In this document: one piece after another, positions 1-64,000 of the stretch
Numbering within the stretch: the first letter of the stretch is position 1
Layout of the letters: the number at the start of each line of letters is the position of its first letter
Program-made: the position numbers and the translations under genes
Assembly: GCF_024300625.1 (NCBI RefSeq)
Contig: NZ_CP101322.1
Coordinates: 2,245,992 to 2,309,991, forward strand
DNA length: 64,000 nt
Direction: 5' to 3'
DNA from: Halovivax gelatinilyticus
Lineage (GTDB): Archaea > Halobacteriota > Halobacteria > Halobacteriales > Natrialbaceae
The notes under the pieces: generated by a model
Database searches by the model: none
Seen by the model: only the letters and a program-made list of their open reading frames with translations
Told to the model about the DNA's origin: nothing

Positions 1-141
1 CAGTTCGCCGGCAACGAGTTCGACCTGTCGCTCTCTGCGAGAGGGTTGACGACGTTGCTGGCCACGCGATGGTACCTCGCCGTCGCCGACGGTGAACTCC
101 ATCGACCGGACGAGATCGGTCCGTTCGCGCCGCTGTTCTAG
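1..141 (+). CDS. C-terminal end of an unrecognised protein (partial)
   Basis: An open frame enters from the left edge in frame 1 and stops with TAG at 139-141, giving 46 residues that end in the hydrophobic string FAPLF. The codons follow the haloarchaeal pattern (third positions mostly G or C) and the segment contains acidic residues, so it is probably the tail of a real gene. Nothing in the 46 residues identifies the family. Confidence 0.5.
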   Translation, partial: QFAGNEFDLSLSARGLTTLLATRWYLAVADGELHRPDEIGPFAPLF

Positions 142-270
142 AGACCGCGACCGCCGAACGGAGGGTGCGTTTTGGGGCGCCAATCGATTGCCTGGCGGGA
201 GGGTGACCGGGATCGCCGGAGATCGACCGGGAACGTCTCCTTTTTCTATCCGGGGTCGGTACTCGGTAGC

Positions 271-1290
271 ATGATCGACTGTCGGTCAGACACCGTCACC
301 AGACCGGATCAGACGATGCGGGAAGCCGCTTTCGCCGCCGAAGTCGGCGACGACGTCTACGAAGAGGACCCGACCGTCGCCGAACTCGAATCCCGGGCGG
401 CCGACCTCGTCGGGAAAGACGCCGCGCTGTTCGTCCCGACGGGGACGATGGGCAACCAGGTCGCGGCGTTCGTCCACACCGAACCGGGCCAGGAGGTCCT
501 CACGGACAGACAGAGCCACGTCGTCAAGTACGAACTCGGCGGGCTCGCCCAGCACGCCGGCGTCCAGGTTCGGATGCTCGACGCCGACCCGCGTGGCGTC
601 CCGGCGCCGGAACAGGTCGCCGCCGGATACGTCGAGGAGGACTTACACCGCCCGGGAACGGGACTGCTCTGTCTCGAAAACACGCACAACGCCCGCGGCG
701 GACTCGCGATCGAGGCCGACGCGATCGCCGCGGCGGCGCAAGCGGCCCACGAGCGCGGCGTACCCGTTCACCTCGACGGCGCACGCGTGTTCAACGCCGC
801 GACCGCCCTCGACGTTCCCGTCACCGATCTCACCGATCCGGTCGACTCCGTCATGTTCTGTCTCTCGAAGGGACTCGGCGCGCCGATCGGCTCGATCCTC
901 GCCGGCGACGAGGCGTTCATCGAACGGGCGCGCCGGGCGAGAAAACTCTTCGGGGGCGGGATGCGCCAGGTCGGCGTCGTCGCCGGCCCGGGACTCGCCG
1001 CGCTCGATAACGTCGACGAGCTCGCGACAGACCACGACCTCGCCGCCGACCTCGCGTCGGGACTCGACGAGATTCCCGGTCTCGACGTCGAACCGCCGGA
1101 GACGAACATCGTCCTCGTCGACGTGAGCGAAACCGGTCTCGACGTCGAGTCGTTCACCGATCGACTGCGCGAACACGGCGTGCTCGTCTCGCCGTTCGGA
1201 CCGACGACCGTCCGCGTGACGGCCCACCGCGACCTGGAGCCGGCGGACGTCGACGCCGTCGTCGAACGCGTCGGGTCGGCGCTGGGGTGA
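271..1290 (+). CDS. ltaE: Low-specificity L-threonine aldolase (PLP-dependent)
   Basis: Predicted to cleave L-threonine/allo-threonine to glycine and acetaldehyde, a cytoplasmic PLP enzyme of fold type I. The 339 residues match the family length. Recognisable parts are the N-terminal RSDTVTRP motif (residues 5-12), the phosphate-binding PTGTMGN loop (56-62), HLDGAR (167-172), which holds the PLP-binding Asp, and the Schiff-base lysine in LSKGLG (K200). The start was placed at the ATG before IDCRSDTVT because an upstream in-frame ATG at 172 would add 33 non-family residues. A pyrimidine-rich TATA-like stretch (TTTTTCTATCC, about 240-250) lies 25-30 bases before this ATG, suggesting a leaderless transcript. 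Other beta-eliminating lyases of the same fold are the only alternative. Confidence 0.9.
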   Translation: MIDCRSDTVTRPDQTMREAAFAAEVGDDVYEEDPTVAELESRAADLVGKDAALFVPTGTMGNQVAAFVHTEPGQEVLTDRQSHVVKYELGGLAQHAGVQVRMLDADPRGVPAPEQVAAGYVEEDLHRPGTGLLCLENTHNARGGLAIEADAIAAAAQAAHERGVPVHLDGARVFNAATALDVPVTDLTDPVDSVMFCLSKGLGAPIGSILAGDEAFIERARRARKLFGGGMRQVGVVAGPGLAALDNVDELATDHDLAADLASGLDEIPGLDVEPPETNIVLVDVSETGLDVESFTDRLREHGVLVSPFGPTTVRVTAHRDLEPADVDAVVERVGSALG

Positions 1291-1429
1291 CTCTTCGGCT
1301 CACGAACGGCAACAATAGTGAGTCTACGGCGCCCGGCCCGCACTCGGATGAATAGACGACTGGTGCAGGCCGCACGACTACGCGTGGCGTGTGTAAACCG
1401 GCCGATCACCGTGATTCGGTCGGCCGGAG

Positions 1430-1558
1430 TCACTCGTCCATGCCGCTTTTGAACTCCAGGACGGTCCGGCGCAACAGCAGGTACGTAAAGAAGATGAGAC
1501 CGAGCAAGATCGCGACGATAGTGAGGATGACCGGATCGTCTGGGAGGAATCCAAACAT
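1430..1558 (-). CDS. Small single-pass membrane protein (42 aa)
   Basis: A 42-residue ORF reading MFGFLPDDPV at its start, then a hydrophobic segment (about residues 10-29) followed by RR and an acidic C-terminus (GMDE). This is the layout of a small inner-membrane protein with a positive cytoplasmic flank. Codon use is haloarchaeal. Immediately upstream of the ATG (1562-1576) is a 5-bp GC hairpin, CCCCC-GTACA-GGGGG, in the leader. Function unknown. It is not obviously cotranscribed with a neighbour: the ltaE gene converges on it. Confidence 0.6.
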   Translation of the reverse strand: MFGFLPDDPVILTIVAILLGLIFFTYLLLRRTVLEFKSGMDE

Positions 1559-1738
1559 GGTTCCCCCGTACAGGGGGTGTGTGCAAAGTCGTTTCGAAGC
1601 CAATCGGCGATGGGGTCGGTCCCGACGGCCGAGCGCGAACGAACGTCGCGAAAGGTACGGAGCCCGCGTAGCGAACTTCAGTCGTCCGCTCGCGATCGAA
1701 ATCGGGCTGGGTGAAAGACGGGTTTTAGCTAGGGTTGG

Positions 1739-1745
1739 TTATATT
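1739..1745 (+). promoter_or_regulatory. TATA box for a structured RNA
   Basis: TTATATT, preceded by a purine-rich stretch that could act as BRE. Its centre is about 26 bases before 1768, where the first long helix of the structured RNA candidate starts. No protein start codon lies at the expected distance, so the promoter points to an RNA. Confidence 0.45.
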
Positions 1746-1765
1746 CTCCTGTCGCACATCGATTC

Positions 1766-2001
1766 GCGTATACCCTGGTCGATCCTCGCCGGTGGGGTCG
1801 ATCGGGGTGTGCCACGACCCGGTGGTTGCCTGTCTGACATCCCACCAGGGGCGCAGCCGGGCTCGCTGGCTATACGCCCGCGAGGACCGGTCTATCCCAC
1901 CACCACACCGTGGACCGGTCCTGCCCGCTGACGCCCGATCCACCGGCATCCGATCACCCTGTTCGGCCCTCCACCGTGCTGTCCCGAAGCTGGCGGTGAT
2001 C
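1766..2001 (+). ncRNA. Candidate structured non-coding RNA, family unknown
   Basis: This 236-base interval has no credible protein frame but can form several perfect helices. GCGTATACCCTGGT (1766-1779) pairs as two 7-bp blocks with TATACGC (1871-1877) and ACCAGGG (1844-1850). Inside this arm GGGTCG (1795-1800) pairs with CGACCC (1815-1820). AGGACCGGTC (1883-1892) pairs with GACCGGTCCT (1913-1922). GATCACC (1952-1958) pairs with GGTGATC (1995-2001), closing an inner TTCGG/CCGAA helix (1962-1966 / 1984-1988). A TATA box sits at the right distance upstream. I looked for, and did not see, RNase P or SRP RNA signatures (GAGGAAAGTCC; the helix-8 tetraloop block). Exact ends are uncertain. A decayed inverted-repeat element is an alternative reading. 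Confidence 0.45.
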
Positions 2002-2014
2002 TCAACGGTACTCG

Positions 2015-2536
2015 TTACTCGTCCCGATCGAGTCGCACCTCGGTCGACTCGACCGTCGTTCCGTCCGGTTCGAGGAGTTCGATCGTCATCGTCTCGCCGT
2101 CGCGTTCGATCGTCGCAAAGCCCGGCCGAAAGCCTCGCGGCTGAGCGTGACTGCCGGGGTTGAGCAGGACGACGTCGTCGGTCTCGACGAGCGTCGGTCG
2201 ATGAGTGTGACCGAAGACCACGACGTCGGCGTCGCGTTCGCGACCGAACATCGCGAGAGCGGTCTGGCCGGATCCCGGTCGGTGCCTGACGGCGAGGCGG
2301 ATCCCGTCGGCCTCGACGGTCCGTTCGTCCGGGAGCCGATCCGAGACGCCGGGCTCGTCGACGTTGCCGGCGACGCCGTACAGTTCGCCGGCGACAGCCT
2401 GGAACGCTTCCAGCGCCGCCTCGGATTTGACGTCGCCGGCGTGAACGACGGTGTCGGCCTCCCGAGCGGCCGTCAGGGCCGCCCCGGTGAGTTCGTGCCC
2501 CTCGGTGCTGTGCGTGTCCGAGAATACGGCGATCAT
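2015..2536 (-). CDS. YfcE/MJ0936-family metallophosphoesterase
   Basis: A 173-residue single-domain phosphodiesterase of the calcineurin-like superfamily. All metal-binding motifs are visible: SDTH (6-9), GD in HAGD (32-35), GNVD (57-60), and GHTH (109-112). Archaeal members (MJ0936 type) hydrolyse phosphodiesters in vitro; the physiological substrate is not known. I took the ATG giving MIAVFSDTH, because the family starts within a few residues of the first motif; a longer frame would add nine residues. It converges on the structured RNA candidate and is divergent from the helicase gene. Confidence 0.85.
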   Translation of the reverse strand: MIAVFSDTHSTEGHELTGAALTAAREADTVVHAGDVKSEAALEAFQAVAGELYGVAGNVDEPGVSDRLPDERTVEADGIRLAVRHRPGSGQTALAMFGRERDADVVVFGHTHRPTLVETDDVVLLNPGSHAQPRGFRPGFATIERDGETMTIELLEPDGTTVESTEVRLDRDE

Positions 2537-2782
2537 GCGAGCGCCTTCGACGGGCGGTGACACGGTTCTTTCGCTCGCGGCCGACTCCGCCGGCGAGAGT
2601 CTGACGCCTCGGTCGAGCTGTCACTGTCGCTCGCAGACGGCGACGTGGACGCAGACCGACGGATTCGGCTTCGCGAACGACGGCCGCGTCGAGGTCGTCT
2701 GGATCGTACTCGGGAATCGCCATAGCCCTGCCACCACGTCCGTGATCGTACCTCCGCCCGGTGCGGCGAACACTTTTACCCG

Positions 2783-5026
2783 ATGGCGAACCTATCAGTG
2801 AGCGTGTCCGAAACGGGCGACTACACGCGGTTTTTCCCGTACGCCGAGCCCTACGACAACCAGCGCGAGGCGATGGACCGGATCCACAACTCGCTGGTCA
2901 GGGGCCAGGACGTGCTCTTCGAGGGCGCGTGCGGGACCGGAAAGACGCTTTCTGCGCTCGTCCCGGCGCTGTCGGTCGCCCGCGAGCAGGGAAAGACGGT
3001 CGTCATCACGACCAACGTCCACCAGCAGATGCGTCAGTTCGTCGAGGAAGCCCGTGCGATCGTCCGCGAGGAGTCGATCCGCGCGGTCGTGTTCAAGGGA
3101 AAGGGCTCGATGTGTCACATCGACGTCGGCTACGAGGAGTGTCAGGCGCTGCGAGATGCGACCCACGACCTCGTCGAGATCGAACGCGAGTACGACGAGC
3201 TAGAGCGACGCCAGCGCCAGCTGTTAGAAGAGAGCCGCGACGGCGACGGCTCGGCCGCCGAGGCGCGCGCGGCGGTGATGGACGAACTCGACCGGCTGGA
3301 GGCGGAACTCGAAGCGCAACGAGAACGCAACGTCTGTTCGTACTACCGGTCGAATATCACCGATTCGGCAGCCGCCGACGCCTTCGGCCGCTGGCTGTTC
3401 GACGACGTTCGCTCGCCCGAGGAGATCTACGAGTACGCCGAAGAGCGCGGACTCTGTGGCTACGAGCTGCTCAAGGACGCGGTCGAAGGGGTCGACCTCG
3501 TCGTCTGTAACTACCACCACCTGCTCGATCCGGGGATTCGCGAGGCCTTCTTCCGCTGGCTCGGTCGCGACCCCGAGGACGTCATCGCCGTGTTCGACGA
3601 GGCGCACAACTTAGAAGACGCCGCTCGCGAGCACGCCTCCCGCGAGTGCTCCGAGCGCACCTTCGCCGCCGCGATCGACGAACTCGACGACAGCGACGAT
3701 CCACGCGCCGAACCGGCCCGAAACGTCATCGAGACGTTCTACGACGGGCTGTGTGAGACCTACGAGGAGTCGTTCGGGGGAAGCGCGGCCCACGGCGCCG
3801 CGGGAAGCGCGAGCAGCCGCGGGCCGCGAGCACGCGAACGCGTCGACACCCACTGGCGAGACGTGGCGATCGCGAACGAGGATCGGCGCGACGACCTCAC
3901 GCTCGCGTTCTTGCAGTCCTACACGGGTCAGGGGATCGGCGACGACCTCGAGGCGGCGATCGCGCTCGGTCGCGAGCTAGACGCCGAGTACGAGGAGGCC
4001 TATCGAAACGGCGAGCGCGAGACGCGAACCGAGTGTCAGACGCTGCGGGCCGCGACGTTCGTCGACGCCTGGATGAACGAGGGGGTCTCGGCGGGCGTCT
4101 ATCCGGTCCTCGCCGTCCGTCGCGACGAAGGAACCGACGAGATCTACGGCCGCGCGGAGCTGTACAGCTGTCTCCCGCGTCGGGTGACCGGCGACCTCTT
4201 CGACGAGCTCTCGGCGACGATCCTCATGAGCGCGACGCTCCAGCCGTTCGACGTGACCGGGACCGTCCTCGGGATGGACGATCCGATCACGATGGCCTAC
4301 GGGCTCGATTTCCCCCCGGAAAACCGCCGGACGTACGCCGTCGAGACGCCCGCGCTCTTCGCGAGCGATCGGGACGATCCCGACGTTCAGGACGTCGTGG
4401 CGACGACGATCGCGAACGCGGTTCGGATGACCCCCGGAAACACGCTCGCCTTCTTCCCGAACTACGGCGAGGCCGCCCGGTACGCAGAGCGGGTCGACCC
4501 GCTGGTCGATTCGACCGTCTCTCTCGACGAACCGGGCGTCTCCGCCGAGGACCTTCGGCGGGAGTTCGTCGACGGCGACGACGGTCTGCTCTGTACCTCG
4601 CTGTGGGGAACGCTCGCCGAGGGCGTCAGTTTCGACGGCGAGGACGCCCGGACGGTGCTGGTCGTCGGCGTCCCGTACCCGCACTTGGACGACCGGGCCC
4701 AGGCGGTCCAGGACGCCTACGACCTCGCGTTCGACGGCACCGACACCGGCTGGCGCTATGCGGTCGAGATCCCGACGGTCAGAAAGACTCGCCAGGCGCT
4801 CGGGCGCGTGCTTCGCTCGCCGTCGGACGTCGGCGTTCGGGCGCTGCTCGACCGACGCTACTCGAAGCGGGCGAAATCGGGACTCGGCACCTACAGCGTC
4901 AACGGGACGTTTCCGATGGGTGTGCGAGACGAGATCATCGACATCGAACCGCCGAAGCTCACCTTCGCGATGCGAAATTTCTACGCCGATCACGACGCCT
5001 ACGACGGCGACCCGCCGGACCCGTGA
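2783..5026 (+). CDS. XPD/Rad3-type superfamily 2 DNA helicase
   Basis: A 747-residue ATP-dependent DNA helicase, 5'-3' by family. Visible motifs are Walker A GACGTGKT (48-55), Walker B/DEAH (272-275), VCNYHHLL (241-248), and late motifs near LGRVLRS. Cysteines 111, 120, 185 and 225 sit where XPD proteins bind a 4Fe-4S cluster. The stretch between the second and third (about 130-182) is rich in E, R and Q and looks like a coiled-coil insert. Expected roles are repair or resolving DNA structures. DinG-like annotation is the alternative. The gene stands alone, with a TTTTACC element just upstream of the ATG. Confidence 0.88.
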   Translation: MANLSVSVSETGDYTRFFPYAEPYDNQREAMDRIHNSLVRGQDVLFEGACGTGKTLSALVPALSVAREQGKTVVITTNVHQQMRQFVEEARAIVREESIRAVVFKGKGSMCHIDVGYEECQALRDATHDLVEIEREYDELERRQRQLLEESRDGDGSAAEARAAVMDELDRLEAELEAQRERNVCSYYRSNITDSAAADAFGRWLFDDVRSPEEIYEYAEERGLCGYELLKDAVEGVDLVVCNYHHLLDPGIREAFFRWLGRDPEDVIAVFDEAHNLEDAAREHASRECSERTFAAAIDELDDSDDPRAEPARNVIETFYDGLCETYEESFGGSAAHGAAGSASSRGPRARERVDTHWRDVAIANEDRRDDLTLAFLQSYTGQGIGDDLEAAIALGRELDAEYEEAYRNGERETRTECQTLRAATFVDAWMNEGVSAGVYPVLAVRRDEGTDEIYGRAELYSCLPRRVTGDLFDELSATILMSATLQPFDVTGTVLGMDDPITMAYGLDFPPENRRTYAVETPALFASDRDDPDVQDVVATTIANAVRMTPGNTLAFFPNYGEAARYAERVDPLVDSTVSLDEPGVSAEDLRREFVDGDDGLLCTSLWGTLAEGVSFDGEDARTVLVVGVPYPHLDDRAQAVQDAYDLAFDGTDTGWRYAVEIPTVRKTRQALGRVLRSPSDVGVRALLDRRYSKRAKSGLGTYSVNGTFPMGVRDEIIDIEPPKLTFAMRNFYADHDAYDGDPPDP

Positions 5027-5060
5027 CGCCGGTTCGGCGATGGGGTATGCGGCGTCGCGC

Positions 5061-5477
5061 TCACCGGCAGGGCCCTCCGGCGAGTCGTTGATGTAGGGTC
5101 ACTCCATCACGTCGGATTCGTACGGTGAGACACGCGCCCTTCTCGTACTCGCCGTGTATCGGCCCGCCAGAGACGACTTCGCTACCCGCTGTGTTCTCTA
5201 CCGTTGCCGATACGACGTAGTCCGCTGGGTCGTCCATCCACGGCTCTTCGACGATACGGTCTGCACCGGCGGCGATCGAGTACGTCTCCTCGTGGACGAT
5301 CGATCCGTCGGCCTCGACGCGGACGGATATCGATTCGCCTTCGTCCGTTTCGTTCGAGATGATCACGGCGCGGATAGTGGGCTCGGTGGGTGCCTTCCGC
5401 GGGACTGCGACGCAGCCGGGCACGAGTAAAGCGACCGGCCCGGCCAAAATCGTCGTCCGACGGGGAATCTCACGCAT
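5061..5477 (-). CDS. Putative secreted lipoprotein, 138 aa
   Basis: The N-terminus MREIPRRTT followed by a hydrophobic run ending LLVPGC is a signal peptide with a lipobox-like cysteine (C22). The twin arginine suggests Tat export, common in haloarchaea. The mature part is rich in beta-type residues and acidic, with conserved-looking EEPW and GGPIHGEYEKG, resembling an immunoglobulin-like fold; no family name can be given. The ATG at 5477 is preferred over a GTG four codons upstream. It converges on the helicase gene. Confidence 0.6.
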   Translation of the reverse strand: MREIPRRTTILAGPVALLVPGCVAVPRKAPTEPTIRAVIISNETDEGESISVRVEADGSIVHEETYSIAAGADRIVEEPWMDDPADYVVSATVENTAGSEVVSGGPIHGEYEKGACLTVRIRRDGVTLHQRLAGGPCR

Positions 5478-5599
5478 CGGGATATCCACTCACGACGTAT
5501 TTCGTCCAGGAGGTATTAATTCCGACTGTCCCGAACCCGTACCTTATTGACTCCATTCCTCCGTTCGTCGTCGCCGTTCGCTGCCAAAGACACTCCTAT

Positions 5600-6100
5600 T
5601 CACGCCGGAAGCGAGATCCGACTCACCGGGAGGCGATGGCGTCCGTCGAAGAACTCCAGTTCGGTCACGGTAAACCGGATCGGGTCGATCTCGCGGTCGG
5701 CGAGGCGTCGCGCGGCTGCCTCGTTGCCGCCGCGTGCGAGCGTCACGTGCGGTACGTAGTCTGCACCCTCAAGGCCGTCGACCGGATCGAAGGCCGAACA
5801 GAGGTCGGCGTGGATCGCCTCCAGGCCGGGGCTCTCGACGGCGAGGTAGACGACGGGGGCTGAGCCGACGGGCGGGTCGGCGAAGTAGTCGACGCCGGTG
5901 ATGGCCGCTTCGACCGCGGGGGTGCCGTCGAGTGCGCGGTGGGTGCGCCGCTGGAGGGCGTGGACGTCGTCGCCGTCGCCGAGTCGCTTGAGTAGCAACG
6001 AGCGGGTCTCGCGGACGCGGTCGAACCCGTGGAGGGCCGGATAGAGCCGGTCGGCGAGCTGGCTGACGCGCCCGGGAACGGGGACGTTGACGCTGTACAC
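5600..6100 (-). CDS. thpR: 2'-5' RNA ligase / 2',3'-cyclic phosphodiesterase family protein
   Basis: A 166-residue member of the 2H phosphoesterase superfamily. The N-terminus MYSVNVPVPG and the segment YVPHVTLARGG are typical of the archaeal branch. The second HxTx motif is intact (HVTL, 118-121). At the position of the first motif the sequence reads TRSLLLKRLG (32-41), so the first catalytic histidine appears to be missing. The family acts on RNA 2',3'-cyclic ends, but with one motif altered the activity here is uncertain. Confidence 0.7.
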   Translation of the reverse strand: MYSVNVPVPGRVSQLADRLYPALHGFDRVRETRSLLLKRLGDGDDVHALQRRTHRALDGTPAVEAAITGVDYFADPPVGSAPVVYLAVESPGLEAIHADLCSAFDPVDGLEGADYVPHVTLARGGNEAAARRLADREIDPIRFTVTELEFFDGRHRLPVSRISLPA

Positions 6101-6160
6101 GTTCGGGTATCGGCGGCGTCGGAAAATGAGCGTGGCGGTGTGACGTCGAGTTCCGTCGCG

Positions 6161-6346
6161 CTATATCGAGTCGAGCAGCCAGAGGACGATCAGCAGGGCG
6201 ATCACGAGCATCACGATCGTTCGAATGATACCAGGGATCAGCCCGAGGACCGCCGAGAAGATCTCGATGACCAGCAAGACTGCGATCAGTACCAGGACGA
6301 TCTTGAGCAGGGTTTCGACGTCCAGGTCGCCTCGATCGAGTGTCAT
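6161..6346 (-). CDS. Small two-helix membrane protein, 61 aa
   Basis: Starts MTLDRGDLDVETLLK, then two strongly hydrophobic segments (about 15-35 and 38-58) ending LWLLDSI. The length and start resemble a small family conserved in haloarchaea (possibly DUF7554; recalled, not checked). The ATG at 6346 was preferred to an upstream ATG that would add 30 hydrophilic residues. It is divergent from the wHTH membrane protein gene, sharing a 137-base intergenic region. Confidence 0.65.
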   Translation of the reverse strand: MTLDRGDLDVETLLKIVLVLIAVLLVIEIFSAVLGLIPGIIRTIVMLVIALLIVLWLLDSI

Positions 6347-6483
6347 AGCCTTCGATAGTCGCGGCACGGACAAAAAAGCCCCGTTCCGTTCGGTTCGACG
6401 GACATCGTCTGAATGCGGACCGTTCGTGGGTCGCATTTGCCGTCTCCTCCTTGACAGTTCCAGGGCAAGGACGTAAGAGTCTA

Positions 6484-7629
6484 ATGGACAGGCTGAGTGA
6501 CTGGTTGATGATGGCCGTGTGGCCGACCCGCACGTTGCGGGTGGTGCTCTGTGGGATGTTGATCGGTGCGCTCGTGGTGGGCGTCGGTAGCGTCGGCCTC
6601 GTCGCGGGATTCACGGACGAACCATCGGGTCACGACTCGGCGGCGGCAGTTTCCGGTTCAGCCGCGGCGACGGCCGACGAACACGATTCGAACGAGACGG
6701 CCCACCTCGACGGGTTCGACCGCATCGTGACGACGTTCGACGTCGCCGAGAACGGAACGGCGAACGTCGTCGTCACCTACCGGTACGAACTCGACACCAA
6801 CGAGACGGACGAGGAGTGGGAGACGCTTCGCGAGGACATCGAAAACCGATCGACGGCGTACGCGGCCGGCGAACACGAGCGGTGGAACGCGACGCTTCAG
6901 GCGGCACGGAACGGGACGGAGCGAGAGATGTCGATCACCCCCGTCACGGTCGCCATCGGCGAAGTGACGACGCCCAGAACGTACGGGACGGTCACCTACA
7001 CTTTCTCCTGGTCCGGGTTCGCTTCGGTGGAGCCGAAGTGGATCGGGATCGGCGACGCGCTCTCGCAGTACACGCTCGACGAGGGGACGACGCTCTGGAT
7101 TCGGTGGCCGGAGGCCTACGAACTCCAGGAGATCTCACCGTCGCCCGACCACGATCGCGAGACGGGCGTCGGCTGGGACGGCGAGGAGACCGACTTCATC
7201 GACGGTGAACCGCGGGTCGAGGTTCTCGAACGCGGTGAACCCGTCGAGAACGAGAGCGATGACCCGGACGATCGCTCTCTCGTTCCGTTCGTGCTCGCCG
7301 GCCTGGTACTTCTCGGGGCGGCCGCCGCGATCGTGTGGTGGAGTCGTCGCGACGACCAGTCGGCGCCATCGAGCGAGCAGCCCACCCGATCGGCCCCGAC
7401 GACGCCACCGCCGGAATTGCTGAGCAACGAAGAGCGGGTGTTGACGCTGCTCGCCGACAACGGCGGGCGGATGAAACAGCAAACGATCGTCGCCGAACTC
7501 GGATGGACCGAGGCGAAGACGAGCCAGGTGGTCGGCGAGTTGCGAGAAGCGGGTGACGTCGAAGTGTTCCGACTCGGTCGCGAGAACGTGCTGGCCCTTC
7601 CGGAAGACGACTCCGCCGACAGCGGCTGA
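6484..7629 (+). CDS. Membrane-anchored winged-helix regulator with extracytoplasmic domain
   Basis: 381 residues: an N-terminal transmembrane helix (about 18-42), a large acidic beta-rich extracytoplasmic domain (about 45-255), a second transmembrane helix (near 265-285, ending in WWSRR), and a C-terminal winged-helix domain (about 315-375) with LSNEERVLTLL and the recognition-helix region TEAKTSQVVGELREAG. This is the architecture of haloarchaeal DUF7345/DUF7343-type proteins, thought to couple a surface signal to transcription; no target is known. The ATG at 6484 (MDRLSDW) is chosen over a TTG 11 codons upstream. Confidence 0.75.
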   Translation: MDRLSDWLMMAVWPTRTLRVVLCGMLIGALVVGVGSVGLVAGFTDEPSGHDSAAAVSGSAAATADEHDSNETAHLDGFDRIVTTFDVAENGTANVVVTYRYELDTNETDEEWETLREDIENRSTAYAAGEHERWNATLQAARNGTEREMSITPVTVAIGEVTTPRTYGTVTYTFSWSGFASVEPKWIGIGDALSQYTLDEGTTLWIRWPEAYELQEISPSPDHDRETGVGWDGEETDFIDGEPRVEVLERGEPVENESDDPDDRSLVPFVLAGLVLLGAAAAIVWWSRRDDQSAPSSEQPTRSAPTTPPPELLSNEERVLTLLADNGGRMKQQTIVAELGWTEAKTSQVVGELREAGDVEVFRLGRENVLALPEDDSADSG

Positions 7630-7689
7630 CCCGACATCCTATCGGCGAGTTTGTTGACGCCGCAACCAATTGTTGCCACACTCGCAGGG

Positions 7690-7697
7690 TTTATACC
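7690..7697 (+). promoter_or_regulatory. TATA box of the arginine-locus leader
   Basis: TTTATACC lies with its centre 27 bases before the ATG at 7721, the spacing of a leaderless haloarchaeal promoter. It would start a transcript through the short Arg-rich ORF toward argG. Confidence 0.4.
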
Positions 7698-7720
7698 CAC
7701 TGAGACTGTTATCCCTTCCA

Positions 7721-7804
7721 ATGATCGTCGGCTCGTCGCTCGCGTTCTCGCCGTTCGCGAGCGGTGCGACCCGACGACGGCGAGCGTTCCGACCGGCCCT
7801 CTAG
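7721..7804 (+). CDS. Candidate Arg-rich leader peptide upstream of argG (27 aa)
   Basis: ATG at 7721 opens a 27-codon frame ending TAG at 7802. The last third reads ATRRRRAFRPAL: four consecutive Arg codons (7772-7783) and a fifth soon after. A TATA box sits at -27. A hairpin (7837-7857) follows 33 bases after the stop, and argG starts 160 bases downstream. Leader peptides rich in the end-product amino acid are classical attenuation devices in bacteria; no archaeal precedent is claimed here. Out-of-frame GC-rich DNA often yields Arg runs, so this is a hypothesis. Confidence 0.3.
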   Translation: MIVGSSLAFSPFASGATRRRRAFRPAL

Positions 7805-7836
7805 GGCCACACTTACTACATCTTTGTTACCCGGCT

Positions 7837-7857
7837 GATGCTATTTTCCCTAGCATC
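7837..7857 (+). other. Hairpin in the argG leader
   Basis: GATGCTA-TTTTCCC-TAGCATC is a perfect 7-bp stem with a 7-base loop, extendable by a U-G pair. It lies between the Arg-rich leader ORF and argG and could be a pausing, processing or attenuator element. No T-run follows it. Confidence 0.35.
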
Positions 7858-7902
7858 GCTTGCTCACACACGGTAGAACCTCCGTTAGTGTACGCTCTAA
7901 AC

Positions 7903-7920
7903 TTTATTTTCTAAAATAAA
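7903..7920 (+). promoter_or_regulatory. Perfect 18-bp palindrome upstream of argG
   Basis: TTTATTTTCTAAAATAAA has two 8-base arms around CT and contains a single C and no G in a GC-rich genome. It lies just upstream of the probable argG TATA (CATTTATC, 7928-7935; ATG at 7965). The position suits a dimeric regulator of the arginine genes, or it could itself be a TATA/UAS element. No regulator is identified. Confidence 0.45.
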
Positions 7921-7964
7921 ATCACTGCATTTATCCCTGTTCGGCCGGTTCGTTCGGATACGAC

Positions 7965-9284
7965 ATGACACGCGTTGCACTCGCGTTCTCGGGCGGGCTG
8001 GACACGACGGTCTGTGTTCCGCTGCTCGAAGAAGAGTACGGATACGAAGAGGTTCTCGGCGTCACCGTCGACGTCGGGCAGCCCGAATCGGAGTTCGAAG
8101 AGGCGGCAGAGACGGCCGAGGCGCTCGGGCTAGATCACGTCGTCGTCGACGCCAAAGACGAGTTCGCCGAGCTGTGTTTCGACGGCGTTCGCGCGAACGC
8201 GATCTACCAGGGCTACCCGCTCGGGACGGCGCTCGCGCGGCCGGTGATCGCGTCGGCCATCCTCGCCGTCGCCGAGGAACACGACTGTTCGGGAATCGCT
8301 CACGGCTGTACCGGAAAGGGAAACGATCAGCTTCGATTCGAGGCGATCTGGCGCGACTCGGACCTCGAAGTCATCGCGCCCGTGCGCGAACTCGGGCTCA
8401 CGCGCGAGTGGGAACAGGAGTACGCGGCAAAGAAAGGCCTTCCAGTCGAAGGCGGCAACGAGGGTGACTGGTCGGTCGACACTAACCTCTGGAGTCGCTC
8501 CGTCGAGGGGGCCGAACTCGAGGATCCGAGCTACGTCCCCGGCGAGGAGATCTACGAGTGGACCGACGCGCCGACGGGGGAGACGGCCGAAATCGAGATC
8601 GCGTTCGAATCCGGCTACCCGGTCGCCGTCGACGTTCTCGGGAGCGACGCTCCCGCGAGCCAATCAGAAGCGTTCGCTTCTGATGACGGCGAGACGATGG
8701 AGCCCGTCGCGCTGATCACTCACCTGAACGAACTCGCCGGACGCTACGGCGTCGGGCGGACGGATTCGATGGAAGATCGCATGCTGGGACTGAAAGTGCG
8801 CGAGAACTACGAGCACCCGGCCGCGACGACGCTCCTGTCGGCCCACGAGGCGCTGGAGGGGCTCGTCCTCACGCAGGAAGAGCGCCAGTTCAAAGCCCAA
8901 ATCGACGCGCAGTGGGCCGAGAAAGCCTACGAGGGGTTGATCGACGCGCCGCTCGTTTCCGCCCTCGAGGGGTTCATCGACGAGACGCAAACACGCGTCA
9001 CCGGCACCGTCACGATCCGGTTCGAGGGCGGGCAGGCGCGCGCCGTCGGTCGCGACAGCGAGTACGCGGCCTACTCGGCGGCCCACGCCTCCTTCGACAC
9101 CGAATCGGTCGGGAAGATCGCCCAGGAGGACGCGACGGGCGTCGCGAAGTACCACGGCTTCCAGCGCCGCCTGGCCAACGAGTCGCTCGCCGCCCTGGAC
9201 GACGCGTCCGAGGACGCACCCGAACTCGCCACTGACGGTGGCGAGAACGAGGGGCCATCGGACACGCTCACGAATCACTCCTGA
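7965..9284 (+). CDS. argG: Argininosuccinate synthase
   Basis: ATP-dependent condensation of citrulline and aspartate to argininosuccinate, the penultimate step of arginine synthesis. The N-type ATP pyrophosphatase P-loop AFSGGLDTTV is at residues 7-16. YEW-containing and GRYGVGR segments characteristic of ArgG follow. At 439 residues it is somewhat longer than usual (about 400), with an acidic, low-complexity C-terminal tail (from about 415). It is first in the argGH block; argH follows after two bases. A TATA-like CATTTATC lies about 33 bases upstream of the ATG. Confidence 0.95.
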   Translation: MTRVALAFSGGLDTTVCVPLLEEEYGYEEVLGVTVDVGQPESEFEEAAETAEALGLDHVVVDAKDEFAELCFDGVRANAIYQGYPLGTALARPVIASAILAVAEEHDCSGIAHGCTGKGNDQLRFEAIWRDSDLEVIAPVRELGLTREWEQEYAAKKGLPVEGGNEGDWSVDTNLWSRSVEGAELEDPSYVPGEEIYEWTDAPTGETAEIEIAFESGYPVAVDVLGSDAPASQSEAFASDDGETMEPVALITHLNELAGRYGVGRTDSMEDRMLGLKVRENYEHPAATTLLSAHEALEGLVLTQEERQFKAQIDAQWAEKAYEGLIDAPLVSALEGFIDETQTRVTGTVTIRFEGGQARAVGRDSEYAAYSAAHASFDTESVGKIAQEDATGVAKYHGFQRRLANESLAALDDASEDAPELATDGGENEGPSDTLTNHS

Positions 9285-9286
9285 TC

Positions 9287-10753
9287 ATGGACGAATCGAA
9301 CGCGGACAGCGTCGTTCGTCGCGATCGATTCAGCGGCGGCCCCGCGCGCGGCTTTCTCTCCTCGCTCGACGCCGACGAGCGCATCTTCGAGGCCGACCTC
9401 GCGGTCGACCGCGCGCACGTGGTGATGCTCACCGAGCGTGGGATCGTCGACGACGAGACGGCGGAGTCGATTCTGGACGCGCTCGAGGTAATCGAGGCCG
9501 CGGGTCACGACGCGCTCCCGGCCGGCGAGGACGTCCACGAGGCGATCGAAACGGCCGTCGTCGAGCGCGTCGGCGCGGACGGCGGTCGGATGCACACGGC
9601 TCGTTCGCGCAACGACGAGGTCGCAACGTGCATCCGCTTCCGCCTGCGCGAGGACGTCCTCGACGCGCTGGAGGCGACGCTCGTCCTGCGCGAGTCGCTA
9701 CGGACGGTCGCGAGCGACCACGCCGAGACCCTCGCGCCCGGCTACACGCACCTGCAGCCGGCCCAGCCCACGACCGTCGGCCACTGGGCACTTTCGTACG
9801 AGCGCGCGGTTGCGCGAGACACGGCGCGCTTGCTCGACGCCTACGACCGCGTCGACGCGTCGCCGCTCGGGGCGGCCGCCTTCGCGGGGACGACGTTCGA
9901 CGTCGACCGCAGGCGCACCGCCGAGTTACTCGGCTTCTCGACGGTGCTCGAGAACGCGATGGACGCCGCCTCCAGTCGCGATTTCCTCCTCGAGACGACG
10001 GGAGCACTCTCGACGCTCGCGACGACGCTGTCGGGGCTCGCCGAGGATCTGCTCGTCTTCGCGAACCGCGGCTTCGTCGAGATCGCCGACGACTACGCCT
10101 CGACGTCGTCGATCATGCCCCAGAAGAAGAACCCGGATACGCTCGAACTCGTCCGCGCCGTCGCGGGCGACGCGGCGGCCGGGGTGACCGGGTCGACGAC
10201 GACGCTCAAGGGGTTGCCCCGCGCGTACAACCGCGATCTGCAGCGCGCAACGCCGCACGTCTGGCGGACCGTCGACGCGGTCACCGAGGCGACCGGCGTC
10301 GCCGCCGGGGCGGTCGTCACGGCGGAGTGGAACGCCGAGACGCTCGCTGGGGCGGCCGACGAGGGCTTCTCGACGGCGACCGGCGTCGCCGATCTGCTCG
10401 CCCAACGCGGCGTCCCGTTCCGGACGGCTCACGAGGTGGTCGCGCAGGCGGCGACCGACGCCGACGCGGGTGGGACACCGATCCGCGAGGCACTCGCCGA
10501 CGCGGCGTCCGCCCACCTCGAGGACTCGCTCGATTCCTACGTCGAGGCCGAGGCCCTCGACGCGGCCCTCGACGCCGAAGCGAGCGTCGCGAGTCGGGAC
10601 TCCGCGGGGGGTCCAGCCCCGGTGGCGATGGCCGAGCAACTCGAAGCGGTCGGGGAGTCGCTCGCGGCTGACCGCGAGGCGATCGCCGACCGTGCCGGTC
10701 TCCTCGAGGCGGCCGACGAACTGCGCATGGAGGTAGTTTCGACGTATGTCTGA
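9287..10753 (+). CDS. argH: Argininosuccinate lyase
   Basis: Splits argininosuccinate into arginine and fumarate. 488 residues of the fumarase/aspartase superfamily. HTARSRND is at 103-110, YTHLQPAQPT at 153-162, and the signature loop SSIMPQKKNPD at 274-284, which carries the catalytic serine. The C-terminal domain is acidic. The ATG sits two bases after the argG stop, so the two genes are probably translated together. Confidence 0.95.
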   Translation: MDESNADSVVRRDRFSGGPARGFLSSLDADERIFEADLAVDRAHVVMLTERGIVDDETAESILDALEVIEAAGHDALPAGEDVHEAIETAVVERVGADGGRMHTARSRNDEVATCIRFRLREDVLDALEATLVLRESLRTVASDHAETLAPGYTHLQPAQPTTVGHWALSYERAVARDTARLLDAYDRVDASPLGAAAFAGTTFDVDRRRTAELLGFSTVLENAMDAASSRDFLLETTGALSTLATTLSGLAEDLLVFANRGFVEIADDYASTSSIMPQKKNPDTLELVRAVAGDAAAGVTGSTTTLKGLPRAYNRDLQRATPHVWRTVDAVTEATGVAAGAVVTAEWNAETLAGAADEGFSTATGVADLLAQRGVPFRTAHEVVAQAATDADAGGTPIREALADAASAHLEDSLDSYVEAEALDAALDAEASVASRDSAGGPAPVAMAEQLEAVGESLAADREAIADRAGLLEAADELRMEVVSTYV

Positions 10754-10913
10754 CGCGACACGCGTCGGTGTGACCGGACGCCACGCGTCGGCGGTCGGGT
10801 CCGTCGTCTCGCTACCGGCTGGAGTGGACACCACGGTCGTATCGAACGAGCCGCTCCGGCGGCGGCCGCGACGGCGGCGGTCCCCGACCGGGGACGCTAT
10901 TCTATCGAACTGA
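10746..10913 (+). CDS. Candidate Arg-rich ORF between argH and lysW (55 aa)
   Basis: The ATG at 10746 overlaps the last eight bases of argH, so translation could be coupled. The 55-residue product contains LRRRPRRRRSP, seven Arg codons in eight. Right after them is a perfect GC hairpin (10880-10895), and the ORF ends at 10913, before the lysW promoter. The geometry resembles an Arg attenuator or a termination control between the two arginine blocks. GC-rich DNA can produce such runs by chance, so the ORF may not be translated. Confidence 0.3.
   Translation: MSDATRVGVTGRHASAVGSVVSLPAGVDTTVVSNEPLRRRPRRRRSPTGDAILSN
10880..10895 (+). terminator. GC hairpin between the argGH and lysW blocks
   Basis: GTCCCC-GACC-GGGGAC is a perfect 6-bp stem with a four-base loop, directly after the Arg codon run of the small ORF. 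It is followed by GCTATTCTAT, not a clean T-run. It may be a terminator/attenuator or an mRNA processing site. Confidence 0.35.
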
Positions 10914-10969
10914 CATTCGACACGGATTCGCGGGCGAGAACGCTTCTGAGGTGGATAGCGACGACTGTA

Positions 10970-11007
10970 GATATATAATTTAATAGGGTAAAACGATGTA
11001 TTTAATA
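10970..11007 (+). promoter_or_regulatory. AT-rich promoter region of the lysW-arg operon
   Basis: Two A/T blocks in GC-rich surroundings: TAGATATATAATTTAATAGG (about 10970-10989) and TATTTAAT (10999-11006). The second is about 31 bases before the lysW ATG and fits a TATA box. The first may be an upstream activator or operator, in the same relative place as the palindrome before argG. Confidence 0.5.
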
Positions 11008-11033
11008 CCGTCCACGGCCGAGTGTGGCGTACA

Positions 11034-11198
11034 ATGACGACGTGTTCAGTGTGCGGGGCCGAACTGACCCTGCACGACGACGCGGAAGCGGGTGAGATAC
11101 TCGACTGTACGACCTGCGGCGCGGAACTCGAAGTGATCGAGACCGCCCCACCAGTCCTCGAACGGGCCCCGGAGCTCGAAGAGGACTGGGGTGAGTGA
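11034..11198 (+). CDS. lysW: LysW-type amino-group carrier protein
   Basis: 54 residues. A zinc ribbon formed by CSVC (4-7) and CTTC (28-31) is followed by an acidic body and the C-terminal EDWGE. The terminal glutamate is the attachment point for substrate in the LysW pathway (known from Thermus and Sulfolobus): ArgX/LysX links glutamate to it, and later enzymes work on the carried intermediate. It is the first gene of the lysW-argXCBDEF run; its stop overlaps the GTG start of argX (GTGA). Confidence 0.93.
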   Translation: MTTCSVCGAELTLHDDAEAGEILDCTTCGAELEVIETAPPVLERAPELEEDWGE

Positions 11199-12127
11199 GC
11201 GTGAAGATCGGAATCCTCTACTCGCGCGTACGCACGGACGAGAAGATGTTGCTCACCGAACTGCGCGAGCGCGGTCACGAGGTCGAAAAGATCGACGTCC
11301 GGGACGCGCAGTTCGCGATCGACGAGGCTGGGTCGGTCTTCGCCGACCTCGATCTCGTCGTCGATCGGTGTCTCGCGACGAGTCGCAGCGTGTACGCGAC
11401 GCAGTTCTGTGCGGCCTACGGCGTCCCGATCGTCAACGCCGCGGAGACGGCAACAATCTGCGCCGATAAGGTGAAAACCAGCCTCGCGCTCGAGGCGGCG
11501 GGCGTCCCGACGCCGGCGACGACGGTCGCCTTCACGGAAGAGAGTGCCCTCGACGCCGTCGAGGCCTTCGGTTATCCCTGCGTGCTCAAACCGGTCGTGG
11601 GTTCGTGGGGCCGGCTCATGGCGAAGATCGACTCCCGAAACGCGGCCGAGGCCATCTTCGAGCACAAGGCGACGCTCGGTCACTACGAACACAAGGTGTT
11701 CTACGTCCAGGAGTTCGTCGAGAAGCCGGGCCGCGATATCCGGGTCGTCGCCGCGGACGGCGAGCCGATCGCCGCGATGACGCGCTCGTCGGATCACTGG
11801 CTGACGAACGCCGCGAAGGGGGCCGAGACAGACGCCTTCGACGTAGGCGAGGAGGTGGCGGAACTGGTCGCCGCCGCGAGCGACGCCGTCGGCGGCGGCT
11901 TGCTCGGAATCGATCTGATGGAGACGGGGTCACCGCACGACGCGGAGACCGCGAGCGGTGACGACTCGCCGGCGAGCTACACCGTCCACGAGGTCAACCA
12001 CACCGCCGAATTTACGGCACTCGACGAGGCCGTCGACGTGGACGTACCGGCAGCCGTCGTCGACTGGCTCGAACTGAAAGCCGAGGCGGCCGACGCCGCC
12101 GACGCTCACCTGGAGGTGACGGTCTGA
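11195..12127 (+). CDS. argX: Glutamate--LysW ligase (ArgX, RimK/ATP-grasp family)
   Basis: 310-residue ATP-grasp ligase expected to join glutamate to the C-terminal Glu of LysW using ATP. Visible parts are the N-terminal VKIGILYSRVRTDEKMLL, CVLKPVVGSWGRLM (the ATP-grasp lysine and glycine loop), FVEKPGRDIRVV, and the metal-binding EVNHTAEF near the end. The start is a GTG overlapping the lysW stop; a GTG two codons later is possible. A LysX-type enzyme for lysine looks alike, but the operon contains only arginine genes. Confidence 0.9.
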   Translation: MSVKIGILYSRVRTDEKMLLTELRERGHEVEKIDVRDAQFAIDEAGSVFADLDLVVDRCLATSRSVYATQFCAAYGVPIVNAAETATICADKVKTSLALEAAGVPTPATTVAFTEESALDAVEAFGYPCVLKPVVGSWGRLMAKIDSRNAAEAIFEHKATLGHYEHKVFYVQEFVEKPGRDIRVVAADGEPIAAMTRSSDHWLTNAAKGAETDAFDVGEEVAELVAAASDAVGGGLLGIDLMETGSPHDAETASGDDSPASYTVHEVNHTAEFTALDEAVDVDVPAAVVDWLELKAEAADAADAHLEVTV

Positions 12128-13212
12128 TGTCGAGCGGAGTGCAGGCGACCGACTCGAATGCTGACGGCAACGCGGCGACGGTCACGGCGAGCGTCGTCGG
12201 CGCCAGCGGCTTCGCGGGCGGCGAACTCTGTCGGCTGCTCGCCGGCCACCCTCATTTCGACCTCCAGCAGGCGACCAGTCGCCAGTACGCCGGCAAGAGC
12301 GTCGGGTCGAGACACCCGCCGCTTCGAACCAGCGAGCTTCGATTCACGGAACCGATCGATCTGGAGTCGGTCGACGTGCTGTTCGCCGCGACACCGCACG
12401 GCGTCTCGATGGAGCACATCGAGGCCTACGCGGACGCCGCAGGTCTCGTCGTCGACCTCTCGGCGGACTTTCGCCTCGAATCGGCGCAAGCCTACGACGA
12501 GTGGTACGACGGCCACGTCGCTCCCGAGTACCTCGACGCAGCCGAGTACGCGCTGCCGGAAGTAAACCGCGAGAACCTGCCGGGCGCCGAGTTGATCGCC
12601 GTCGGCGGCTGTAACGCCACCGCGACGATCCTGGGACTCTACCCGCTGTTCGAGGGCGACGTTCTCTCCGGAGACGAGCAGATTGTCGTCGACGTCAAGG
12701 TCGGCTCGTCCGAAGGCGGCGCCGGCGGCGGTGAGGCGTCGAGCCACGCGGAGCGTTCGGGCGTCGTTCGCCCGTACGCGCCGACGGGTCACCGCCACGA
12801 AGCCGAGATCGAGCGGTGGCTCGGGACGTCGGTGGCGTTCACCTGCCACGCCGTGGACATGGTTCGCGGCGCGAGCGCGACGAGCCACGTCTTTCCGTCC
12901 GAGGCCGTCTCCGCGGGCGACCTCTGGAGCGCGTATCGATCGTGCTACGATGACGAGCCGTTCGTCAGACTCGCGGCCGGCGGAACCGGCGTCTACCGCT
13001 ATCCCGAACCGAAGGCCGTCGCCGGGACGAACTACGCGGAGGTCGGCTTCGAGCTGGATCCGAAGAACGGGCGCGTCGTCGTCTTCGCGGCGATCGACAA
13101 TATGGTGAAGGGCTCGGCGGGTCAGGCCGTCCACGCCGCGAACGTCGCGCTCGGCTTCGCAGAGACCGCCGGACTCGAATTTTCGGGACTCCATCCCGTG
13201 GGGGCGCCATGA
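12127..13212 (+). CDS. argC: LysW-gamma-glutamyl-phosphate reductase (ArgC type)
   Basis: NADPH-dependent reduction of the acyl phosphate to the semialdehyde, on the LysW carrier. 361 residues. The dinucleotide-binding VVGASGFAGGEL is at 23-34. The catalytic cysteine is in GGCNATA (C162), and GSAGQAVHAAN lies near the C-terminus. The ATG shares one base with the argX stop (TGATG). The 20 or so residues before the Rossmann motif are a variable, acidic N-terminal extension. Confidence 0.93.
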   Translation: MSSGVQATDSNADGNAATVTASVVGASGFAGGELCRLLAGHPHFDLQQATSRQYAGKSVGSRHPPLRTSELRFTEPIDLESVDVLFAATPHGVSMEHIEAYADAAGLVVDLSADFRLESAQAYDEWYDGHVAPEYLDAAEYALPEVNRENLPGAELIAVGGCNATATILGLYPLFEGDVLSGDEQIVVDVKVGSSEGGAGGGEASSHAERSGVVRPYAPTGHRHEAEIERWLGTSVAFTCHAVDMVRGASATSHVFPSEAVSAGDLWSAYRSCYDDEPFVRLAAGGTGVYRYPEPKAVAGTNYAEVGFELDPKNGRVVVFAAIDNMVKGSAGQAVHAANVALGFAETAGLEFSGLHPVGAP

Positions 13213-14153
13213 CGAGCGACGAATCCGACGCCGGCGCTGGTCCGATCGTCGTCAAGCTGGGCGGCGCCCGGGCGGTCGACCCGGCCGGCACCCTGGCGGA
13301 CGTCGCCCACCTTCACGCGAGCGGACGCGACGTGGTCGTCGTCCACGGCGGGTCGACCGCCGTCGACGAGACGCTCGCGGCGCTCGGCCGAGAGCCGACG
13401 TACGTCGAGACGCCCGAGGGCGTCGTCGGTCGCTTCACCGACGAGGAGACGATGGAGGCGTTCACGATGGCGATGCAGGGGACCGTCAACACCGACCTCG
13501 TCTGTGCGCTCCAGAACGCAGGCGTCGACGCCGTTGGCCTCTCGGGACTAGACGGCACGCTGGTATCCGGCAGGCGAAAATCCGCCGTCAAAGTCGTCGA
13601 GGACGGGAGAAAGAAGATACTGCGCGGAGACCACTCCGGGACGGTCGAGTCGGTGAACGCGGATCTTCTCGATGCGCTGCTCGCCGGCGGCTACGTCCCC
13701 GTCGTCGGCGGTCCCGTCCTCGGCGCCGAGGGGGACGGAGGGTACACCGCGGTCAACGCCGACGCCGATCGGATCGCCGCCGCGGTCGCCGGCGCGCTCG
13801 GTGCTGCGCTCGTGATTCTGACTGACGTCGCCGGCGTCTACGCCGACCCCGACGACGCCGAGACGCTGATCGAGTCGGTGACCGACCCGTCCGAACTCGC
13901 CGACCTGGAAGCGGCAGCCGAGGGCTTCATGACGAAGAAAGTCATGGCGGCGGTCGAAGCGCTCGAAGGTGGCGCGTCGTCGGTCGTCGTCGCTGACGCG
14001 AACGCCAACGACCCGGTCACGAACGCCCTGTCGGGCCAGGGAACGACGATCGAATCCGACGCGCTCGACGCCGGCGACGACGCCGATACGCTCGCCGATG
14101 ATGACGCCGATACGCTAGCCAGCGACGCTCCCGCGGAGGTGTCCGGCCGATGA
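13209..14153 (+). CDS. argB: LysW-glutamate kinase (ArgB type)
   Basis: Amino-acid kinase family enzyme that phosphorylates the gamma-carboxylate of LysW-bound glutamate. The core is visible: VVKLGGARAV at the N-terminus, VVHGGSTAVDETL, GLSGLDGTLVSGRR, NADADRIAAAVAGAL and LTDVAGVY. Length is 314 residues. The C-terminal 40 residues are a low-complexity acidic tail with a repeated DDADTLA unit, outside the usual fold. The start overlaps argC by ATGA. Confidence 0.93.
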   Translation: MTSDESDAGAGPIVVKLGGARAVDPAGTLADVAHLHASGRDVVVVHGGSTAVDETLAALGREPTYVETPEGVVGRFTDEETMEAFTMAMQGTVNTDLVCALQNAGVDAVGLSGLDGTLVSGRRKSAVKVVEDGRKKILRGDHSGTVESVNADLLDALLAGGYVPVVGGPVLGAEGDGGYTAVNADADRIAAAVAGALGAALVILTDVAGVYADPDDAETLIESVTDPSELADLEAAAEGFMTKKVMAAVEALEGGASSVVVADANANDPVTNALSGQGTTIESDALDAGDDADTLADDDADTLASDAPAEVSGR

Positions 14154-15304
14154 GTGGCTTCGTCTTCGCGGAGAAGCCGATTGCCATCGAATCGGGCGAG
14201 GGGGTCACTCTCACCGCCGACGACGGGACGGAGTACCTCGACTTTGGGGCGAGTTACGCGTGTACGCCGGTGGGTCACTGCCATCCGACGGTCGTAGAGG
14301 CCGTCCAGACCCAGGCGAGCGAGTTACTGTTCGTCCAGGGATCGTACCCGGTCGAGGCGCGCACGACGCTCTACGAGCGGCTGGCCGATCTGGCGCCGGG
14401 CGATCTCGACAACGTCTGGCTGTGCAACTCGGGTACCGAGGCAAACGAGGCCGCCCTGAAGTTCGCTCGCAGCGCGACGGGCGCGAGTGAGATCGTCGCC
14501 ACGCGCGGCGCGTTCCACGGGCGCACGATGGGGAGCCTGTCTGCGACCTGGAAGCCGAAGTACAAGACGCCCTACGAGCCGTTGCTGTCCGACGTCACGT
14601 TCGTCGAGTACGGCGACGCGGAGGCGCTCAGTGCGGCGGTCTCGGCGGAGACGGCCGCCGTACTGCTAGAACCCATTCAGGGTGAAGGCGGCGTCAATCC
14701 GGCTCCGGCGGGCTACCTCGAAACGGCGCGCGAGGTCACCAGGGAGACGGAGACGGCGCTGATCTTCGACGAGATCCAGACCGGTCTCGGTCGGACCGGC
14801 TCGATGTGGGCGTGCGAAAACGACTCGCTGACCGACGCGCCGGTCGTCCCCGACGTGCTGACGACGGCGAAAGGTCTCGCCAGCGGCCTCCCGATGGGTG
14901 CGACGCTGTGTGCCGACTGGATCGCCGAGTCGGCCGGTTCGCACGGTTCGACCTTTTCCGGCAATCCGCTGGTCGCCGCGGCGGCGAACGCGACGCTCTC
15001 GGTCATCGAAGACGACGCGCTCGCGGCGAACGCCGAGACGGTCGGTTCGTACCTGCACTCCGAACTCGCCGATTCGGCCCTCCCGATCGACGAGGTCCGC
15101 GGCGAGGGGCTGCTGGTCGGCCTCGAGGTCGGTCGCGGGGCGAATCGCGTCGTGCGCGACCTCGCGCTCGACCACGAGATCCTGGCGCTACCGGCCGGCA
15201 GAACCGTCGTCCGAGCGCTCCCGCCGTTGACCGTCGAACCGGCACACGCCGACGCGTTCGTCGAGGCCCTGGAGACCGTTCTCACCGCCACCGCAGAGCA
15301 ATGA
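14150..15304 (+). CDS. argD: LysW-glutamate semialdehyde / acetylornithine aminotransferase
   Basis: Class III PLP aminotransferase, 384 residues, producing the carrier-bound ornithine with glutamate as amino donor. NSGTEANEAALKFAR (93-107), the PLP Asp in FDEIQTGLGR (D207) and the Schiff-base lysine in TTAKGLASG (K241) are all present. The ATG overlaps the argB stop (ATGA). In the LysW route the substrate is carried on LysW; an enzyme acting on N-acetyl substrates would look the same. Confidence 0.93.
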   Translation: MSGFVFAEKPIAIESGEGVTLTADDGTEYLDFGASYACTPVGHCHPTVVEAVQTQASELLFVQGSYPVEARTTLYERLADLAPGDLDNVWLCNSGTEANEAALKFARSATGASEIVATRGAFHGRTMGSLSATWKPKYKTPYEPLLSDVTFVEYGDAEALSAAVSAETAAVLLEPIQGEGGVNPAPAGYLETAREVTRETETALIFDEIQTGLGRTGSMWACENDSLTDAPVVPDVLTTAKGLASGLPMGATLCADWIAESAGSHGSTFSGNPLVAAAANATLSVIEDDALAANAETVGSYLHSELADSALPIDEVRGEGLLVGLEVGRGANRVVRDLALDHEILALPAGRTVVRALPPLTVEPAHADAFVEALETVLTATAEQ

Positions 15305-16506
15305 CTCGATCGACCACCACCCGCGACGTCTCGACCGCGGCGGCCCGCGAGCTGCTGGTCGATCTCGTTTCGATCCCGTCACCGTCGGGCGAGGAGTCTG
15401 CGGCCACAGCGCGGCTGGCGGCGTTCTTCGAATCACACGGCCGCGAGGTGTGGATCGACGAGGTCGGCAACGTCAGAGCCCCGGGCGACGATTCGCTCTT
15501 GCTCACCTCCCACGTCGATACGGTGGTCGGCGAGATTCCCGTTCGCGTGGAGGAAATGGGGACAGAGGACGCTTCGGCCGAGACGACCTCGTCGGTCCTC
15601 TGGGGACGCGGCAGCGTCGACGCGACCGGCCCGCTCTGTGCGATGGCCGTCGCGGCGGTTCGAACCGGGGTTTCGTTCGTCGGCGTGGTCGGCGAGGAGG
15701 CCGACTCGCGCGGCGCGCGCCACCTCGTCACAGCACGCGACGAACCGGCGGCGGTGATAAACGGCGAACCCTCCGGGGCGGACGGAATCACGCTCGGCTA
15801 TCGCGGGCTGTGTGGCGGAACCTATACCGCGTCGACGGCGTCCGCCCACGCGTCGCGTCCGGAGCCGAACGCGATCCAGGCGGCGATGACGTGGTTCGAT
15901 CGCGTCGAAACCCGACTCGAATCACTGGCCCCGGCCGACGAATCCGACGGCGCCGATCCGTCCTCGACGTTCGAGCGCGTGACGGCCAAACCGGTCGCCA
16001 TCGACGGCGGTCCGTCCGACGACGGACTGGCCGTCGAGTCGACGGTGGACGTCCAGTTTCGCGTTCCCCCGTCGACGACTGTCGAAGACGTTCGAACCGC
16101 CGTCGAGGCCGTCACGGACGAGCGGGGCGGCGAGTTCGCGTGGACGGAGGCCATCCCGCCGGTGATGGCGAGTCCCCGAACGCCCGTCGCTCGCGCCTTC
16201 CGCGCGGCGATCCGCGACGAGGGAGGCGAGCCGCGTCTGCTCCGTAAAACCGGGACGAGCGACGCGAACCTGTTCGCAGCGGCGTGGGACTGTCCGGTCG
16301 TCACCTACGGCCCGGGCGATTCCGCGCTCGATCACGCCCCCGACGAACGCCTCTCGCTCGCCGAATTCGACCGCGCGATCGCCGTCCTCGAACGCGTCGC
16401 CACCTCGATCGCGGGAGAGGCTGAAAACGCCGAAGCCGCCACGGAGACGAATCGCCAGCCGACTGCGACACCTTCTCCGTCGACATCCGACGGTGAGAAC
16501 CTATGA
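15301..16506 (+). CDS. argE: LysW-ornithine carboxypeptidase / deacylase (ArgE/LysK, M20 family)
   Basis: Releases ornithine from its carrier (LysK role) or from an acetyl group. 401 residues of the M20 zinc peptidase family. Metal-ligand motifs are SHVDTVVGEIP near residue 70, GRGSVDATGPL, GEEADSRGARH, and a histidine near the C-terminus in LDHAPDER. The ATG overlaps the argD stop (ATGA); much longer upstream extensions in this frame run through argD and were rejected. The C-terminal 40 residues are a Ser/Thr/Ala-rich tail. Confidence 0.9.
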   Translation: MTRSTTTRDVSTAAARELLVDLVSIPSPSGEESAATARLAAFFESHGREVWIDEVGNVRAPGDDSLLLTSHVDTVVGEIPVRVEEMGTEDASAETTSSVLWGRGSVDATGPLCAMAVAAVRTGVSFVGVVGEEADSRGARHLVTARDEPAAVINGEPSGADGITLGYRGLCGGTYTASTASAHASRPEPNAIQAAMTWFDRVETRLESLAPADESDGADPSSTFERVTAKPVAIDGGPSDDGLAVESTVDVQFRVPPSTTVEDVRTAVEAVTDERGGEFAWTEAIPPVMASPRTPVARAFRAAIRDEGGEPRLLRKTGTSDANLFAAAWDCPVVTYGPGDSALDHAPDERLSLAEFDRAIAVLERVATSIAGEAENAEAATETNRQPTATPSPSTSDGENL

Positions 16507-17477
16507 GTTACCAACCGAACCCCCACGTCAGTACACCCACAGACGCACAGTCCGGCCCGAACCCGGCCGATCCGATCCACGTCCGCGACGTCGACGACCT
16601 CTCGCGAACCGATCTCGAGGCCGTCCTCGAACTCGCCGCCGAGTACAAAGCCGCCCAGCAGCGCGGCTGGACGCACGCCGACCTCGCCGGACAGACCCTC
16701 GGGATGCTCTTCGAGAAACCGAGCACCAGAACCCGCGTCTCGTTCGAGACCGGCATGACCCAGCTGGGCGGCCACGCCATCTTCCTCGGCGACGACGACA
16801 TCCAGCTCGGAAACGGCGAGCCGATTCGCGACACCGCGCGGACGCTCTCGCGCTACGTCGACGTCATCATGGCGCGCCTGTTCGACCACGCCGATCTGTG
16901 CGAACTCGCCCGGTACGCCGACGTACCGGTGATCAACGGTCTCACCGACGACGCACACCCGTGCCAGACGCTGGCCGATCTCCTGACCATCAGGGAGGCG
17001 GTCGGTCCGTTCGACGACGTCAGCGCCGCCTGGGTCGGCGACGGAAACAACGTCGCCCAGTCGTTCGTCATCGGCTGTGCGATGGCCGGGATCGATCTCA
17101 CCGTCGCGACGCCCGACGGATACGGCGTCGACGAATCCGTCCTCGAACGGGCGGGCGAGCTCGGGACGACGCCGACGCTGGTGTCCGATCCGGTCGACGC
17201 GGTCGCCGACGCCGACGTCGTCTACACCGACGTCTGGGTGAGCATGGGCCAGGAAGACCAGCGCGAGCAACGCCTGTCCGCGTTCGAACCCTACCAGGTG
17301 AACGACTCGCTACTCGCCCAGGCTCCGGACGCCGCCGTTATGCACTGTCTACCGGCTCACCGCGGCGAGGAGATCACGGACGCGGCGCTCGAAGGCGAGC
17401 AGACGATCGTCTGGCAACAGGCGGAGAACCGCCTGCACGCCCAGAAAGGGCTGCTCGGCTGGTTGCGAGGCTCGTGA
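16503..17477 (+). CDS. argF: Ornithine carbamoyltransferase
   Basis: Makes citrulline from ornithine and carbamoyl phosphate, linking the LysW half of the pathway to argG/argH. 324 residues. The carbamoyl-phosphate site FEKPSTRTRVSFE has STRT at 74-77. HPCQTLAD is at 152-159, and HCLPAHRG at 281-288 contains the catalytic cysteine. Last gene of the operon; its start overlaps argE by ATGA. The first 25 residues are a variable extension. Confidence 0.95.
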   Translation: MSYQPNPHVSTPTDAQSGPNPADPIHVRDVDDLSRTDLEAVLELAAEYKAAQQRGWTHADLAGQTLGMLFEKPSTRTRVSFETGMTQLGGHAIFLGDDDIQLGNGEPIRDTARTLSRYVDVIMARLFDHADLCELARYADVPVINGLTDDAHPCQTLADLLTIREAVGPFDDVSAAWVGDGNNVAQSFVIGCAMAGIDLTVATPDGYGVDESVLERAGELGTTPTLVSDPVDAVADADVVYTDVWVSMGQEDQREQRLSAFEPYQVNDSLLAQAPDAAVMHCLPAHRGEEITDAALEGEQTIVWQQAENRLHAQKGLLGWLRGS

Positions 17478-17562
17478 ACCGATCGTTGGACGCTGTGACT
17501 GACAGGGTAACGTGAGATTACCGATTCGGTGAGGGTGAGTCTTCCTGAAATAACCGCATATG

Positions 17563-17589
17563 TTATATAGGTAACGGCCGTTTGGCCGT
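17563..17589 (+). promoter_or_regulatory. Promoter and small hairpin before a micropeptide gene
   Basis: TTATATA (17563-17569) lies about 31 bases before the ATG at 17597. Between them ACGGCC-GTTT-GGCCGT (17574-17589) is a perfect 6-bp inverted repeat overlapping the expected transcription start, which could be an operator. Confidence 0.45.
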
Positions 17590-17596
17590 AACGTAT

Positions 17597-17674
17597 ATGC
17601 CACTCCGATTACTCATCGCGACGCTCTTGCTGGTCGGGGGGCCAGCACTGCTGCTGGCGCTCTTTCTGGCGTGA
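17597..17674 (+). CDS. 25-residue hydrophobic membrane micropeptide
   Basis: ATG at 17597 encodes MPLRLLIATLL followed by VGGPALLLALFLA and a stop. It is almost entirely one transmembrane helix with a single arginine at the N-side. A TATA box is correctly spaced upstream, and there is little 5' leader. It lies between argF and thrC with the same orientation. Peptides of this kind often modulate a membrane complex; partner and function are unknown. A short chance frame cannot be ruled out. Confidence 0.4.
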   Translation: MPLRLLIATLLLVGGPALLLALFLA

Positions 17675-17847
17675 GCGTCCTCAGGGGGTATCGAAACGGG
17701 ACTACAAAATCAGGCCGAACTGAGACAGAGGCGAAACGGTACTACCGATCGTCACCAGTGACAGCCGTACCGACGTCCGCGATCGCTTCGACCGAGATAC
17801 TGCCAGCATCGGCCGACTTTTTTAGCCAGAGCGCCTCAGCCGACCTG

Positions 17848-19107
17848 ATGGAGGTATCCGCCGATCCGCCCGTTCCGCCGGCCGTCGCCCGAGACGGCGT
17901 CTGGCTCGGTTGTATCGCGTGTGAGGAGTCGTTCGCCCCGTTTTCCGAGATCAGGTACGTCTGCGATTCGTGCGGCGGGTTGTTAGAGGTCCGCTACGTC
18001 GACCGGCCGTCGTTCGACGAATTCGACGGCCGCGGCGTCTGGCGCTACGGCGCCTCCTTACCGCTCGAGAAGAGCGTGACGATCGACGAGGGCGCGACGC
18101 CGCTGTATCGCGTGCCCGACCTGGCCGACGACGTCGGCGTGGAGACGTTGCGGATCAAACACGAGGGGATGAACCCGACCGGCTCGTTCAAAGATAGGGG
18201 GATGACCGTCGGCGTCGGCGTCGCCCGCGAACTCGGCGTCTCTCGGCTCGCGTGCGCTTCGACCGGAAACACGAGCGCGGCGCTTGCGGCGTACGGGTCG
18301 CGCGCGGAAATGGAGACGCTGGTGCTCCTGCCGACGGGCAAGGTAGCCGCCGGAAAGGTCGCCCAGGCGAGCCTCCACGGCGCGCGCATTCTCGAGGTCG
18401 ACGGGAACTTCGACGACTGTCTCGACCTCGTCCAGGCCCTCGCCGACCGCGGCGAGGCGTACCTGCTCAACTCGGTGAATCCGTTCAGGCTGGAGGGCCA
18501 GAAGACGATCGGGTTCGAGATCGTAGAGCGGTTCCTCGAAGACTACGGTACCGTCCCCGACCGGATCGTCCTCCCCGTCGGCAACGCGGGGAACACCGCG
18601 GCGCTGTACAAGGCGTTTCGCGAACTCGTCGGCGCCGGTGCGCTCTCGCCGACCGACGTGCCGAAACTGACCGGCGTCCAGGCCGAAGGTAGCGCTCCAC
18701 TGGTCGAGGCGATCGAACGCGGTGCCGACGAGGTCCGGCGCTGGGACGACGTCGAAACTCGAGCGACGGCGATCCGAATCGGCTACCCCGTAAACGCCCC
18801 GAAGGCGCTCCCGGGCATCCGCGAAACCGGCGGCACCGCGGTCGCGGTGACCGACGCGGCGATCACGGCCGCCCAGCGCGACCTCGCGGGCGCGGGAATC
18901 GGCGTCGAACCCGCCTCCGCCGCCTCGCTCGCCGGCCTCAGAACACTGCGCGACGAGGGCGTCGTCTCCGCCGACGAGCGCGTCGTCTGTCTCACGACCG
19001 GCCACCTGTTGAAAGATCCCGACGCGGCGGCCGAGGCGGGGACCGACCCCGAACCAGTCCCAGCGGCGCTCGACGGTGTTCTCGCTCACCTCGAAACTGA
19101 ACCGTGA
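17848..19107 (+). CDS. thrC: Threonine synthase
   Basis: Converts O-phosphohomoserine to threonine; PLP enzyme of fold type II, 419 residues. An N-terminal zinc ribbon is formed by CIAC (22-25) and CDSC (39-42). The Schiff-base lysine is in GMNPTGSFKDRGM (K115). The phosphate-binding glycine loop is VGNAGNTAALYKA. The ATG at 17848 is chosen because TTTTTTAG lies 23-30 bases upstream; a longer frame from 17671 would add 59 non-family residues. It pairs metabolically with the threonine aldolase at the window start. Confidence 0.93.
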   Translation: MEVSADPPVPPAVARDGVWLGCIACEESFAPFSEIRYVCDSCGGLLEVRYVDRPSFDEFDGRGVWRYGASLPLEKSVTIDEGATPLYRVPDLADDVGVETLRIKHEGMNPTGSFKDRGMTVGVGVARELGVSRLACASTGNTSAALAAYGSRAEMETLVLLPTGKVAAGKVAQASLHGARILEVDGNFDDCLDLVQALADRGEAYLLNSVNPFRLEGQKTIGFEIVERFLEDYGTVPDRIVLPVGNAGNTAALYKAFRELVGAGALSPTDVPKLTGVQAEGSAPLVEAIERGADEVRRWDDVETRATAIRIGYPVNAPKALPGIRETGGTAVAVTDAAITAAQRDLAGAGIGVEPASAASLAGLRTLRDEGVVSADERVVCLTTGHLLKDPDAAAEAGTDPEPVPAALDGVLAHLETEP

Positions 19108-19246
19108 ATGACACCGAATCGCGTTCCGTTCGACACATCACCCCCTCGACCGAGGGCGATTTATTCGGATAATCGAACGACTGATCGATGTCTGACGGAG
19201 GGCTGACTGAACCTTTTGTGACGGGCCGACGTACCGATTTCTCCCG

Positions 19247-19570
19247 ATGTCCGCCCAGCAACATCGCACCAGCCGAACCGTCGAGCGGGGTGAATCACTG
19301 CCTGACGACGCCGAGCGGTCGGTCCTCCGGGTCGCGCCCGTCGAGGACGTCGACGAGGGCCGACCCGGACTCGCCGCCGAGATCGAACGCACGCAGTTGC
19401 GCGTCACGGTCAGCGCCTTAGCGCGGGAATTGGAGGCGCGCGAACGCCGTCACGCGGAGATCGTTCACCGCTACGAACAGGTGCTCGCCGATCGATCGGC
19501 CGACGAATCGGACCGGCCGTCGCGCTCGCGTCGCTCCCGTCTCACGCGGTTGCTCGTCCCCGGCGAGTAA
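19247..19570 (+). CDS. Conserved hypothetical coiled-coil protein, 107 aa
   Basis: No family recognised with confidence. The centre (about 40-85) is a charged helix (AEIERTQLRVTVSALARELE, then ARERRHAEIVHRYEQVLA) likely to form a coiled coil. The C-terminus is Arg/Ser rich. It is followed closely by serA on the opposite strand, converging. Composition fits a cytosolic haloarchaeal protein; the N-terminal 25 residues look disordered. Confidence 0.55.
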   Translation: MSAQQHRTSRTVERGESLPDDAERSVLRVAPVEDVDEGRPGLAAEIERTQLRVTVSALARELEARERRHAEIVHRYEQVLADRSADESDRPSRSRRSRLTRLLVPGE

Positions 19571-19607
19571 TTCGACACCAGAAACTCGCGTCCCCTCGTT
19601 CGTCAGT

Positions 19608-21188
19608 TCACGTAGAGAGCGTCAGGTAGCGAACGTCGATGATCCGGTCGTCGGCCTCGAGATCCGTGCGGGCGGCGTTTGGAACCTCGCTGTCGACGTT
19701 GTAGACGGTGAGCGCCTCGCCGCCGATGGCCTCGCGAGCGTTGAACATCCCGGCGATGTTGACGTCGTGGTCGCCCATGACGCTCCCGATGAGTCCGATG
19801 ACGCCGGGTTCGTCGGCGTTGCGCGTGACGACCATCTTGCCGTGAGGGATCGCGTCGACGCGGTAGTCGTCGATGCGGACGATCCGCTGGTCGTCACCGG
19901 CGAAGAGCGTGCCGTCGACCGTGCGGTCGGTGGTTCCGTTCGAGACGGTCACCGAGAGGAGACTCTGGAAGTCCTCGGTCTGGTGGGTCTTCGATTCGAC
20001 GACCTCGACGCCGCGGTCGTCGGCGATCTGCGGGGCGTTGACGGCGTTGACCTGCCATTCCAGTGGCGAGAAGACGCCTTCGAGCGCGCTCGCGGTGACG
20101 AACTCGACGTCCTCGTCGGCCAACTCTCCCTCGTAGGTGACCTCGACGCGCTCGATTCGCCCGTCGAGCAGCTGTGAGGCGACGGTGCCCGCCGTCTCGG
20201 CTAACTCGACGTAGGGGGCGAGCCGTCCGAACGCGGCCTCGTCGATCGACGGCGCGTTGAGCGCGTTCGCGACGGGCTCGTTCGCCAGAGCGGCGACGAC
20301 CTGCTCGGCGGTGGAGGTCGCGACGTTCGTCTGGGCCGCCTCCGTCGAGGCGCCGAGGTGAGGCGTGAGGACGATATCCTCGACGTCGAGTAGCGGCGAG
20401 TCCGCCGAGAGCGGCTCCTCGGCGAAGACGTCGAGGGCGGCACCGGCGAGCGTCCCGTCGTCGACCGCGGCGGCGAGCGCCGCCTCGTCGACGATGCCGC
20501 CCCGGCCGACGTTTATCAGGTAGCCGCCCGCGAGCGATTCGAGTTCGGACTCGCCGATGAGCCCCTCCGTTTCGGGCGTCAGCGGCGTGTGTATCGTGAG
20601 GACGTCCGCCGTCTCGAGACACGTCTCGAGGTCGACGAGCGTCGCGCCCAATCGGTCGGCGCGCTCTTCGGCGATGTAGGGATCGAACGCGACGATGTCC
20701 ATCCCGAGCGGGTCGAGCTTCTTCGCGACCTCCTGGCCGACCCGACCGAGACCGACGACCCCGAGCGTCCGGCCGTTGAGTTCGGTGCCGAGGAAGTCGC
20801 CCTTGGCCCACTCGCCGGCTTTCAGTCGGCCGTGAGCCTGCGGGATCGAGCGCGCGGCGGCGAACGTCATCGCGACGGTGTGTTCGGCCGCGGCGCGGAC
20901 GTTGCCTTCTGGTGCGTTGGCCACGATGACACCCCGGTCGGTCGCCGCCTCGATGTCGATGTTGTCCACGCCGATGCCCGCCCGGCCGACGATGACGAGC
21001 TCGTCGCCGGCCTCGAGTACCTCGCGCGTCACCTCGGTCCCTGAGCGGACGATCAGCGCGTTCGCGTCGGCGGCGGCCTCGAGGAGCGCGTCCCCCTCGA
21101 GGTCGTAGCCCGTCCGGACCTCGTGGCCCGCCTCGCGGAGGACGTCCAGCCCGGCGTCAGCGATCGGATCGGTGACCAGTACCTGCAT
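19608..21188 (-). CDS. serA: D-3-phosphoglycerate dehydrogenase
   Basis: First step of serine synthesis: oxidises 3-phosphoglycerate with NAD. 526 residues, the long archaeal/bacterial form. The NAD-binding VVGLGRVGQEVAKKLD is near residues 145-160, GRGGIVDEAAL near 235, and the catalytic His region LTPHLGASTEAAQ near 280. An intervening ASB-like domain (about 320-440) is followed by a C-terminal ACT domain (about 450-526, GVIGLIGSVMGDHDVNIAGM), the usual site of serine feedback. serB lies 2.6 kb away. Confidence 0.95.
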   Translation of the reverse strand: MQVLVTDPIADAGLDVLREAGHEVRTGYDLEGDALLEAAADANALIVRSGTEVTREVLEAGDELVIVGRAGIGVDNIDIEAATDRGVIVANAPEGNVRAAAEHTVAMTFAAARSIPQAHGRLKAGEWAKGDFLGTELNGRTLGVVGLGRVGQEVAKKLDPLGMDIVAFDPYIAEERADRLGATLVDLETCLETADVLTIHTPLTPETEGLIGESELESLAGGYLINVGRGGIVDEAALAAAVDDGTLAGAALDVFAEEPLSADSPLLDVEDIVLTPHLGASTEAAQTNVATSTAEQVVAALANEPVANALNAPSIDEAAFGRLAPYVELAETAGTVASQLLDGRIERVEVTYEGELADEDVEFVTASALEGVFSPLEWQVNAVNAPQIADDRGVEVVESKTHQTEDFQSLLSVTVSNGTTDRTVDGTLFAGDDQRIVRIDDYRVDAIPHGKMVVTRNADEPGVIGLIGSVMGDHDVNIAGMFNAREAIGGEALTVYNVDSEVPNAARTDLEADDRIIDVRYLTLST

Positions 21189-21336
21189 GGCTGAGTTAAT
21201 CGGGTGCGCGAGGTAAACAGTTGCGGAGGTCGCAGTATTGACGGATCGCAGAACGGGTGGATCGATTCACTCGCGTGTATCTCGAACGATGCGAGGCGGG
21301 CGGCTACGCCGAACCTCTCGTTCCGGCGTTGAATCG

Positions 21337-21540
21337 TTATCTGTCAGTCTGTCTAACACCTTCCTTCCTGTCATGTTCGGCTAGTTTGTCGAGCCGGTCG
21401 GCGACGCTCCGATACTCACGAAGGTCCGGCAGTCTCACCGGCCGGTTGTCCGTCGTCTCGACGTGGATCGTTCCGTATCCCGCGACCCGTGCAGTGATCC
21501 CACGCTCGATCGAATACTGAATCCCCACACCGGGCCCACA
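21337..21540 (-). pseudogene. Remnant of a PH-like (bPH/DUF304-type) domain gene
   Basis: On the minus strand a frame reads IERGITARVAGYGTIHVET followed by RPVRLPDLREYRSVADRLDKL and a stop. This resembles the middle of a membrane-flanked bacterial-type PH domain (the IxxG..GRVxGYGTIxV pattern). The membrane helices and the rest of the domain are missing: upstream, the same frame turns into non-homologous Ser/Arg-rich sequence. It sits beside the promoter of a toxin-antitoxin pair, so it was probably cut by that insertion. Homology is judged by eye only. Confidence 0.35.
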
Positions 21541-21561
21541 TCCTCGTACTATTGGACGAGC

Positions 21562-21570
21562 CTTTAAAAA
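21562..21570 (+). promoter_or_regulatory. TATA box of the DUF433/DUF5615 operon
   Basis: CTTTAAAAA centred 27 bases before the ATG at 21593 indicates a leaderless transcript for the toxin-antitoxin pair. Confidence 0.5.
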
Positions 21571-21592
21571 CGAACGAGCACAATACGATGTC

Positions 21593-21844
21593 ATGAGTGG
21601 ACGGGATATCGTTCGCGACGACCGACACAGCGACGGAGCGCCGACGATCGGTGAGACCGGAATTCGGGTGGTCAACGTCGCTAGTGCGTACGAACACAGT
21701 GGATACTCACCGGACGAAATCGTCGACCTCTACCCGGCACTGTCTCTCGCGGACGTCCACACGGCACTCGCGTTTTACTATGCCAATATCGATGAGTTTC
21801 GCGATGCCATGGCCGACGACTCCGGTCACGCCACGACGGTATGA
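21593..21844 (+). CDS. DUF433-family antitoxin
   Basis: 83 residues. The core GIRVVNVASAYEHSGYSPDEIVDLYPALSL is broken here only to stay readable as two parts: GIRVVNVASAYEHSGYSPDE and IVDLYPALSLADVHTALAFY. Both show the DUF433 pattern: a strand, then an HTH-like unit that selects helices by the YP.L...V..AL signature. In many archaea and bacteria such proteins precede a DUF5615 toxin, as here (overlap of four bases). They bind DNA and neutralise the toxin. Expected to autoregulate the operon. Confidence 0.8.
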   Translation: MSGRDIVRDDRHSDGAPTIGETGIRVVNVASAYEHSGYSPDEIVDLYPALSLADVHTALAFYYANIDEFRDAMADDSGHATTV

Positions 21845-22161
21845 TATACGCGGACGAAAACGTCTGGGTTCCAGTTGCCGAGGGTCTCGAACGTCGCGGG
21901 TGGGAGGTGACGACGGCACTCGAGGAGGGGACGCTCGGGTTTTCCGATGCTGAACATATCGAGTACGCTGCAGAGCACGGATGGACAATTTTGGCGTTCG
22001 ACGACGACTTCCTCTCACTCGCCGATGCGACCGCTGCCCATCCCGGAATTGTGTTCATCCCACAGCACGGACGAACCGTCGGTGAGTTGGTGCAACGAAT
22101 CGATGCTACGCTTCAGCACCACCGGGACCAAGATCTCCACCGAACGATCGTCTTCGCGTGA
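21841..22161 (+). CDS. DUF5615 PIN-like toxin
   Basis: 106 residues of the PIN-like nuclease superfamily, Mut7-C/DUF5615 type. The acidic motif YADENVW (3-9) and FDDDFLSL (about 53-60) supply the metal-binding Asp/Glu residues. A C-terminal region VGELVQRIDATLQHH follows. The ATG overlaps the stop of the DUF433 gene (ATGA). Predicted RNase toxin; target unknown. Confidence 0.8.
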   Translation: MIYADENVWVPVAEGLERRGWEVTTALEEGTLGFSDAEHIEYAAEHGWTILAFDDDFLSLADATAAHPGIVFIPQHGRTVGELVQRIDATLQHHRDQDLHRTIVFA

Positions 22162-22573
22162 ACGATCCTCACTTTGGTGATTACGTGACGAAATCGACCG
22201 GTGTGTGAGTATAGGAACTGACCTGGAGAGGAGGGCTCACCGGGAAGCTGGGGGCAACGATCGAAGATATTGGCCAGCGTATCGACGAAAACATACGCGT
22301 GCTACCGGGATAGCGGTCCGTAGCGGGGACTGCGGTGGTACGTAAACTTTGGGTACGGATGGAATCAATCCAACGGCACACCCGTTGTCCATGCCGAGGT
22401 TTCCGTCACAGCTGCTCCGGTATCCGTTGCGATCGGGCGTGTGCAACCGTCGGTCGCCATTCCTCCGTCGGGCTAGCCACCACTGTCGTTGCCGTACGAA
22501 TAGAGCCGGACCACGCACCTTCTTTGGGTGAAAACCGTCGCATCCATCGTTGCTCGACTGGCCGACGCTTCGC
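22162..22573. other. 412-bp stretch without a supported gene
   Basis: Several short frames exist on the minus strand but each breaks after 60-90 codons and none shows a consistent haloarchaeal codon pattern throughout. A short minus-strand piece (MATDGCTRPIATDTGAAV then a stop) and a hydrophobic fragment in another frame suggest a decayed gene between the toxin gene and the YeeE-like transporter. No structured RNA or repeat was recognised. Confidence 0.3.
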
Positions 22574-23032
22574 TCAATCGCCAGCCGCGACGTCCGCCCT
22601 GTCCGCGGCCCGCGCCGACCGCCAGTACCCCTGCGCGTACGCGCCGAGGAACATGCCGGCGATCGCGACGAGGATTGGGTAGTTGCCGACGCCGACGCTG
22701 GCGTAGGCCGCGCCGGGACAGATACCCGACAGCCCCCAGCCGACGCCGAAGATCGTCCCGCCGTAGAGGACGTTGCGATCCATCGACTTCAGCCGCCGGC
22801 CGTAGGGCGTTCCCGTGAGCGGCGCCACCCGACCGGATCGCGAGGCGATCCCGATGACGATCATCGTGACCACGCCCGCACCGCCCATCACGAACGCCAG
22901 CCCGAGGTCGCTAAATTGCAAGAATGCCAGGACGACTTCCGGATGGGTCATGTGACTCACCGCGAGCCCGACGCCGAAGAGCAGCCCACCGACGAAGATT
23001 AGCGGCATGAAGAGTGGACTCTGGTCGCTCAC
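22574..23032 (-). CDS. YeeE/YedE-family sulfur transporter subunit, second half
   Basis: 152 residues with about four transmembrane segments. GGLLFGVGLAVSHMTHPEVV and GVGWGLSGICPGAAYASVG carry the conserved G-rich and Cys-containing motifs of the YeeE/YedE (thiosulfate transport-like) family. The start is a GTG overlapping the stop of the small ORF upstream (GTGA). With the gene at 23166-23693 it forms a two-part transporter, each part roughly half of the bacterial single-chain protein. Probable role: import of a sulfur compound, fitting the metX/metY genes nearby. Confidence 0.8.
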   Translation of the reverse strand: MSDQSPLFMPLIFVGGLLFGVGLAVSHMTHPEVVLAFLQFSDLGLAFVMGGAGVVTMIVIGIASRSGRVAPLTGTPYGRRLKSMDRNVLYGGTIFGVGWGLSGICPGAAYASVGVGNYPILVAIAGMFLGAYAQGYWRSARAADRADVAAGD

Positions 23033-23169
23033 AGCGCTGCCCTCCGTTCGGGCCAGTGGCCCGTTCGTTTTCTCCGAGGTGCGAGCGAAGCGAGGGCCTC
23101 GCTTACCTCACGGGCTTCGCCCGTTCGGATTTTTCGAGACGGTCGCGTTGCTCCCGTCTCGTTACTCAT
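23029..23169 (-). CDS. Arg/Lys-rich bridging ORF inside the YeeE pair (46 aa)
   Basis: Starts ATGAGTAACG overlapping the stop of the upstream YeeE gene (ATGA). It ends TGA overlapping the GTG start of the downstream one, so it couples the two transporter genes translationally at both ends. The product (KIRTGEAREVSEALASLAPR in the middle) is basic, unlike normal haloarchaeal proteins, and is encoded by DNA full of short inverted repeats. It may be a repeat element that has been kept in an open frame, not a functional protein. Confidence 0.3.
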   Translation of the reverse strand: MSNETGATRPSRKIRTGEAREVSEALASLAPRRKRTGHWPERRAAL

Positions 23170-23693
23170 GGCTGCACCCCCATCGCCATCACGACCTGCG
23201 CCGTTCCGATCGCGACGAGGACGAACGTGGCGACGTTGACGATCGAAGTTTGTGAGAACGAGCCGACGCCGCAGACGCCGTGACCCGACGTACAGCCCTT
23301 GCCGAGGCGGGTGCCGACGCCGACGAGAAAGCCGCCGGCGAGCAGGCGCCACAGCTGGACGTCGGTCTGCCAGGCGGCCGCTTCGAAGCCGACCTCCCAG
23401 ACGGGGTTCAGGATCAGGAACCAGTAGCCGGCGGCGCCGAGAACGATCCCCGCGGTGAAGACGACGCGCCAGTCGCGCGAGGCGAGAAAGCGTGACTGCT
23501 GGAATCGCGACTGGTTCGAAACGTAACTCAGCGTCGTCTCGAGGAACGTGCTCGCCCCGGCGATGATGGCGGTCCCCAGGTAGACGACCGCGATCCCAAG
23601 GCCGATGAACGCGCCCCCGACCGCGTACCGGGTGATTCCCTCCGGAAAGAGCTCGCCGTAGGTGACGAGTGGGAGAAGTTCGAGTGCGGACAT
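23166..23693 (-). CDS. YeeE/YedE-family sulfur transporter subunit, first half
   Basis: 175 residues, four to five transmembrane segments. The motif RLGKGCTSGHGVCGVGSFS near residue 140 is the diagnostic Cys/Gly loop of YeeE/YedE proteins, where cysteines handle thiosulfate or sulfide by family. The ATG at 23693 is preferred to a GTG three codons upstream. First gene of the three-ORF unit on the minus strand and divergent from serB. Confidence 0.82.
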   Translation of the reverse strand: MSALELLPLVTYGELFPEGITRYAVGGAFIGLGIAVVYLGTAIIAGASTFLETTLSYVSNQSRFQQSRFLASRDWRVVFTAGIVLGAAGYWFLILNPVWEVGFEAAAWQTDVQLWRLLAGGFLVGVGTRLGKGCTSGHGVCGVGSFSQTSIVNVATFVLVAIGTAQVVMAMGVQP

Positions 23694-23828
23694 ACTGACC
23701 ACTATCGGCCGGAGCCCTAATCGATTGACGGTTGCGACAACGTCGGGTGGGTACCTGCGACGCTCCCGGGGATCGACGATATCGCGCGAACGTAAACTGG
23801 TAAATCGTCGCCGCTCGAACCGACACCC

Positions 23829-24470
23829 ATGACGCTCGTCGCCTTCGACTTCGATGGGACGCTTTCTGATTCAGAGATGACGGTGTTACTCGGTGACCGG
23901 TGTGACGTCGCCGACGAGATGGCCGTGATCACCGAGCGGGCGATGAACGACGAGATCGATTACGCGACGAGTCTGCGCGAGCGCGCGGCGCTTCTGGCCG
24001 GCCTCGACGAATCCGAGGCGGCGGCCGCCTACGACGCCGTTTCGCTTCGACCCGGCGCGGCGTCGCTGATCGGCGCGTTGAACGAGGCCGATCACCGGAC
24101 TGCAATCCTGACCGGCGGCTTCCAGCGGGGAGTCGAAGCGGCGCTCGACCGCGAGGGCGTGACCGTCGATCACGTCGTGGCGAACCGGCTGCCGATCGAC
24201 GGGGGCGAACTCACCGGCGAGGTCGAGGGGCCGCTGATCGAGGGCACCAAAGACGACGCGCTCGCCGACCTGGCGCGCGATCACTCCGTCTCGCTGGCCG
24301 ACACCGTCGCCGTCGGTGACGGCGCGAACGACCGTCCGATGCTCCGGGTCGCGGGCCTGGCCGTCGGCTTCGATCCCAAACCGGCGGTCGAGTCGGCCTG
24401 CGACCTGACCGTCGCCTCGATGGCCGAACTGCGAGAACGCTTCGTCGACGAGGAACTCCTCTCGGCGTGA
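23829..24470 (+). CDS. serB: Phosphoserine phosphatase (HAD family)
   Basis: Final step of serine synthesis from phosphoserine. 213 residues. HAD motif I FDFDGTLSDS (6-15) has the nucleophile Asp, motif II ILTGGF, motif III lysine in GTKDDAL, and motif IV VGDGANDRPML. These match SerB-type phosphatases. ATG at 23829. Serine-pathway partners in the window are serA and possibly the class V aminotransferase. Another small-molecule HAD phosphatase is a less likely alternative. Confidence 0.85.
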   Translation: MTLVAFDFDGTLSDSEMTVLLGDRCDVADEMAVITERAMNDEIDYATSLRERAALLAGLDESEAAAAYDAVSLRPGAASLIGALNEADHRTAILTGGFQRGVEAALDREGVTVDHVVANRLPIDGGELTGEVEGPLIEGTKDDALADLARDHSVSLADTVAVGDGANDRPMLRVAGLAVGFDPKPAVESACDLTVASMAELRERFVDEELLSA

Positions 24471-24801
24471 CCGCGAGTAATCACGTACTGTCTCTGAATC
24501 GGACCTCGATCGTCACGTTCTGCCTCGACGAGCTTCGATTCACCTCGATCGATCTCCGTCCGTGATAGGTAATCCATCATTTCGGGATCGACTACCCGCT
24601 GAAACGACTCTCGGTGGCTGACAAACGCTCGAGTAATGAGCTCTCCGTCTCGGTTTCGGCCCCCTGACATGCCGGTATGCGAGATCCTCGCACGTTCGAA
24701 TCGGCCGTCGCGCCGACAGGTAATGGCCCGATAGCCTCAGCGAAAACGACCGATTATCGAACGGAAGGGCTTATTTACTCACCTCCGAGTAGCATTATTC
24801 G

Positions 24802-25215
24802 ATGATGTGGCAAGATTTCGTTTTCATGATCGGTAGCGGCCTCTCGATCGGCTTTCTGGCACCGACCCTTCGGGACGCGAGCGCCCGCGTCCCGCTCGGA
24901 ACGAGCGTCCCGTCGATGGCGATCGGTGTCGTCTACGGCATCACGTTCGCGACGCTGGGAATGACGTTCTCAGCGCTCGGCGCGTTCGCGGCCGGAATGA
25001 TGTGGTCGCTCATCGCGATCGTCCGGTCGCCGACGCCGGACCGTCCGACGCCCACGCGACGCGAACGCATTCAACTTCTCGGACGAGACGCGCTGCGCTG
25101 GAGCGAGCGACGGATCGGCCGGTACGTCCCGACCGTCGACGGATACCGTTACGACGCCTATCGACACGAGACGTCGACCGATCACGCCCGGGACCGCGGC
25201 CACGCCGCCGATTGA
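24802..25215 (+). CDS. Haloarchaeal membrane protein of unknown function, 137 aa
   Basis: Two hydrophobic segments near the N-terminus (about 7-25 and 36-72, with Gly and Thr in TFATLGMTFSALGAFAAGMM) are followed by a charged cytosolic tail rich in R, D and T. CTTATTTA lies about 27-33 bases before the ATG, so a leaderless start is likely; there are two adjacent ATG codons. It converges on a DUF7978-like gene. No family assigned. Confidence 0.6.
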   Translation: MMWQDFVFMIGSGLSIGFLAPTLRDASARVPLGTSVPSMAIGVVYGITFATLGMTFSALGAFAAGMMWSLIAIVRSPTPDRPTPTRRERIQLLGRDALRWSERRIGRYVPTVDGYRYDAYRHETSTDHARDRGHAAD

Positions 25216-25216
25216 G

Positions 25217-25906
25217 TTACGCGCTCTCTTTCGTCCTCGTTTCCGAACGAACTCTCCCGTCACCCCATCGAGATCGCGCGACGGCGAGGAGTCCGCCGGT
25301 AGCCGCGAACGCCGCTGGCCAGACGAGACCGGCGTACAGCGCGGCGTCGGAGACGGACGGACTGATCACCTCCTGGGTTTCGGGTGGCGACCACGTCGCG
25401 AGCGTCGCAGCGGCGACGACGAGAACGAAGTAGCCGGGAACGAGTAGCAGCGACGCGACGATCGACTCGGGGATCGATCGCGTATCGGCGTACGAGGCGG
25501 TGGCGTAGCCGGCGACGACGATGACGCCGAACGCGAAGAGGTGAAACGCCGGAGATCTGGCGCTGGCTGAAATCGCGTACACCACGACGAAGTCTCCGGT
25601 GGCGATCGACTCGTCGTCCAGCTGCAGTTCCGTCCCGAGCGCCACCAGTACGGTCCACACCGCCTCGATCGCGACGTGGGGGAGCGATTCGTTTTGAAAT
25701 CCAGGGCCGCCGCCCTGGCGGAAGCTGTGTGCCATCGCGAGGGTCGTCAGCGTCGTCAATGCGAACGCGCCCGCCCCGGTGAGGATGGCACCGACGAGAG
25801 GGAGCCGAGTGACGATCGATGCGCCTCCGTTGTCGGAATCGTCCGGCGGATCGGACTCGTCGTCGTTGACAGGGCCGCCGTGGCGATAGGTGGGCGTTTC
25901 GGCCAT
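25217..25906 (-). CDS. DUF7978-like membrane protein, copy 1
   Basis: 229 residues. A hydrophilic N-terminus with YRHGGP is followed by five or six hydrophobic segments, including GAFALTTLTTLAMAHSF and a VVVAAATLATW block. It ends with a short basic/acidic tail. It resembles the protein at 27303-28001 in length, the HGGP start motif, the EAVWTVLVALGT segment (EAAWTVLVNLGT in the other) and the ALYAGLVWPAAFA segment (VVYAGIVWPAVFA), so the two are paralogs flanking mscS. Function unknown; a permease-like role is only a guess. Confidence 0.7.
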   Translation of the reverse strand: MAETPTYRHGGPVNDDESDPPDDSDNGGASIVTRLPLVGAILTGAGAFALTTLTTLAMAHSFRQGGGPGFQNESLPHVAIEAVWTVLVALGTELQLDDESIATGDFVVVYAISASARSPAFHLFAFGVIVVAGYATASYADTRSIPESIVASLLLVPGYFVLVVAAATLATWSPPETQEVISPSVSDAALYAGLVWPAAFAATGGLLAVARSRWGDGRVRSETRTKESA

Positions 25907-26071
25907 ACCCTCTCCTATTTGGGTACGATAATGAACGTGGTGATGTAAACGGGTCCGATCGACGCGGTATCGGTCTGGCGAGCGCTCCCTCTTCAACCGT
26001 TCACCCGTGCAGCCGCGGACGGATCGACACTGAAGAATTATACCGCTCCCGTTAGAACTCGGAGCTATCCA

Positions 26072-27214
26072 ATGGACGAACTCTCGACGACGCTCGTACT
26101 TGCGCTCGTCCTGTCCGTCGTCGAGGACGCCGCGCCGCCGTGGCTCGAGACGGCGGTGACGGAGCCGCTGGTACTCGTCCCGACGATTCTGTTCGCCTCG
26201 TACCTCCTCGCACGGGTCGTTCAGTGGTGGGGAACGCGAGAACTTCCCAGCGCGACCGACGAACACTCGTTTCGCCGGACGGTACTCGGGGTGACGTCGC
26301 GACCGCTCGCGATCACGATCGCCCTGATCGGGGTCTACGTGAGTTTCGACCTCCTGTTCGATGGTGGCGAGAGCACCGTCGTCGTTCCCCTCCTGACGAC
26401 CGTGCTCGTCGTGCTGTGGATGACAACCTCGGTCAGGCTCGGCAACCGGTGGATCGAGCACGTCAAGGCGGTGGACGCTAACTACGAGTTCGCACCGGTC
26501 TTTAAGAACCTGTGGACGATCGGGGTGCTCCTCGGCGGGCTGTTGCTTCTCATCTCGATCTGGAACGTAGACATCACGCCGTTTCTCGCTTCGGCGGGCG
26601 TGCTCGGGATCGTTATCGGAATCGCCGCCCAGGACGGCATCTCGAATCTCATCGGCGGTATCGCGCTGTACTTCGACAACACGTACAAGATCGGGGACGT
26701 GATCCTTCTCGAGGGAGATATGCGCGGAACGGTGACCGACATCGGCGTGCGGTCGACGACGGTCGTGACGACCGACAACCGCCTCGCCTCCGTGCCGAAC
26801 TCGGTCCTCAACTCGACGCAGGTCGTCAACGAAACCTCCCCACAGCGCCACGTTCGGATCGAAATTCCGTTTTCGGTCGCCTACGGCACCGACCACCGGG
26901 AGGTCGAGCGACTCACACTCGAGGTCTGTGAGGACGCATCGCTCATCCGCGAGTCGCCATCGCCTCGAGTCCTCTTCATCGGATTCGGTGATTCGGCGCT
27001 CGAGTTCGTCGCCAGAGTCTACATCGCCCATCCGCTCACCGAAAAGCGAGCCAGAGACCAGTTCAACCGTCACCTCAACGACGCCTTCGAAAACGCCGGA
27101 ATCACGATCCCGTTCCCACAGCGAACGGTAAGCTACCTCGAGCCGGACGACGAACTCCGATTCGAAGAAGACGCGACGATCGGAGCGAATTCGGCCGAAT
27201 CCGACGATCGCTGA
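26072..27214 (+). CDS. mscS: Small-conductance mechanosensitive channel (MscS family)
   Basis: 380 residues. Four N-terminal transmembrane segments precede the pore helix region and the beta domain: GIVIGIAAQDGISNLIGGIA, then GDVILLEGDMRGTVTDIGVRST, ending with the alpha/beta C-terminal domain. These are MscS signatures. The channel releases solutes on hypo-osmotic shock, useful for a halophile. ATTATACC (about 26037-26044) lies about 31 bases before the ATG. Confidence 0.88.
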   Translation: MDELSTTLVLALVLSVVEDAAPPWLETAVTEPLVLVPTILFASYLLARVVQWWGTRELPSATDEHSFRRTVLGVTSRPLAITIALIGVYVSFDLLFDGGESTVVVPLLTTVLVVLWMTTSVRLGNRWIEHVKAVDANYEFAPVFKNLWTIGVLLGGLLLLISIWNVDITPFLASAGVLGIVIGIAAQDGISNLIGGIALYFDNTYKIGDVILLEGDMRGTVTDIGVRSTTVVTTDNRLASVPNSVLNSTQVVNETSPQRHVRIEIPFSVAYGTDHREVERLTLEVCEDASLIRESPSPRVLFIGFGDSALEFVARVYIAHPLTEKRARDQFNRHLNDAFENAGITIPFPQRTVSYLEPDDELRFEEDATIGANSAESDDR

Positions 27215-27302
27215 ACCCTCCCTGCTGACCCGTCTCCCGGTGTTGTACCCCGATTCAGAGGTCGAGTCTCCCGGTCTGCGGGCGAACGATCGCGACGGGC
27301 GG

Positions 27303-28001
27303 TCAGGATCGACCGGCGCTAACGCGGTGGAACCCGATCGCACAGATCGCTCCGAGCGTCGCGAATACGGCCGGCCAGACGATCCCGGCGTACACCACGG
27401 CGTCGGTGAGGACGACGGAGACGGTTTCGCCGACGTCCGGGCCGGGCCGCGGGTACGCATCGTCCACGCCCTCGTCGGGCGACCACGTTACCGCCACGCC
27501 GATCCCGACCGCGTACGCCAGGTACGCCGGGACGACGAACAGGGCGGCGCCGACCGCGCGACGAGGCGCGGCTGTCCCCACGTGCGCCGCGGTGAGGTAA
27601 CCCGCGAGCGCGATGGCTCCGAAGCTGAGGAGGATAAACACCGGGCTGGCCCCGAGGTTCAAAAACCCCCACGAGTAGATCAGATCGACGGCGTTGATCT
27701 TCTCGCCTCCCGTCTCGAGACTGGTTCCGAGATTCACCAGCACGGTCCAGGCCGCTTCGACGGTCACCGGTGGCGTCTGTCCGTCCTCGAACTCGGCGGC
27801 CATGCCCGCCCTGATGGAGATGGCCGCGGCGAGGGTAACGAGGAACGTGGCTGCGACGGCGCAGCTGCCGGCGATCAGTCCGACGGTCGCCGTTTCGCGG
27901 TCTACGTACCGTTCGACCTGCCGAGCCGAACGGTCGCCATCCCCATCCTGATCACCGTCGACACCCGGACCGCCGTGTTTGTATTTCACTCCGTTTGCCA
28001 T
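27303..28001 (-). CDS. DUF7978-like membrane protein, copy 2
   Basis: 232 residues with the same plan as the protein at 25217-25906: N-terminal YKHGGP, a charged leader, then five or six transmembrane segments with shared EAAWTVLVNLGT and VYAGIVWPAVFATLG blocks. The two copies differ substantially, so the duplication is old. The ATG at 28001 is preferred to a GTG one codon upstream. Function unknown. Confidence 0.7.
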   Translation of the reverse strand: MANGVKYKHGGPGVDGDQDGDGDRSARQVERYVDRETATVGLIAGSCAVAATFLVTLAAAISIRAGMAAEFEDGQTPPVTVEAAWTVLVNLGTSLETGGEKINAVDLIYSWGFLNLGASPVFILLSFGAIALAGYLTAAHVGTAAPRRAVGAALFVVPAYLAYAVGIGVAVTWSPDEGVDDAYPRPGPDVGETVSVVLTDAVVYAGIVWPAVFATLGAICAIGFHRVSAGRS

Positions 28002-28104
28002 CACTGAGTCACTTCAATTGACAGTATTGAGGTGTTGCAGGGTTGCTGGATGAACGTTTCGATATGGAAATTGATGTATGAATCGATGATCTATCCCGCG
28101 AGAC

Positions 28105-29373
28105 TCAGTCACCGAACAGGCTGCTGTGAACGGGTGCGTGCTCTCGTTCGGGAACGTCTTCGCCGACGTCGGTCACCGCGTTGCCCGCGACGCCGTCGGC
28201 CAGGAAATCGGCGAGCGGCGGGTTGACGTGTTCCGGTTCGACGAGGAAGGCGTCGTGGCCGTGACTCGATTCCACCACGTGATGGGCGACTGCGGATCCC
28301 GCGTCCCGAAACCCCCTCGCGAGTTCGGCCGACTGCGAGACGGTAAAGTGCCAGTCGGCGGTGAAACTCATCAGCAACGTCTCACCGGAGTACGCGGCGA
28401 CGGCGTGGGCGAGGCCGTCGTAGCCGGCGGCGAGGTCGAACTCGTCCATCGCCCGGGTGAGATAGCAGTAGCTGTTCGCGTCGAATCGCTCGACGAACCG
28501 ACCGGCGTTGTAATCGAGGTAGGACTCGACGTCGCGGTACGGAAAGAAGTGTGCGGTCGGATCGGCGGCGAACCGATCCCGACTCGCCTCGCGACCCGCC
28601 GAGCGTCGGCCGAACTTCTCGGCCATCGACGCCTTCGAGAGGTACATCACGTGACCGAGCTGGCGGGCAAGCGCGAGTCCGTCGTCGGGATCCGGCCGAT
28701 CAGGTCCGTAGTAGTCGCCGCCGTTCCAGGCCGGGTCCGTCGTGATCGCCCGGCGGGCGACGGCGTCCATGGCGAGACACTGCGGATCGAGCCTGGGGGC
28801 GGCCGCGATGGCGGCGATGCGATCGACGTCGTCCGGGTAGCGCCGCGCCCAGTCGAGGGCGTTCATTCCGCCGACCGAGCCGCCGACGACCGCGTGCAAT
28901 CGGCCGATGCCCAGTTCGTCGAGGAGCCGCCGCTGGGCGCGCGTCCAGTCGGCGACCGTGACTGGTGGAAAGTCACTCCCGTACGCTCGTCCCGTCTCCG
29001 GGTTCGCACTCGACGGGCCGGTCGTCCCGTAGCACGAGCCGGGAACGTTCGCACAGACGACGAAGTACTCGGTCGTGTCGATCGCTTTCCCGGGACCGAC
29101 GGTGTCGTCCCACCAGGCGCGCGCCTGATCGGCCGTCCCGTCGTCAGTCTCCGAGGCGTCGTCCGGCCTGCTGGCGACGTGGGCGCTTCCCGTCAGCGCG
29201 TGACAGACGAGGACGGCGTTGCCATCGGTGCCGGCTCCACTCGACGGATCGAACTCGCCGTGGCGCTCGTAGGCGACTTCGAGCGTCGGAATCGTCTCGC
29301 CGCACTCGAACGTGAACGAGCCGAGGTCGACCGTCCCGCGCTCGGTCGGGACGTCGGCGCGTCGCCCCGTCAC
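28105..29373 (-). CDS. metX: Homoserine O-acetyltransferase
   Basis: Activates homoserine with acetyl-CoA for methionine synthesis. 422 residues, alpha/beta hydrolase fold. The nucleophile serine is in [13 protein letters not shown], the oxyanion region is [12 protein letters not shown], and the late catalytic Asp ([12 protein letters not shown]) and His ([13 protein letters not shown]) are present. Length and motifs fit MetX; the succinyl-specific variant cannot be excluded from sequence. Its ATG overlaps the metY stop, and both are read from the metY promoter. Confidence 0.9.
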
Positions 29374-30770
29374 GTCGTCCCCTCCGTCGCCCGCGTGATC
29401 GCTCGGTCGAAATCGGCGAGTAGGTCCGCCGGATCCTCGAGACCCACCGAGACCCGAATCAGGTCCTCGGACACGCCCGCGGCGTCGCGGGCCTCACGGT
29501 CGAGTTGGCCGTGGGTCGTACTCGCCGGGTGGATGACGAGCGTCTTCGCGTCGCCGACGTTGGCGAGGAACGAAGCGAGTTCGACCGACTCGCACAGCCG
29601 CTTCCCGGCTTCGTAGTCGGTGAACCCCTCACCGCCGTCGAGGCCGAACGCGAGCATTCCGCCGAAGCCATCGAGGTACCGGCTCGCGTCGTCGTGGGTG
29701 GGGTGGGTCTCGTGACCGGGGTAGGCGACCCGGGAGACGGCGTCGTGGTCGGCGAGGAAGTCCGCCAGAATCGCGGCGTTCTCGCAGTGGCGTCCCATCC
29801 GGAGCGGGAGGGTTTCGATCCCCTGGAGCGTCTGCCAGGCGTCGAACGGCGACTGCTGGGTTCCCAGGCTTCGAACCGAGCGGTACCGGGCCGCCGCGGC
29901 GAACGGAGCGTCGGGGAAGTCCCGGTCGAAGTCGACGTTCGCGTAGGCGGGATTCTCGCCGGCGAGTTCGGGGTACCGGTCTGCGTGTTCGTCCCACGGA
30001 AACGTTCCGCCATCGACCACGACGCCGCCGAGCGTCGTGCCGTGGCCGCTGAGCCACTTCGTCGTCGAGGCCCAGACGATATCGGCGCCGTGTTCTATCG
30101 GGCGACAGAGCGACGGCGTGGCGAACGTGTTGTCGACGACGAGCGGGACGCCGCGGTCGTGGGCGAGCTCCGCGATGGCCTCGAAGTCGGGGGTGACGAG
30201 CGAGGGGTTACCGATCGTCTCGACGTGGACGAACGCGGTGTCCTCGTCGATCGCCGCCTCGTAGGCGTCGAGATCGAGCGTGGGGACGAACCGGATTTCG
30301 ATACCCCGTCTCGTCGCGGTTTCGCGAAAGTATGCGGTCGTCCCGCCGTAGGTGTCAGTCGAGCAGACGACGGTGTCGCCGGCCGACGCGAGCGGGAGGG
30401 TGATCGCGTCGAGGGCGGCCATGCCGCTCGCCGTCGCGACGGCGCCGGTTCCGCCGGCCAGCGAGGCTATCCGGTCTTCCAGGCACTCGACCGTCGGATT
30501 GCTGATCCGCGAGTAGATGTAACCGTCCGATTCGAGGGCGTATCGGGCGGCGGCTTCGTCCGCGTCTCCGAACGAATACGACGTCGACTGGACGATCGGA
30601 ACCGCCGCGGCGCCGGTCGTCGGATCCGGCCGGTACCCGGCGTGGAGGCTCCGCGTGGCGAACCCGTCCGATCGACGCCGACGGGCGTCGTCTCCCGCCT
30701 CACTCGCGCCTCCGGCCTGCCCGCTCAGGCCACCGGTGCGCTCGGGCGTCTCGCGTCGCTCGTCACTCAT
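29370..30770 (-). CDS. metY: O-acetylhomoserine sulfhydrylase
   Basis: Cys/Met metabolism PLP family. It makes homocysteine from O-acetylhomoserine and sulfide, the natural partner of metX. 466 residues, with a 35-residue disordered acidic/basic N-terminal extension. [23 protein letters not shown], the PLP Asp in VVDNTFATP and the lysine in [16 protein letters not shown] are visible. [10 protein letters not shown] near the end fits MetY better than cystathionine gamma-synthase. First gene of the metYX unit, with a TATA-like CATAAAG about 27 bases upstream of its ATG. Confidence 0.88.
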
Positions 30771-30893
30771 GCTTAGAGATTATATTACCGAACATCTTTA
30801 TGCTTACCAGTAACGGCAAAAGCCGCCTGGCACGGGTGTGATTCGCTCTCGGGCTCCGACGCCAGGGTCGACGAGGACGACGGATCGGCCGGA

Positions 30894-32153
30894 ATGGACG
30901 CCTTCATAGGCCGGTGCGCCCAAGACGGGCCTGTGAGTCCGCGATCGCACGTTCGCGTCGTCCTCGCGGCGGTGATCTTCACGGTTCTGTTCTCCCAGCT
31001 GTTGCTGTACCCGGGGATCGCCGACCTCGTCACCGAACTCGGTGCGGAGGCGAGCGACGAGGGGACGGTGTCGCCACAACTCGACGCGAGCATGTGGTTT
31101 CTGGTCGCCGAGTTCGCCGCCTACGTCGCGTTCGTCGGCGTCTGGGGCGTCGCCAGCGACGCCGCCGGTCGACGCGTCCCGTTCATCGTCCTGGCGTCGC
31201 TCGCCGGCGCGGCCGGTTACGCGGCGCTCGCGCTCGTCCCGACGATCGGCACGATCCCGTTCGAGGGCGTCCTCGCGCTACGGGTCTTCCAGGGGGCGAT
31301 GACGATCGGCGCTTTCTCGCTGACGATAACGATGCTGATGGACTTAGGGGGCGGCCACGGCAAGAATATGGGCGCGGCGGGTATCGCAATCGGGCTCGGT
31401 GCGGCACTTGGTGCGCCCGTCGGCGGGCAACTGACGGCGATCGATCCCGTCGCGCCGCTCGTCGTCGCCGCCGCGTTGTTGGTCGTCGTCGGGGCCCTCG
31501 TGACCGTCGTGCCCGACCGGGCCCCCGAGACGACGCGAACCTGGCGGGCGGTGGCCCGCGGGGTGAGCGATCGTCCGATCCTGACGCTTCCGTACGCCTT
31601 CGGGTTCGTCGACCGGATGACGGCGGGCTTTTTCGCCCTGGTCGGTACGCTCTACTTCCAGGACGTCTTCGGGCTCGATCCCGCCGCGACGGGACTCTTG
31701 CTCGCGTGTTTTTTCGCGCCGTTCGCGCTGTTGCAGTACCCGATGGGGATCCTCTCCGATCGCATCGGCCGGACCGTCCCGATCGTCGTCGGTTCACTTT
31801 GCTTCGGCGTCGGCATTCTCGCCGTGGGGGCGGCCGGCTCCGTCGCGCTCGCCGCCGTCGCGATGGTCGCCGTCGGCGTCCTCGGGGCGCTCGTCTCACC
31901 CGCGACGATGGCGCTCGTAACTGACCTCGCCGCAGACGATCACCGCGGATTGGCGATGGGCGGGTTCAACATGGCCGGAAGCCTCGGCTTTCTGGCCGGC
32001 TTTCTCGTCGGCGGCACGGTCGCCGGTACGGCGGGATACGACGCGGCCTTTCTCGTCGTCGGCGGCATGGAGATCCTGATCGCGCTCGTGGCCGTTCCGG
32101 TGTTCGTCAAACTCGCACCCGGATTGACTCGCGAGGACGTCGCCTCGTCGTGA
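30894..32153 (+). CDS. Major facilitator superfamily transporter
   Basis: 419 residues with about 12 hydrophobic segments. The MFS loop 2-3 motif appears as GVASDAAGRRVPF and again in the second half as GILSDRIGRTVPI. The first transmembrane segment starts at about residue 22, so the start could be the GTG 13 codons further in. Substrate not predictable; overall look is of a drug/metabolite efflux carrier. Divergent from metY. Confidence 0.85.
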   Translation: MDAFIGRCAQDGPVSPRSHVRVVLAAVIFTVLFSQLLLYPGIADLVTELGAEASDEGTVSPQLDASMWFLVAEFAAYVAFVGVWGVASDAAGRRVPFIVLASLAGAAGYAALALVPTIGTIPFEGVLALRVFQGAMTIGAFSLTITMLMDLGGGHGKNMGAAGIAIGLGAALGAPVGGQLTAIDPVAPLVVAAALLVVVGALVTVVPDRAPETTRTWRAVARGVSDRPILTLPYAFGFVDRMTAGFFALVGTLYFQDVFGLDPAATGLLLACFFAPFALLQYPMGILSDRIGRTVPIVVGSLCFGVGILAVGAAGSVALAAVAMVAVGVLGALVSPATMALVTDLAADDHRGLAMGGFNMAGSLGFLAGFLVGGTVAGTAGYDAAFLVVGGMEILIALVAVPVFVKLAPGLTREDVASS

Positions 32154-32290
32154 TCGCAGATCGGGTAGACGACCGGTGCGATCAGCGACCCAAAATATAA
32201 CGGATTCACGTCCCTGGGGCCGTGATACCCCACCGCACGAGCATTCGGCTAACGGTTCGCTTTTACCCGTTCGATCCCAAGTGTATCCCG

Positions 32291-32770
32291 ATGGCACCAA
32301 TTGACGACGTTTCACGACGTACGGCCCTCAAATTGACGGGTGCAGCGGCAACGGCCGCACTCGTCGCCGGCTGTTCGAGCGCGGACGACGCAGAGGACGA
32401 CGGAAACGGCGGTGACGGTAACGGCGGCGACGAAGGCTTCGAGATCGACGCCGGCGAAGAGATCCTCTTCTACGGCGATTCGAACGGGTGGGAAGGAAAG
32501 GCTCCCTCGGCGATCGAAGGCGAGGTCAATCCGACGCTCATCTTAGAAGATGGCGAAACCTACACGATCGGCTGGGACGAAGGTGACGGCGCCACGCACA
32601 ACATCGAACTGCGCGACAGCGGTGGGTCGGTCGTGGGCGACTACTCGACGGACTTCACTGGCGAGGACGCGCCGGACGACCAGATGATCGAGTTCGAGGC
32701 CACCGACGAGATCGCCGTCTACCGGTGTGACCCACACCAGGCGATGGAAGGCGACATCCAGGTCCAGTAA
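32291..32770 (+). CDS. Halocyanin / plastocyanin-like blue copper protein
   Basis: 159 residues. Tat lipoprotein signal: SRRTALKLTGAAATAALVAGC, cut here as SRRTALKLTG then AAATAALVAGC, with lipobox cysteine. An Asp/Gly-rich linker precedes the cupredoxin domain. Type-1 copper ligands are visible: a His in ATHNIEL, and the C-terminal CDPHQAM cluster supplying Cys, His and Met. It probably acts as a membrane-anchored electron carrier. CTTTTACC lies at -27 from the ATG. A longer frame upstream was rejected because the signal peptide starts here. Confidence 0.88.
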   Translation: MAPIDDVSRRTALKLTGAAATAALVAGCSSADDAEDDGNGGDGNGGDEGFEIDAGEEILFYGDSNGWEGKAPSAIEGEVNPTLILEDGETYTIGWDEGDGATHNIELRDSGGSVVGDYSTDFTGEDAPDDQMIEFEATDEIAVYRCDPHQAMEGDIQVQ

Positions 32771-32974
32771 TCCGATCACGCGTTCTCTGCGGTCTCTATC
32801 GATTTATCGCTACCCGACCGAGCGACGTTTTCGACGACTCTCGTCAGGGACTGTCCTGTTCTCGCAGACGGCGGATTTCACTGCCGCCGGAGTCGATCGG
32901 TTCTCGGCGGTACCATTCGAACCAACACGAAACTCCATACGGCTCCGTATCGATCCTCCGCGTACGGTGGTTCA

Positions 32975-34087
32975 GTGACCGACACACGCGAATACCGCGA
33001 CGAGTATCCCGAACAGACCCTGTACATTCCCGGCCCGACCGAAGTCCGCGAGGACGTCGTCTCGGCGATGGCGCAACCGATGTTCGGTCACCGCTCAGAT
33101 CGGATGACCGACCTCTACACGACGATCGTCGAGGACACGAAGGTTTTTCTCGACACCGACCACGAGGTGATACTCCTCACGGGATCGGGGACGGCGTTCA
33201 TGGAGGCTGCGATTCAGAACCTGGTCGATCGGAACGTTCTGTGTACGACCTGCGGCAGTTTCAGCGAGCGCCAGGCGAACATCGCCGAACGCCTGGGAAA
33301 GAGCGCCGATACGCTTTCCTACGAGTGGGGTCGAGCGGTCAAACCGGACGACGTGCGCGAGCGCCTCGAGTCGAGCGAGAGCGACTACGACGTCGTCACC
33401 TGCGTGATGAACGAGAGTTCGACGGGCGTTCGGAACCCGATCGAGGAGATCGGCGACGTCGTCGCCGAGTTTCCGGAGACGTTGTTCGTCGTCGACGCCG
33501 TCTCGGCGCTCGGCGGCGACTACGTCGACATCGACGCCCACGGTATCGACGTCATCTTCACCTCGGTCCAGAAGGCGTTCGCCATGCCGCCCGGCCTCGC
33601 CGTCTGCGTCGTCAGCGAGGACGCCTACGAGCGCGAGATCGAGCGCGACGCGGCGTCGTGGTACGGCGGTTTCCAGCGAAACATAGACTACTACGACCGG
33701 AAGGGTCAGACCCACTCCACGCCGGCGATCCCGATCATGCTCGCCTATCACCGACAGATGAAACACATGCTCGAAGAGGGCCACGACGCTCGCGATCGTC
33801 GCCACCGCGAGATGGCCGACTACACTCGCGAGTGGGCCGGAGAGCACTTCGCGATGTTCCCGGAGGACGGCTACGAGTCCCAGACGGTGGCCTGCATCGA
33901 GAACACGCGCGGAATCGACGTCGCCGAAACCATCGAAACCGTCGCCGCGGAGTACGACATGGTCTTCGCCAACGGCTACGGCTCCGATCTCGGCGAGAAG
34001 ACGTTTCGCATCGGCCACATGGGCGAGCACGACGTCGAGAGCGTTCGAGCACTGACCGACGCGATCGAGGACGTCGCGGGGCTGTAG
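32975..34087 (+). CDS. Class V aminotransferase (serine/alanine-glyoxylate type)
   Basis: 370 residues. PLP residues: Asp in FVVDAVSALGG (D174) and the Schiff-base lysine in TSVQKAFAMPP (K200). The N-terminus YIPGPTEVRE and GHRSDRM are typical of the AgxT/serine-pyruvate branch. In methanogens a class V enzyme of this annotation supplies phosphoserine aminotransferase activity, so with serA and serB nearby this may be the missing middle step of serine synthesis (inference). The start is a GTG with no better ATG near. Confidence 0.82.
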   Translation: MTDTREYRDEYPEQTLYIPGPTEVREDVVSAMAQPMFGHRSDRMTDLYTTIVEDTKVFLDTDHEVILLTGSGTAFMEAAIQNLVDRNVLCTTCGSFSERQANIAERLGKSADTLSYEWGRAVKPDDVRERLESSESDYDVVTCVMNESSTGVRNPIEEIGDVVAEFPETLFVVDAVSALGGDYVDIDAHGIDVIFTSVQKAFAMPPGLAVCVVSEDAYEREIERDAASWYGGFQRNIDYYDRKGQTHSTPAIPIMLAYHRQMKHMLEEGHDARDRRHREMADYTREWAGEHFAMFPEDGYESQTVACIENTRGIDVAETIETVAAEYDMVFANGYGSDLGEKTFRIGHMGEHDVESVRALTDAIEDVAGL

Positions 34088-34265
34088 GAGCGAGGCTGGT
34101 TCGCCACGAGCGAGCGTTGCGAGCGAGTGGGCCGACGACTGACCCGGCGCGGCGTGCAGCGCCGCGGTAAGTCGAGCGGCGAAGCCGCGAGACGGGCGCA
34201 GCGCCGCGAGGGGAAGGCGGAGTGCTTTTGGTCCAGCTTTTGTCGAGGGCCGCCTTTTGCGGCCC
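34088..34265. repeat. GC-rich inverted-repeat cluster and bidirectional terminator
   Basis: This convergent intergenic region contains several overlapping short palindromes (GCGCAGCGCCGCG and GGCGAAGCC types). It ends in a perfect hairpin GGGCCGC-CTTTT-GCGGCCC (34247-34265) that could terminate both the aminotransferase and the subtilase genes. The same style of sequence occurs at 23040-23150 inside the YeeE unit. Looks like a genomic palindromic repeat family; copy number cannot be judged from one window. Confidence 0.45.
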
Positions 34266-34287
34266 GTAGCGCAAACGGTGGGGCCAC

Positions 34288-35691
34288 TCACTTGAACAGG
34301 CTGGAGAGCCACTCGAATAGCCGACGAACGACGGTCGCGATCCACTCGACCGCGCTGATGAAGTGGTCGACGATCCCGCCTGGTCCCGACGGCGTGTTAC
34401 CGCCCGTTCGTGACTCGTCGCCGTCACCCGCACGGTCGTCGCCGAGGGCCGCGCGAGCGTCGACGAGTCCGTGGCCCTCCTCGCAGGTGTCGAGAACCGG
34501 TTCGGCCGTCTCGGCGAGGATCGATCGCACCGCCTCGTTCGGTCCGGGCCCGTCCTCATCTCGCGTCTCCCAGAGGAGCGCGGCGACGCCGGTGACGTAC
34601 GGACAGGCCATGCTCGTTCCGCTCGCCTCGGCGTATCGGTTGCCCGCGGTGGCCGAGTTGACGTCCGTTCCCGGTCCCAAGAGGTCGATCGCGGAACCGA
34701 CGCTGCTGTAGGACGCCAGCGTATCGTCTTCGTCCATCGCGGCGACGGCGACGACCGACTCGTGGGTCGCCGGATAGGTCATCGTCTCCTCGTTGCAGGT
34801 TCCGTCGCCCCGATTGCCCTCGTTACCGGCCGAACAGAGCAGGAGGTGGCCGGCCTCGTGTGCGGTCGCGATCGCTTCGTCGACCGTCTCGCTCTCTTGG
34901 TCGCCGCCGAGGCTCATCGAGATCACCTCGACGTCGTTCGACAGACACCAGTCGATCCCGGCGATCAGGGTGCTGTACCGCCCGTCTCCGTCGTCGTCCA
35001 GTACCTTCACGGCGTACAGATCCGCCGCGGGCGCGACGCCCACGACGCCGACGTCGTTGTCGTCGGCCCCTGCGATCCCGGCCACGTGCGTGCCGTGGCC
35101 GTGGCGATCCTCGTAATCGCTCGACGGACCGGATCTGGTGAAATTTTCCCCGCCCGCGACCGACAGGCTGCAGTGGTCAGTCTGGATCCCCGTATCGAGG
35201 ATCCCGACCGAGACGCCCGAGCCGTCCGGCTCGACGTCGTCGGCCCCGATCCGTTCGACGCCCCACGAGGCCCGCTGGTCCGGGTGTCTGGAACAGTCCG
35301 AGCTGCCACCGGGATCCAAGAAGTCCAGCAGGGACGGCGACCAGTCGTCGGGAATACCGAGACCCCCGTCTTCTTCGACGGACGCGACGCTGGGTGCGGC
35401 GAGGAGGTCGTCCAGCCGGTTCGACGGTACCTCCGCGACGACGAAGTCGAACGAATCGTACTCGAGGACGGTCGTCCCGCCCAGCTGTTCGACCACGTCG
35501 AGGAGATCGCCGAGCAGACCGTTTCGGGGGTGGACGAACACGCGCTTGGTGTCCGTCGCTGCCGACACCCGCTCGGCCTCCGTCGCCGCCGATTCCCGTC
35601 TGCTATCCGTCGCCGAGGCCGAGGAACCGAGGACGCCCGCTGCGACCCCGGCGCCGACGCCCTGAAGTAGTCGACGACGACTGAGTGTCAT
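34288..35691 (-). CDS. Tat-exported subtilisin-like serine protease (halolysin type)
   Basis: 467 residues. Tat signal SRRRLLQGVGAG (4-15), an inhibitor-like propeptide (about 48-110), then the S8 catalytic domain with D166 (ILDTGI), H199 (HGHGTHVAG), oxyanion Asn290 (SAGN) and S360 (GTSMACP). After the domain comes a Gly/Asp-rich linker (about 419-438) and a 28-residue C-terminal segment (440-467) with alternating hydrophobic and aromatic residues (FISAVEW, RRLFEWLSSLFK), which looks like an amphipathic helix. Seven or so cysteines may form disulfides. Start chosen at the ATG before the RR motif. Confidence 0.9.
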   Translation of the reverse strand: MTLSRRRLLQGVGAGVAAGVLGSSASATDSRRESAATEAERVSAATDTKRVFVHPRNGLLGDLLDVVEQLGGTTVLEYDSFDFVVAEVPSNRLDDLLAAPSVASVEEDGGLGIPDDWSPSLLDFLDPGGSSDCSRHPDQRASWGVERIGADDVEPDGSGVSVGILDTGIQTDHCSLSVAGGENFTRSGPSSDYEDRHGHGTHVAGIAGADDNDVGVVGVAPAADLYAVKVLDDDGDGRYSTLIAGIDWCLSNDVEVISMSLGGDQESETVDEAIATAHEAGHLLLCSAGNEGNRGDGTCNEETMTYPATHESVVAVAAMDEDDTLASYSSVGSAIDLLGPGTDVNSATAGNRYAEASGTSMACPYVTGVAALLWETRDEDGPGPNEAVRSILAETAEPVLDTCEEGHGLVDARAALGDDRAGDGDESRTGGNTPSGPGGIVDHFISAVEWIATVVRRLFEWLSSLFK

Positions 35692-36075
35692 GCACGCCGG
35701 AAGGTACAAGAAGGGAATAAGCCTTTTGTGCCGGCGCGAAACGCGTGTCCCATTTGTCTGTATTCTGGCCGTTTCTGCAATCAAACGGTCGTGCTGGATG
35801 ACTGGTGAGCCCGACCGGGAATGAACGCGCGGAGTCGGACGACGCGAGATCCGCTCGGTGGCGACCGGGTCGTGGCCAGCGATTGTGCAATCGAACGCCG
35901 GGCCGGTTATGAGAGTGCAGTATCGAACGAGGCGAGTGTAGGAACCGACACAACCGTAATAACTATCGTATGCGGGTGCAGATATCGACTCGCCGTCTTC
36001 TCGGGTGATAGCGACGCATCTATCACCGACCTGTGGTACCGACGCGGAATCGACGACCGACGGGAGGGGGAAGAT
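35692..36075. promoter_or_regulatory. Divergent regulatory region between subtilase and methyltransferase
   Basis: 384 bases with no supported gene. On the minus side GGCTTATTCC lies about 27-33 bases before the subtilase ATG. On the plus side GTAATAACTATC (about 35957-35968) could be a TATA, giving a leader of roughly 85 bases. A strong Shine-Dalgarno GGAGGGGG is at about 36063-36070, unusual in a window where most genes look leaderless. Confidence 0.4.
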
Positions 36076-36915
36076 ATGAAGCCGTTCCCCCTCGACGACC
36101 TGCCGGAGCGCTCCGAGTGGGCCGCGTACCTGCTCGACCCGGATCGCGACCCTCCCGGGGAGCCGACCGCCTACAACGGAACCGAAACGTACGACCGGCT
36201 CTACCGTCAGCTCCTAGAATCCTGTCGAGAGCGGCCCCTTCCGGAACGTGACACCGTCAGGCGGATCCGATCTGTTGGTCGGTCGAACCCCGACCTTCTC
36301 TCTCGGGACGAGCGCCTCTTTCTGGCCACGCCCGAGGAACTGGTCGACCGGGAGTACGACGTGGTTCAGACCGCACTCGAACCGGTTATTGAGGGAGATG
36401 AGACGATTCTCGATCTCGGTTGCGGGTGGGGATGGACGCTGGACGCCATCGCGAGCAATTTTTCTACCGTTCGCGTCGTCGGCGGCGAGTACACCTCCGC
36501 CGGCGTCGAACTCGCTCGTGAGCTCGTCGCCGACGGGACGGATCGGATCACGGCCGAGCCATTCGACTTCCTCGGCGAGTGGGAGCTGGTAGACGATATC
36601 GACGGCGACTGCGTCATCTTCACCAAGGGCGCGCTGGTCACGCTCTCGGAGACGGAGTCGGTCATCGGACGGTTCGAGGCGCTCGCCGCCGAGGGAACGG
36701 CGACCACCGGCGTTCACCTGGAACAGGTCGGTCCGCACCCCGAGACCGTCCTCGGCCTGCTTCGCCGACGCTATACGCGAGTGCGGAGGTACGACGATAC
36801 CCTGCTCACCCGCTTGCGCGAGTCACCGGCCATCGAGGTGACCGACGTGACGTACGACGTCCACGGCGCAAACCCGCTCCACCCGCTGACGCGGATCCGG
36901 TGGCGAGCGAGGTAA
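36076..36915 (+). CDS. SAM-dependent methyltransferase, substrate unknown
   Basis: 279 residues. A class I methyltransferase motif ILDLGCGWGWTLDAI begins near residue 112, followed by the acidic end of strand 2 (VVGGEY) and a motif-II-like region. The first 100 residues form a helical N-terminal domain. The ATG is preceded by a strong Shine-Dalgarno sequence, which decided the start; the frame is open for 85 codons further upstream but those lack haloarchaeal character. No close family recognised. Confidence 0.7.
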   Translation: MKPFPLDDLPERSEWAAYLLDPDRDPPGEPTAYNGTETYDRLYRQLLESCRERPLPERDTVRRIRSVGRSNPDLLSRDERLFLATPEELVDREYDVVQTALEPVIEGDETILDLGCGWGWTLDAIASNFSTVRVVGGEYTSAGVELARELVADGTDRITAEPFDFLGEWELVDDIDGDCVIFTKGALVTLSETESVIGRFEALAAEGTATTGVHLEQVGPHPETVLGLLRRRYTRVRRYDDTLLTRLRESPAIEVTDVTYDVHGANPLHPLTRIRWRAR

Positions 36916-37051
36916 CCGATCGTCGAATACGTGTCGTATTCTCGTCCAGAACGAAACCCACGCCTATCTTCTACTCAGGTGATGACGGCCTCTCCTGGAT
37001 CGGGTGCGATGGTGCGTGTATTTATATTTGTGGGAACGTCATTCACGAAAA

Positions 37052-38311
37052 ATGATCGGGTCCGTCACTCCGGTCCGTCGCGAACTCGTTTTCCTTTCCG
37101 GTACGAATCTCGTGGCGCTGGTCGGCGTCGTCGCTCTCGGGTGGAACGCGGCGACACTCGTGACCCTCTACTGGTTTGAACTCGCCGTCGTTTGCTTCTG
37201 GGCACTCGTTCGCGGACTGTTCGCGGGTCGCCCGTCGTCATTCGACTGCGAGTCGCTGATCGTCGGTGCGCTCGCCGAACGGCCCATTGGTATCCCCATC
37301 CCACTGACCGGCCTACGAATTCAGCTCACGTCGATACCGGTTTTCGTCGCCGCGGTGCCTGCACTCGCGATCGGCTGGTTCGGCGCCGGCGTCGTCACCG
37401 TCGGCCTGATCGGGACCGCGACCGAAACGGAGACGGTCGTGACGACGGTGACAGTCGCCGTCGTCGCGATCTTTTTCGTCGAGGGTGGCCGGACGGTCGC
37501 GACATACCTCGTCGGCGGAGGCTACCGCGACCACAGCGCGCAGACGGCGGTACAGGGTGCACTCTGGCGGTGTCTGTCGCTCTTTTTCGTCGGGCTGTTG
37601 GCCGCGCTGATCGCGGTGGCAGTCGATCCGAGCGTCGGTAGCGATGAGCCAGTTACGGAGACCGATGCGACGATCGCAGCCGGTGTGCTGAGCGTCGCCC
37701 TCGTTCTCCTCAAAGTAGGGATCGACCTCAGCTCCGTCTACCGCGACCGCCTGGTCGCGTTCGACGAGTCGCTCGACGTGTCGATCGGCTGGGCGGACGA
37801 ACCGCCCGGTCCCGAACCGATCGACGGCACGGTCGGTACGAACGCTCGTACCGTCAGTCCACCTGTCGCAGGTCGGTTACTGGCCGGCCTCTCTCACGCC
37901 CGTCGGTTCCCGAGCGCGTGGCTGATCGGGGCCGTCCCGGCGGTGCCCGGAGCGATCTATCTGCTCGCTGGCGTCTGGGATCGCGGAGCGGGACTCGTCG
38001 CTATCGGCCTCACTGCGACGCTCGCGCTCGCTCACGTCGATTACTGGCTCCGTTTCGGCGGCGTCGAGTATCGGATCGGCGACGAGGCCATCGTTGCCTT
38101 CGACCGATGGTGTAAAACGCCGCTGTGGCGCGTCGATCCCTGGGACGAGTCGGATCTCAGACTCGAGCGCGATCGTATCGACGAGTGGCTCGACACGACT
38201 ACCGTCGTGATCGACCGCCCCGATGGGTCGCTCTACCTGCCGCGGTTGGGTGCTCCGACGCCGGTTGTCGAGGTATTCGATCGACCGCCGACCGTCGCCG
38301 AGCCAGCGTAA
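37052..38311 (+). CDS. Multi-spanning membrane protein, DUF6498-like
   Basis: 419 residues. N-terminal helices (SGTNLVALVGVVALGWNAAT, then LVTLYWFELAVVCFWALVRG) match the DUF6498 pattern. About six or seven transmembrane segments follow, then a soluble C-terminal domain (about 330-410) with GVEYRIGDEAIVAFDRW, reminiscent of a PH-like fold. TATTTATATTT (about 37018-37028) lies 27 bases before the ATG, marking a leaderless start. Function unknown. Confidence 0.7.
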   Translation: MIGSVTPVRRELVFLSGTNLVALVGVVALGWNAATLVTLYWFELAVVCFWALVRGLFAGRPSSFDCESLIVGALAERPIGIPIPLTGLRIQLTSIPVFVAAVPALAIGWFGAGVVTVGLIGTATETETVVTTVTVAVVAIFFVEGGRTVATYLVGGGYRDHSAQTAVQGALWRCLSLFFVGLLAALIAVAVDPSVGSDEPVTETDATIAAGVLSVALVLLKVGIDLSSVYRDRLVAFDESLDVSIGWADEPPGPEPIDGTVGTNARTVSPPVAGRLLAGLSHARRFPSAWLIGAVPAVPGAIYLLAGVWDRGAGLVAIGLTATLALAHVDYWLRFGGVEYRIGDEAIVAFDRWCKTPLWRVDPWDESDLRLERDRIDEWLDTTTVVIDRPDGSLYLPRLGAPTPVVEVFDRPPTVAEPA

Positions 38312-38453
38312 AACGCTGGGGCGGTCGCCATTGAGTAGCTTCGCTCGGAGCGAGGTACGCTCTGGCAATCGTCCGGCCCGGAGTACTCCCTGGCAGAAAT
38401 ATCGTGAACCCGCGAAGAAGGCGACATTTTTCGACCGATCAGCCACGTCTGCT

Positions 38454-38741
38454 CTACTGAATGTGACCTTCGCGTTTGAGCTGGTCGGCTTCGGCCTTCT
38501 CGTAGCGCCAGGTGATGTCGGCCTTCTCGTCCTGCCAGTCCCACGGTTCGACCAGGACGACGTCGTCTTCGCGGATCCAGATGCGTTTTTGCATCTTGCC
38601 GGGGATCCGCGCCGTTCGCTCTGTCCCGTCGGCACACCGAACCTTCACCCGGTTCGCACCGAGCATGTTCGTGACGGTCGCGAACACCTCGTCGTCGTCT
38701 GGCATCCGGAGGTTCTTGCGACCGCCCTCCTCGTCACTCAT
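38454..38741 (-). CDS. eif1A: Translation initiation factor eIF1A
   Basis: 95 residues, the full archaeal length. OB-fold protein that binds the ribosomal A site during initiation. Recognisable stretches are [40 protein letters not shown] and [19 protein letters not shown]. Monocistronic on the minus strand. Confidence 0.95.
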
Positions 38742-38871
38742 ACGCGGCGATTCGGGCCGGAACGGTTTAACCCTTAACGGTTTTTGGCGACGGACGGACT
38801 CGACCGGTCGGGCGGTAGTCGCCAGCGAACGAATCAGCGGGTTTATTCGCCGTCACCGTTCACACCGTGGT

Positions 38872-39051
38872 ATGTTCAAGAACCTGAACGCTACCGCGCT
38901 CGTCGGAATCCTTCTTCTCGTCGCGGGTGTCGCGCTGATCGCACTCGAGAACCTCGTCATCGCCGGCGGCGTCGCGATGCTCGTCGTCGGACTGGGAATG
39001 GTCGCGAAGGGGTTGATCTCGGCGGCGATGCAGTCGTTCGGCATGCTCTGA
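38872..39051 (+). CDS. Small two-helix membrane protein, 59 aa
   Basis: MFKNLNATALVGILLLVAGV followed by ALIALENLVIAGGVAMLVVG: two hydrophobic helices with a glutamate between them and a short amphipathic end. The length and sequence resemble a conserved haloarchaeal family (possibly DUF7470; recalled). GGTTTATTCGC (about 38839-38849) is at -27 from the ATG. Confidence 0.65.
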   Translation: MFKNLNATALVGILLLVAGVALIALENLVIAGGVAMLVVGLGMVAKGLISAAMQSFGML

Positions 39052-39060
39052 TTGGCTCGG

Positions 39061-39891
39061 TCAACTCATCTCGGTGCGATTGAATTGCCAGCAGGCGAGG
39101 GCTATCGGGACGACGATCCAGGCACACAGCAGCGCTGCCATCAACTCGGGTTCGAGATACCAGACGGACTCCTGACCGGCTCCGGGCGGGTTCGTATCCT
39201 CCTCGACGACCCAGTCGAGCGATCGGAAGTAAAGCACCGTCGGACTCGTGATGGCTTCGACGAACTCGACACCGGACGTCGAGACGTCGAGTGACAGCGC
39301 CGAGTTGGTGACCCACCCGAACAACCGCCCGAGCGAGTACTGAAACATCAACAGGACGACCGTTACCATGTAGAACGCGATCGCCCCGCCCATCGCTCGA
39401 GAGCGAGAGCCGGTCAGCGCCGAGATGGTGACGGCCACGGAGACGTACGCGAGCGCGTAGGCGACCGTCAGCACGAAGACCTGTCCGAAGAGAACCAGCG
39501 GGACGGTCGAGAACCAGAGGACCGCAAGTGCGACGCCGATCGTGAACGCGAACGCGACCGCGCCGCCGACGATCGCGGCGCGGCTCAGGTACTTCCCGAG
39601 GACGAAGTCGGTTCGACTCGTCGGCATCGAGAGGGCGTACCTGATGGCACCCGACTCTCGCTCGCCGGCGATCGCGAGGTAGGCCGCCACGAGTGCGACG
39701 AGCGGGAGGACGAACGCCCCGAGGCCGGCCATACCCATCAGCGGGTATTCCACGGCGTTCTGGGCGGGATTGTTTCGCTCCCAGTAGAACAACATCCCCA
39801 TCAACAGCGCGTAAATGCCGACGACGAACCAGATCATCTTCGACCGGCGAACGGCCAGGAAATCTCGTTTGGCCGTCGTGATCGCACTCAT
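39061..39891 (-). CDS. ABC-2 type transporter permease
   Basis: 276 residues with about six transmembrane segments and the ABC-2 layout: cytosolic N-terminus (SAITTAKRDFLAVRRSKMIW), a long first loop, ERESGAIRYALSMPTSR, and a final pair of helices. Works with the adjacent ATPase, whose stop overlaps its start by four bases (ATGA). By resemblance to Nos/Nat-like permeases it may move a lipid or small molecule; no substrate evident. Confidence 0.82.
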   Translation of the reverse strand: MSAITTAKRDFLAVRRSKMIWFVVGIYALLMGMLFYWERNNPAQNAVEYPLMGMAGLGAFVLPLVALVAAYLAIAGERESGAIRYALSMPTSRTDFVLGKYLSRAAIVGGAVAFAFTIGVALAVLWFSTVPLVLFGQVFVLTVAYALAYVSVAVTISALTGSRSRAMGGAIAFYMVTVVLLMFQYSLGRLFGWVTNSALSLDVSTSGVEFVEAITSPTVLYFRSLDWVVEEDTNPPGAGQESVWYLEPELMAALLCAWIVVPIALACWQFNRTEMS

Positions 39892-40856
39892 GATTGTACC
39901 TCCGCGGGCGGGGCCGCCTCCTCGGACGACGGTGGCGTCGCGTCCGTGGCCGCCCCGTTCTCGGTGTAACTGTTGAACAGCTGTTCGAGCGAGGCGTCCT
40001 CCGAGATGATGTCGGTGACCGTCGTGCGGGCGGCGACGGCTTCGACGACGTCGATTTTGATCGTCGGGTCCGCACAGGTCGCCGTAATCGTCGACGCACC
40101 CGTTTCGACCCGCCTGACGCCGTCGATCGATTCGAGGGCACGGCCGTCCCCGGGCTCGTCGACCTCGAGCGTGATCGTCTGATCGAGTGCGAGTCGATCG
40201 CGCAGGTCGTCGAGCGTTCCGGTGGTGACCAGCCGCCCCTCGTTCATGATCGCGATCCGATCGCAGGTCGCTTCGACCTCGCCGAGGATGTGACTCGAGA
40301 AGAAGACGGTCCGCCCGCGGTCGGCTTCGGCGCGGATGATCGAGCGCATCTCTTGCATCCCGGTCGGATCGAGCCCGGAGGAGGGTTCGTCGAGGATGAG
40401 GATGTCCGGATCACCCAGAAGCGCCATGGCGAAGCCGAGTCGCTGTGCCATCCCCTTCGAGTAGCCGCCGACGGCCCGATCGCCGTCGTCCGCGTCGAGA
40501 CCGACCCGATCTAAGATCGCGTATGGCTCTGCGTCGACGCCTTTCGTCTCGGCGGCCCACTCGATGTGTTCGACGCCCGTGAGTCGATCGTACAGCGCCG
40601 CTCCTTCCGGCAGGACGCCGATCCGTTCGCGGACCGCTCTGCTCTCGGTCTGGACATCGTGGCCCATGACGGTCGCGCGACCGGTGGTCGGGCGGATGAA
40701 GTTCAGGAGGAGGTTGATCGTCGTCGACTTGCCGGCACCGTTCGGCCCTAAAAATCCGAACACTTCGCCTTTCTCGACGGCGAGGTCGAGATCGTCGACG
40801 GCGAGGACGTCGTCGCCGAATCGTTTCGTCAATCCGGCCGTCTGAATGGCGGTCAT
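39888..40856 (-). CDS. ABC transporter ATP-binding protein
   Basis: 322 residues. Walker A GPNGAGKSTT near residue 40, a Q-loop, the signature GGYSKGMAQRLG, Walker B ILILDEPSSGLDP and a switch His in FFSSHIL. A C-terminal regulatory domain of about 90 residues follows. ATG at 40856 chosen over a TTG four codons upstream. First gene of a two-gene exporter; a TATA-like AAGATATTTG is about 27-33 bases upstream. Confidence 0.9.
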   Translation of the reverse strand: MTAIQTAGLTKRFGDDVLAVDDLDLAVEKGEVFGFLGPNGAGKSTTINLLLNFIRPTTGRATVMGHDVQTESRAVRERIGVLPEGAALYDRLTGVEHIEWAAETKGVDAEPYAILDRVGLDADDGDRAVGGYSKGMAQRLGFAMALLGDPDILILDEPSSGLDPTGMQEMRSIIRAEADRGRTVFFSSHILGEVEATCDRIAIMNEGRLVTTGTLDDLRDRLALDQTITLEVDEPGDGRALESIDGVRRVETGASTITATCADPTIKIDVVEAVAARTTVTDIISEDASLEQLFNSYTENGAATDATPPSSEEAAPPAEVQS

Positions 40857-41028
40857 CGATCGGCACAATTGACTCGCGAGACAAATATCTTCTCAAATTG
40901 TTCCCTTATTGAAAACTAGGTGGCGCGGGAACGTTACCGAGGTTTCTATGAGTATTTCGCGACGCACGTTCGTCGAACTCCGCCGCTGTCCGATACGCGC
41001 TTTCGGATTCGGATCGTCTCCGAGACCG

Positions 41029-42996
41029 TCACGCCTCGTTGTCGCCGGCGCGGTGTTCGCTGATGAGCCGGTCGACCATCGAGGCGGTGTTCGAGCGCTC
41101 GCGCTCTCTGGCGCGCTCGTGCCAGTCGTCGATCGCCGCGTCGACGTCACGTTCGCGAGCCACGGCGAGTTCGTCCACCTCCTGCATCGCGACGTCGTCG
41201 GCGGGCGCGACCGGCACGTCGGCGTCGAAGAGGACCGCGTCGGCCATCTCAGAGAGGCCACCGTCTTTTAGGACGACGCGCGGGTCGAAGTCGGCGAGGA
41301 GCTCCGCCGTCGACCGGCCCGCCCCGCTGGCGTCCCGGAGGTAGACGACGTCGTCGGATGCGAGCCCGTACGCCTCGTCGGCCCGTCGGATCGCGTCGCG
41401 GGTGAACTTTTCGACGACCTTCACGGGGACGAGGCCGGCCCGTTTCGCCGAGACGTCGCTAAAGTTCGAGTGATCGAGCTTCCAGAGCGCCTTCATCCGT
41501 TCGACTTTATCTTCGAGCGTCGCGACCTCCTCGCGGGCGGCGTCGCGCTCGCGTTCGAGCTGGTTCGCCCGTCGCTCGAGACGCGTCACCTCCCGTTCTT
41601 TGCGCACCTCCTGACGTTCTCGGCTCCGGGCGGCCGTGAGCTCGGTTTCGAGTTCCTCGACCCGTTCGTCGCGTTCTTCGAGCCGGCCTTCGAGTCGATC
41701 GACGTGGGACTCCAACCGTTCGACCTGCGCTTCGAGCGATCGAATGCGTTCTTCTTCGGGCGTGAGCTCTCGCGGTTCGTGTCCCGACGATTCCGGCTCG
41801 GGTTCGTCCTCCTCGGTGAGATCCGTGAGGACGGCCTCGACGGACTCCTCGCCGGAGACGACGCGGTCGATGACCCCGCCCCGATCGATCCCGGGAGGTA
41901 CCTTCTCGGCGATCCGCTCGAACTGATCTGCGTGGGAATCGACGGCGAATAGCGCGGCCGCGAGCGCGTCGCGCTGGTGGTCGTCGTCGTAAGGATGGTC
42001 GCGCGTGCGGTGTTGCTTTTCGTCGATCGCCAGATCGCGTTCGGGCGTCCAGCCCGCAGCGTCGAAGCTCCGGCGGAACTTCTCGACGGTTTCTGGCATC
42101 GGCGTGACGTCGGCCGCCACGATCACGGGCCGACCGCGCTCGACGATCCACTCGATCACGTCCGCCGCGTCGCTCGTCCGGGAACTCCAGACGTCGAGGA
42201 CGGTCCCGTCGAGCGAGACGATGGCCGCGGCGGTCGTCGTGCCCGGATCGATGCCGACGACGACGTGGTCGAGGCGCTTTGCCAGCGGTCGGAACTCGAT
42301 GCCGTCGCGTCGCTCGCGTTCGATCTCGACTCTGACGTCGCCGGATCGGTTCGCCGAGACGGGAATTTCGGTCGGCCGGGCTTCGACGGTGAAGACGGCG
42401 TTGGCGAAGCCGCCGTAGGCCTCGCGAACCTCGCGGTCGTACTCGAGGGCGGCTTCTTCCAGCGTCGACTCCACCTCGCGCGCCCGCTTTCTGACCGAGC
42501 CGTGGATTCGGCGGGTGAACCGATCCTCGCTCCAGCCGCCGCTTCCGGTCGACCGGCCGCGCGAGACCTTGACAGTCGTCGTGTCGGTGAACGCCGAGAC
42601 CTCCTGGCCGACGTTGTGGGCGGCCAGTCGGGCGGCGGCCTCGGCTTCTTGCATCGGGTCGCGGCCGTAGGGGATGCCGTGGCGAGCGGCGACGCGCGAG
42701 AGCGGTTCGGGTTGCTCGTCGCCGGTCACCTGTACGAGCCTGGTTTCGGTTGGGAGCGACCCCAGAAAGTGGACCAGGGCGTCTTTATCCGCGGCGAGTT
42801 CGTACATGTTGTCGGTCGCGACGATCGCCGGCTCCCGGTCGGCGATGAGTCTCCTGAGTTTTCGGTGAGAGACGACGTCGCGCTCGACCGACTCCTCGGT
42901 CAGTATCACGAGCGCGTAGGAGGGATTGGTTCCCCGGACGTCACCCTGCTGCACGTCGACACCGAAGACGACCGCGTCGAGCGCACTCGTTCGCAT
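41029..42996 (-). CDS. DUF460-family protein with RNase H-like domain and coiled coil
   Basis: 655 residues. The N-terminal half includes a RuvC/RNase H-like nuclease fold with VVGIDPGTTTAAAIVSLDG at 246-264 and an acidic cluster further on (IVAADVTPMP; DDDHQRDALAAAL). A long coiled coil (about 410-520, rich in E, R and L) and a C-terminal domain follow. The family is archaea-specific and uncharacterised; the fold suggests a nuclease acting on RNA or DNA. Monocistronic. Confidence 0.8.
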   Translation of the reverse strand: MRTSALDAVVFGVDVQQGDVRGTNPSYALVILTEESVERDVVSHRKLRRLIADREPAIVATDNMYELAADKDALVHFLGSLPTETRLVQVTGDEQPEPLSRVAARHGIPYGRDPMQEAEAAARLAAHNVGQEVSAFTDTTTVKVSRGRSTGSGGWSEDRFTRRIHGSVRKRAREVESTLEEAALEYDREVREAYGGFANAVFTVEARPTEIPVSANRSGDVRVEIERERRDGIEFRPLAKRLDHVVVGIDPGTTTAAAIVSLDGTVLDVWSSRTSDAADVIEWIVERGRPVIVAADVTPMPETVEKFRRSFDAAGWTPERDLAIDEKQHRTRDHPYDDDHQRDALAAALFAVDSHADQFERIAEKVPPGIDRGGVIDRVVSGEESVEAVLTDLTEEDEPEPESSGHEPRELTPEEERIRSLEAQVERLESHVDRLEGRLEERDERVEELETELTAARSRERQEVRKEREVTRLERRANQLERERDAAREEVATLEDKVERMKALWKLDHSNFSDVSAKRAGLVPVKVVEKFTRDAIRRADEAYGLASDDVVYLRDASGAGRSTAELLADFDPRVVLKDGGLSEMADAVLFDADVPVAPADDVAMQEVDELAVARERDVDAAIDDWHERARERERSNTASMVDRLISEHRAGDNEA

Positions 42997-43202
42997 CTAT
43001 CCGGGGTAGGGGTGCCAGCGTGGTAAACCTGACGCGGGTCGAACTGGTGAGCGTCTCCGACCGCCGGGGCTGTCCGTTGTCGACGCTTCGGCGCCGTCGC
43101 TGGTTATCGAACTGCCCTGGACTCGTTCGCCGACCCGAACACATTTTCGCGACGTGACAACTTTTCGCAATCGATTTGTGACCAGCCTTGCTGGGTTCGA
43201 TC

Positions 43203-43859
43203 ATGAGTAACGAAAACGCATCGAACCCTGGGGACGAACGAAACGCCCCTGAATCGAACGAATCCGGTTCGGATGACGTCGACCCGACCGACGTAGAACC
43301 CGCACAGATGGAGTCGAGTCGAACGAACCCGAATCGGACTTCATCGAACGCACCCAGGTCCGACCAGGACCTGCTCAAAGCGTGGGTCGTCTACGTCGCC
43401 GGGTTGTTCGGTCTCGCGGGCGTGGCGGTCGGCCTGTTCGAAATCCTGGCCGACGCGGTCGATCAGACGATCATCGAGGTCGACGACGTCGGCGGTATCG
43501 GGCAGGTGAACGAGGCTCTCGCCCAGCTCGTCACGTCCTTCTCACTACTCAGCGCCCCGTACGTGGCCATTCTGTTCGCCGTGATCCTCGGCGCGGTGCT
43601 CGGCTGGGTCTTCAGTCTCGACGACGAGCGGACGGTCAAGCTCGCCGGGGCCGCCGCGGCCGCCGGTACGGCTGCCTTCTTACTCCCCGCCATCGTTTTC
43701 ACCAGCGCGACGATCGACGGCGGGTCGCTAGACGTCGGCGGCGCGCTCATCAGTATTCTCCTCGCGTCGCTGGTCGCGGCCGGTGGCGCCGCCGGCGGGG
43801 TCTGGGTCACTCGCTCGTACGCGCCGCCGATTCGCTCGATCGGTCGTCGGACGGAGTAG
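43203..43859 (+). CDS. Membrane protein with acidic N-terminal tail, 218 aa
   Basis: An N-terminal disordered acidic region of about 55 residues (Asn/Ser/Asp/Glu rich) is followed by four transmembrane segments, with GLFGLAGVAVGLF and PYVAILFAVILGAVLGWVF among them, and a short basic C-terminus. The plan is shared with the next gene (44011-44541), suggesting distant paralogs. ATG at 43203 preferred to one five codons upstream. No known function. Confidence 0.6.
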   Translation: MSNENASNPGDERNAPESNESGSDDVDPTDVEPAQMESSRTNPNRTSSNAPRSDQDLLKAWVVYVAGLFGLAGVAVGLFEILADAVDQTIIEVDDVGGIGQVNEALAQLVTSFSLLSAPYVAILFAVILGAVLGWVFSLDDERTVKLAGAAAAAGTAAFLLPAIVFTSATIDGGSLDVGGALISILLASLVAAGGAAGGVWVTRSYAPPIRSIGRRTE

Positions 43860-43979
43860 GGTGACCGGACGACTCGGGGATACTACCGCCCACTTCCTTC
43901 TAACAATCTAATCAGTTTCGGCGTTATATTTCATAAAATGTTATAGAATTCGTATATCAAACCATGAATTTAAGCTACC

Positions 43980-43987
43980 TTTTTATA
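43980..43987 (+). promoter_or_regulatory. TATA box of the 44011 gene in an AT-rich region
   Basis: TTTTTATA-type element about 27 bases before the ATG at 44011, within an AT-rich stretch (43900-43990) unlike the rest of the window. Indicates a leaderless transcript. Confidence 0.45.
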
Positions 43988-44010
43988 GTGAGTATACCAC
44001 TGTTCGGGCG

Positions 44011-44541
44011 ATGCCGGAAACTGAGTACGACGAATCCGAAACGACAGACGAATCGGACGAGCAATCAGCACCCGCTGGCCAAGCCAGCGCGGAACCCGGA
44101 ATGGGTGACATCTTCAACCGCGAAGATACGAAGAACGAACTCAAGATTGGGGTGGTGTTCTTCGCGCTCGCCGGTCTCGGGGTTGGATTGGGCGTGTTTC
44201 TCGCCGAGGCTCTCGAGAGCGACTTTGCCGAGATGGCTTTCTACATCCTCGCTGCTGGTTTTACACTGCCGGTGCTCGTTGCGATCGTAACGGCACAACG
44301 ACAGGCGTCCGAACTTTCCGAGTTACCAGACAATTTGGTCCTCGGTACCGCTGGTGTGACGGCGATCGCCGGAACATTGGTCATGGGTCTGTTGCTCTGG
44401 CTCTTCGGTGAGATGGCGTTCGATAATTTCGGTGACCTTGGCGATATCATTCTTCCCCTCGTCGGACTGGGAATCGGTGCGGGGGCCGCCGCAGCCGGCA
44501 TGGTCTGGGTCATGCGCAACCTGATCGACGGCGACGACTGA
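44011..44541 (+). CDS. Membrane protein with acidic N-terminal tail, 176 aa
   Basis: A 45-residue acidic N-terminus precedes four hydrophobic segments (for example VVFFALAGLGVGLGVFLAEA and LVGLGIGAGAAAAGMVWVM). Related in plan to the upstream gene product. Codon use is less GC-biased in the first part. Converges on rnz with a hairpin between the two stop codons. Confidence 0.6.
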   Translation: MPETEYDESETTDESDEQSAPAGQASAEPGMGDIFNREDTKNELKIGVVFFALAGLGVGLGVFLAEALESDFAEMAFYILAAGFTLPVLVAIVTAQRQASELSELPDNLVLGTAGVTAIAGTLVMGLLLWLFGEMAFDNFGDLGDIILPLVGLGIGAGAAAAGMVWVMRNLIDGDD

Positions 44542-44571
44542 GACGGTCACGGTTCTCCCCGTTTCCTCCAC

Positions 44572-44593
44572 TTCGATAGCTGATGCTATCGAA
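44572..44593. terminator. Bidirectional hairpin between convergent genes
   Basis: TTCGATAG-CTGATG-CTATCGAA is a perfect 8-bp stem with a six-base loop, between the 44011 gene (plus) and rnz (minus). Placement suits a terminator or mRNA 3'-end stabiliser for both. Confidence 0.45.
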
Positions 44594-44649
44594 CGAACCG
44601 ATCGGATTCGACACCTGAGACACTCCGTATCGGACCAAACCAACTCGTT

Positions 44650-45585
44650 CTAGTCGTCCGGATACGGAATCTCGAAGTCGTCGCCGTCGTTCGGAACGAA
44701 CACGCGTTCGTCGGGCCCGTCGAACACGGCTCGCGCCTCTTCTAAGTGTGCCGACGGATCGCCCCCGTAGCGCGACGAGAGGTGCACCAGCGCCAGGCGT
44801 TTCGCCCCGCATCGGTTCGCGATTTCGGCGGCCTGTCGGGCTGTCGAGTGGGCGGTCTCGACCGCTCGCTCCGCGCGGTCGCTGGCGAACGTCGCGTCGT
44901 GGATCAGTAGCTCCGGCTCGTCGGCGACGTCGACCGTCGCCGCGGTCGGTCGCGTGTCGCCCGTGAGGACGAGGCTGCGCCCCGGCCGGGGATCGCCGAC
45001 GACCTCGTCGGGTTCGATCACGGTCCCGTCGTCGAGTTCGACCGGGTTCCTCTCGTGGAGCTGTGAGAACTTCGGCCCGACGGGCACGCCGAGTTCCTCG
45101 GCTCGCTCGCGGTCGAATCGGCCCTTGCGTTCGTCCTCTACCAGCGCGTAGCCGACCGACCGCGTGTCGTGGTCCGTGGCGAACGCCCGGATCTCGTATT
45201 CGTCGGCCCGATAGACGACGTCGTCGGGATCCACCTCACGAATTTCGACCGGAAAGCCGGGTCTCGTTTCGAGCGCGAACGCGAGCGAGCGGATGCGGCG
45301 GGCCGTCCCCCGGGGCACCGAGATCGAGAGCGACCGCTCGCGGTCGTTGAAGTCGAGCGTCTGGAGCAGCCCGGGCAGGCCGAGGACGTGATCGCCGTGG
45401 GCGTGCGTGACGAAGATGTGATCGACGTCGAAACCGGTGCCGTAGCGCATGAGCTGGCGCTGGGTGCCCTCTCCGACGTCGAACAGAAACGAATCGCCCT
45501 CGCGAGCAAGAAAGACCGAACTCGGGTTTCGCCCGACGGTCGGCACGGCCCCGCTCGTCCCGAGAAACGTCACGCGTAGCGTCAT
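44650..45585 (-). CDS. rnz: Ribonuclease Z
   Basis: Removes the 3' trailer of tRNA precursors. 311 residues of the metallo-beta-lactamase superfamily. The metal motif THAHGDH (60-66), the N-terminal FLGTSGAVPT, the PxKxG-like region GVPVGPKFSQL, LTGDTRP, and HDATF near the C-terminus are all as in archaeal/bacterial RNase Z. Confidence 0.93.
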   Translation of the reverse strand: MTLRVTFLGTSGAVPTVGRNPSSVFLAREGDSFLFDVGEGTQRQLMRYGTGFDVDHIFVTHAHGDHVLGLPGLLQTLDFNDRERSLSISVPRGTARRIRSLAFALETRPGFPVEIREVDPDDVVYRADEYEIRAFATDHDTRSVGYALVEDERKGRFDRERAEELGVPVGPKFSQLHERNPVELDDGTVIEPDEVVGDPRPGRSLVLTGDTRPTAATVDVADEPELLIHDATFASDRAERAVETAHSTARQAAEIANRCGAKRLALVHLSSRYGGDPSAHLEEARAVFDGPDERVFVPNDGDDFEIPYPDD

Positions 45586-45644
45586 CGATCGTGTCTCGGG
45601 CGGGCCCGCCTATACCGTCTTCGAATCCGGGATAGTCCCCGGGC

Positions 45645-46727
45645 CTAGCAACGTTGCGTCGTCAGATGGATCGATTCGTCGAAGACGGAGGCGACGCCGC
45701 GGGCGACGCGCTCTGCGTAGGCGCGTCGAATGTTCCAGGACTGGCTGATGAAGACGCCCTGGTCGCCGAATCGGTTGACGAGCAGGTCGTCCGACGTGAA
45801 GTCGTCGACCGGTTCGGCCACGACGGCACAGGTCGGCAGTGCGTCGTTGATCGCGTCGGCGATCACCTGCTTGAACGCGGTGGATGCATTGCCACCGACC
45901 TCGATACCCTCCTCACAGAGTCCGTTGAAACTGACCGCGTTCTCGAAGCGTTCGTCTGCGATCTCTGCGAGTTCGGGGAACGAGGCCGGATCGAGCAGGC
46001 GCGAGGGGACGCGATAGCGGGTGAACGAGCCGCCGCCGACCCGCCAGCCCATCGCCCGCCAGGTCGTCAATCCGGCCTCCTCGCCGGCGATCGCGGCCTG
46101 TTCGTCGGTCTTGGGCTCGATACCGCCACCGTGTGGCGCCAGAATGAGCGTATCGGAGCCGCGCTCGTCCAGCCGTTCGACGAACCCGCCGTTCTCGCGA
46201 GCGTCCTCGACAGACTGTTCGGGATCGACGACGGTCGCCGAGAGGTCGGCGTCGAACTCGTCTTCGACGATCGAACAGTCGTTGCCGGGTCCGGGACACT
46301 CGTCCTGTTCGACGCCGGGGAACGTTTGTCCGGCGAGGTCGAGACGACAGCGAGCCTCGTCGCCCATTCGGACGATGTCGTTCGGTGCTTCCGGACGCGC
46401 CTCGAGTACGGTGTAGATGGCGTACTCGTTCGAATCGCGCGCTACTCGGATCTGGCCGCCCTCGGGTACGCCCAGTTCCTCCAGCAGTCGTGGATCGGCC
46501 GACAGGGCCGTCGGTTCGTCGGCCAGGTGGCCCTGTCCGTAGTCTAGATCACAGACCGTTCCCGTGAGCTCATCGTCACTGCTCGTAATTCCCTGTCGGG
46601 TTGCCGCTTCGTAGCTACCGACAGCGACGCCGAGCAGCGCGGGCGATCCCAGCATTCCGGCTAACATCGTCCGCCGGGACGGTCGGAACCGATTCGTCGT
46701 TTCGCGTTTGTCGTTTTCGTTTGTCAT
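45645..46727 (-). CDS. Tat-exported poly-gamma-glutamate hydrolase-like protein
   Basis: 360 residues. Tat signal RPSRRTMLAGML (15-26). The catalytic part resembles the PGA hydrolase/PF05908 family of phage PghP: ILAPHGGGIEPKTDEQ has the zinc-binding His199 and Glu204. A downstream histidine or carboxylate motif is less clear. It would cut extracellular poly-gamma-glutamate. Third gene of the operon starting with the PgsC/CapC-like protein, after pgsB. The ATG at 46727 (MTNEND) is chosen; one three codons earlier is possible. Confidence 0.75.
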   Translation of the reverse strand: MTNENDKRETTNRFRPSRRTMLAGMLGSPALLGVAVGSYEAATRQGITSSDDELTGTVCDLDYGQGHLADEPTALSADPRLLEELGVPEGGQIRVARDSNEYAIYTVLEARPEAPNDIVRMGDEARCRLDLAGQTFPGVEQDECPGPGNDCSIVEDEFDADLSATVVDPEQSVEDARENGGFVERLDERGSDTLILAPHGGGIEPKTDEQAAIAGEEAGLTTWRAMGWRVGGGSFTRYRVPSRLLDPASFPELAEIADERFENAVSFNGLCEEGIEVGGNASTAFKQVIADAINDALPTCAVVAEPVDDFTSDDLLVNRFGDQGVFISQSWNIRRAYAERVARGVASVFDESIHLTTQRC

Positions 46728-46794
46728 ATCTCTCATCGCGTGGGAGCGTATCCGCCTCCCTCGGTGGTTGATCGTCGATGCCACTCGCATACCG

Positions 46795-46814
46795 CTCGCA
46801 GTCCCTACTGCGAG
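46795..46814 (-). other. Hairpin between pgsB and the PGA hydrolase
   Basis: CTCGCAG-TCCCTA-CTGCGAG, a perfect 7-bp stem with a six-base loop, lies in the 115-base gap between pgsB and the hydrolase start. It could be a partial terminator or processing site lowering hydrolase expression relative to synthesis. Confidence 0.35.
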
Positions 46815-46851
46815 TCAGCCCTCCCTGCGCCCACCCTCCACCCAACCAACG

Positions 46852-48309
46852 TCACGACGATCGCCCTGTGACGGTGGTCCGTTCTCGTTCGTCCGCCGAT
46901 TCACCCTCGCTTTTCGCCGATTCTGCCACGCCGTCTCCGTTCGACTCCGCCCCTTCGACGTTCAGGCCGGTCGCTCGGTTCCCCTGCTCGCGTCCGGCGT
47001 CCGTCAACTGCACTGACGGTGGTAGAACGCCGCTTTCCGCTGTCGGGTCGTCCGCCCTCGCGGCGGTCGATGGGCCGAATTCGATCTCGTCGCTCCCGGT
47101 TGCGTCCGCCCGCATCCGGTCGTCCGGTCCGGCCGACCGGGAAGATCGCTGGGACTCGATCAATTCGTACGCCGAGGACCGCTGATCGATTTCGGCCTCG
47201 AGCGCGCGCATGAACGACGCGACGGTGTTACCCATGATGAGCACGGGCCAACCGTCGTCGAGCGCGGATTCGAGGATCGATCCGGCGTGGTCGGGGTTGT
47301 CCGACTCGACGATTACGGGAACGTCGGATTTTTCCGCAAACAACTCCGCGTCCGATCCGACGACGCGTGCCTGCTCGATCGCACCGATTCGATGCAATTC
47401 TGCGAGGTACGTGTGAAACGACGCCGTTCGCGCCCGCCGGTCCTCGCGAAGGTAGAGCAGGGGCTGGACGACTTCGTCGTCCTCGACCAGCGCCCGTCTG
47501 ATCATCTCGGTACTCTCGACGTCGTTGACCGACGCCGCGTTGAACACGCGTCCGCGCGGCAGTTTTATCCACTCGACGCGATAGTCGTCGAGCAACGACT
47601 CACGAAGCGGATCGGACAGCGCCGGCTCACCGATCGCTTGCAGCACTTCGTCGATGCCGTAGACCACCTCGGCTCCGGGAATGTCACGGTGTTCGTCCGG
47701 CACGTCGACGTGACGGACCGATGCCCCGACGTAGTCGAGTTCTCGCTCGAGGTACGCTCTGAGTTCGGGGTCCCGTTCGCCGTTTACCACGCACGTATCG
47801 CGGGGTACCGCCCGCGCGAACGATCGGGCGATCGCCGCACGATTTCCGCCGAGCGTATCCCGGTGGTCCTGTCTGACGTTCGTGATGACGAAGACGTCCG
47901 GGTGGCCGAACGTCTCGTTCATCAAACGCGTGGTGTAATCGGTGATTCCCTGGTTTTCGAGAACGAGCGCGTCCGTCGGTCCGAACGACCGGAGTTCGCT
48001 CGCGTTCTCGTAGAGCGTGACCCGCTCTCCGCGTTCGATGGGGTGTTCCTCGCCGTTGTACACCGAGAGCGGATGATTCCCGGTAATTTTGGCGTAGGTA
48101 TCGTACCCTCGGGCGCAGAGTACGTCGTGAATCCGACGCGTCATTCCGGACTTTCCTCTGGTACCGGAAACGACGATCCGTACGTCCGCTTCGGCGAGCT
48201 GACTACGGTGGATCGATCCGCGACGGACGATTTCCGGGGTGAGCGATTCGAGTCGCTTCGCAGCGGTCGTTACAACATCTCTCGTTCGGTCGATCGGTGG
48301 GTAATTCAT
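46852..48309 (-). CDS. pgsB: Poly-gamma-glutamate synthetase subunit PgsB/CapB
   Basis: ATP-dependent amide ligase of the Mur ligase family that polymerises glutamate. 485 residues. P-loop SGTRGKSGM (48-56), KITGNHP, NQGITDYTTRLMNE and NVRQDHRDTLGG match CapB. The C-terminal 100 residues (from about 385) are a low-complexity acidic tail absent from bacterial CapB (about 390-400 aa). Nine bases separate it from the CapC-like gene upstream. Confidence 0.85.
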   Translation of the reverse strand: MNYPPIDRTRDVVTTAAKRLESLTPEIVRRGSIHRSQLAEADVRIVVSGTRGKSGMTRRIHDVLCARGYDTYAKITGNHPLSVYNGEEHPIERGERVTLYENASELRSFGPTDALVLENQGITDYTTRLMNETFGHPDVFVITNVRQDHRDTLGGNRAAIARSFARAVPRDTCVVNGERDPELRAYLERELDYVGASVRHVDVPDEHRDIPGAEVVYGIDEVLQAIGEPALSDPLRESLLDDYRVEWIKLPRGRVFNAASVNDVESTEMIRRALVEDDEVVQPLLYLREDRRARTASFHTYLAELHRIGAIEQARVVGSDAELFAEKSDVPVIVESDNPDHAGSILESALDDGWPVLIMGNTVASFMRALEAEIDQRSSAYELIESQRSSRSAGPDDRMRADATGSDEIEFGPSTAARADDPTAESGVLPPSVQLTDAGREQGNRATGLNVEGAESNGDGVAESAKSEGESADERERTTVTGRSS

Positions 48310-48318
48310 CGGTATCTA

Positions 48319-49491
48319 TCACGCGGAGGGGTTCGTGGCGGCGATGCGTCGGTTTCCGGCGGGCAGTTCGAGCCGTTCCAGCCGGTAGATTGCGACTGTG
48401 CCGGCGAGTACGCCCGCCAGAGCGAGTGTGAGCGTCGGGACGGTCGGTTCGTACAGTGCGCCGTTCGACGACGGCGAGACGAAGAGACGGAGCCAGAAGA
48501 GTAACACAACGAACAGGCCGGCCGAGATGGCCATCGTGTTCCGTCGGTGGGCCGGTGGGACGCGGTGTAGGTTGTACGCGCCGACGCCCGTCAACACCGC
48601 CGTGAAGAACAGGTGAACTCCCGGCGCGACGGGGGCGACGATCGCAACCGGCAACATCGCGAGCATGCCGACGACGATCGAGATGCCGAGCAGGACCCGT
48701 CCATAGAGCAGCGTCCGTCGGTGAATCTCGGTCGTGAGCAGGTAGACGATGCCGAGCCCGGCGACGTATATCGGAACGACCACGGCCGACTGCAAGGCAA
48801 AGAGGGCGAGCAGCGGAAGCGCGACGATACCCGTCAGTCTGACGCCCCAGCGGTGGTAGACGCCCTCCGATCCGAGTACGCCGATCGCGAATGTGAGAAG
48901 TAACACGGGCGTCGATGCGCCGAGTCCAGCTTCGATGTCGCTGATCGTCGCCTGCCTGATCGCGGCGACGTCCGCCTCGGGTGTAAACAAGAACGGTGGG
49001 ACGATTCGCCCGAGGGTGGGGGCGAACGAGACGTTGATCAGTGCGACGCCCAGTCCCACGAGCCCGACGAACGCGGCGGTGCTCGCGATGAGGTCGTCGA
49101 TCCGTTCGGCTCGATCGTCGAGCTGGTGGTAGTTGTACGCGGCGACGCCGGGAAGGATGCTCCCAACGACGGTGAGTGCGGAAAGCTCGATCGAAACCGC
49201 ACCGACGGCCGAGAGTGGAACGAAGAGACAAAGCGGGACCGCTGCGCCGATCGCCATGGCTGCCAGAAGCAGCTGCCGTCCAAACAGGAACGTCCGTTTT
49301 CTGAGCGCGCTCACTCCGACGTAGGCACACGCACCTGCGAGGAGGAAGGCTGGAACGGCGACGAAGTCGTAGAGGGCGTAGACGGCAAAGAGCGGGACGA
49401 CGAGCACGCCCGAGAGTCGCAGTCCGTACCACTGCACGACGACGATTCCCATTAGAATGCCGAGCACGGACAGCACGAGCGCGACGATCAT
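48319..49491 (-). CDS. pgsC: PgsC/CapC-like membrane subunit, tandem duplicated
   Basis: 390 residues with about ten to twelve transmembrane helices. Bacterial PgsC is about 150 residues and has a GxxxAGLVVP, YGR, VPGLIAN layout. Here the layout occurs twice: GLRLSGVLVVPL, FLFGRQLL and GSILPGVAAYN in the first half, then GVRLTGIVALPL, LLYGRVLL and AVLTGVGAYN in the second. So the protein is two PgsC units fused. The ATG at 49491 (MIVALVLS) begins right at helix 1; a GTG 30 codons upstream would add a hydrophilic leader. First gene of the PGA operon. No PgsA gene is in the window. Confidence 0.7.
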   Translation of the reverse strand: MIVALVLSVLGILMGIVVVQWYGLRLSGVLVVPLFAVYALYDFVAVPAFLLAGACAYVGVSALRKRTFLFGRQLLLAAMAIGAAVPLCLFVPLSAVGAVSIELSALTVVGSILPGVAAYNYHQLDDRAERIDDLIASTAAFVGLVGLGVALINVSFAPTLGRIVPPFLFTPEADVAAIRQATISDIEAGLGASTPVLLLTFAIGVLGSEGVYHRWGVRLTGIVALPLLALFALQSAVVVPIYVAGLGIVYLLTTEIHRRTLLYGRVLLGISIVVGMLAMLPVAIVAPVAPGVHLFFTAVLTGVGAYNLHRVPPAHRRNTMAISAGLFVVLLFWLRLFVSPSSNGALYEPTVPTLTLALAGVLAGTVAIYRLERLELPAGNRRIAATNPSA

Positions 49492-49581
49492 TGCGTGGCT
49501 GGCTCCGTTCGTGTACCGGTGTTCGTCGCTATCGCCCGATTCGTGCGAGTAGTTCGGCCGTTCGTGTCGAGGGAGGGCCAC

Positions 49582-49877
49582 GTCTCTGCTATAGTGGGGG
49601 CCATAACCGTCGTGGCTCCCCGAGCGGTTGTTAAGTTTACGTATATAGGAATTAAAATAATACTACGTCCTATAGGCCATTTCTATTAATCCCATTCGAG
49701 AGCGTGGTATTATTTGACAACGGGGGCGATATTATTATCGAACAGTTTGATTATTACTCGGCCCACTCTGGCCACATCCTGTTAATTATCACCGGTAAGG
49801 CGCTACGCTAATGCAGATAATAAGAGTCGAATTTAGGTGTGTGTAGAATGTAGGTCAAATCGATCACGCACCGAGTT
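49582..49877. promoter_or_regulatory. AT-rich divergent promoter region of the PGA operon
   Basis: About 300 bases markedly richer in A/T than the surroundings. They contain CTATATAC on the minus strand (near 49642-49650), several TAAT/ATTATT blocks and a short inverted repeat CGATA-TTAT-TATCG (about 49728-49741). No protein frame is convincing. Probably holds promoters and regulator sites for the PGA operon and the DUF7282 gene. Confidence 0.4.
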
Positions 49878-50960
49878 ATGTCACCGGCACTATCGATGGG
49901 GTCGTTGAAACGCGCGATCGCGTTACTCGCAGTCGTCGCTATCGTTGTGGGGGCAGGGGTGATCGTCGGCCAGGCGCCGGCGTTGTTCGGTGCCGACGTC
50001 GCACAGGATCCACACGCATCGATCACGTTCACCGATCAGGAGAGCAATGGCTCTGCGGTACTCGTCGACTCGGTTTCGCTCTCCGATGGCGGCTTCGTCG
50101 TCGTCACCGACGAGCGCGGGACCGTCGTCGGCGTCTCGGAGAAACTCGGTTCGGATGAGTACGACAACGTCACCGTCGAGCGAATCGAAGACCAGGATCG
50201 AGAACTCCACGGCCGTCTCACGGCTACGGTGTATCACGATCATACCGATGATGACGAGTACAGCCCCGATCCCGACGAGGGGACGGGCGACCGCCCGTAC
50301 ATCGTCGACGGCTATCCGGTGTCGGAGACGGCGACCGTGATGAACGTCGACCGTGACCCGACGGCGACCGATTCGTTTACGGTCCAGTCGATCGAGGGCC
50401 CGTCGACCGGCTACACCACCGAGACCGTGACGATTCTCGCTGAAATCGAGAATCCCACCGACGAAGAGCGACGACAGGACACCGAGTTACGCATCGGCGG
50501 CGCGTTGTACGAACAGCAGGTGTTCACCCTCGACGCCGGAGAGACTCGGGAGATGAGCTTCGACGTCGACCTCTCCGACATCGGCGAGGGCAACGTCACC
50601 TACGGCGTCTACACCGAAACCGACGGGATGCAAGGGGAGATCACAATCGAGTACGACGGACCGCCCCACCTCTCGATCCAGGAGGCGAACACCACGGAGA
50701 TGGTCGTAGACGTCGGGGTGCCAGACGGCGGATTCGTCGCGGTCGAAGACGTCGACGGACAGCTGCTCGGTACCTCGACCGAACTCGAACCCGGCGTCTA
50801 CGAGGGTGTACGGATCGAGTTCGACGATCTCGACGCTTCGGGGAACCTGACAGCGATCGCCTACGAGGGCGACCCGGACGAGCCCGACGAGGCGACGGCG
50901 TACGAGTGGGAGGGCGACCCGATCGCGGACGCGACGGACGTCCGCGCTGACCTCGAGTGA
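49878..50960 (+). CDS. Secreted protein with two DUF7282 domains and a CARDB-like domain
   Basis: 360 residues. One N-terminal helix (RAIALLAVVAIVVGAGVIVG) acts as signal or anchor. A DUF7282-type unit with VLVDSVSLSDGGFVVVTDER lies at about 60-150, a beta-sandwich CARDB-like segment at about 160-260, and a second unit VDVGVPDGGFVAVEDVDGQL at about 270-350. It is highly acidic and extracellular. Such haloarchaeal surface proteins are common; role unknown. ATG at 49878, or an internal ATG six codons later. Confidence 0.7.
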   Translation: MSPALSMGSLKRAIALLAVVAIVVGAGVIVGQAPALFGADVAQDPHASITFTDQESNGSAVLVDSVSLSDGGFVVVTDERGTVVGVSEKLGSDEYDNVTVERIEDQDRELHGRLTATVYHDHTDDDEYSPDPDEGTGDRPYIVDGYPVSETATVMNVDRDPTATDSFTVQSIEGPSTGYTTETVTILAEIENPTDEERRQDTELRIGGALYEQQVFTLDAGETREMSFDVDLSDIGEGNVTYGVYTETDGMQGEITIEYDGPPHLSIQEANTTEMVVDVGVPDGGFVAVEDVDGQLLGTSTELEPGVYEGVRIEFDDLDASGNLTAIAYEGDPDEPDEATAYEWEGDPIADATDVRADLE

Positions 50961-51000
50961 ACCGACCGATTCTTACCGGCGCCGTCCCTAGCCGTCGATA

Positions 51001-52005
51001 ATGGACGCGCCGCTGTGGACGGAGGAGTACGCCCCGACGCTCTCGGATCTCCCGCAGGTGGACGCGAGGGAACTACTTTCCGAGACCGTCGACGAGCCGT
51101 TGAACCTGATATTACAGGGTCCGCCGGGCAGCGGAAAGACCGCCGCCGCTCGCGCGCTCGCACGCGAAATACACGACCAGCCGGATTCGGACCTGACCGA
51201 GGTGAACGTCGCCGACTTCTTCGGGCGGACGAAAACCGAGATCAAAAACGACCCGCGCTTTGCGAGCTTTCTCGTCGGCCGATCGGACATGTCCAAGCGG
51301 GACATGATCAACCACGTGTTGAAGGAGTCTGCCAGCTACGCCCCCGTCGCGGGCGAGCACAAGACGCTCTTGCTCGACAACGCGGAGGCCGTCCGCGAAG
51401 ACTTCCAGCAGGCGCTTCGACGCATCATGGAGAAACACCACCGAACGACCAGATTCGTCATCACGACGCGCCAGCCGACGAAGCTCATCCCGCCGATCCG
51501 CTCGCGGTGTTTCCCGGTGACGATCCGCGCGCCGACCAGCGAGGAGATCGTCTCGGTCCTCGAACCGATCGTCGAGTCTGAGGACGTCGACTACGACGCG
51601 GACGGCCTGGAATTCGTCGCCGGCTACGCGGGCGGCAATCTTCGGGAGGCGATCCTCGCCGCACAGACGACGGCCTTCGATGCGGGCGAGATCACGATGA
51701 GCGCGGCCTACGACGTCCTCGGCGAGGTCGGCCTCGGCGAACCGGTCTCGTCGATGCTCGACGACGCAGAGGCCGGCGAATTTACCGACGCCCGAAAGAC
51801 CCTGGACGATCTGCTCGTCGACGAGGGACTCGACGGCCAGGAGGTTCTCGGCGAGATCCTGGCTCAGGGCCGAAAGCGCTACCAGGGGTCAGACCTCGCC
51901 CGGCTCCACCGTCTCGTCGCAGACGTCGAGTTCGACATGCAGGAAGGCACGAGCGATCGGATCCACGTCTCGCACCTGCTCGCCGAACTCGGTCGAGAGG
52001 CCTAA
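51001..52005 (+). CDS. rfcC: Replication factor C small subunit, RfcC type
   Basis: 334-residue AAA+ clamp-loader subunit. Walker A GPPGSGKTAAA (40-50), arginine-finger SRC motif (168-170), and a C-terminal collar domain. Walker B reads LLLDNAEAV with N127 where most RFC subunits have Glu, so this subunit may bind but not hydrolyse ATP well. Haloarchaea have two small RFC subunits; this one fits the RfcC type (inference from memory). It follows the DUF7282 gene by 40 bases. Confidence 0.85.
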   Translation: MDAPLWTEEYAPTLSDLPQVDARELLSETVDEPLNLILQGPPGSGKTAAARALAREIHDQPDSDLTEVNVADFFGRTKTEIKNDPRFASFLVGRSDMSKRDMINHVLKESASYAPVAGEHKTLLLDNAEAVREDFQQALRRIMEKHHRTTRFVITTRQPTKLIPPIRSRCFPVTIRAPTSEEIVSVLEPIVESEDVDYDADGLEFVAGYAGGNLREAILAAQTTAFDAGEITMSAAYDVLGEVGLGEPVSSMLDDAEAGEFTDARKTLDDLLVDEGLDGQEVLGEILAQGRKRYQGSDLARLHRLVADVEFDMQEGTSDRIHVSHLLAELGREA

Positions 52006-52075
52006 CGGACCAATTCGAACGGTTCGTCCCCGCGAGAGCGCCAGTTCTTTGAGCCGACCCGTCCGAGGTGAGCGC

Positions 52076-52513
52076 ATGCCGACGCTGCTCGAGACGCACA
52101 TCGAGAACCGCTTTCGGGTCCAGCCCCACCACGCGAACAACCACCAGACGCTCCACGGCGGGAACCTGATGAAGTGGCTCGACGAGATCGGCGCCATGTC
52201 CGCGATGCGCTTTGCCGGCGAGACCTGCGTCACCGCGCAGGTGAACCGACTCGACTTCTCGCGGCCGATCGGCATCGGCGACACGGCGCTCGTCGAGGCG
52301 TACGTCTACGACGCCGGCCGATCCAGCGTCAAGGTTGCGCTTCGCGCCTGGCGCGAGGAGCCCCGGACGGGCGAGACGGAGCTGACGACGGAATCGACGT
52401 TCACGTTCGTCGCCGTCGACGCCGACAGCTCGCCGGTGACCGTGCCGTCGCTCACGGTGGAGACCGAAGAGGGCGAGCGTTTGAGAGAGCGGGCGCTCGA
52501 CCGAGACGAGTAA
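52076..52513 (+). CDS. Acyl-CoA thioesterase (hotdog fold)
   Basis: 145 residues. NHQTLHGGNLMKWLDEIGAM is the hotdog helix motif with the catalytic Asp, and VTAQVNRLDFSRPIGIGDTA is the strand pair of the acyl-CoA thioesterase 4HBT branch. It would release free fatty acid or acyl groups from CoA. ATG at 52076 chosen because homologous sequence starts there; the preceding nine residues in an earlier start do not fit. Confidence 0.8.
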   Translation: MPTLLETHIENRFRVQPHHANNHQTLHGGNLMKWLDEIGAMSAMRFAGETCVTAQVNRLDFSRPIGIGDTALVEAYVYDAGRSSVKVALRAWREEPRTGETELTTESTFTFVAVDADSSPVTVPSLTVETEEGERLRERALDRDE

Positions 52514-52565
52514 TCCGTCGAAAAGTAGAGTTGTCGAATGTGTCGACCGAATTCGGCGCCGGCAG

Positions 52566-52787
52566 TCAGTCCAGTCCGTAATCGTCGAGCGAGTGGTAGT
52601 GTTTCCACGCGCCGATCACCTCGTCGGTGGCGAACTCCAGGGTGCCGTCGACGAGTTCGAGCGTGACGAGGTCGTCTTCGATCGTCGTGTCGTGGAGGTG
52701 CAGTTCGATCTGGGCGTCGAAGTCCGCGACGTTGACCATCACTTCGCCGTTCTCTTCTAACAGCTCTCGGAGTCGATCGGGTTTCAT
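52566..52787 (-). CDS. Conserved small hypothetical protein, 73 aa
   Basis: MKPDRLRELLEENGEVMVNV starts a compact acidic protein with probable beta-strands (DAQIELHLHD) and an ending YHSLDDYGLD. No named domain recognised. The TATA CAATAAAC on the minus strand (52813-52820) is centred about 28 bases before the ATG at 52787, so this start is preferred over one four codons upstream. Without the cassette described below it would lie directly after trmG10. Confidence 0.65.
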   Translation of the reverse strand: MKPDRLRELLEENGEVMVNVADFDAQIELHLHDTTIEDDLVTLELVDGTLEFATDEVIGAWKHYHSLDDYGLD

Positions 52788-52837
52788 ACGATCGTACATC
52801 GGTGCTTCTGTCCAATAAACCCGGTGCTGATTGCCAC

Positions 52838-52900
52838 TTACTGGGCCGAAAGCACCAGCACGTACCGCGTCAGCGATCGGTGGACGCGGCGCTCGAACGT
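52838..52900 (-). pseudogene. Displaced 3' end of a trmG10-like gene
   Basis: The minus strand encodes TFERRVHRSLTRYVLVL then SAQ and TAA, matching the intact enzyme's last residues AFERRVHRSLTRYVLVLV except at the ends. Differences in the shared codons are synonymous (GAG/GAA, CGC/CGG, CTT/CTC), so both were coding when they diverged. Upstream, the similarity is lost. This is the left copy of the direct repeat bounding the VapBC cassette. Confidence 0.6.
52851..52888. repeat. 38-bp direct repeat, left copy
   Basis: Identical over 38 bases to 53840-53877. Beyond the 38 bases, eight of the next 11 positions also match. Located in the displaced trmG10 end. Confidence 0.85.
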
Positions 52901-52978
52901 GGCCCAACGTCTCACCGCCGATTTGATTCTCGTTTCGCTTCGAATCCACCGAACGACGGCTCTGCCTATGTATTCCAC

Positions 52979-53443
52979 TCAGCCGGCGTCGTGAAACCGC
53001 TCTAAAACGTCTTCTGGGACGGGGTTTACGTACTCGAAGGGTTCATCGTCACAGAGCCGTTCGAAGTCCCGATCCGTCGTAACGAGCGCGTCGATTTCGG
53101 CCTCCCGGGCGAGCGCGACGTAGAAACAGTCGTAGACGTCGTGATTCTTCGCTGCGCTGCACTCGTAGGCATCGAGCACCGTCTCGTCGTCGACGTCGAC
53201 GAACTCCATCGGATACCGAAGCAGCGAGGAGACGGCGTTTCGGGCTTCGTAGCTCTCGAACCCGAGGTCTTCGAGCACCCACTGGATCCGAAGGGGAAGG
53301 TACCCGAACACAACGAGCGTGTCGGCACCGGTTAACGCGGGGACGAGCTCCTCGGAGACGTACGGATGGCCCGGGTGGTCCTCGATCAGCTGTATCGACA
53401 GCGCGTTGAGATCGGGAAGAATGCGCTTCGCCCCCATTCTCAT
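52979..53443 (-). CDS. vapC: PIN-domain ribonuclease toxin (VapC-like)
   Basis: 154 residues, PIN fold. The acidic residues are D11 in ILPDLNALSIQL, the central VLDAYECSAAKNHDVYDCF region, and TTDRDFERL near the end (strand 4 Asp). VapC toxins cleave tRNA or rRNA. The start overlaps the vapB stop (ATGA). It lies inside the cassette downstream of vapB on the minus strand. Confidence 0.8.
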   Translation of the reverse strand: MRMGAKRILPDLNALSIQLIEDHPGHPYVSEELVPALTGADTLVVFGYLPLRIQWVLEDLGFESYEARNAVSSLLRYPMEFVDVDDETVLDAYECSAAKNHDVYDCFYVALAREAEIDALVTTDRDFERLCDDEPFEYVNPVPEDVLERFHDAG

Positions 53444-53691
53444 CGCCCGCCGAAGGTCGCGTCTCCGGCGTCTCGAAACGCCTCTTCACCCCACTCGGAT
53501 TCTCGCGTGAGCGTCTCGAGTTCGGGTAACTCTCGAACGAGTCGTATGTCGCCCCCCTCGCGGACGACGCGGAACTCCGTTCCACCGTCCAGGTCGAGGT
53601 CGTCGCGGAGCGCCTTCGGGATCGTTAGTCGACCGCGATGGTTCAGCTGTGAGATGCCGTATTCCTCTCCAGCGTCGTCTGTTTCACCCAT
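53440..53691 (-). CDS. vapB: AbrB-family antitoxin (VapB-like)
   Basis: 83 residues. The SpoVT/AbrB swapped-hairpin motif is visible: GISQLNHRGRLTIPKALRDD and then EFRVVREGGDIRLV. A C-terminal segment likely binds the toxin. It would neutralise VapC and repress its own promoter. ATG at 53691 preferred to one 13 codons upstream. Upstream are A/T-rich imperfect repeats (53735-53760) that may be the operator. Confidence 0.8.
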   Translation of the reverse strand: MGETDDAGEEYGISQLNHRGRLTIPKALRDDLDLDGGTEFRVVREGGDIRLVRELPELETLTRESEWGEEAFRDAGDATFGGR

Positions 53692-53832
53692 TGGTTCACC
53701 GTGGGCTGAACGAACGGTGCCGATCACCAAAAATCCTTACGATAACTTCGATAGGATAAGACGCGGGTGACTAGAGCGTTCGAAAAACGGTACGTTCCGA
53801 TCTGATTCGCCACTTCGGCGGTCTCGGCGTCG

Positions 53833-54954
53833 CTAGACGAGCACCAGCACGTACCGCGTCAGCGATCGGTGGACGCGCCGTTCGAATGCCGCGTCGATCG
53901 TCCAGCCGGCCTCGCGGGCCAGGCTCGCCCAGGAGCGGTCGGCGACGATGACGCCGCGGTCGGCGACGCGTCGGGTCTCTTCGAGGGCGCCCGAGACGAG
54001 GTCTTCGAGCCGGTGGGTTTCGATCTTCGACTGGCGACCGTAGGGAGCGTCGAAGACCACGGCGTCGACGGCGTCGTCGGCGAGCGGGAGGGCGGTCGCG
54101 TCGGCTCGCGCCACGTCGAAGCGGCCGGGGCGATTCGGGAGCGACGACTCTGCGGTCGGGTCGAGAAAGTGAGCGAGGTTCTCGCGCGCGCCGCGGACCA
54201 TCTTCACCTGGGCGTCGGTTCCGATCACGTTCGCGCCGACGAGTCCGGCCTCGACGAGGACGCCGCCGGTGCCACACATCGGATCCAGCACCGTCGCGTT
54301 CGGGCGGGCACCGGCGAGGTTGACGACGGCGCGCGCGAGCAGCGGATCCATGCTCCCCGGCTGGAAGAACGGCTTGTCGGTCGGCCGCCGGTCGCCGAAG
54401 TCGCGGACACTTTCGGCGGCGAGCCAGCCGAGCGCACAGACCGAGTGGTGGTCGCCCGTCGCGGCGTCCGTCCCGTGGGCCAGTCCGTTCTCCCCGTCGG
54501 CCGGTTTCAGCACGGATCCGCTGTCGGGATCGATCGGCCCCTCCGAGAAACTGGCGCGCAGGACGTGATCCGGGTCGTCCAGGTCGACGCTGTACCCGCG
54601 GTCCGTGAGTACCCCGCCGAGCGTTCGCTCGGCCTCGGCGGTGTCGATGCCGGTGGTTCCCTTCACGTCGGTCGCGCGGACGGCCACGGTTCCCGCTCTG
54701 TCGAGGGCGGCCGTTTCGAGCAGGACGCGAGCGCTCGCCAGAGCCGCGTCGGTGCGGCCGACGAGTTCACTCGCGCGGCGGGTGTAGGCGAGCGTGCGAA
54801 CGCGTTCGTGCGAGATAGCCTTCGCGAGCGCGAGTCCCGGACCCAGCGGCTCCAGTCCGGTCGCCGCGGCGCGCGCTTCGGCGATCGCGAACGCGTCGTC
54901 TTCACCCCCGAGTTCGAGGACGTACACGGTCGTAGGTGACGGACGACGGGCCAT
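53833..54954 (-). CDS. trmG10: tRNA (guanine(10)-N2)-dimethyltransferase, THUMP family
   Basis: Methylates G10 of tRNA. 373 residues. An N-terminal THUMP region (about 1-170) precedes a Rossmann methyltransferase domain with the SAM motif DPMCGTGG (224-231) and the catalytic DAPYG (302-306), here Asp-Ala-Pro-Tyr where many homologs have Asp-Pro-Pro-Tyr. The C-terminal 20 residues are repeated 1 kb downstream as a displaced fragment. Start at the ATG at 54954; divergent from tbp. Confidence 0.88.
   Translation of the reverse strand: MARRPSPTTVYVLELGGEDDAFAIAEARAAATGLEPLGPGLALAKAISHERVRTLAYTRRASELVGRTDAALASARVLLETAALDRAGTVAVRATDVKGTTGIDTAEAERTLGGVLTDRGYSVDLDDPDHVLRASFSEGPIDPDSGSVLKPADGENGLAHGTDAATGDHHSVCALGWLAAESVRDFGDRRPTDKPFFQPGSMDPLLARAVVNLAGARPNATVLDPMCGTGGVLVEAGLVGANVIGTDAQVKMVRGARENLAHFLDPTAESSLPNRPGRFDVARADATALPLADDAVDAVVFDAPYGRQSKIETHRLEDLVSGALEETRRVADRGVIVADRSWASLAREAGWTIDAAFERRVHRSLTRYVLVLV
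53840..53877. repeat. 38-bp direct repeat, right copy
   Basis: Identical over 38 bases to 52851-52888. It lies in the intact trmG10 coding end. Confidence 0.85.
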
Positions 54955-55104
54955 GAGCGTACCGTTTCGTCTGGGTCGGACGGCGATGGGCGGTGGCTTC
55001 AGTCCGAACCTGCGACGGCACTCTGATCGCCGGCGTACAGCCGCGTCAGCGTCTGACGAGCGTCACACACTATCGTTCAACTTGACAGATCGGGGAGCGG
55101 TACC

Positions 55105-55120
55105 AACCTTTATAAAGGTT
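55105..55120 (+). promoter_or_regulatory. Palindromic TATA element of the tbp promoter
   Basis: AACCTTTATAAAGGTT is a perfect 16-bp palindrome with TATA in the middle, about 31 bases before the tbp ATG. A second A/T block, TTTTTAAAC (about 55130-55138), lies closer. The symmetry would allow TBP to bind in either direction or a dimeric regulator to overlap the box, so tbp may be autoregulated. Confidence 0.55.
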
Positions 55121-55143
55121 AAATACGTCTTTTTAAACGACCA

Positions 55144-55704
55144 ATGACGGATCCGAAGGACACCATCAACATCGAGAACGTGGTGGCGTCGACCGGTATC
55201 GGACAGGAACTCGACCTCCAGAGCGTCGCGATGGACCTCGAGGGGGCCGACTACGACCCCGAGCAGTTTCCCGGTCTCGTCTACCGAACACAGAATCCAA
55301 AATCCGCCGCGCTCATCTTCCGCTCGGGGAAGATCGTCTGCACCGGCGCGAAGAGCACCGACGACGTCCACGAGAGCCTGCGCATCGTCTTCGATAAGCT
55401 GCGCGAACTCCAGATTCAGGTCAACGAGGACCCCGAAATCGTCGTCCAGAACATCGTCACGTCCGCGGACCTGGGTCGAAATCTCAACCTGAACGCGATC
55501 GCGATCGGGCTGGGCTTAGAGAACATCGAGTACGAACCGGAGCAGTTCCCGGGACTCGTCTACCGCCTCGACGAACCCGAAGTCGTCGCGCTGCTTTTCG
55601 GCTCCGGAAAGCTCGTCATCACCGGCGGCAAGCGCCCCGTCGACGCCGAACACGCCGTCGACAAGATCGTCTCCCGGCTCGAAGACCTCGGCCTGCTCGA
55701 ATAG
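55144..55704 (+). CDS. tbp: TATA-box binding protein
   Basis: 186 residues, two direct repeats of the saddle fold: NIENVVASTGIGQELDL...FPGLVYRTQNPKSAALIFRSG and the second, VVQNIVTSADLGRNLNL...FPGLVYRLDEPEVVALLFGSG, with GKIVCTG and GKLVITG endings (each quoted in pieces). Recruits RNA polymerase to promoters with TFB. Haloarchaea often have several tbp genes; this is a full-length one. ATG at 55144. Confidence 0.97.
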   Translation: MTDPKDTINIENVVASTGIGQELDLQSVAMDLEGADYDPEQFPGLVYRTQNPKSAALIFRSGKIVCTGAKSTDDVHESLRIVFDKLRELQIQVNEDPEIVVQNIVTSADLGRNLNLNAIAIGLGLENIEYEPEQFPGLVYRLDEPEVVALLFGSGKLVITGGKRPVDAEHAVDKIVSRLEDLGLLE

Positions 55705-56082
55705 CCGACGAGCCGATCGTTCGAAGCGAACGAGGCGAGTCGGCAGACCGCTACTACGGCGCCGGCCGCGAGGGGCCGACGAGCGAGTCACTGCCATCCC
55801 GACCGACCGCCACGACCGTTTTTCGAACCCAACCGCCGACGAGCCGTGCCACCAACCACCGACGGCCGTTCGCGGCCCGAAACTGGCCGTAGCCGTCGGA
55901 ACGGTCAGGTGACACACCTTCGTACTCGAGTTTCACAGTTGCGACCGAATCGAATTTCGGTTACACACGGGCAGTTACGCGATCGAGTACACAGGTCCTA
56001 CAACCGAACAGTCACGTCGACCGAGTTGTTATCTCTGCGTTACTTGCGAAAAATATTGTCCTTCGAACTCCTACGTCGACGC
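55705..56082. other. 378-bp intergenic region after tbp
   Basis: Contains no supported gene. The 3' part holds the probable promoter of the next gene (AAATATTG at about 56051-56058, 27 bases before the ATG). A short hairpin GTTCG-AAG-CGAAC lies just after the tbp stop. Otherwise nothing recognised. Confidence 0.5.
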
Positions 56083-57369
56083 ATGCGCCGCAGGGACTAT
56101 CTGGCTGGTGCTGGGGCCGTCTGCGTCGGTGGCGTCGCGGCCGCCGGAGCGGATCGGTCCGGATCGATCGAGCGCCGCGGATCGGTCGAGCAGCTGATCG
56201 TCGCCCCGGAGACGACGATCCTCTTCGAGATATCGCGTTCCGACGAAGTCGAACCGGCCGACATCGAGTGGGACCTCGGTGACCTGCCGGGCGGCGGACT
56301 GGCCGCAGACCTCGAGTACGAGACCGGAGACGGCGTGCGCTCGGTTCGCTTCGAGGAACTCGGTACGTACGAGATCAGCGCGAGTCACGAGGATACGACC
56401 GTTCGTTGGGACGTCACCGTCGACGACGACGGCGCGGGACCGCCGACGATCGAATCGATCGAAACGGACCCGAGGCCGGGCGAGACCGTCGGCATCGACG
56501 ATTCGGTCGAGGTCACCGCCACGGCGGTCGACCCTGAGGGCGACCTCGATCGGCTCGTCTGGGTCGAGGGCCGAAACTACCTGGTCGTCGAGATCGACGA
56601 GATCGACGGCGATCGCGCCACGGCCACGCTCTCGCTCGATGAGACGCCTCACTGGATCGACTTCGGCTACCCGACGGTGGCCTACCCCGTCTGCGCGGAC
56701 GGCCGCCTCGGCGAGAGAGCGACGAGCGACGGCCCGGCCGTCCGCCAGCCGTTCGACGTCGAAATCGTCGAGACGAACGCACCCGTCGCGGCGGGCGAGC
56801 GGTTTTCGGCCACCGTCGCCGTCGAGAACGTCGGCGACATGATGATGGTCGGGCCGGACACGCAGGAGATTGCGCTCGTCGTCGGCGACGAGGTCGTCGA
56901 CTCGAAGACGGTGTCGCTCGGCTGGGCCGAGGAGACCCAACTCACGCTCGGATACGAGACGTATCCCGTCGCGGAGGACGTCTCGTTCTCGGTTCGGGTC
57001 GAGGGCGAAGACGACGCCGATTCCGTCGATATCGAGGTGTACGCCGATTCGGAAAACGGAGGCGCAGGCCGCGGAACCCTCTCCGTGGATATCTCCGGGA
57101 CCAATGCGCCCGTGACCGGTGGTGAGCGTCTGGAGGTGTTGGCGAACGTCGGATCCGACGGATCGGGAGATGCGACCGGTCCGATCGAACTCGTCGTCGG
57201 CGGCGAGGTCGTCGACACCCGCTCGATCGAACTGCCGGCCGGCTCAACCGACACCGTCGCGCTCGGCTACGAAACGTACCCCGTCCGGCGTGACGTCGAC
57301 GTCACGCTCACCGTCCGCACTCCTGACGACGCGGCGTCGACGACGGTGCCGGTTCGCGGTCGGGACTAA
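56083..57369 (+). CDS. Tat-exported surface protein with CARDB-like repeats
   Basis: 428 residues. N-terminal RRRDYLAGAGAVCVGGVAAA is a Tat-type signal. Then come a PKD/Ig-like acidic region with SIETDPRPGETVGIDDSVEV and two CARDB-like units (about 225-320 and 330-425) each carrying VVGDEVVDSKTV / VVGGEVVDTRSI and LGYETYPV. Probably a cell-surface adhesion or stalk protein. ATG at 56083 with a TATA about 27 bases upstream. Confidence 0.7.
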   Translation: MRRRDYLAGAGAVCVGGVAAAGADRSGSIERRGSVEQLIVAPETTILFEISRSDEVEPADIEWDLGDLPGGGLAADLEYETGDGVRSVRFEELGTYEISASHEDTTVRWDVTVDDDGAGPPTIESIETDPRPGETVGIDDSVEVTATAVDPEGDLDRLVWVEGRNYLVVEIDEIDGDRATATLSLDETPHWIDFGYPTVAYPVCADGRLGERATSDGPAVRQPFDVEIVETNAPVAAGERFSATVAVENVGDMMMVGPDTQEIALVVGDEVVDSKTVSLGWAEETQLTLGYETYPVAEDVSFSVRVEGEDDADSVDIEVYADSENGGAGRGTLSVDISGTNAPVTGGERLEVLANVGSDGSGDATGPIELVVGGEVVDTRSIELPAGSTDTVALGYETYPVRRDVDVTLTVRTPDDAASTTVPVRGRD

Positions 57370-57470
57370 CCGCGAGCCGGACCCCGCGGTCGCAACCGAG
57401 CCGATCCCGACGCGTCGGCCGCTCTCGCGCTGTCCGTGTTTATTTGACCCCCGAAGCCGAACGAAGCGAC

Positions 57471-58265
57471 ATGCTCGATCTGCGATTTTCAGAAGACGAA
57501 CTCGCGACCCGTCGCGAACACATCGTCGGGTTCATCCGCGATCAGACCGACGCTGCCGGCGTAGATGGGGCCGTTCTCGGTCTCTCCGGCGGCATCGACA
57601 GCACGCTCACGGCGCACCTCGCCACCGAGGCGCTCGGTCCGGAGAACGTTCACGGACTCGTCCTTCCCGCGGTCGTCAGCACCACCGACAACATGAGCGA
57701 CGCCGAGCGCGTCGCGAAAGACCTGGGCGTCTCCCACGACGTGATCGAGATCGAACCGGTCGTCGACGCCCTCCTCGCGGCCTACCCCGAAGCCGAGGGC
57801 GATCACGAGGCGGTCGGCAACGCCCGCGCCCGCATCAGAGCGGTCTTCAACTACCTCGTGGCCAACCACGAGAACCGGCTCGTCCTTGGAACGGGAAACC
57901 GAAGCGAAGCCTGTGTCGGCTACTTTACGAAGTACGGCGACGGCGCCGTCGACTGTCACCCCATCGGCAATCTCTACAAACAGCAGGTACGCCAGCTGGC
58001 CAGCCACCTGGGCGTGCCCGACGACCTCGTCGAGAAGACGCCGACGGCGGAGCTGTGGGCCGATCAGACCGACGAGGACGAACTCGGACTCACCTACGAC
58101 GAACTGGATGCGATCCTCGCGACCCACGTCGACGGTCCCCTCTCGGTCGAGGCGACCGTTCGCCTGTCTGGGCTCGACCGGGAGACCGTCGAACGCGTCC
58201 GCGCACTCTACGAGGCGAGCGAGCACAAGCGAAACCCGCCGCCGGCCCCCGCGCCGATCGAGTGA
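57471..58265 (+). CDS. nadE: NH3-dependent NAD+ synthetase
   Basis: 264 residues. P-loop LGLSGGIDST (36-45) of the N-type ATP-PPase. TGNRSEACVGYFTKYGDGAV holds the adenylate and Mg-binding motif, and KTPTAELWADQTDE the C-terminal NaAD site. The enzyme converts nicotinate adenine dinucleotide to NAD using ammonia; there is no glutaminase domain. TGTTTATT lies about 27-33 bases before the ATG. Confidence 0.95.
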   Translation: MLDLRFSEDELATRREHIVGFIRDQTDAAGVDGAVLGLSGGIDSTLTAHLATEALGPENVHGLVLPAVVSTTDNMSDAERVAKDLGVSHDVIEIEPVVDALLAAYPEAEGDHEAVGNARARIRAVFNYLVANHENRLVLGTGNRSEACVGYFTKYGDGAVDCHPIGNLYKQQVRQLASHLGVPDDLVEKTPTAELWADQTDEDELGLTYDELDAILATHVDGPLSVEATVRLSGLDRETVERVRALYEASEHKRNPPPAPAPIE

Positions 58266-58283
58266 GCCGTCGTGGCGTGACGA

Positions 58284-59003
58284 TCACTCGCGCAGCGCCC
58301 GAAGCGCCTCCCGATGGGTCTCGACGAGGTCTGCGAACGCCTCGGCCTCGCGTTCTTCTTGACTCGCCGCGTCGTCACCGTCGCGAATCCGCTCGCAGAG
58401 TACCGAAAGCGTCTCGGGCGGGTTGGCCGCGAGTTCGGCGACCACCTCGTCCGGCTCGGTCGCGATTCGACCGATAAGGCCCATCTCCAGCGCCGTCTCC
58501 GCGTCGATCGTCCGTCCCGTGAGCGCGAGGTCGAGCGCCGGGCCCTCGCCGACGATCCGGGGAAGCCTGACGGTACCGCCCCAGGCGCCGAAGAGGCCGA
58601 ACGTGACGCCCGGTTCGCCGAACGTCGACCGGGGCGTCGCGACCCGGAGGTCGCAGGCGAGCGCGAGTTCGAGACCGCCACCCATCGCGGGCCCGTCTAT
58701 CGCCGCGACGACGGTGGCCTCACACGCTTCGATGGCCCGGGCGACGCGCTGGCCGAGTTCCGCGAGTTCCCGGCCCCCGTCGCGGTCGAGCCGAGAGACG
58801 ACGTCCAGGTCGGCGCCGGCGCAGAACGCGTCGCCGCGCCCTTCGAGGACGATCACCGGTTCGTCGGCGTCGACCACGGCGTCGAAAAGCGTCTCGAGTC
58901 CGCTCGGCGTGAGGGCGTTTCGGGCCGCCGGGCGGTCGAACGCGATCCGGCGGATCGGCGTCTCGGCCTCATCCGGGGTCACGGTTCGTTCGACGTCGAT
59001 CAT
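58284..59003 (-). CDS. Enoyl-CoA hydratase/isomerase family protein
   Basis: 239 residues, crotonase fold. The oxyanion-hole motifs are GRGDAFCAGADLDVV and AIDGPAMGGGLELALACDLRV, and the active-site loop is FGEPGVTFGLFGAWGG. The second catalytic carboxylate of canonical hydratases appears as E in the GEPGVTFG loop. Likely acts in fatty-acid or amino-acid CoA metabolism; precise substrate unknown. Start is the ATG at 59003. Confidence 0.82.
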   Translation of the reverse strand: MIDVERTVTPDEAETPIRRIAFDRPAARNALTPSGLETLFDAVVDADEPVIVLEGRGDAFCAGADLDVVSRLDRDGGRELAELGQRVARAIEACEATVVAAIDGPAMGGGLELALACDLRVATPRSTFGEPGVTFGLFGAWGGTVRLPRIVGEGPALDLALTGRTIDAETALEMGLIGRIATEPDEVVAELAANPPETLSVLCERIRDGDDAASQEEREAEAFADLVETHREALRALRE

Positions 59004-59060
59004 ACCGCGACCCAGGGGATACTTTCCAAAGGTCTTTGCGTCCCCCACCGCTATCAATCG

Positions 59061-59759
59061 ATGATGGATCGGGTCTCCCGCTGTCGGCGTGCCACTCGCG
59101 AAGCCGTGACGGACGTGGCGCCACCGCCGCTGTGCGATCGACTGCGAACGGAGATCGACGCCCACCCGCTCACGCCGGCCGTGTTGACCGTCGAGAGCGC
59201 GCTCGCCGCGGACCCGAACGCCGACGTCGACGACGTCCTCTCGCTCGCGGCCGGGACGCAGCTCATCTACACTGGGCTCGCGCTGACCCGCACGCTGGCA
59301 CACGATGAGCCCTGGGGCGAGCGCCTCGACGCCGACGGACCCACGGTGGCGGATACGACCAACCGAACCGCCGCCGACCTCTCGATCGTCGCCGCCGACG
59401 TGCTCGTCGCCCGCGGCTTCTCCCTGCTCGCGCTCACCGACGCCTCCGACCGCGCCGTCGAGACCGTCCGGGCGTTCGGTCGCGATCAGACGCGCCGGGA
59501 CAACCCCGAAACCGACGAGGCGGCGATCGACGAACGCCTCGAACGCGACATCCTCGAACTCGCGGTCGTGACCGGCGCGGCCGCCGTCGAAACCGAGCCG
59601 GAACCCGCGCTGGTCTCGTTCGCCGCCGACCTCGCCGATCGATCCGCCGACACCTACCCACAGCCCGACCAGTGGCTCGAATCGATCGACGCCGCGACCG
59701 TCGACGGGCTGGCCAGCGACGGCGGCACCCCGGATCGGTCCCCGAGCGCGGGCGAGTAG
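59061..59759 (+). CDS. Haloarchaeal helical protein resembling a degenerate polyprenyl synthase
   Basis: 232 residues, nearly all helical. LAAGTQLIYTGLALTRTLAH and DLSIVAADVLVARGFSLLAL recall the helix pair of polyprenyl synthases around the first DDxxD motif, but no DDxxD is present. It therefore is unlikely to be a working synthase and fits a haloarchaeal family (possibly DUF7114). Two adjacent ATGs; 59061 taken. Followed by tRNA-Thr. Confidence 0.55.
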   Translation: MMDRVSRCRRATREAVTDVAPPPLCDRLRTEIDAHPLTPAVLTVESALAADPNADVDDVLSLAAGTQLIYTGLALTRTLAHDEPWGERLDADGPTVADTTNRTAADLSIVAADVLVARGFSLLALTDASDRAVETVRAFGRDQTRRDNPETDEAAIDERLERDILELAVVTGAAAVETEPEPALVSFAADLADRSADTYPQPDQWLESIDAATVDGLASDGGTPDRSPSAGE

Positions 59760-59848
59760 TGCGGACGTGGTGTGCGCGCGATCGCGCGCCACACCGACGC
59801 CGTGGATCGAAACGGATTTACCTGCTTCCCGGCAACTCCCATTTGCGC

Positions 59849-59920
59849 GCCTGGGTAGCTTAGCGGTAAAGCGCGTCCTTGGTAAGGACGAGAGCCCGGG
59901 TTCAAATCCCGGCCTAGGCT
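59849..59920 (+). tRNA. tRNA-Thr (anticodon GGT)
   Basis: Full cloverleaf of 72 bases: acceptor GCCTGGG (59849-59855) with CCTAGGC (59913-59919) including one G-U; D-arm; anticodon stem CGTCC/GGACG (59874-59878 / 59886-59890) with loop TTGGTAA, anticodon GGT at 59881-59883; T-arm CCGGG/CCCGG around TTCAAAT. Discriminator T; CCA not encoded. No intron. Confidence 0.97.
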
Positions 59921-60253
59921 TGTTATCCGCTCTTTCGTGTTATTCTAACTCGATCCGACAAAAGGGGACAAAAAACACTGCCAGAAGAAATGGTTGTAGC
60001 TCAACGTCCCCGAAGGCTAACTCAGATCCACAAGTGAAAATAATGAAAACTGACGCCGGGCGCGAGCCGTGGCCCACTGGACAGGGTGACAACCCGTTAG
60101 CACAGCGTGATTCGAACCAGCCGGCACACTGTGCCCGATCAAACAATCAAACCCAGACCCGCTCAATTTTTCACCAACGAAACTCCGATACCTCGGAATT
60201 CACAATTTCCTTAAACCGAGCGCACCACCCGTTCACGCATCAAGTTTCGATCG
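59921..60253. other. AT-richer 333-bp stretch after tRNA-Thr
   Basis: No frame here shows haloarchaeal codon use. By eye it is poorer in G+C than the surrounding kilobases, with A-runs and several short inverted repeats, e.g. GCACAG/CTGTGC around 60100-60135. It may be foreign DNA linked to the zinc-ribbon genes that follow. No repeat of the tRNA 3' end was found within 1 kb. Confidence 0.4.
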
Positions 60254-60270
60254 TATATCCACTAGATATA
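60254..60270 (+). promoter_or_regulatory. TATA box inside an inverted repeat
   Basis: TATATC-CACTA-GATATA (6-bp arms, 60254-60270) with the TATA (TAGATATA, 60263-60270) in its right half. About 27 bases downstream begins the leader RNA. Looks like an operator overlapping the core promoter. Confidence 0.5.
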
Positions 60271-60296
60271 AGCCCCAACGGCCCCTCTCTCGACGT

Positions 60297-60390
60297 GGAA
60301 GCCACTCGCTCTGGCGTACCAGAGTCGGCAGAAATGCCTCGGGTGTTGTAGCACCCGAGACGTGGCTTCCGAAACCCGCCTGAGGGTTTT
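60297..60390 (+). ncRNA. Cloverleaf-like leader RNA with terminator hairpin
   Basis: A closing stem GGAAGCCAC/GTGGCTTCC (60297-60305 / 60362-60370, 9 bp) encloses three hairpins. The first is CTCTGG-CGTA-CCAGAG (60309-60324), the second GGCA-GAAA-TGCC (60327-60338, a GNRA tetraloop), and the third CTCGGGTG-TTGTAG-CACCCGAG (60338-60359). The base at 60338 is shared, so one pair must open. Then AAACCC-GCCTGA-GGGTTTT (60372-60390) forms a terminator-like hairpin just before the ATG at 60400. Its right arm also contains GAGGG, which might be the ribosome binding site. A TATA lies about 27 bases before the stem. This is the layout of a cis-regulatory leader: a folded aptamer-like part, then a control hairpin, then a gene. 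Not a tRNA: no T-loop or D-loop consensus. Confidence 0.6.
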
Positions 60391-60399
60391 ACGCAAGCC

Positions 60400-60747
60400 A
60401 TGACACGCTATACACCAGACCACCATAAAGCCCGCGCACAGCCCGCCTATCCACGATACACGGTGACTACCAAGTTTCTCGATTCGAGACACTCCATCAC
60501 CGACACCCCAGCCATCCACACAACCTCCGGCCCCACCGAAGACAGCCTCTTCGTGCCCGTCGCCCGCCCGACCGACCCGTACCGGTACGGCATCGTCTCG
60601 CGAGAGCACTACCCACCGTGTCCGAGTTGCACCGAACCAGTGATCACAATCAGAACACTCGGGCCGCACCGACACACCGCGGATCCCTGCGGCTGCGATC
60701 TCGACGCCCACACGGTCGCCCACTTTCTGCGAGGGCCAAGCAGATGA
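60400..60747 (+). CDS. Zinc-ribbon protein with CxxC...HxH...CGC, 115 aa
   Basis: The C-terminal 45 residues carry CPSC, then GPHRH, then PCGC, a Cys/His zinc-binding pattern. The first 65 residues are hydrophilic and Thr-rich with no named domain. The next gene encodes a short paralog of this zinc part. ATG at 60400, following the cloverleaf leader; the last bases overlap the next ATG (ATGA). May bind DNA or RNA; function unknown. Confidence 0.55.
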   Translation: MTRYTPDHHKARAQPAYPRYTVTTKFLDSRHSITDTPAIHTTSGPTEDSLFVPVARPTDPYRYGIVSREHYPPCPSCTEPVITIRTLGPHRHTADPCGCDLDAHTVAHFLRGPSR

Positions 60748-60902
60748 CCGACACACCGGACCTAGAGAACTGCCCGTTCCCGCTGTGTCCGTTCTGTGAG
60801 ACGCCGGTCGTCAGTATCACGTCGACGGGGCCACACTCCCACTCGGCCAGTCCCTGCGGCTGTGGACTCACCCTCACGGACGTCCAGGAGATGCAGGGAT
60901 AG
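60744..60902 (+). CDS. Short zinc-ribbon paralog, 52 aa
   Basis: MTDTPDLENCPFPL, then CPFC, GPHSH and PCGC, the same pattern and spacing as in the gene upstream (CPSC, GPHRH, PCGC), so a tandem duplication. It lacks the N-terminal extension. Translationally coupled to the first gene by a four-base overlap. Confidence 0.6.
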   Translation: MTDTPDLENCPFPLCPFCETPVVSITSTGPHSHSASPCGCGLTLTDVQEMQG

Positions 60903-60906
60903 CGGA

Positions 60907-60943
60907 ACCGACACGAAAAATCACCGTCCACCGAGGTGTCGGT
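60907..60943 (+). terminator. Long-loop hairpin after the zinc-ribbon genes
   Basis: ACCGACAC (60907-60914) pairs perfectly with GTGTCGGT (60936-60943) across a 21-base loop, starting five bases after the second stop codon. Likely 3' end of the zinc-ribbon transcript. Confidence 0.4.
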
Positions 60944-60986
60944 CACCGAATGATTCATGGGACTCTCCCGACGTGGCCTTATACGA

Positions 60987-62309
60987 ATGGGCGTCCGGTT
61001 TCTTCACGCGGCGGATTTTCACCTCGGAAGCCAGCTCGCCGCGGGTCGCGGCGAGTCGACCGACCACGACGAGACGCTCGAATCGGCCGTCTACACGGCC
61101 GTCTCCCGGCTGTTCGATCTCGCCATTTCGGAGCGGGTCGACTTCGTGATCGTCGCGGGCGACCTCTACGACACCGATTCGAGAAGCGTCAGGGCGAACG
61201 CGTTCCTGGAAGAACAGTTCGCCCGACTCGCCGAGCGCGAGATTCCGGCCTACGTCTGCTACGGCAATCACGACCCGGTCGCCGACGCGCCGACGTACGT
61301 CGAATTGCCAGAGACCGTTTACGAGTTCGATCACGAGGCGCCCGAGGAATTCTGTTTTCCGAACGCGGACGCCCCGGAGGCGCGGATCTGGGGCCAGTCG
61401 TACCGGGACCGACACGAGAGTCGATCGATGTACCGCCGCTTCACGCCGGCCGACGACCGGATCCCGAACGTCGGGGTGCTCCACACGGGGTTGAACCCCG
61501 ACGGGCGCCGGTACGTCCCGGTCGGCCGTCGCGACCTGGCGGGCAAGGACGACATCCACTACTGGGCGCTCGGTCACGTCCACGACGCCCGCGTGTTCGA
61601 TGACGAGCAACCGATCGCCTATCCGGGCGTCCCGCAGGGCCGCCAGATCACGGAGCCGGGTCCGGGCGGCGCTCTCCTCGTCGAACTCGACGCCGCCGGC
61701 TCCTGCGAGATGGAGTTCGTCCCGACGAGCCCGGTCGTCTGGCGGTCGGTCGCAGTCGACGTCGGCGACGAGTCGATCAGTTCCATCCCGGATATCGAAC
61801 GTCACATAGAGCGGTCCGTCGACGACCTGGCGGCGACGACCGACCGGTTCGACGGGACGAGCGTCTCGGTTCGCGACCCCGAGTGGGAGGTCGACGGCTA
61901 CGTCTGCCGGTGGACGCTGACAGGCAACGGGCCCGTACACGAGACGCTCGGGGCCGACCCCGAGGCCGTCTACGAGCTCACCCGCCGACTCAGACGGACG
62001 CTAGCCGGGCGGCGACCGTTCGTCTGGACCGAGGCCGTTCGGGACGAGACCGGTCCGCCGATTCCGGCGATCGACGACCTCCGCGGGACCGATCGGGTGA
62101 TCGACGAGTTCCTCGCGCTCGCGGACGAATTCGACGACGCGGCGAGAGACCGCTTTCGCGACGAGGTCGGCATGCTCTGGCAACCGGTTGACGACCACGA
62201 GGAGGGCCGACCGGACGAACTGGCGTTGACCGACGATCGACTCGACGAACTCGTCGACCGCGCCAGAGAGCGGGTGTTAGGGGAGTTGGCGCGACGGAGG
62301 GCCGACTGA
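60987..62309 (+). CDS. YhaO/Mre11-like metallophosphoesterase
   Basis: 440 residues. Five phosphoesterase motifs: VRFLHAADFHLG (D10, H12), VAGDLYD, CYGNHDP, the His in GVLHTG, and GHVHDAR. They form the two-metal centre of Mre11/SbcD nucleases. The partner encoded next is YhaN-like, so it fits YhaO better than Mre11. Expected role: DNA end processing or nucleotide metabolism at the membrane. Start taken at MGVRFLH; an ATG ten codons upstream is in frame. Confidence 0.82.
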   Translation: MGVRFLHAADFHLGSQLAAGRGESTDHDETLESAVYTAVSRLFDLAISERVDFVIVAGDLYDTDSRSVRANAFLEEQFARLAEREIPAYVCYGNHDPVADAPTYVELPETVYEFDHEAPEEFCFPNADAPEARIWGQSYRDRHESRSMYRRFTPADDRIPNVGVLHTGLNPDGRRYVPVGRRDLAGKDDIHYWALGHVHDARVFDDEQPIAYPGVPQGRQITEPGPGGALLVELDAAGSCEMEFVPTSPVVWRSVAVDVGDESISSIPDIERHIERSVDDLAATTDRFDGTSVSVRDPEWEVDGYVCRWTLTGNGPVHETLGADPEAVYELTRRLRRTLAGRRPFVWTEAVRDETGPPIPAIDDLRGTDRVIDEFLALADEFDDAARDRFRDEVGMLWQPVDDHEEGRPDELALTDDRLDELVDRARERVLGELARRRAD

Positions 62310-62333
62310 ATGTCGCTGCGGAGGACCACCTGA

Positions 62334-64000
62334 ATGCACCTACACGAGCTTCGAATCGACGATTTCGGCTGTTTTAGAGGGGCGAGACTCGACTCGCTCG
62401 GCGACTCGCTCGTCGTCATCGGCGGTCCGCAACGGGCCGGCAAGACGACGTTCGTGGAGGCGCTGCGCCAGTTCCCCGACGGCGTCGGTCGCGGCGACGG
62501 GCTCCCGCCGGCGACCGATACCTACCGCGTCGACGCCGAACTCACCCGCGACGGCCACCGGTACCGGTACGTCCTGAACGGCCACGCGACGCCCGCCGTC
62601 TCACCGATCGACGGCGGCCCGGGGATCGACGCCGACGACGTGTTCGGTCCCGTCTCGGCGCGACAGTACCGCACCCTCTATACGATCAGTCTCGACGAAC
62701 TCCGCCGGCTGCCGCCGGGGATCGACGACGCGGAGGATCTGGCGCGAATTCTCCTCGGCGGGGCCTACGGCGATCTCGCCGAGATCCCGGACGTCGAGGC
62801 GACCTTCGCCGATCGGGCTGACGAGATCGGGCTGTCGAAGGGCAATCCGAACACCAAGAGTTCGAAACTCTACGAACCCTACCGGACGATCGAGCGGGGA
62901 ATCGACCAGCGAGCGGCGGCGAACGAACAGGTCGACGACCACCGTCGGGTGACCGCGGAACTCGAGAAAACTCGATCCGATCTCTCCGAGATCGACGCCG
63001 AAATCGAGCGGAAACGGCTGGCGCGCGATCGGCTAACTATTCTCGAGGAACTCTTCGAGCAGGTCAACCGCGTCGAGGCGTTAGATGCGCAGCTCGACGC
63101 CGTCGACGGCGACCGGATCGACGCGTTTCCGACGGAACTCTCGGGTCGGCTCGAACACGTCGAGGCGGAGTTCGAGACGGCGACGCGGGAGTTGACCGCC
63201 GCGAAACGGGCGTTCGATCGGGAGGCGTCGATCGAGTCGACCGAGCGCTACCTGGCGTGGCTCTCCGAGAACGAGCGTCGGATCGAATCCCTGCGCGAGC
63301 AACTGCCGGTGTGGCGGCGGACGCGAGAGCAACTGATCACGAAACGGGAGAAGATAGAATCGACGCGGGACGATCTCGAACGCGAGATTGCGACGCTCCA
63401 CTCGGAGTGGGGTCGATCGTTCGGCCGCGTCGACGCCGTCGAAACGAGCGCCGTCGAGACGGCGCGGGTCGAGGCGCTCGCCTCGCGCGTCGAAACCCGC
63501 CGCCGGGCGCGAGACGAGCTGGCGACCGAGATCAGAGCGGACCGGACGCGTCTCGCCGACCTCGAATCGAAACTCGAGCGCCTCGAGGACGACCGCGAGG
63601 AAACCAGCGAGGTGCCCGTTTCGACGCGCGAGCCGGCGATCGTCGCGGCCGTCGCGATCGCCGCGGGGACGGCCGTCGCCCTCGTGGCGCCGCCGGTGGC
63701 GGGCGGCGTCGTCGCGCTCGCGGTCCTCGCCGTCGGGCTGGCGGCGATCGACTCGACGGTGACGGTGGAGACGACGGTCGACGCCGAGCCGTACCGAGAA
63801 CTCGCGGGGCAGGTGGCGACGATCGAGAGCGACGTCGCGGCCGCGCGAGACCGGCTGGACGCGGTCGACGAGGAACTCGCGGCCGCCGACGAGGACCTCG
63901 AGACCCTCGTCGGGGACCTCGGGTTGCCGGAATCGCTTCCACCGGGCGAGGTTGCGGATTTCTACGACCGGGTCGTCGACCTCGCGGCGGCGATCGACGA
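62334..64000 (+). CDS. YhaN-like SMC/Rad50-type ATPase (partial, runs off the window)
   Basis: The start has a Walker A GGPQRAGKTTF at residues 30-40 after HLHELRIDDFGCFRGA. Long coiled-coil segments follow (Glu/Arg-rich; SKLERLEDDREE). At about residues 430-465 is a hydrophobic stretch (VAAVAIAAGTAVALVAPPVAGG, split here: VAAVAIAAGT and AVALVAPPVAGG) that looks like a pair of membrane helices inside the coiled coil, a feature of YhaN and not Rad50. The C-terminal Walker B half lies beyond 64000. GGAGG (62320-62324) is nine bases before the ATG. An eight-codon ORF (62310-62333) separates the two genes. Confidence 0.75.
   Translation, partial: MHLHELRIDDFGCFRGARLDSLGDSLVVIGGPQRAGKTTFVEALRQFPDGVGRGDGLPPATDTYRVDAELTRDGHRYRYVLNGHATPAVSPIDGGPGIDADDVFGPVSARQYRTLYTISLDELRRLPPGIDDAEDLARILLGGAYGDLAEIPDVEATFADRADEIGLSKGNPNTKSSKLYEPYRTIERGIDQRAAANEQVDDHRRVTAELEKTRSDLSEIDAEIERKRLARDRLTILEELFEQVNRVEALDAQLDAVDGDRIDAFPTELSGRLEHVEAEFETATRELTAAKRAFDREASIESTERYLAWLSENERRIESLREQLPVWRRTREQLITKREKIESTRDDLEREIATLHSEWGRSFGRVDAVETSAVETARVEALASRVETRRRARDELATEIRADRTRLADLESKLERLEDDREETSEVPVSTREPAIVAAVAIAAGTAVALVAPPVAGGVVALAVLAVGLAAIDSTVTVETTVDAEPYRELAGQVATIESDVAAARDRLDAVDEELAAADEDLETLVGDLGLPESLPPGEVADFYDRVVDLAAAID

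Follow-up and report, generated by a model that had tools for sequence, protein, structure and literature searches.

Arginine-codon leaders in front of argG point to a putative ribosome-mediated attenuator in haloarchaea, with sister leaders at pheS and ilvB

Introduction

In leader-peptide attenuation, known from bacteria as a textbook device, a ribosome must closely follow RNA polymerase, and the bacterial attenuators of this ribosome-mediated type include the trp, his, leu, thr, ilvGMEDA, and pheST leaders. The region in front of argG in the haloarchaeon Halovivax gelatinilyticus raises the question of whether an archaeon might use such a device. A preliminary description of this DNA had pointed to a leaderless-type promoter, a 27-codon open reading frame (ORF) with four consecutive Arg codons and a fifth nearby, and a hairpin after the stop, and had likened this arrangement to amino-acid attenuation. 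Here, we analyzed the window, by which we mean the whole stretch of 64,000 nucleotides from contig NZ_CP101322.1, together with argG loci from other archaea and with further amino acid genes.

Results

The region in front of argG

The promoter and the ORF, including all five Arg codons, were borne out by the sequence and are accompanied by several additional elements, listed here with their coordinates in the window:

7690..7695, + strand: P1, the TATA box of the leader (TTTATA), its first base 31 nt 5′ of the leader ATG
7721..7804, + strand: leader ORF of leaderless type, 27 codons, encoding MIVGSSLAFSPFASGATRRRRAFRPAL and ending in a stop, with counterparts 5′ of argG in relatives
7725..7777, + strand: H1, a stem-loop within the ORF, its 3′ arm extending into the first Arg codons (MFE and centroid fold; arm-swap test)
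7772..7783, + strand: four successive Arg codons, CGA CGA CGG CGA, a conserved cluster
7790-7792, + strand: fifth Arg codon of the leader, CGA
7795..7808, + strand: H2, a conserved GC hairpin at the stop TAG, GGCCC-TCTA-GGGCC
7809..7836, + strand: C/U-rich linker 3′ of H2, loosely similar within the family (by eye), longest T run three
7837..7857, + strand: H3, the hairpin of the preliminary description, GATGCTA-TTTTCCC-TAGCATC, 32 nt 3′ of the leader stop
7884..7899, no strand assigned: imperfect DNA dyad GTTAGtgtacGCTCTA, 5′ of P2, a possible operator (family alignment, by eye)
7903..7920, no strand assigned: AT-rich palindrome TTTATTTTCTAAAATAAA adjoining P2
7930..7935, + strand: P2, the argG-proximal TATA-like box
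7965..9284, + strand: argG, argininosuccinate synthase, ATG at 7965

The last of these is the first gene of argG-argH-argW-argX-argC-argB, in which the names argW and argX were assigned from their place in the arg cluster. The leader stop (TAG, 7802-7804) has its TA inside the H2 loop and its G in the H2 3′ arm. When the RNA from 7719 to 7862 was folded, the structure contained H1, H2, and H3, had a z-score of -2.86, and was better than 199 of 200 shuffles. Closer to argG, the dyad, the AT palindrome, and the TATA-like box (7882-7937) likely form a second promoter of argG, P2. The dyad upstream of P2, which has a family form of approximately GGTTAGCnnnnGCTCTACC as judged by eye from 116 aligned sequences of the family, is a possible regulator site. 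On the other side of the leader, the gene at 6451-7629 appears, by eye, to encode a membrane protein whose C-terminus resembles a winged helix and which could be a regulator; it had no NCBIfam match at E 1e-5, and several relatives have similar sequence 5′ of the leader.

Distribution of the leader

A DNA search recovered the leader element before argG in each of the four other congeneric genomes compared, and in a single genome from another genus. Across the family (Natrialbaceae), argG was located in 124 of 125 genomes, and the leader was accepted automatically, by a rule specifying a TATA box, an ATG, a short ORF, and at least three Arg, at 113 of 125 argG loci. Eleven of the 12 loci that failed this rule carry the leader when inspected by eye, with TATA variants or a frame that runs past the hairpin stop, and the remaining one is a second argG copy, so that the leader is present in all 124 argG-bearing genomes of the family.

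Outside the family, 24 genomes from 16 families of the same order were examined, and argG was present in 23 of them, from 15 families. The leader was present at 18 of these 23 loci (partly by eye) and absent from five, located in families f2, f9, and f11. The preliminary description had made its proposal depend, among other things, on conservation of the ORF and its Arg codons in relatives, and the proposal survived this check, both having been kept family-wide and in 12 of the 15 other argG-bearing families. A collection of named haloarchaea and metagenome-assembled genomes (MAGs) contributed 13 more argG loci, 12 with the leader (partly by eye): those of Halorubrum, Haloparvum, Haloferax, Halobaculum, a Natronomonas MAG, Halonotius, Haloarcula, Halogranum, and four further MAGs. 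By eye, none was seen at 12 non-haloarchaeal archaeal loci, and second, divergent argG copies without a leader were found at L139 (genome G023) and L177 (MAG QS_4_69_34). An expanded leader with more than one Arg cluster was observed by eye at L154, L157, L166, and L167, which represent family f5, Halorubrum, and Haloparvum.

For the analyses below we assembled 142 leaders, selected for Arg codons in frame, GGCC downstream, and a TATA-like box lying 18-38 nt 5′ of the start. Nine starts in this set were set by hand (G011, G071, G073, G084, G085, L144, L152, L159, and L160), and it excludes one false pick (G023b) and five leaderless loci, L161-L165, among which L164 was a false pick as well. 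Beyond the 11 family leaders and part of those in other families, the choices made by eye comprised the leader at L172 and the ATG of L166.

Reading frame and codon usage of the leader

The distance from TATA box to ATG was confined to 29-33 nt in the 142 leaders, with 81 of them at exactly 31; a box 18-38 nt upstream had been required for most of the set, the narrow range had not. Spacing of this kind fits a transcript that would begin at the AUG itself. In the 12 codons 5′ of H2, the leader frame contained 666 Arg codons, whereas the other two frames contained 258 and 279. Because starts had been chosen in part for in-frame Arg, the frame test was redone with the start set by TATA distance alone, and this Arg-blind choice gave 608 Arg in frame versus 228 and 255 across 128 usable loci of 148. 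Frame 0 was the sole best frame at 102 of these 128 loci and tied at 11, while another frame was best at 15. Although the leader ORF varies in length, it enters the Arg run in a conserved frame.

Synonymous codons were used unevenly, such that the leader Arg codons comprised 434 CGA, 210 CGG, 13 CGC, 4 CGT, and 5 AGG. CGA and CGG together thus made up 644 of 666 leader Arg codons (97%), versus 606 of 1406 (43%) in 29 long ORFs of the window, where usage was 37% CGC, 23% CGG, 20% CGA, and 13% CGT. Bacterial attenuators likewise use a subset of codons, and RNA folding may contribute to the CGA/CGG bias of the leaders.

These data bear on the idea that DNA or RNA structure alone is conserved here, as an operator or as the terminator of the upstream gene, with the ORF being incidental. 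The GC-rich palindromes are indeed conserved as sequence, and the ilvB region described below is strongly conserved at the nucleotide level, as such an idea would have it. Against it stand the frame-specific excess of Arg, which persisted under the Arg-blind choice of start, the mixing of CGA and CGG as synonyms, and the start spacing of 29-33 nt.

Hairpins within and after the leader

The hairpin that the preliminary description had singled out, H3, is present in the window, yet it varies from locus to locus; the conserved hairpin is H2, at the leader stop. As a regulatory hairpin, H3 was set aside, being clear in the closest relatives alone, with weak, variable hairpins at its position elsewhere (by eye). 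Using a fixed set of complementary arms, we identified H2 in 140 of 142 real 85-nt windows versus 5.3% of 2-nt-block shuffles, and in none of the 142 stretches of 85 nt that follow. The in-frame stop of the leader begins within H2 in 133 of 142 cases and outside it in nine. Moreover, the arms of H2 covary, with GGGCC/GGCCC, GGCCC/GGGCC, CGGGC/GCCCG, GACCCC/GGGGTC, and GGGGTC/GACCCC all represented. For H1, own arms were compared with swapped arms in 41 representatives and attained a mean rank of 0.31 (chance 0.5), being better than the median in 32 and falling in the best tenth in 11.

No U-run follows H2, and hence it is not an intrinsic terminator of the bacterial type, which combines a hairpin with such a run. 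Termination in archaea relies on signals unlike those of bacteria. Nor did a mutually exclusive antiterminator emerge from the one candidate pairing tested, that of the Arg run with the downstream element CGGTTCGTTC. Its z-scores were suggestive in some single-promoter families and modest overall (mean -0.70 over 47); own arms hardly beat swapped ones (mean rank 0.44), and for this reason the pairing was rejected as a classical switch and dropped as a general feature. In bacteria, T-box riboswitches act as amino-acid-responsive leaders of the same genes. Unlike these and other Rfam leaders, the argG leader had no match at gathering scores, the sole match in the window being one tRNA.

One promoter or two at argG

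A TATA-like box lies before argG at 124 of 142 loci and is absent from the other 18, at which no tested variant of the box occurred anywhere between H2 and the argG match. These single-promoter loci belong to genera g7 and g10 of the family and to families f3, f4, f6, f12, f13, f15, and f17. With no box between H2 and argG, the leader and argG are there most simply read as parts of one transcript, as an attenuator would need, while the presence of P2 at the 124 loci means that argG can probably be expressed without the leader.

The leader could instead exert translational control, in that the position of the ribosome on it would govern access to the argG start, or re-initiation there, on a full-length mRNA without any termination. 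Such control would sit well with the missing U-run after H2, and coupling could matter at the 18 single-promoter loci, where a rough check found hardly any Shine-Dalgarno-like motif before the argG match. The distance from H2 to the argG match is, however, 107-158 nt at 139 of 142 loci and 188-213 nt at three, which is far for re-initiation, and argG has its own promoter box at most loci. Overall, we consider translational control unlikely.

A further alternative is a stand-alone gene for a small Arg-rich protein that came to lie before argG by chance. It would account for the leader having its own promoter box and for the second promoter that argG has at most loci, and could find support in the N-terminal half of the leader, which is alike in many genera of the family (SVGT...TDGTV). 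This half coincides with H1, though, and differs in other genera and families (by eye), and the leader remains 5′ of argG in distant families and at single-promoter loci. Together with the cognate leaders at pheS and ilvB described below, these observations make a stand-alone gene highly improbable.

Leaders at pheS and ilvB

A start-site map of Haloferax volcanii (PMC4983044, Table 2) lists 16 upstream ORFs (uORFs) in long 5′UTRs, including one of 26 aa before pheS (pI 5.9, 2772 Da), where the table marks no further start, in agreement with a single transcript for uORF and gene, and pheS loci were therefore examined. We found that the pheS leader of Haloferax marisrubri has 26 aa, a pI of 5.9, and a mass of 2822 Da, such that the H. 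volcanii uORF, as tabulated, matches the Haloferax leader in length and pI. Leaders with a promoter-like box and terminal Phe codons (GFGFFFAR or similar) were present at 19 of 25 pheS loci and in four of seven named genomes (23 of 32), with a 24th emerging in the uniform signature test described below, and were not found at the pheS loci of several genera. Their Phe codons comprised 49 TTC and 16 TTT, giving little preference for rare codons. The leader stop lies within a GC hairpin in many genomes, and five of eight folded examples had a stem comparable to H1, formed by the codons following the AUG and those immediately 5′ of the Phe run.

Before ilvB, leaders ending in IIVGA, RIVGA, IVGA, or VLVGA were identified at 22 of 24 loci by a strict rule and at one more by eye (L342); the one locus without a leader was a match below the family cut-off. 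ATT accounted for 23 of 28 Ile codons and GTA for 14 of 28 Val codons in 13 of these leaders; both codons are rare in the genes of the window, where ATT makes up 10% of Ile and GTA 7% of Val codons. Codons and structure are confounded at ilvB, since the motif ATTGTAGGGG is also conserved as DNA, and some leaders have a single Ile-Val pair. H. gelatinilyticus itself carries both kinds of leader:

G000:C1 near 1587093, - strand: Phe leader L247, MTSDSRRRCIAYEPPRSTTGPGFFGAR, before pheS, its stop in a 7-bp GC hairpin (GCGCCCG-GTGA-CGGGCGC)
G000:C1 near 1050920, + strand: Ile/Val leader L347, MRETTPAHVGFAVTGAVATIIVGA, before ilvB and just downstream of a leuA-like gene (L453), its stop within GTAGGGG-CCTAGA-CCCCTAC

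To compare genes, a uniform signature rule was applied: a promoter-like box, 14-45 codons, and a stop lying within a hairpin of 5 bp or more. It was satisfied at 117 of 148 argG loci (26 of the 31 that failed it nevertheless carry the leader), 22 of 24 ilvB loci, and 13 of 32 pheS loci, versus 3 of 96 control loci: hisG 1 of 17, trpC 0 of 17, trpS 1 of 25, leuA 1 of 25, and trpE 0 of 12. His, Trp, and Leu leaders at these five control genes were accordingly discarded as candidates beyond the three loci. The test took in 25 of 30 trpS, 25 of 29 leuA-like, 12 of 30 trpE-like (the ones above the cut-off), 17 of 19 trpC, and all 17 hisG loci, as well as 17 of 20 plus 7 of 8 for ilvB and 25 of 26 plus 7 of 7 for pheS. 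Mainly weaker paralogues and fragments were dropped, apart from five trpS loci (L286, L288, L292, L295, and L298) that were dropped without such a reason. At the trpS locus of G042 (L277), a lone ORF resembling a leader, MRAAPATRRWRWHPPGADSVGGAVGAA, contains two Trp codons and has a hairpin at its stop; for H. volcanii, the table in PMC4983044 includes a 23-aa uORF before the gene for Trp-tRNA ligase.

When 1.6 Mb (43%) of the H. gelatinilyticus genome was scanned for the signature, 28 matches were retrieved, versus 58 in the reversed sequence. By hairpin score, the pheS leader came second among the 28 (tied with the third) and the ilvB leader fifth. Other matches also precede plausible genes, for example those near 996572, 1199445, and 2172058, and given these and the 58 reversed matches, the signature alone is no evidence, whereas position and cognate codons are.

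The occurrence of cognate codons at argG, pheS, and ilvB, compared with 3 of 96 control loci, argues further against conservation of structure alone, which we regard as very unlikely. The sister leaders also speak to nascent-peptide arrest, in which an Arg/Pro-rich C-terminus would stall the ribosome and the trigger would be free arginine or general stress instead of uncharged tRNA. C-terminal RPGL or RPGR is frequent in the family leaders, as would be expected of an arrest peptide, and yet the final residues vary (RPAL, RRAF, RGR, and RPL also occur) and the same architecture bears FFF or IIVG at other genes. The common denominator is for these reasons the combination of cognate codons and hairpin and not one peptide, and we ascribe little probability to arrest of this kind.

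Coincidence is made unlikely by the cognate codons of the pheS and ilvB leaders, and chance occurrence in GC-rich DNA is ruled out by the shuffle, control-gene, and Arg-blind frame tests. The arrangement noted in the preliminary description thus exceeds chance, given its conservation, its frame and codon usage, and the shuffle control of H2.

Discussion

The reading that we favor, at a probability of roughly 0.62, is that the argG leader is an arginine-sensing leader-peptide attenuator, ribosome-mediated and acting on a leaderless transcript. Clustered codons for the end product in a short ORF before the cognate gene, as well as conservation of that ORF and those codons in relatives, are what characterize leader-peptide attenuators, and both were found at argG. 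Comparison of sequences establishes the conserved anatomy, the frame, the codon bias, the stop in the hairpin, the loci with the P1 box alone, and the sisters at pheS and ilvB. The likeness to amino-acid attenuation that had been suggested at the outset thereby gains support from the conserved ORF, Arg codons, promoter spacing, and stop hairpin, and from the cognate leaders at the two other genes.

From this anatomy we infer a start of transcription at the leader in H. gelatinilyticus, its translation, stalling, a logic of ON and OFF states, and a termination step. RNA from P1 would start at or next to the leader AUG, allowing a ribosome to load at the leaderless 5′ end and to follow RNA polymerase. 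With ample charged Arg-tRNA, this ribosome would pass the CGA and CGG codons, reach the stop in H2, and leave, upon which H2 would close and, with the C/U-rich linker, halt or destabilize the transcript before argG, be it through pausing or termination or through the archaeal cleavage factor FttA. With scarce Arg-tRNA, the ribosome would be parked on the Arg codons just 5′ of H2, so that H2 (and H1) would stay open and transcription would proceed into the arg cluster. In H. gelatinilyticus, argG may in addition be expressed from a separate leaderless mRNA starting at P2, in which case the attenuated P1 transcript would add starvation-responsive expression. Pausing or factor-dependent termination is favored because no U-run follows H2. 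FttA is a known archaeal termination factor, and mutual exclusion of FttA and the ribosome has been offered as a hypothesis in a structural study of FttA (PMC11616081).

Relative to bacterial attenuators, the leaders share a short ORF with clustered cognate codons that lies directly 5′ of a gene for biosynthesis or for an aminoacyl-tRNA synthetase and precedes one or more hairpins. They differ in their leaderless start spacing, in having the stop within a conserved hairpin, and in that neither a U-run terminator nor an antiterminator was detected. In leaders of the TnaC and pyrBI type, the ribosome itself masks the termination signal. Similarly, a parked ribosome covering the signal would suffice at argG without an alternative RNA fold; unlike in TnaC and pyrBI, however, the signal would be the run of cognate codons plus H2, and the factor would presumably be FttA and not Rho. 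That the cognate codons abut the stop-holding hairpin suggests the simplest of switches, in which a parked ribosome opens the hairpin and a departed one closes it. We further think it fairly probable that amino-acid attenuators form a general class in haloarchaea, made up of leaderless leader peptides in which codons for Arg at argG, Phe at pheS, and Ile-Val at ilvB abut a stop-holding hairpin and in which the ribosome alone would decide, with no antiterminator, whether RNA polymerase, perhaps with FttA, goes on.

The leaders belong to the same class of feature as the H. volcanii uORFs in PMC4983044, where the pheS uORF is the one that corresponds to our Haloferax leader. In the sections of that paper drawn on here, the 16 uORFs are presented as small proteins and attenuation is not proposed; its table, which covers 5′UTRs of 150-250 nt from cells in complex medium and lists uORFs of low pI throughout, includes neither argG nor ilvB. 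Leader-peptide attenuation in Archaea was not found among the best matches in open-access titles and abstracts. A term search of the accessible text of a review of archaeal coupling (PMC8116511) did not return the word attenuation, and in the corresponding text of a study of translation in H. volcanii (PMC12482152) it appears in the reference list alone. As far as open-access titles and abstracts reach, the argG, pheS, and ilvB leaders would, if the attenuation reading is true, be the first amino-acid attenuators in Archaea.

The leaders bear on whether transcription-translation coupling in archaea is tight enough for attenuation, and the attenuation reading, if true, would mean that archaea employ functional coupling of this kind as a sensor. 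On this reading, at least one uORF of H. volcanii that was published without an interpretation, that of pheS, would be accounted for as well. The Arg leader and its Phe and Ile/Val counterparts would serve as natural reporters of coupling, leaderless initiation, and termination in tractable haloarchaea.

Follow-up and report, generated by a model that had tools for sequence, protein, structure and literature searches.

The window analysed here, a stretch of 64,000 nucleotides from Halovivax gelatinilyticus (contig NZ_CP101322.1), carries a compact set of hairpins between a TATA box and two zinc-ribbon ORFs, which raises the question of what this RNA is and what it does for the genes behind it. 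Folding of the leader (60297–60390; all features on the plus strand) returned the described structure as the minimum free energy (MFE) structure, with every stem of the initial annotation found in its place. The TATA box (60263–60272) lies 30 nt before P1, a 9-bp closing stem whose 5′ strand GGAAGCCAC (60297–60305) is the predicted mRNA 5′ end and whose 3′ strand GUGGCUUCC (60362–60370) is the strand common to both states of the switch proposed below. P1 encloses the P2 hairpin CUCUGG-CGUA-CCAGAG (60309–60324), which is optional and missing in many copies of the RNA, the P3 hairpin GGCA-GAAA-UGCC with a conserved GAA (60327–60338), and the P4 hairpin CGGGUG-loop-CACCCG (60340–60357). The P5 hairpin GAAACCC/GGGUUUU (60371–60390) sits between P1 and the start codon, with nine bases separating its end at 60390 from the ATG at 60400. 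The MFE of the leader is −55.9 kcal/mol (z = −6.5); dinucleotide shuffles (n = 200) averaged −36.0 kcal/mol (SD 3.1), and none of them folded as well. The opposite strand gave a weaker signal (z = −4.9).

Comparison of the leader and its ORFs with the own genome by blastn revealed three near-complete paralogues and many short leader-only matches. A covariance model built from 17 own-genome copies (R1) found 25 copies there below 1e-7, and a second model that includes distant copies (R2) gave 27 matches, of which two represent a single locus present at both contig ends; the genome holds about 26 leader copies. The own contig has an identical stretch of at least 9.7 kb near each of its ends (L310, G000:C1:11000-21000, and L311, 3672000-3682000), probably the untrimmed overlap of a circular chromosome, and leader copies near the contig ends are counted twice because this stretch is repeated. 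The flanks of every copy have the same layout, namely TATA box, P1 5′ strand, variable part, P3 and P4, followed by the P1 3′ strand, P5, about 6–10 bases and the ATG. R1 matched 61 of 292 haloarchaeal genomes, Natrialbaceae accounting for 50, with up to at least 13 matches per genome, and R2 matched 20/170, 26/146 and 4/26 genomes of three other families; the RNA is also present in six other haloarchaeal families, more thinly than in Natrialbaceae. Among the matches listed for named genomes, the exact core pattern was confined to Natrialbaceae (Halovivax, Halopiger, Natrinema, Natrialba, Natronoglomus, Natrarchaeobius, Natronorubrum, Halostagnicola and others), and it had no match in viral contigs. 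When the window was searched against Rfam 15, tRNA-Thr alone exceeded its curated score, and the best sub-threshold match to the leader was glmS (14.9 bits against a cut-off of 37, E = 0.19). A literature search, with most subscription papers outside its reach, yielded no description of such an RNA, an absence that is not proof of novelty. These searches agree with the earlier statement that no catalogued family resembles the leader, and, judged by sequence comparison, it is a member of a large uncatalogued haloarchaeal RNA family.

The constant core of the family is a three-way junction of P1, P3 and P4 (100 Natrialbaceae copies), because P2 is optional and is an extra hairpin of the window's type; the cloverleaf of the initial annotation therefore describes this locus, but not the conserved core. 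The P1 consensus consists of an outer GGAAGCC/GGCUUCC and an inner GUCUC/GAGAC type. The GNRA loop GAAA noted earlier is present locally, but what is conserved is a GAA on the 3′ side of this loop, which in L047 is instead bulged out beneath a longer P3 stem. In P4, a near-invariant GUG/CAC closes a loop of 6–7 nt that differs in almost every paralogue, with 98 distinct loops in 158 copies. In 43 diverse copies, 96.4% of P1 and P4 cells were paired compared with 86.4% after shuffling, with 44 double-changed cells against 8 expected (0 of 500 shuffles), and this covariation was lost on sliding by one column. Swap tests of P1 and P3, in which relatedness was ignored, gave 0/500 each, and part of the P3 excess is built in because the P3 arms were picked as best fit. 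RNAalifold on alignment A3 recovered P1 and P4 alone, with little covariation because the Natrialbaceae copies are too alike. A P5 stem of at least five pairs occurs in 51% of Natrialbaceae copies, compared with 15% after shuffling, in 48 distinct forms. Across lineages, P1, P3 and P4 thus form a conserved, covarying structured domain of the kind found in riboswitches, and the covariation analysis supports the initial annotation's view of a selected leader RNA.

Other features of the leader proved local or were set aside. The T tract after P5, which had been listed as a feature, is not conserved among the copies, and with no conserved U tract after the hairpin, P5 was ruled out as an intrinsic terminator or attenuator. 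The inverted repeat at the TATA box (60254–60259/60265–60270), also listed earlier, is absent from a paralogue that is 91% identical over the leader; the repeat TATATC-CACTA-GATATA (60254–60270) surrounds the TATA box here and is not kept in this close relative, and an operator palindrome around the TATA box was ruled out by close paralogues without it. A P6 hairpin inside ORF1 was rejected as a universal element (64% in the other lineages taken together compared with 59% after shuffling), its 5-bp stem being enriched in Natrialbaceae (87% compared with 56%). Pairing of the P4 loop with the downstream mRNA was rejected as well, since the complementarity of 4.16 showed no excess over the 4.23 of swapped loops.

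In 90 of 98 upstream regions from Natrialbaceae, a TATA-like element precedes P1 by 30 nt (median 30, IQR 30–30). The usual archaeal spacing from TATA box to transcript start is about 25–30 nt. Because the distance from TATA to P1 fits this spacing, the transcript is likely to begin at P1, and the RNA is predicted to be the extreme 5′ end of the mRNA. The start near 60293 proposed in the initial annotation is reasonable in the form of a start near 60293–60297, given that the 30-nt distance holds in nearly all copies. The copies L229, L231 and L232, which come from other families, have a palindrome such as CCAATTGCTACGTAGCAATTGG after the TATA region and just ahead of P1, possibly an operator or a 5′ hairpin.

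To what use the leader is put is suggested by its second pairing. The start-codon region AAGCCAUG (60395–60402) is complementary to CGUGGCUU (60361–60368) of the P1 3′ strand, with which it can pair around P5 in an alternative helix. In an arm-swap test of 169 copies (127 distinct combinations, relatedness ignored), the mean duplex energy between the start region and the P1 3′ strand was −9.84 kcal/mol, compared with −7.34 kcal/mol for swapped arms (0/2000), and the same 0/2000 was obtained within Natrialbaceae and within the other lineages separately. The copies fall into about 25 P1 classes, most with matching starts and several differing at single bases. The P1 3′ strand GGCUUC goes with the start GAAGCCAUG, GGUCUUC with GAAGACCAAUG, GGGUUC with GAACCCAUG, GUGCUUU with AAAGCAUG, UGUCU with AGACAUG, GGCUGU with ACAGCCAUG, and AGGUUC, at the own-genome HRAMP locus discussed below, with GAACCUAUG. 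In L047 the P1 3′ strand is GGUUUCC and the P1 5′ strand is still GGAAGCC, forming G-U pairs; the start there is AACCAUG, so that it tracks the 3′ strand rather than simply mirroring the 5′ strand.

P1 and the AUG-hiding helix are mutually exclusive, and their energies, computed for 1 M NaCl and 37 °C and not for the haloarchaeal cytoplasm, differ by a median of 2.1 kcal/mol (10–90% range, −8.9 to +2.6). With the P1 5′ arm kept free, the AUG was fully paired in 69 of 100 copies and partly in 21. The arm swaps thus reveal the mutually exclusive pairing of a riboswitch-type expression platform, for which the signal in fixed columns is weak: in alignment A5 the alternative helix was paired in 72.9% of cells compared with 70.9% after shuffling (2/500 shuffles), and some slid versions equalled it on covariation. 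This weakness arises because the register of the helix relative to the AUG shifts between lineages. The alternative helix is just 5–6 bp long in copies with GUUGCCAUG, and a mismatch breaks it in at least six divergent copies (L239, L250, L252, L256, L276 and L322). In other lineages, removal of the 5′ arm clearly lowered the computed AUG accessibility in just 8 of 39 copies, and in the full window transcript with 40 coding bases the AUG was computed to be already mostly paired with downstream bases.

Building on the observed structure, covariation, fixed promoter spacing, exclusive pairing and downstream genes, we consider that the leader probably acts as a cis-acting translational switch at the mRNA 5′ end. 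In the first state, the transcript 5′ end would pair with the P1 3′ strand and close the junction with P3 and P4 (and P2 here), leaving this strand unavailable to the start codon. In the second state, the P1 3′ strand would pair across P5 with the bases at or just before the start, burying the AUG. Expression of the first ORF would be set by a signal acting to stabilise or break P1, namely a protein or ligand that reads the GAA of P3 and the GUG/CAC hairpin of P4; the ATGA overlap would extend this control to the zinc-ribbon ORF. We infer that the two states both occur in cells, that control acts on translation, and that a signal of some nature exists. Candidates for what flips the switch are a protein (zinc-ribbon or other), a ligand (zinc, for example) and another RNA.

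The proposed switch resembles translational riboswitches and ribosomal-protein leaders in having a conserved junction at the 5′ end and a closing-stem strand shared with a helix that hides initiation. It differs from them in hiding the AUG instead of a Shine-Dalgarno sequence, in heading a multicopy regulon of zinc-ribbon genes, and in having no Rfam match. Haloarchaea often do without a Shine-Dalgarno site, and hiding the start codon would suit such organisms. The archaeal leaders of S15, eL15 and L4 (PMC7247131) precede ribosomal-protein genes, whereas the zinc-ribbon/CxxC ORFs downstream of this leader match no ribosomal-protein family. According to a 2021 paper (PMC8241225), the Thermococcus fluoride riboswitch is the only experimentally determined natural riboswitch of archaea; the present RNA would give archaea a large family of switch-like leaders, found about 26 times in a single genome and spread across the haloarchaea.

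The leader is followed by ORF1 (60400–60747, 115 aa), in which an N-terminal leader-peptide motif is fused to a C-terminal CPxC...PCGC zinc ribbon, and by ORF2 (60744–60902, 52 aa), a further CPxC...PCGC zinc ribbon with an ATGA overlap with ORF1. The closest relative of ORF1 is carried by the Halovivax asiaticus copy L175, and peptide and ribbon are fused in the window's type and in L048, L049, L143 and L157. The first ORF of most Natrialbaceae copies is a short, strongly basic peptide (median 41 aa, pI 11.6) with the conserved beginning M-x-x-[YL]-x-x-x-R-x-K-x-x-A-R, and the second is an acidic zinc ribbon (pI 4.6) of the CPxC-x-PCGC or CYRC-x-CxDC class, the overlap between them being mostly ATGA. 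Lys10 is almost always encoded by AAA and Ala13 by GCA, and in this beginning third codon positions vary hardly more than first and second ones; the opening of the first ORF therefore seems to be constrained as RNA too. The association of leader and zinc-ribbon genes made in the initial annotation holds across the family, since a ribbon of these patterns lies downstream in 74 of 92 loci and at none of 2,195 control positions. None of the ORFs of the window or of the copies reached a Pfam or NCBIfam cut-off. CPxC and PCGC of ORF2 are invariant in 20 homologues, and its AlphaFold model (pLDDT 80.5) consists of three short strands and a helix, for which a PDB fold search gave no significant match; a scan of genome contigs with the pattern of the 115-aa ORF protein confirmed nothing. 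In Halopiger djelfimassiliensis, the copies L108, L127 (interrupted by masked bases) and L163 have longer first ORFs (MIAYPLPRHKRLARHS...), and no zinc ribbon was found downstream of them. Mre11 was ruled out as a third operon gene by a relative (G208) that has mre11 without the module upstream.

Among known gene pairs, brz-brb and bp4-OE2447F of Halobacterium salinarum (PMC3184054) likewise combine a small basic ORF with a zinc-finger ORF in one transcript; bp4 (45 aa, pI 9.4) overlaps OE2447F (62 aa, pI 4.2) by 7 bp. No such leader is described for these pairs, and the likeness noted here is one of arrangement; the OE2447F transcript starts just about 135 nt upstream, a span filled by bp4 (PMC3184054). 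The C(P)XCG micro-proteins of Haloferax volcanii (PMC11241148, PMC10716476) are similarly very small and carry CPxCG-type motifs, but no leader is mentioned for them (PMC11241148), and the ORFs here match no NCBIfam family.

These gene contents bear on the signal of the switch. With a zinc-ribbon ORF behind most leaders, paired with a basic peptide, it is possible, and put forward tentatively from sequence, that the leader is bound by a product of its own operon, either the zinc-ribbon protein or the short peptide, with feedback on translation. The very diverse P4 loops on a near-invariant GUG/CAC stem could then address each paralogue separately, and HRAMP operons, too, begin with a gene for a CxxC protein; however, distant lineages keep the RNA core while their downstream proteins differ (SWIM, PadR-like and a 101-aa family), and the loop diversity may be neutral. 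Such autoregulation is compatible with the switch and would name its signal. So would a ligand or ion, for example zinc, acting as one signal for all copies of a zinc-protein regulon, which we regard as a rather unlikely but compatible reading. A single conserved core in all paralogues and families, targets that are mostly CxxC/zinc-type proteins, and the switch-like expression platform are consistent with such a riboswitch, although no ligand pocket was identified, few unpaired bases besides the GAA of P3 are invariant, and some targets are not zinc proteins.

The leader RNA also touches a second gene set. The distant copies L237 and L257 precede a gene that weakly matches the RAMP superfamily PF03787, below its cut-off, and that agrees with the haloarchaeal RAMP (HRAMP), an array-less CRISPR derivative, as characterised in PMC8730458. 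A HRAMP Cas7-like gene is present in 77 of 292 genomes. In 17 of 20 fetched Cas7 loci, six of them preselected for known adjacency and one (L311) a duplicate of L310, the RNA lies 435–1149 nt upstream on the same strand; the own genome is included (copy at G000:C1:16180-16270), and 10 of the 13 loci that were not preselected have it. These loci were assigned to HRAMP from their Cas7-like gene and from inspection of the neighbouring ORFs by eye, a CxxC/HNH-like ORF among them, and no Cas5 was confirmed. The HRAMP operons (L310–L329; own genome, G000:C1:14741-16271) have an RNA copy in front and a CxxC gene first. From this adjacency, the RNA might be imagined as the RNA component or specificity element of HRAMP, with Cas7/Cas5-like proteins binding the leader or a processed piece and the zinc-ribbon copies forming a regulon descended from or controlled by HRAMP. 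This is improbable: four genomes of the same genus carry at least 13 RNA copies each and no HRAMP Cas7, which contradicts an obligate partnership, and most Natrialbaceae copies lead stand-alone zinc-ribbon ORFs with no HRAMP link. What the available part of PMC8730458 describes as HRAMP is proteins only, while the RNA heads most HRAMP operons tested here. As a translational switch, the leader would offer a handle on two poorly understood gene sets, HRAMP, itself a CRISPR derivative with no established mechanism, and the small zinc-ribbon proteins that haloarchaeal genomes commonly encode, and both questions are directly testable in genetically tractable haloarchaea. Beyond the initial annotation, the analysis thus adds the exclusive pairing of the P1 3′ strand and the start, the roughly 26 copies, the short basic ORF with its ATGA overlap, and the HRAMP link.

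It is very improbable that the leader is a mobile element, MITE-like or derived from an IS200/IS605 end, with palindromes that just look regulatory. Many copies are dispersed in one genome, copy number differs between relatives, and one relative has mre11 without the module upstream; but the stems covary at low sequence identity, zinc-ribbon ORFs are consistently downstream, and nearly all copies lie at a constant distance from TATA box and ORF start. An IS605/omegaRNA or MITE origin was put aside because the copies are located 5′ of small ORFs behind a TATA box at fixed promoter spacing, whereas an IS200/IS605 end or TnpB omegaRNA would lie 3′ of tnpB. In one own-genome copy (L018/L052, G000:C1:867682-867790), which is possibly decaying, the P3 loop contains a long inserted palindrome, AAAAGAGCGCCGCTCTTTT, and the ATG is replaced by ATA. 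Just downstream of another leader/zinc-finger module lies a CRISPR array (L026:2101-3697, G000:C1 about 1331100-1332700) with at least 22 copies of the repeat GTTTCAATTCCGTTGTGGATTTTCTCCCTGCTGCGAC.
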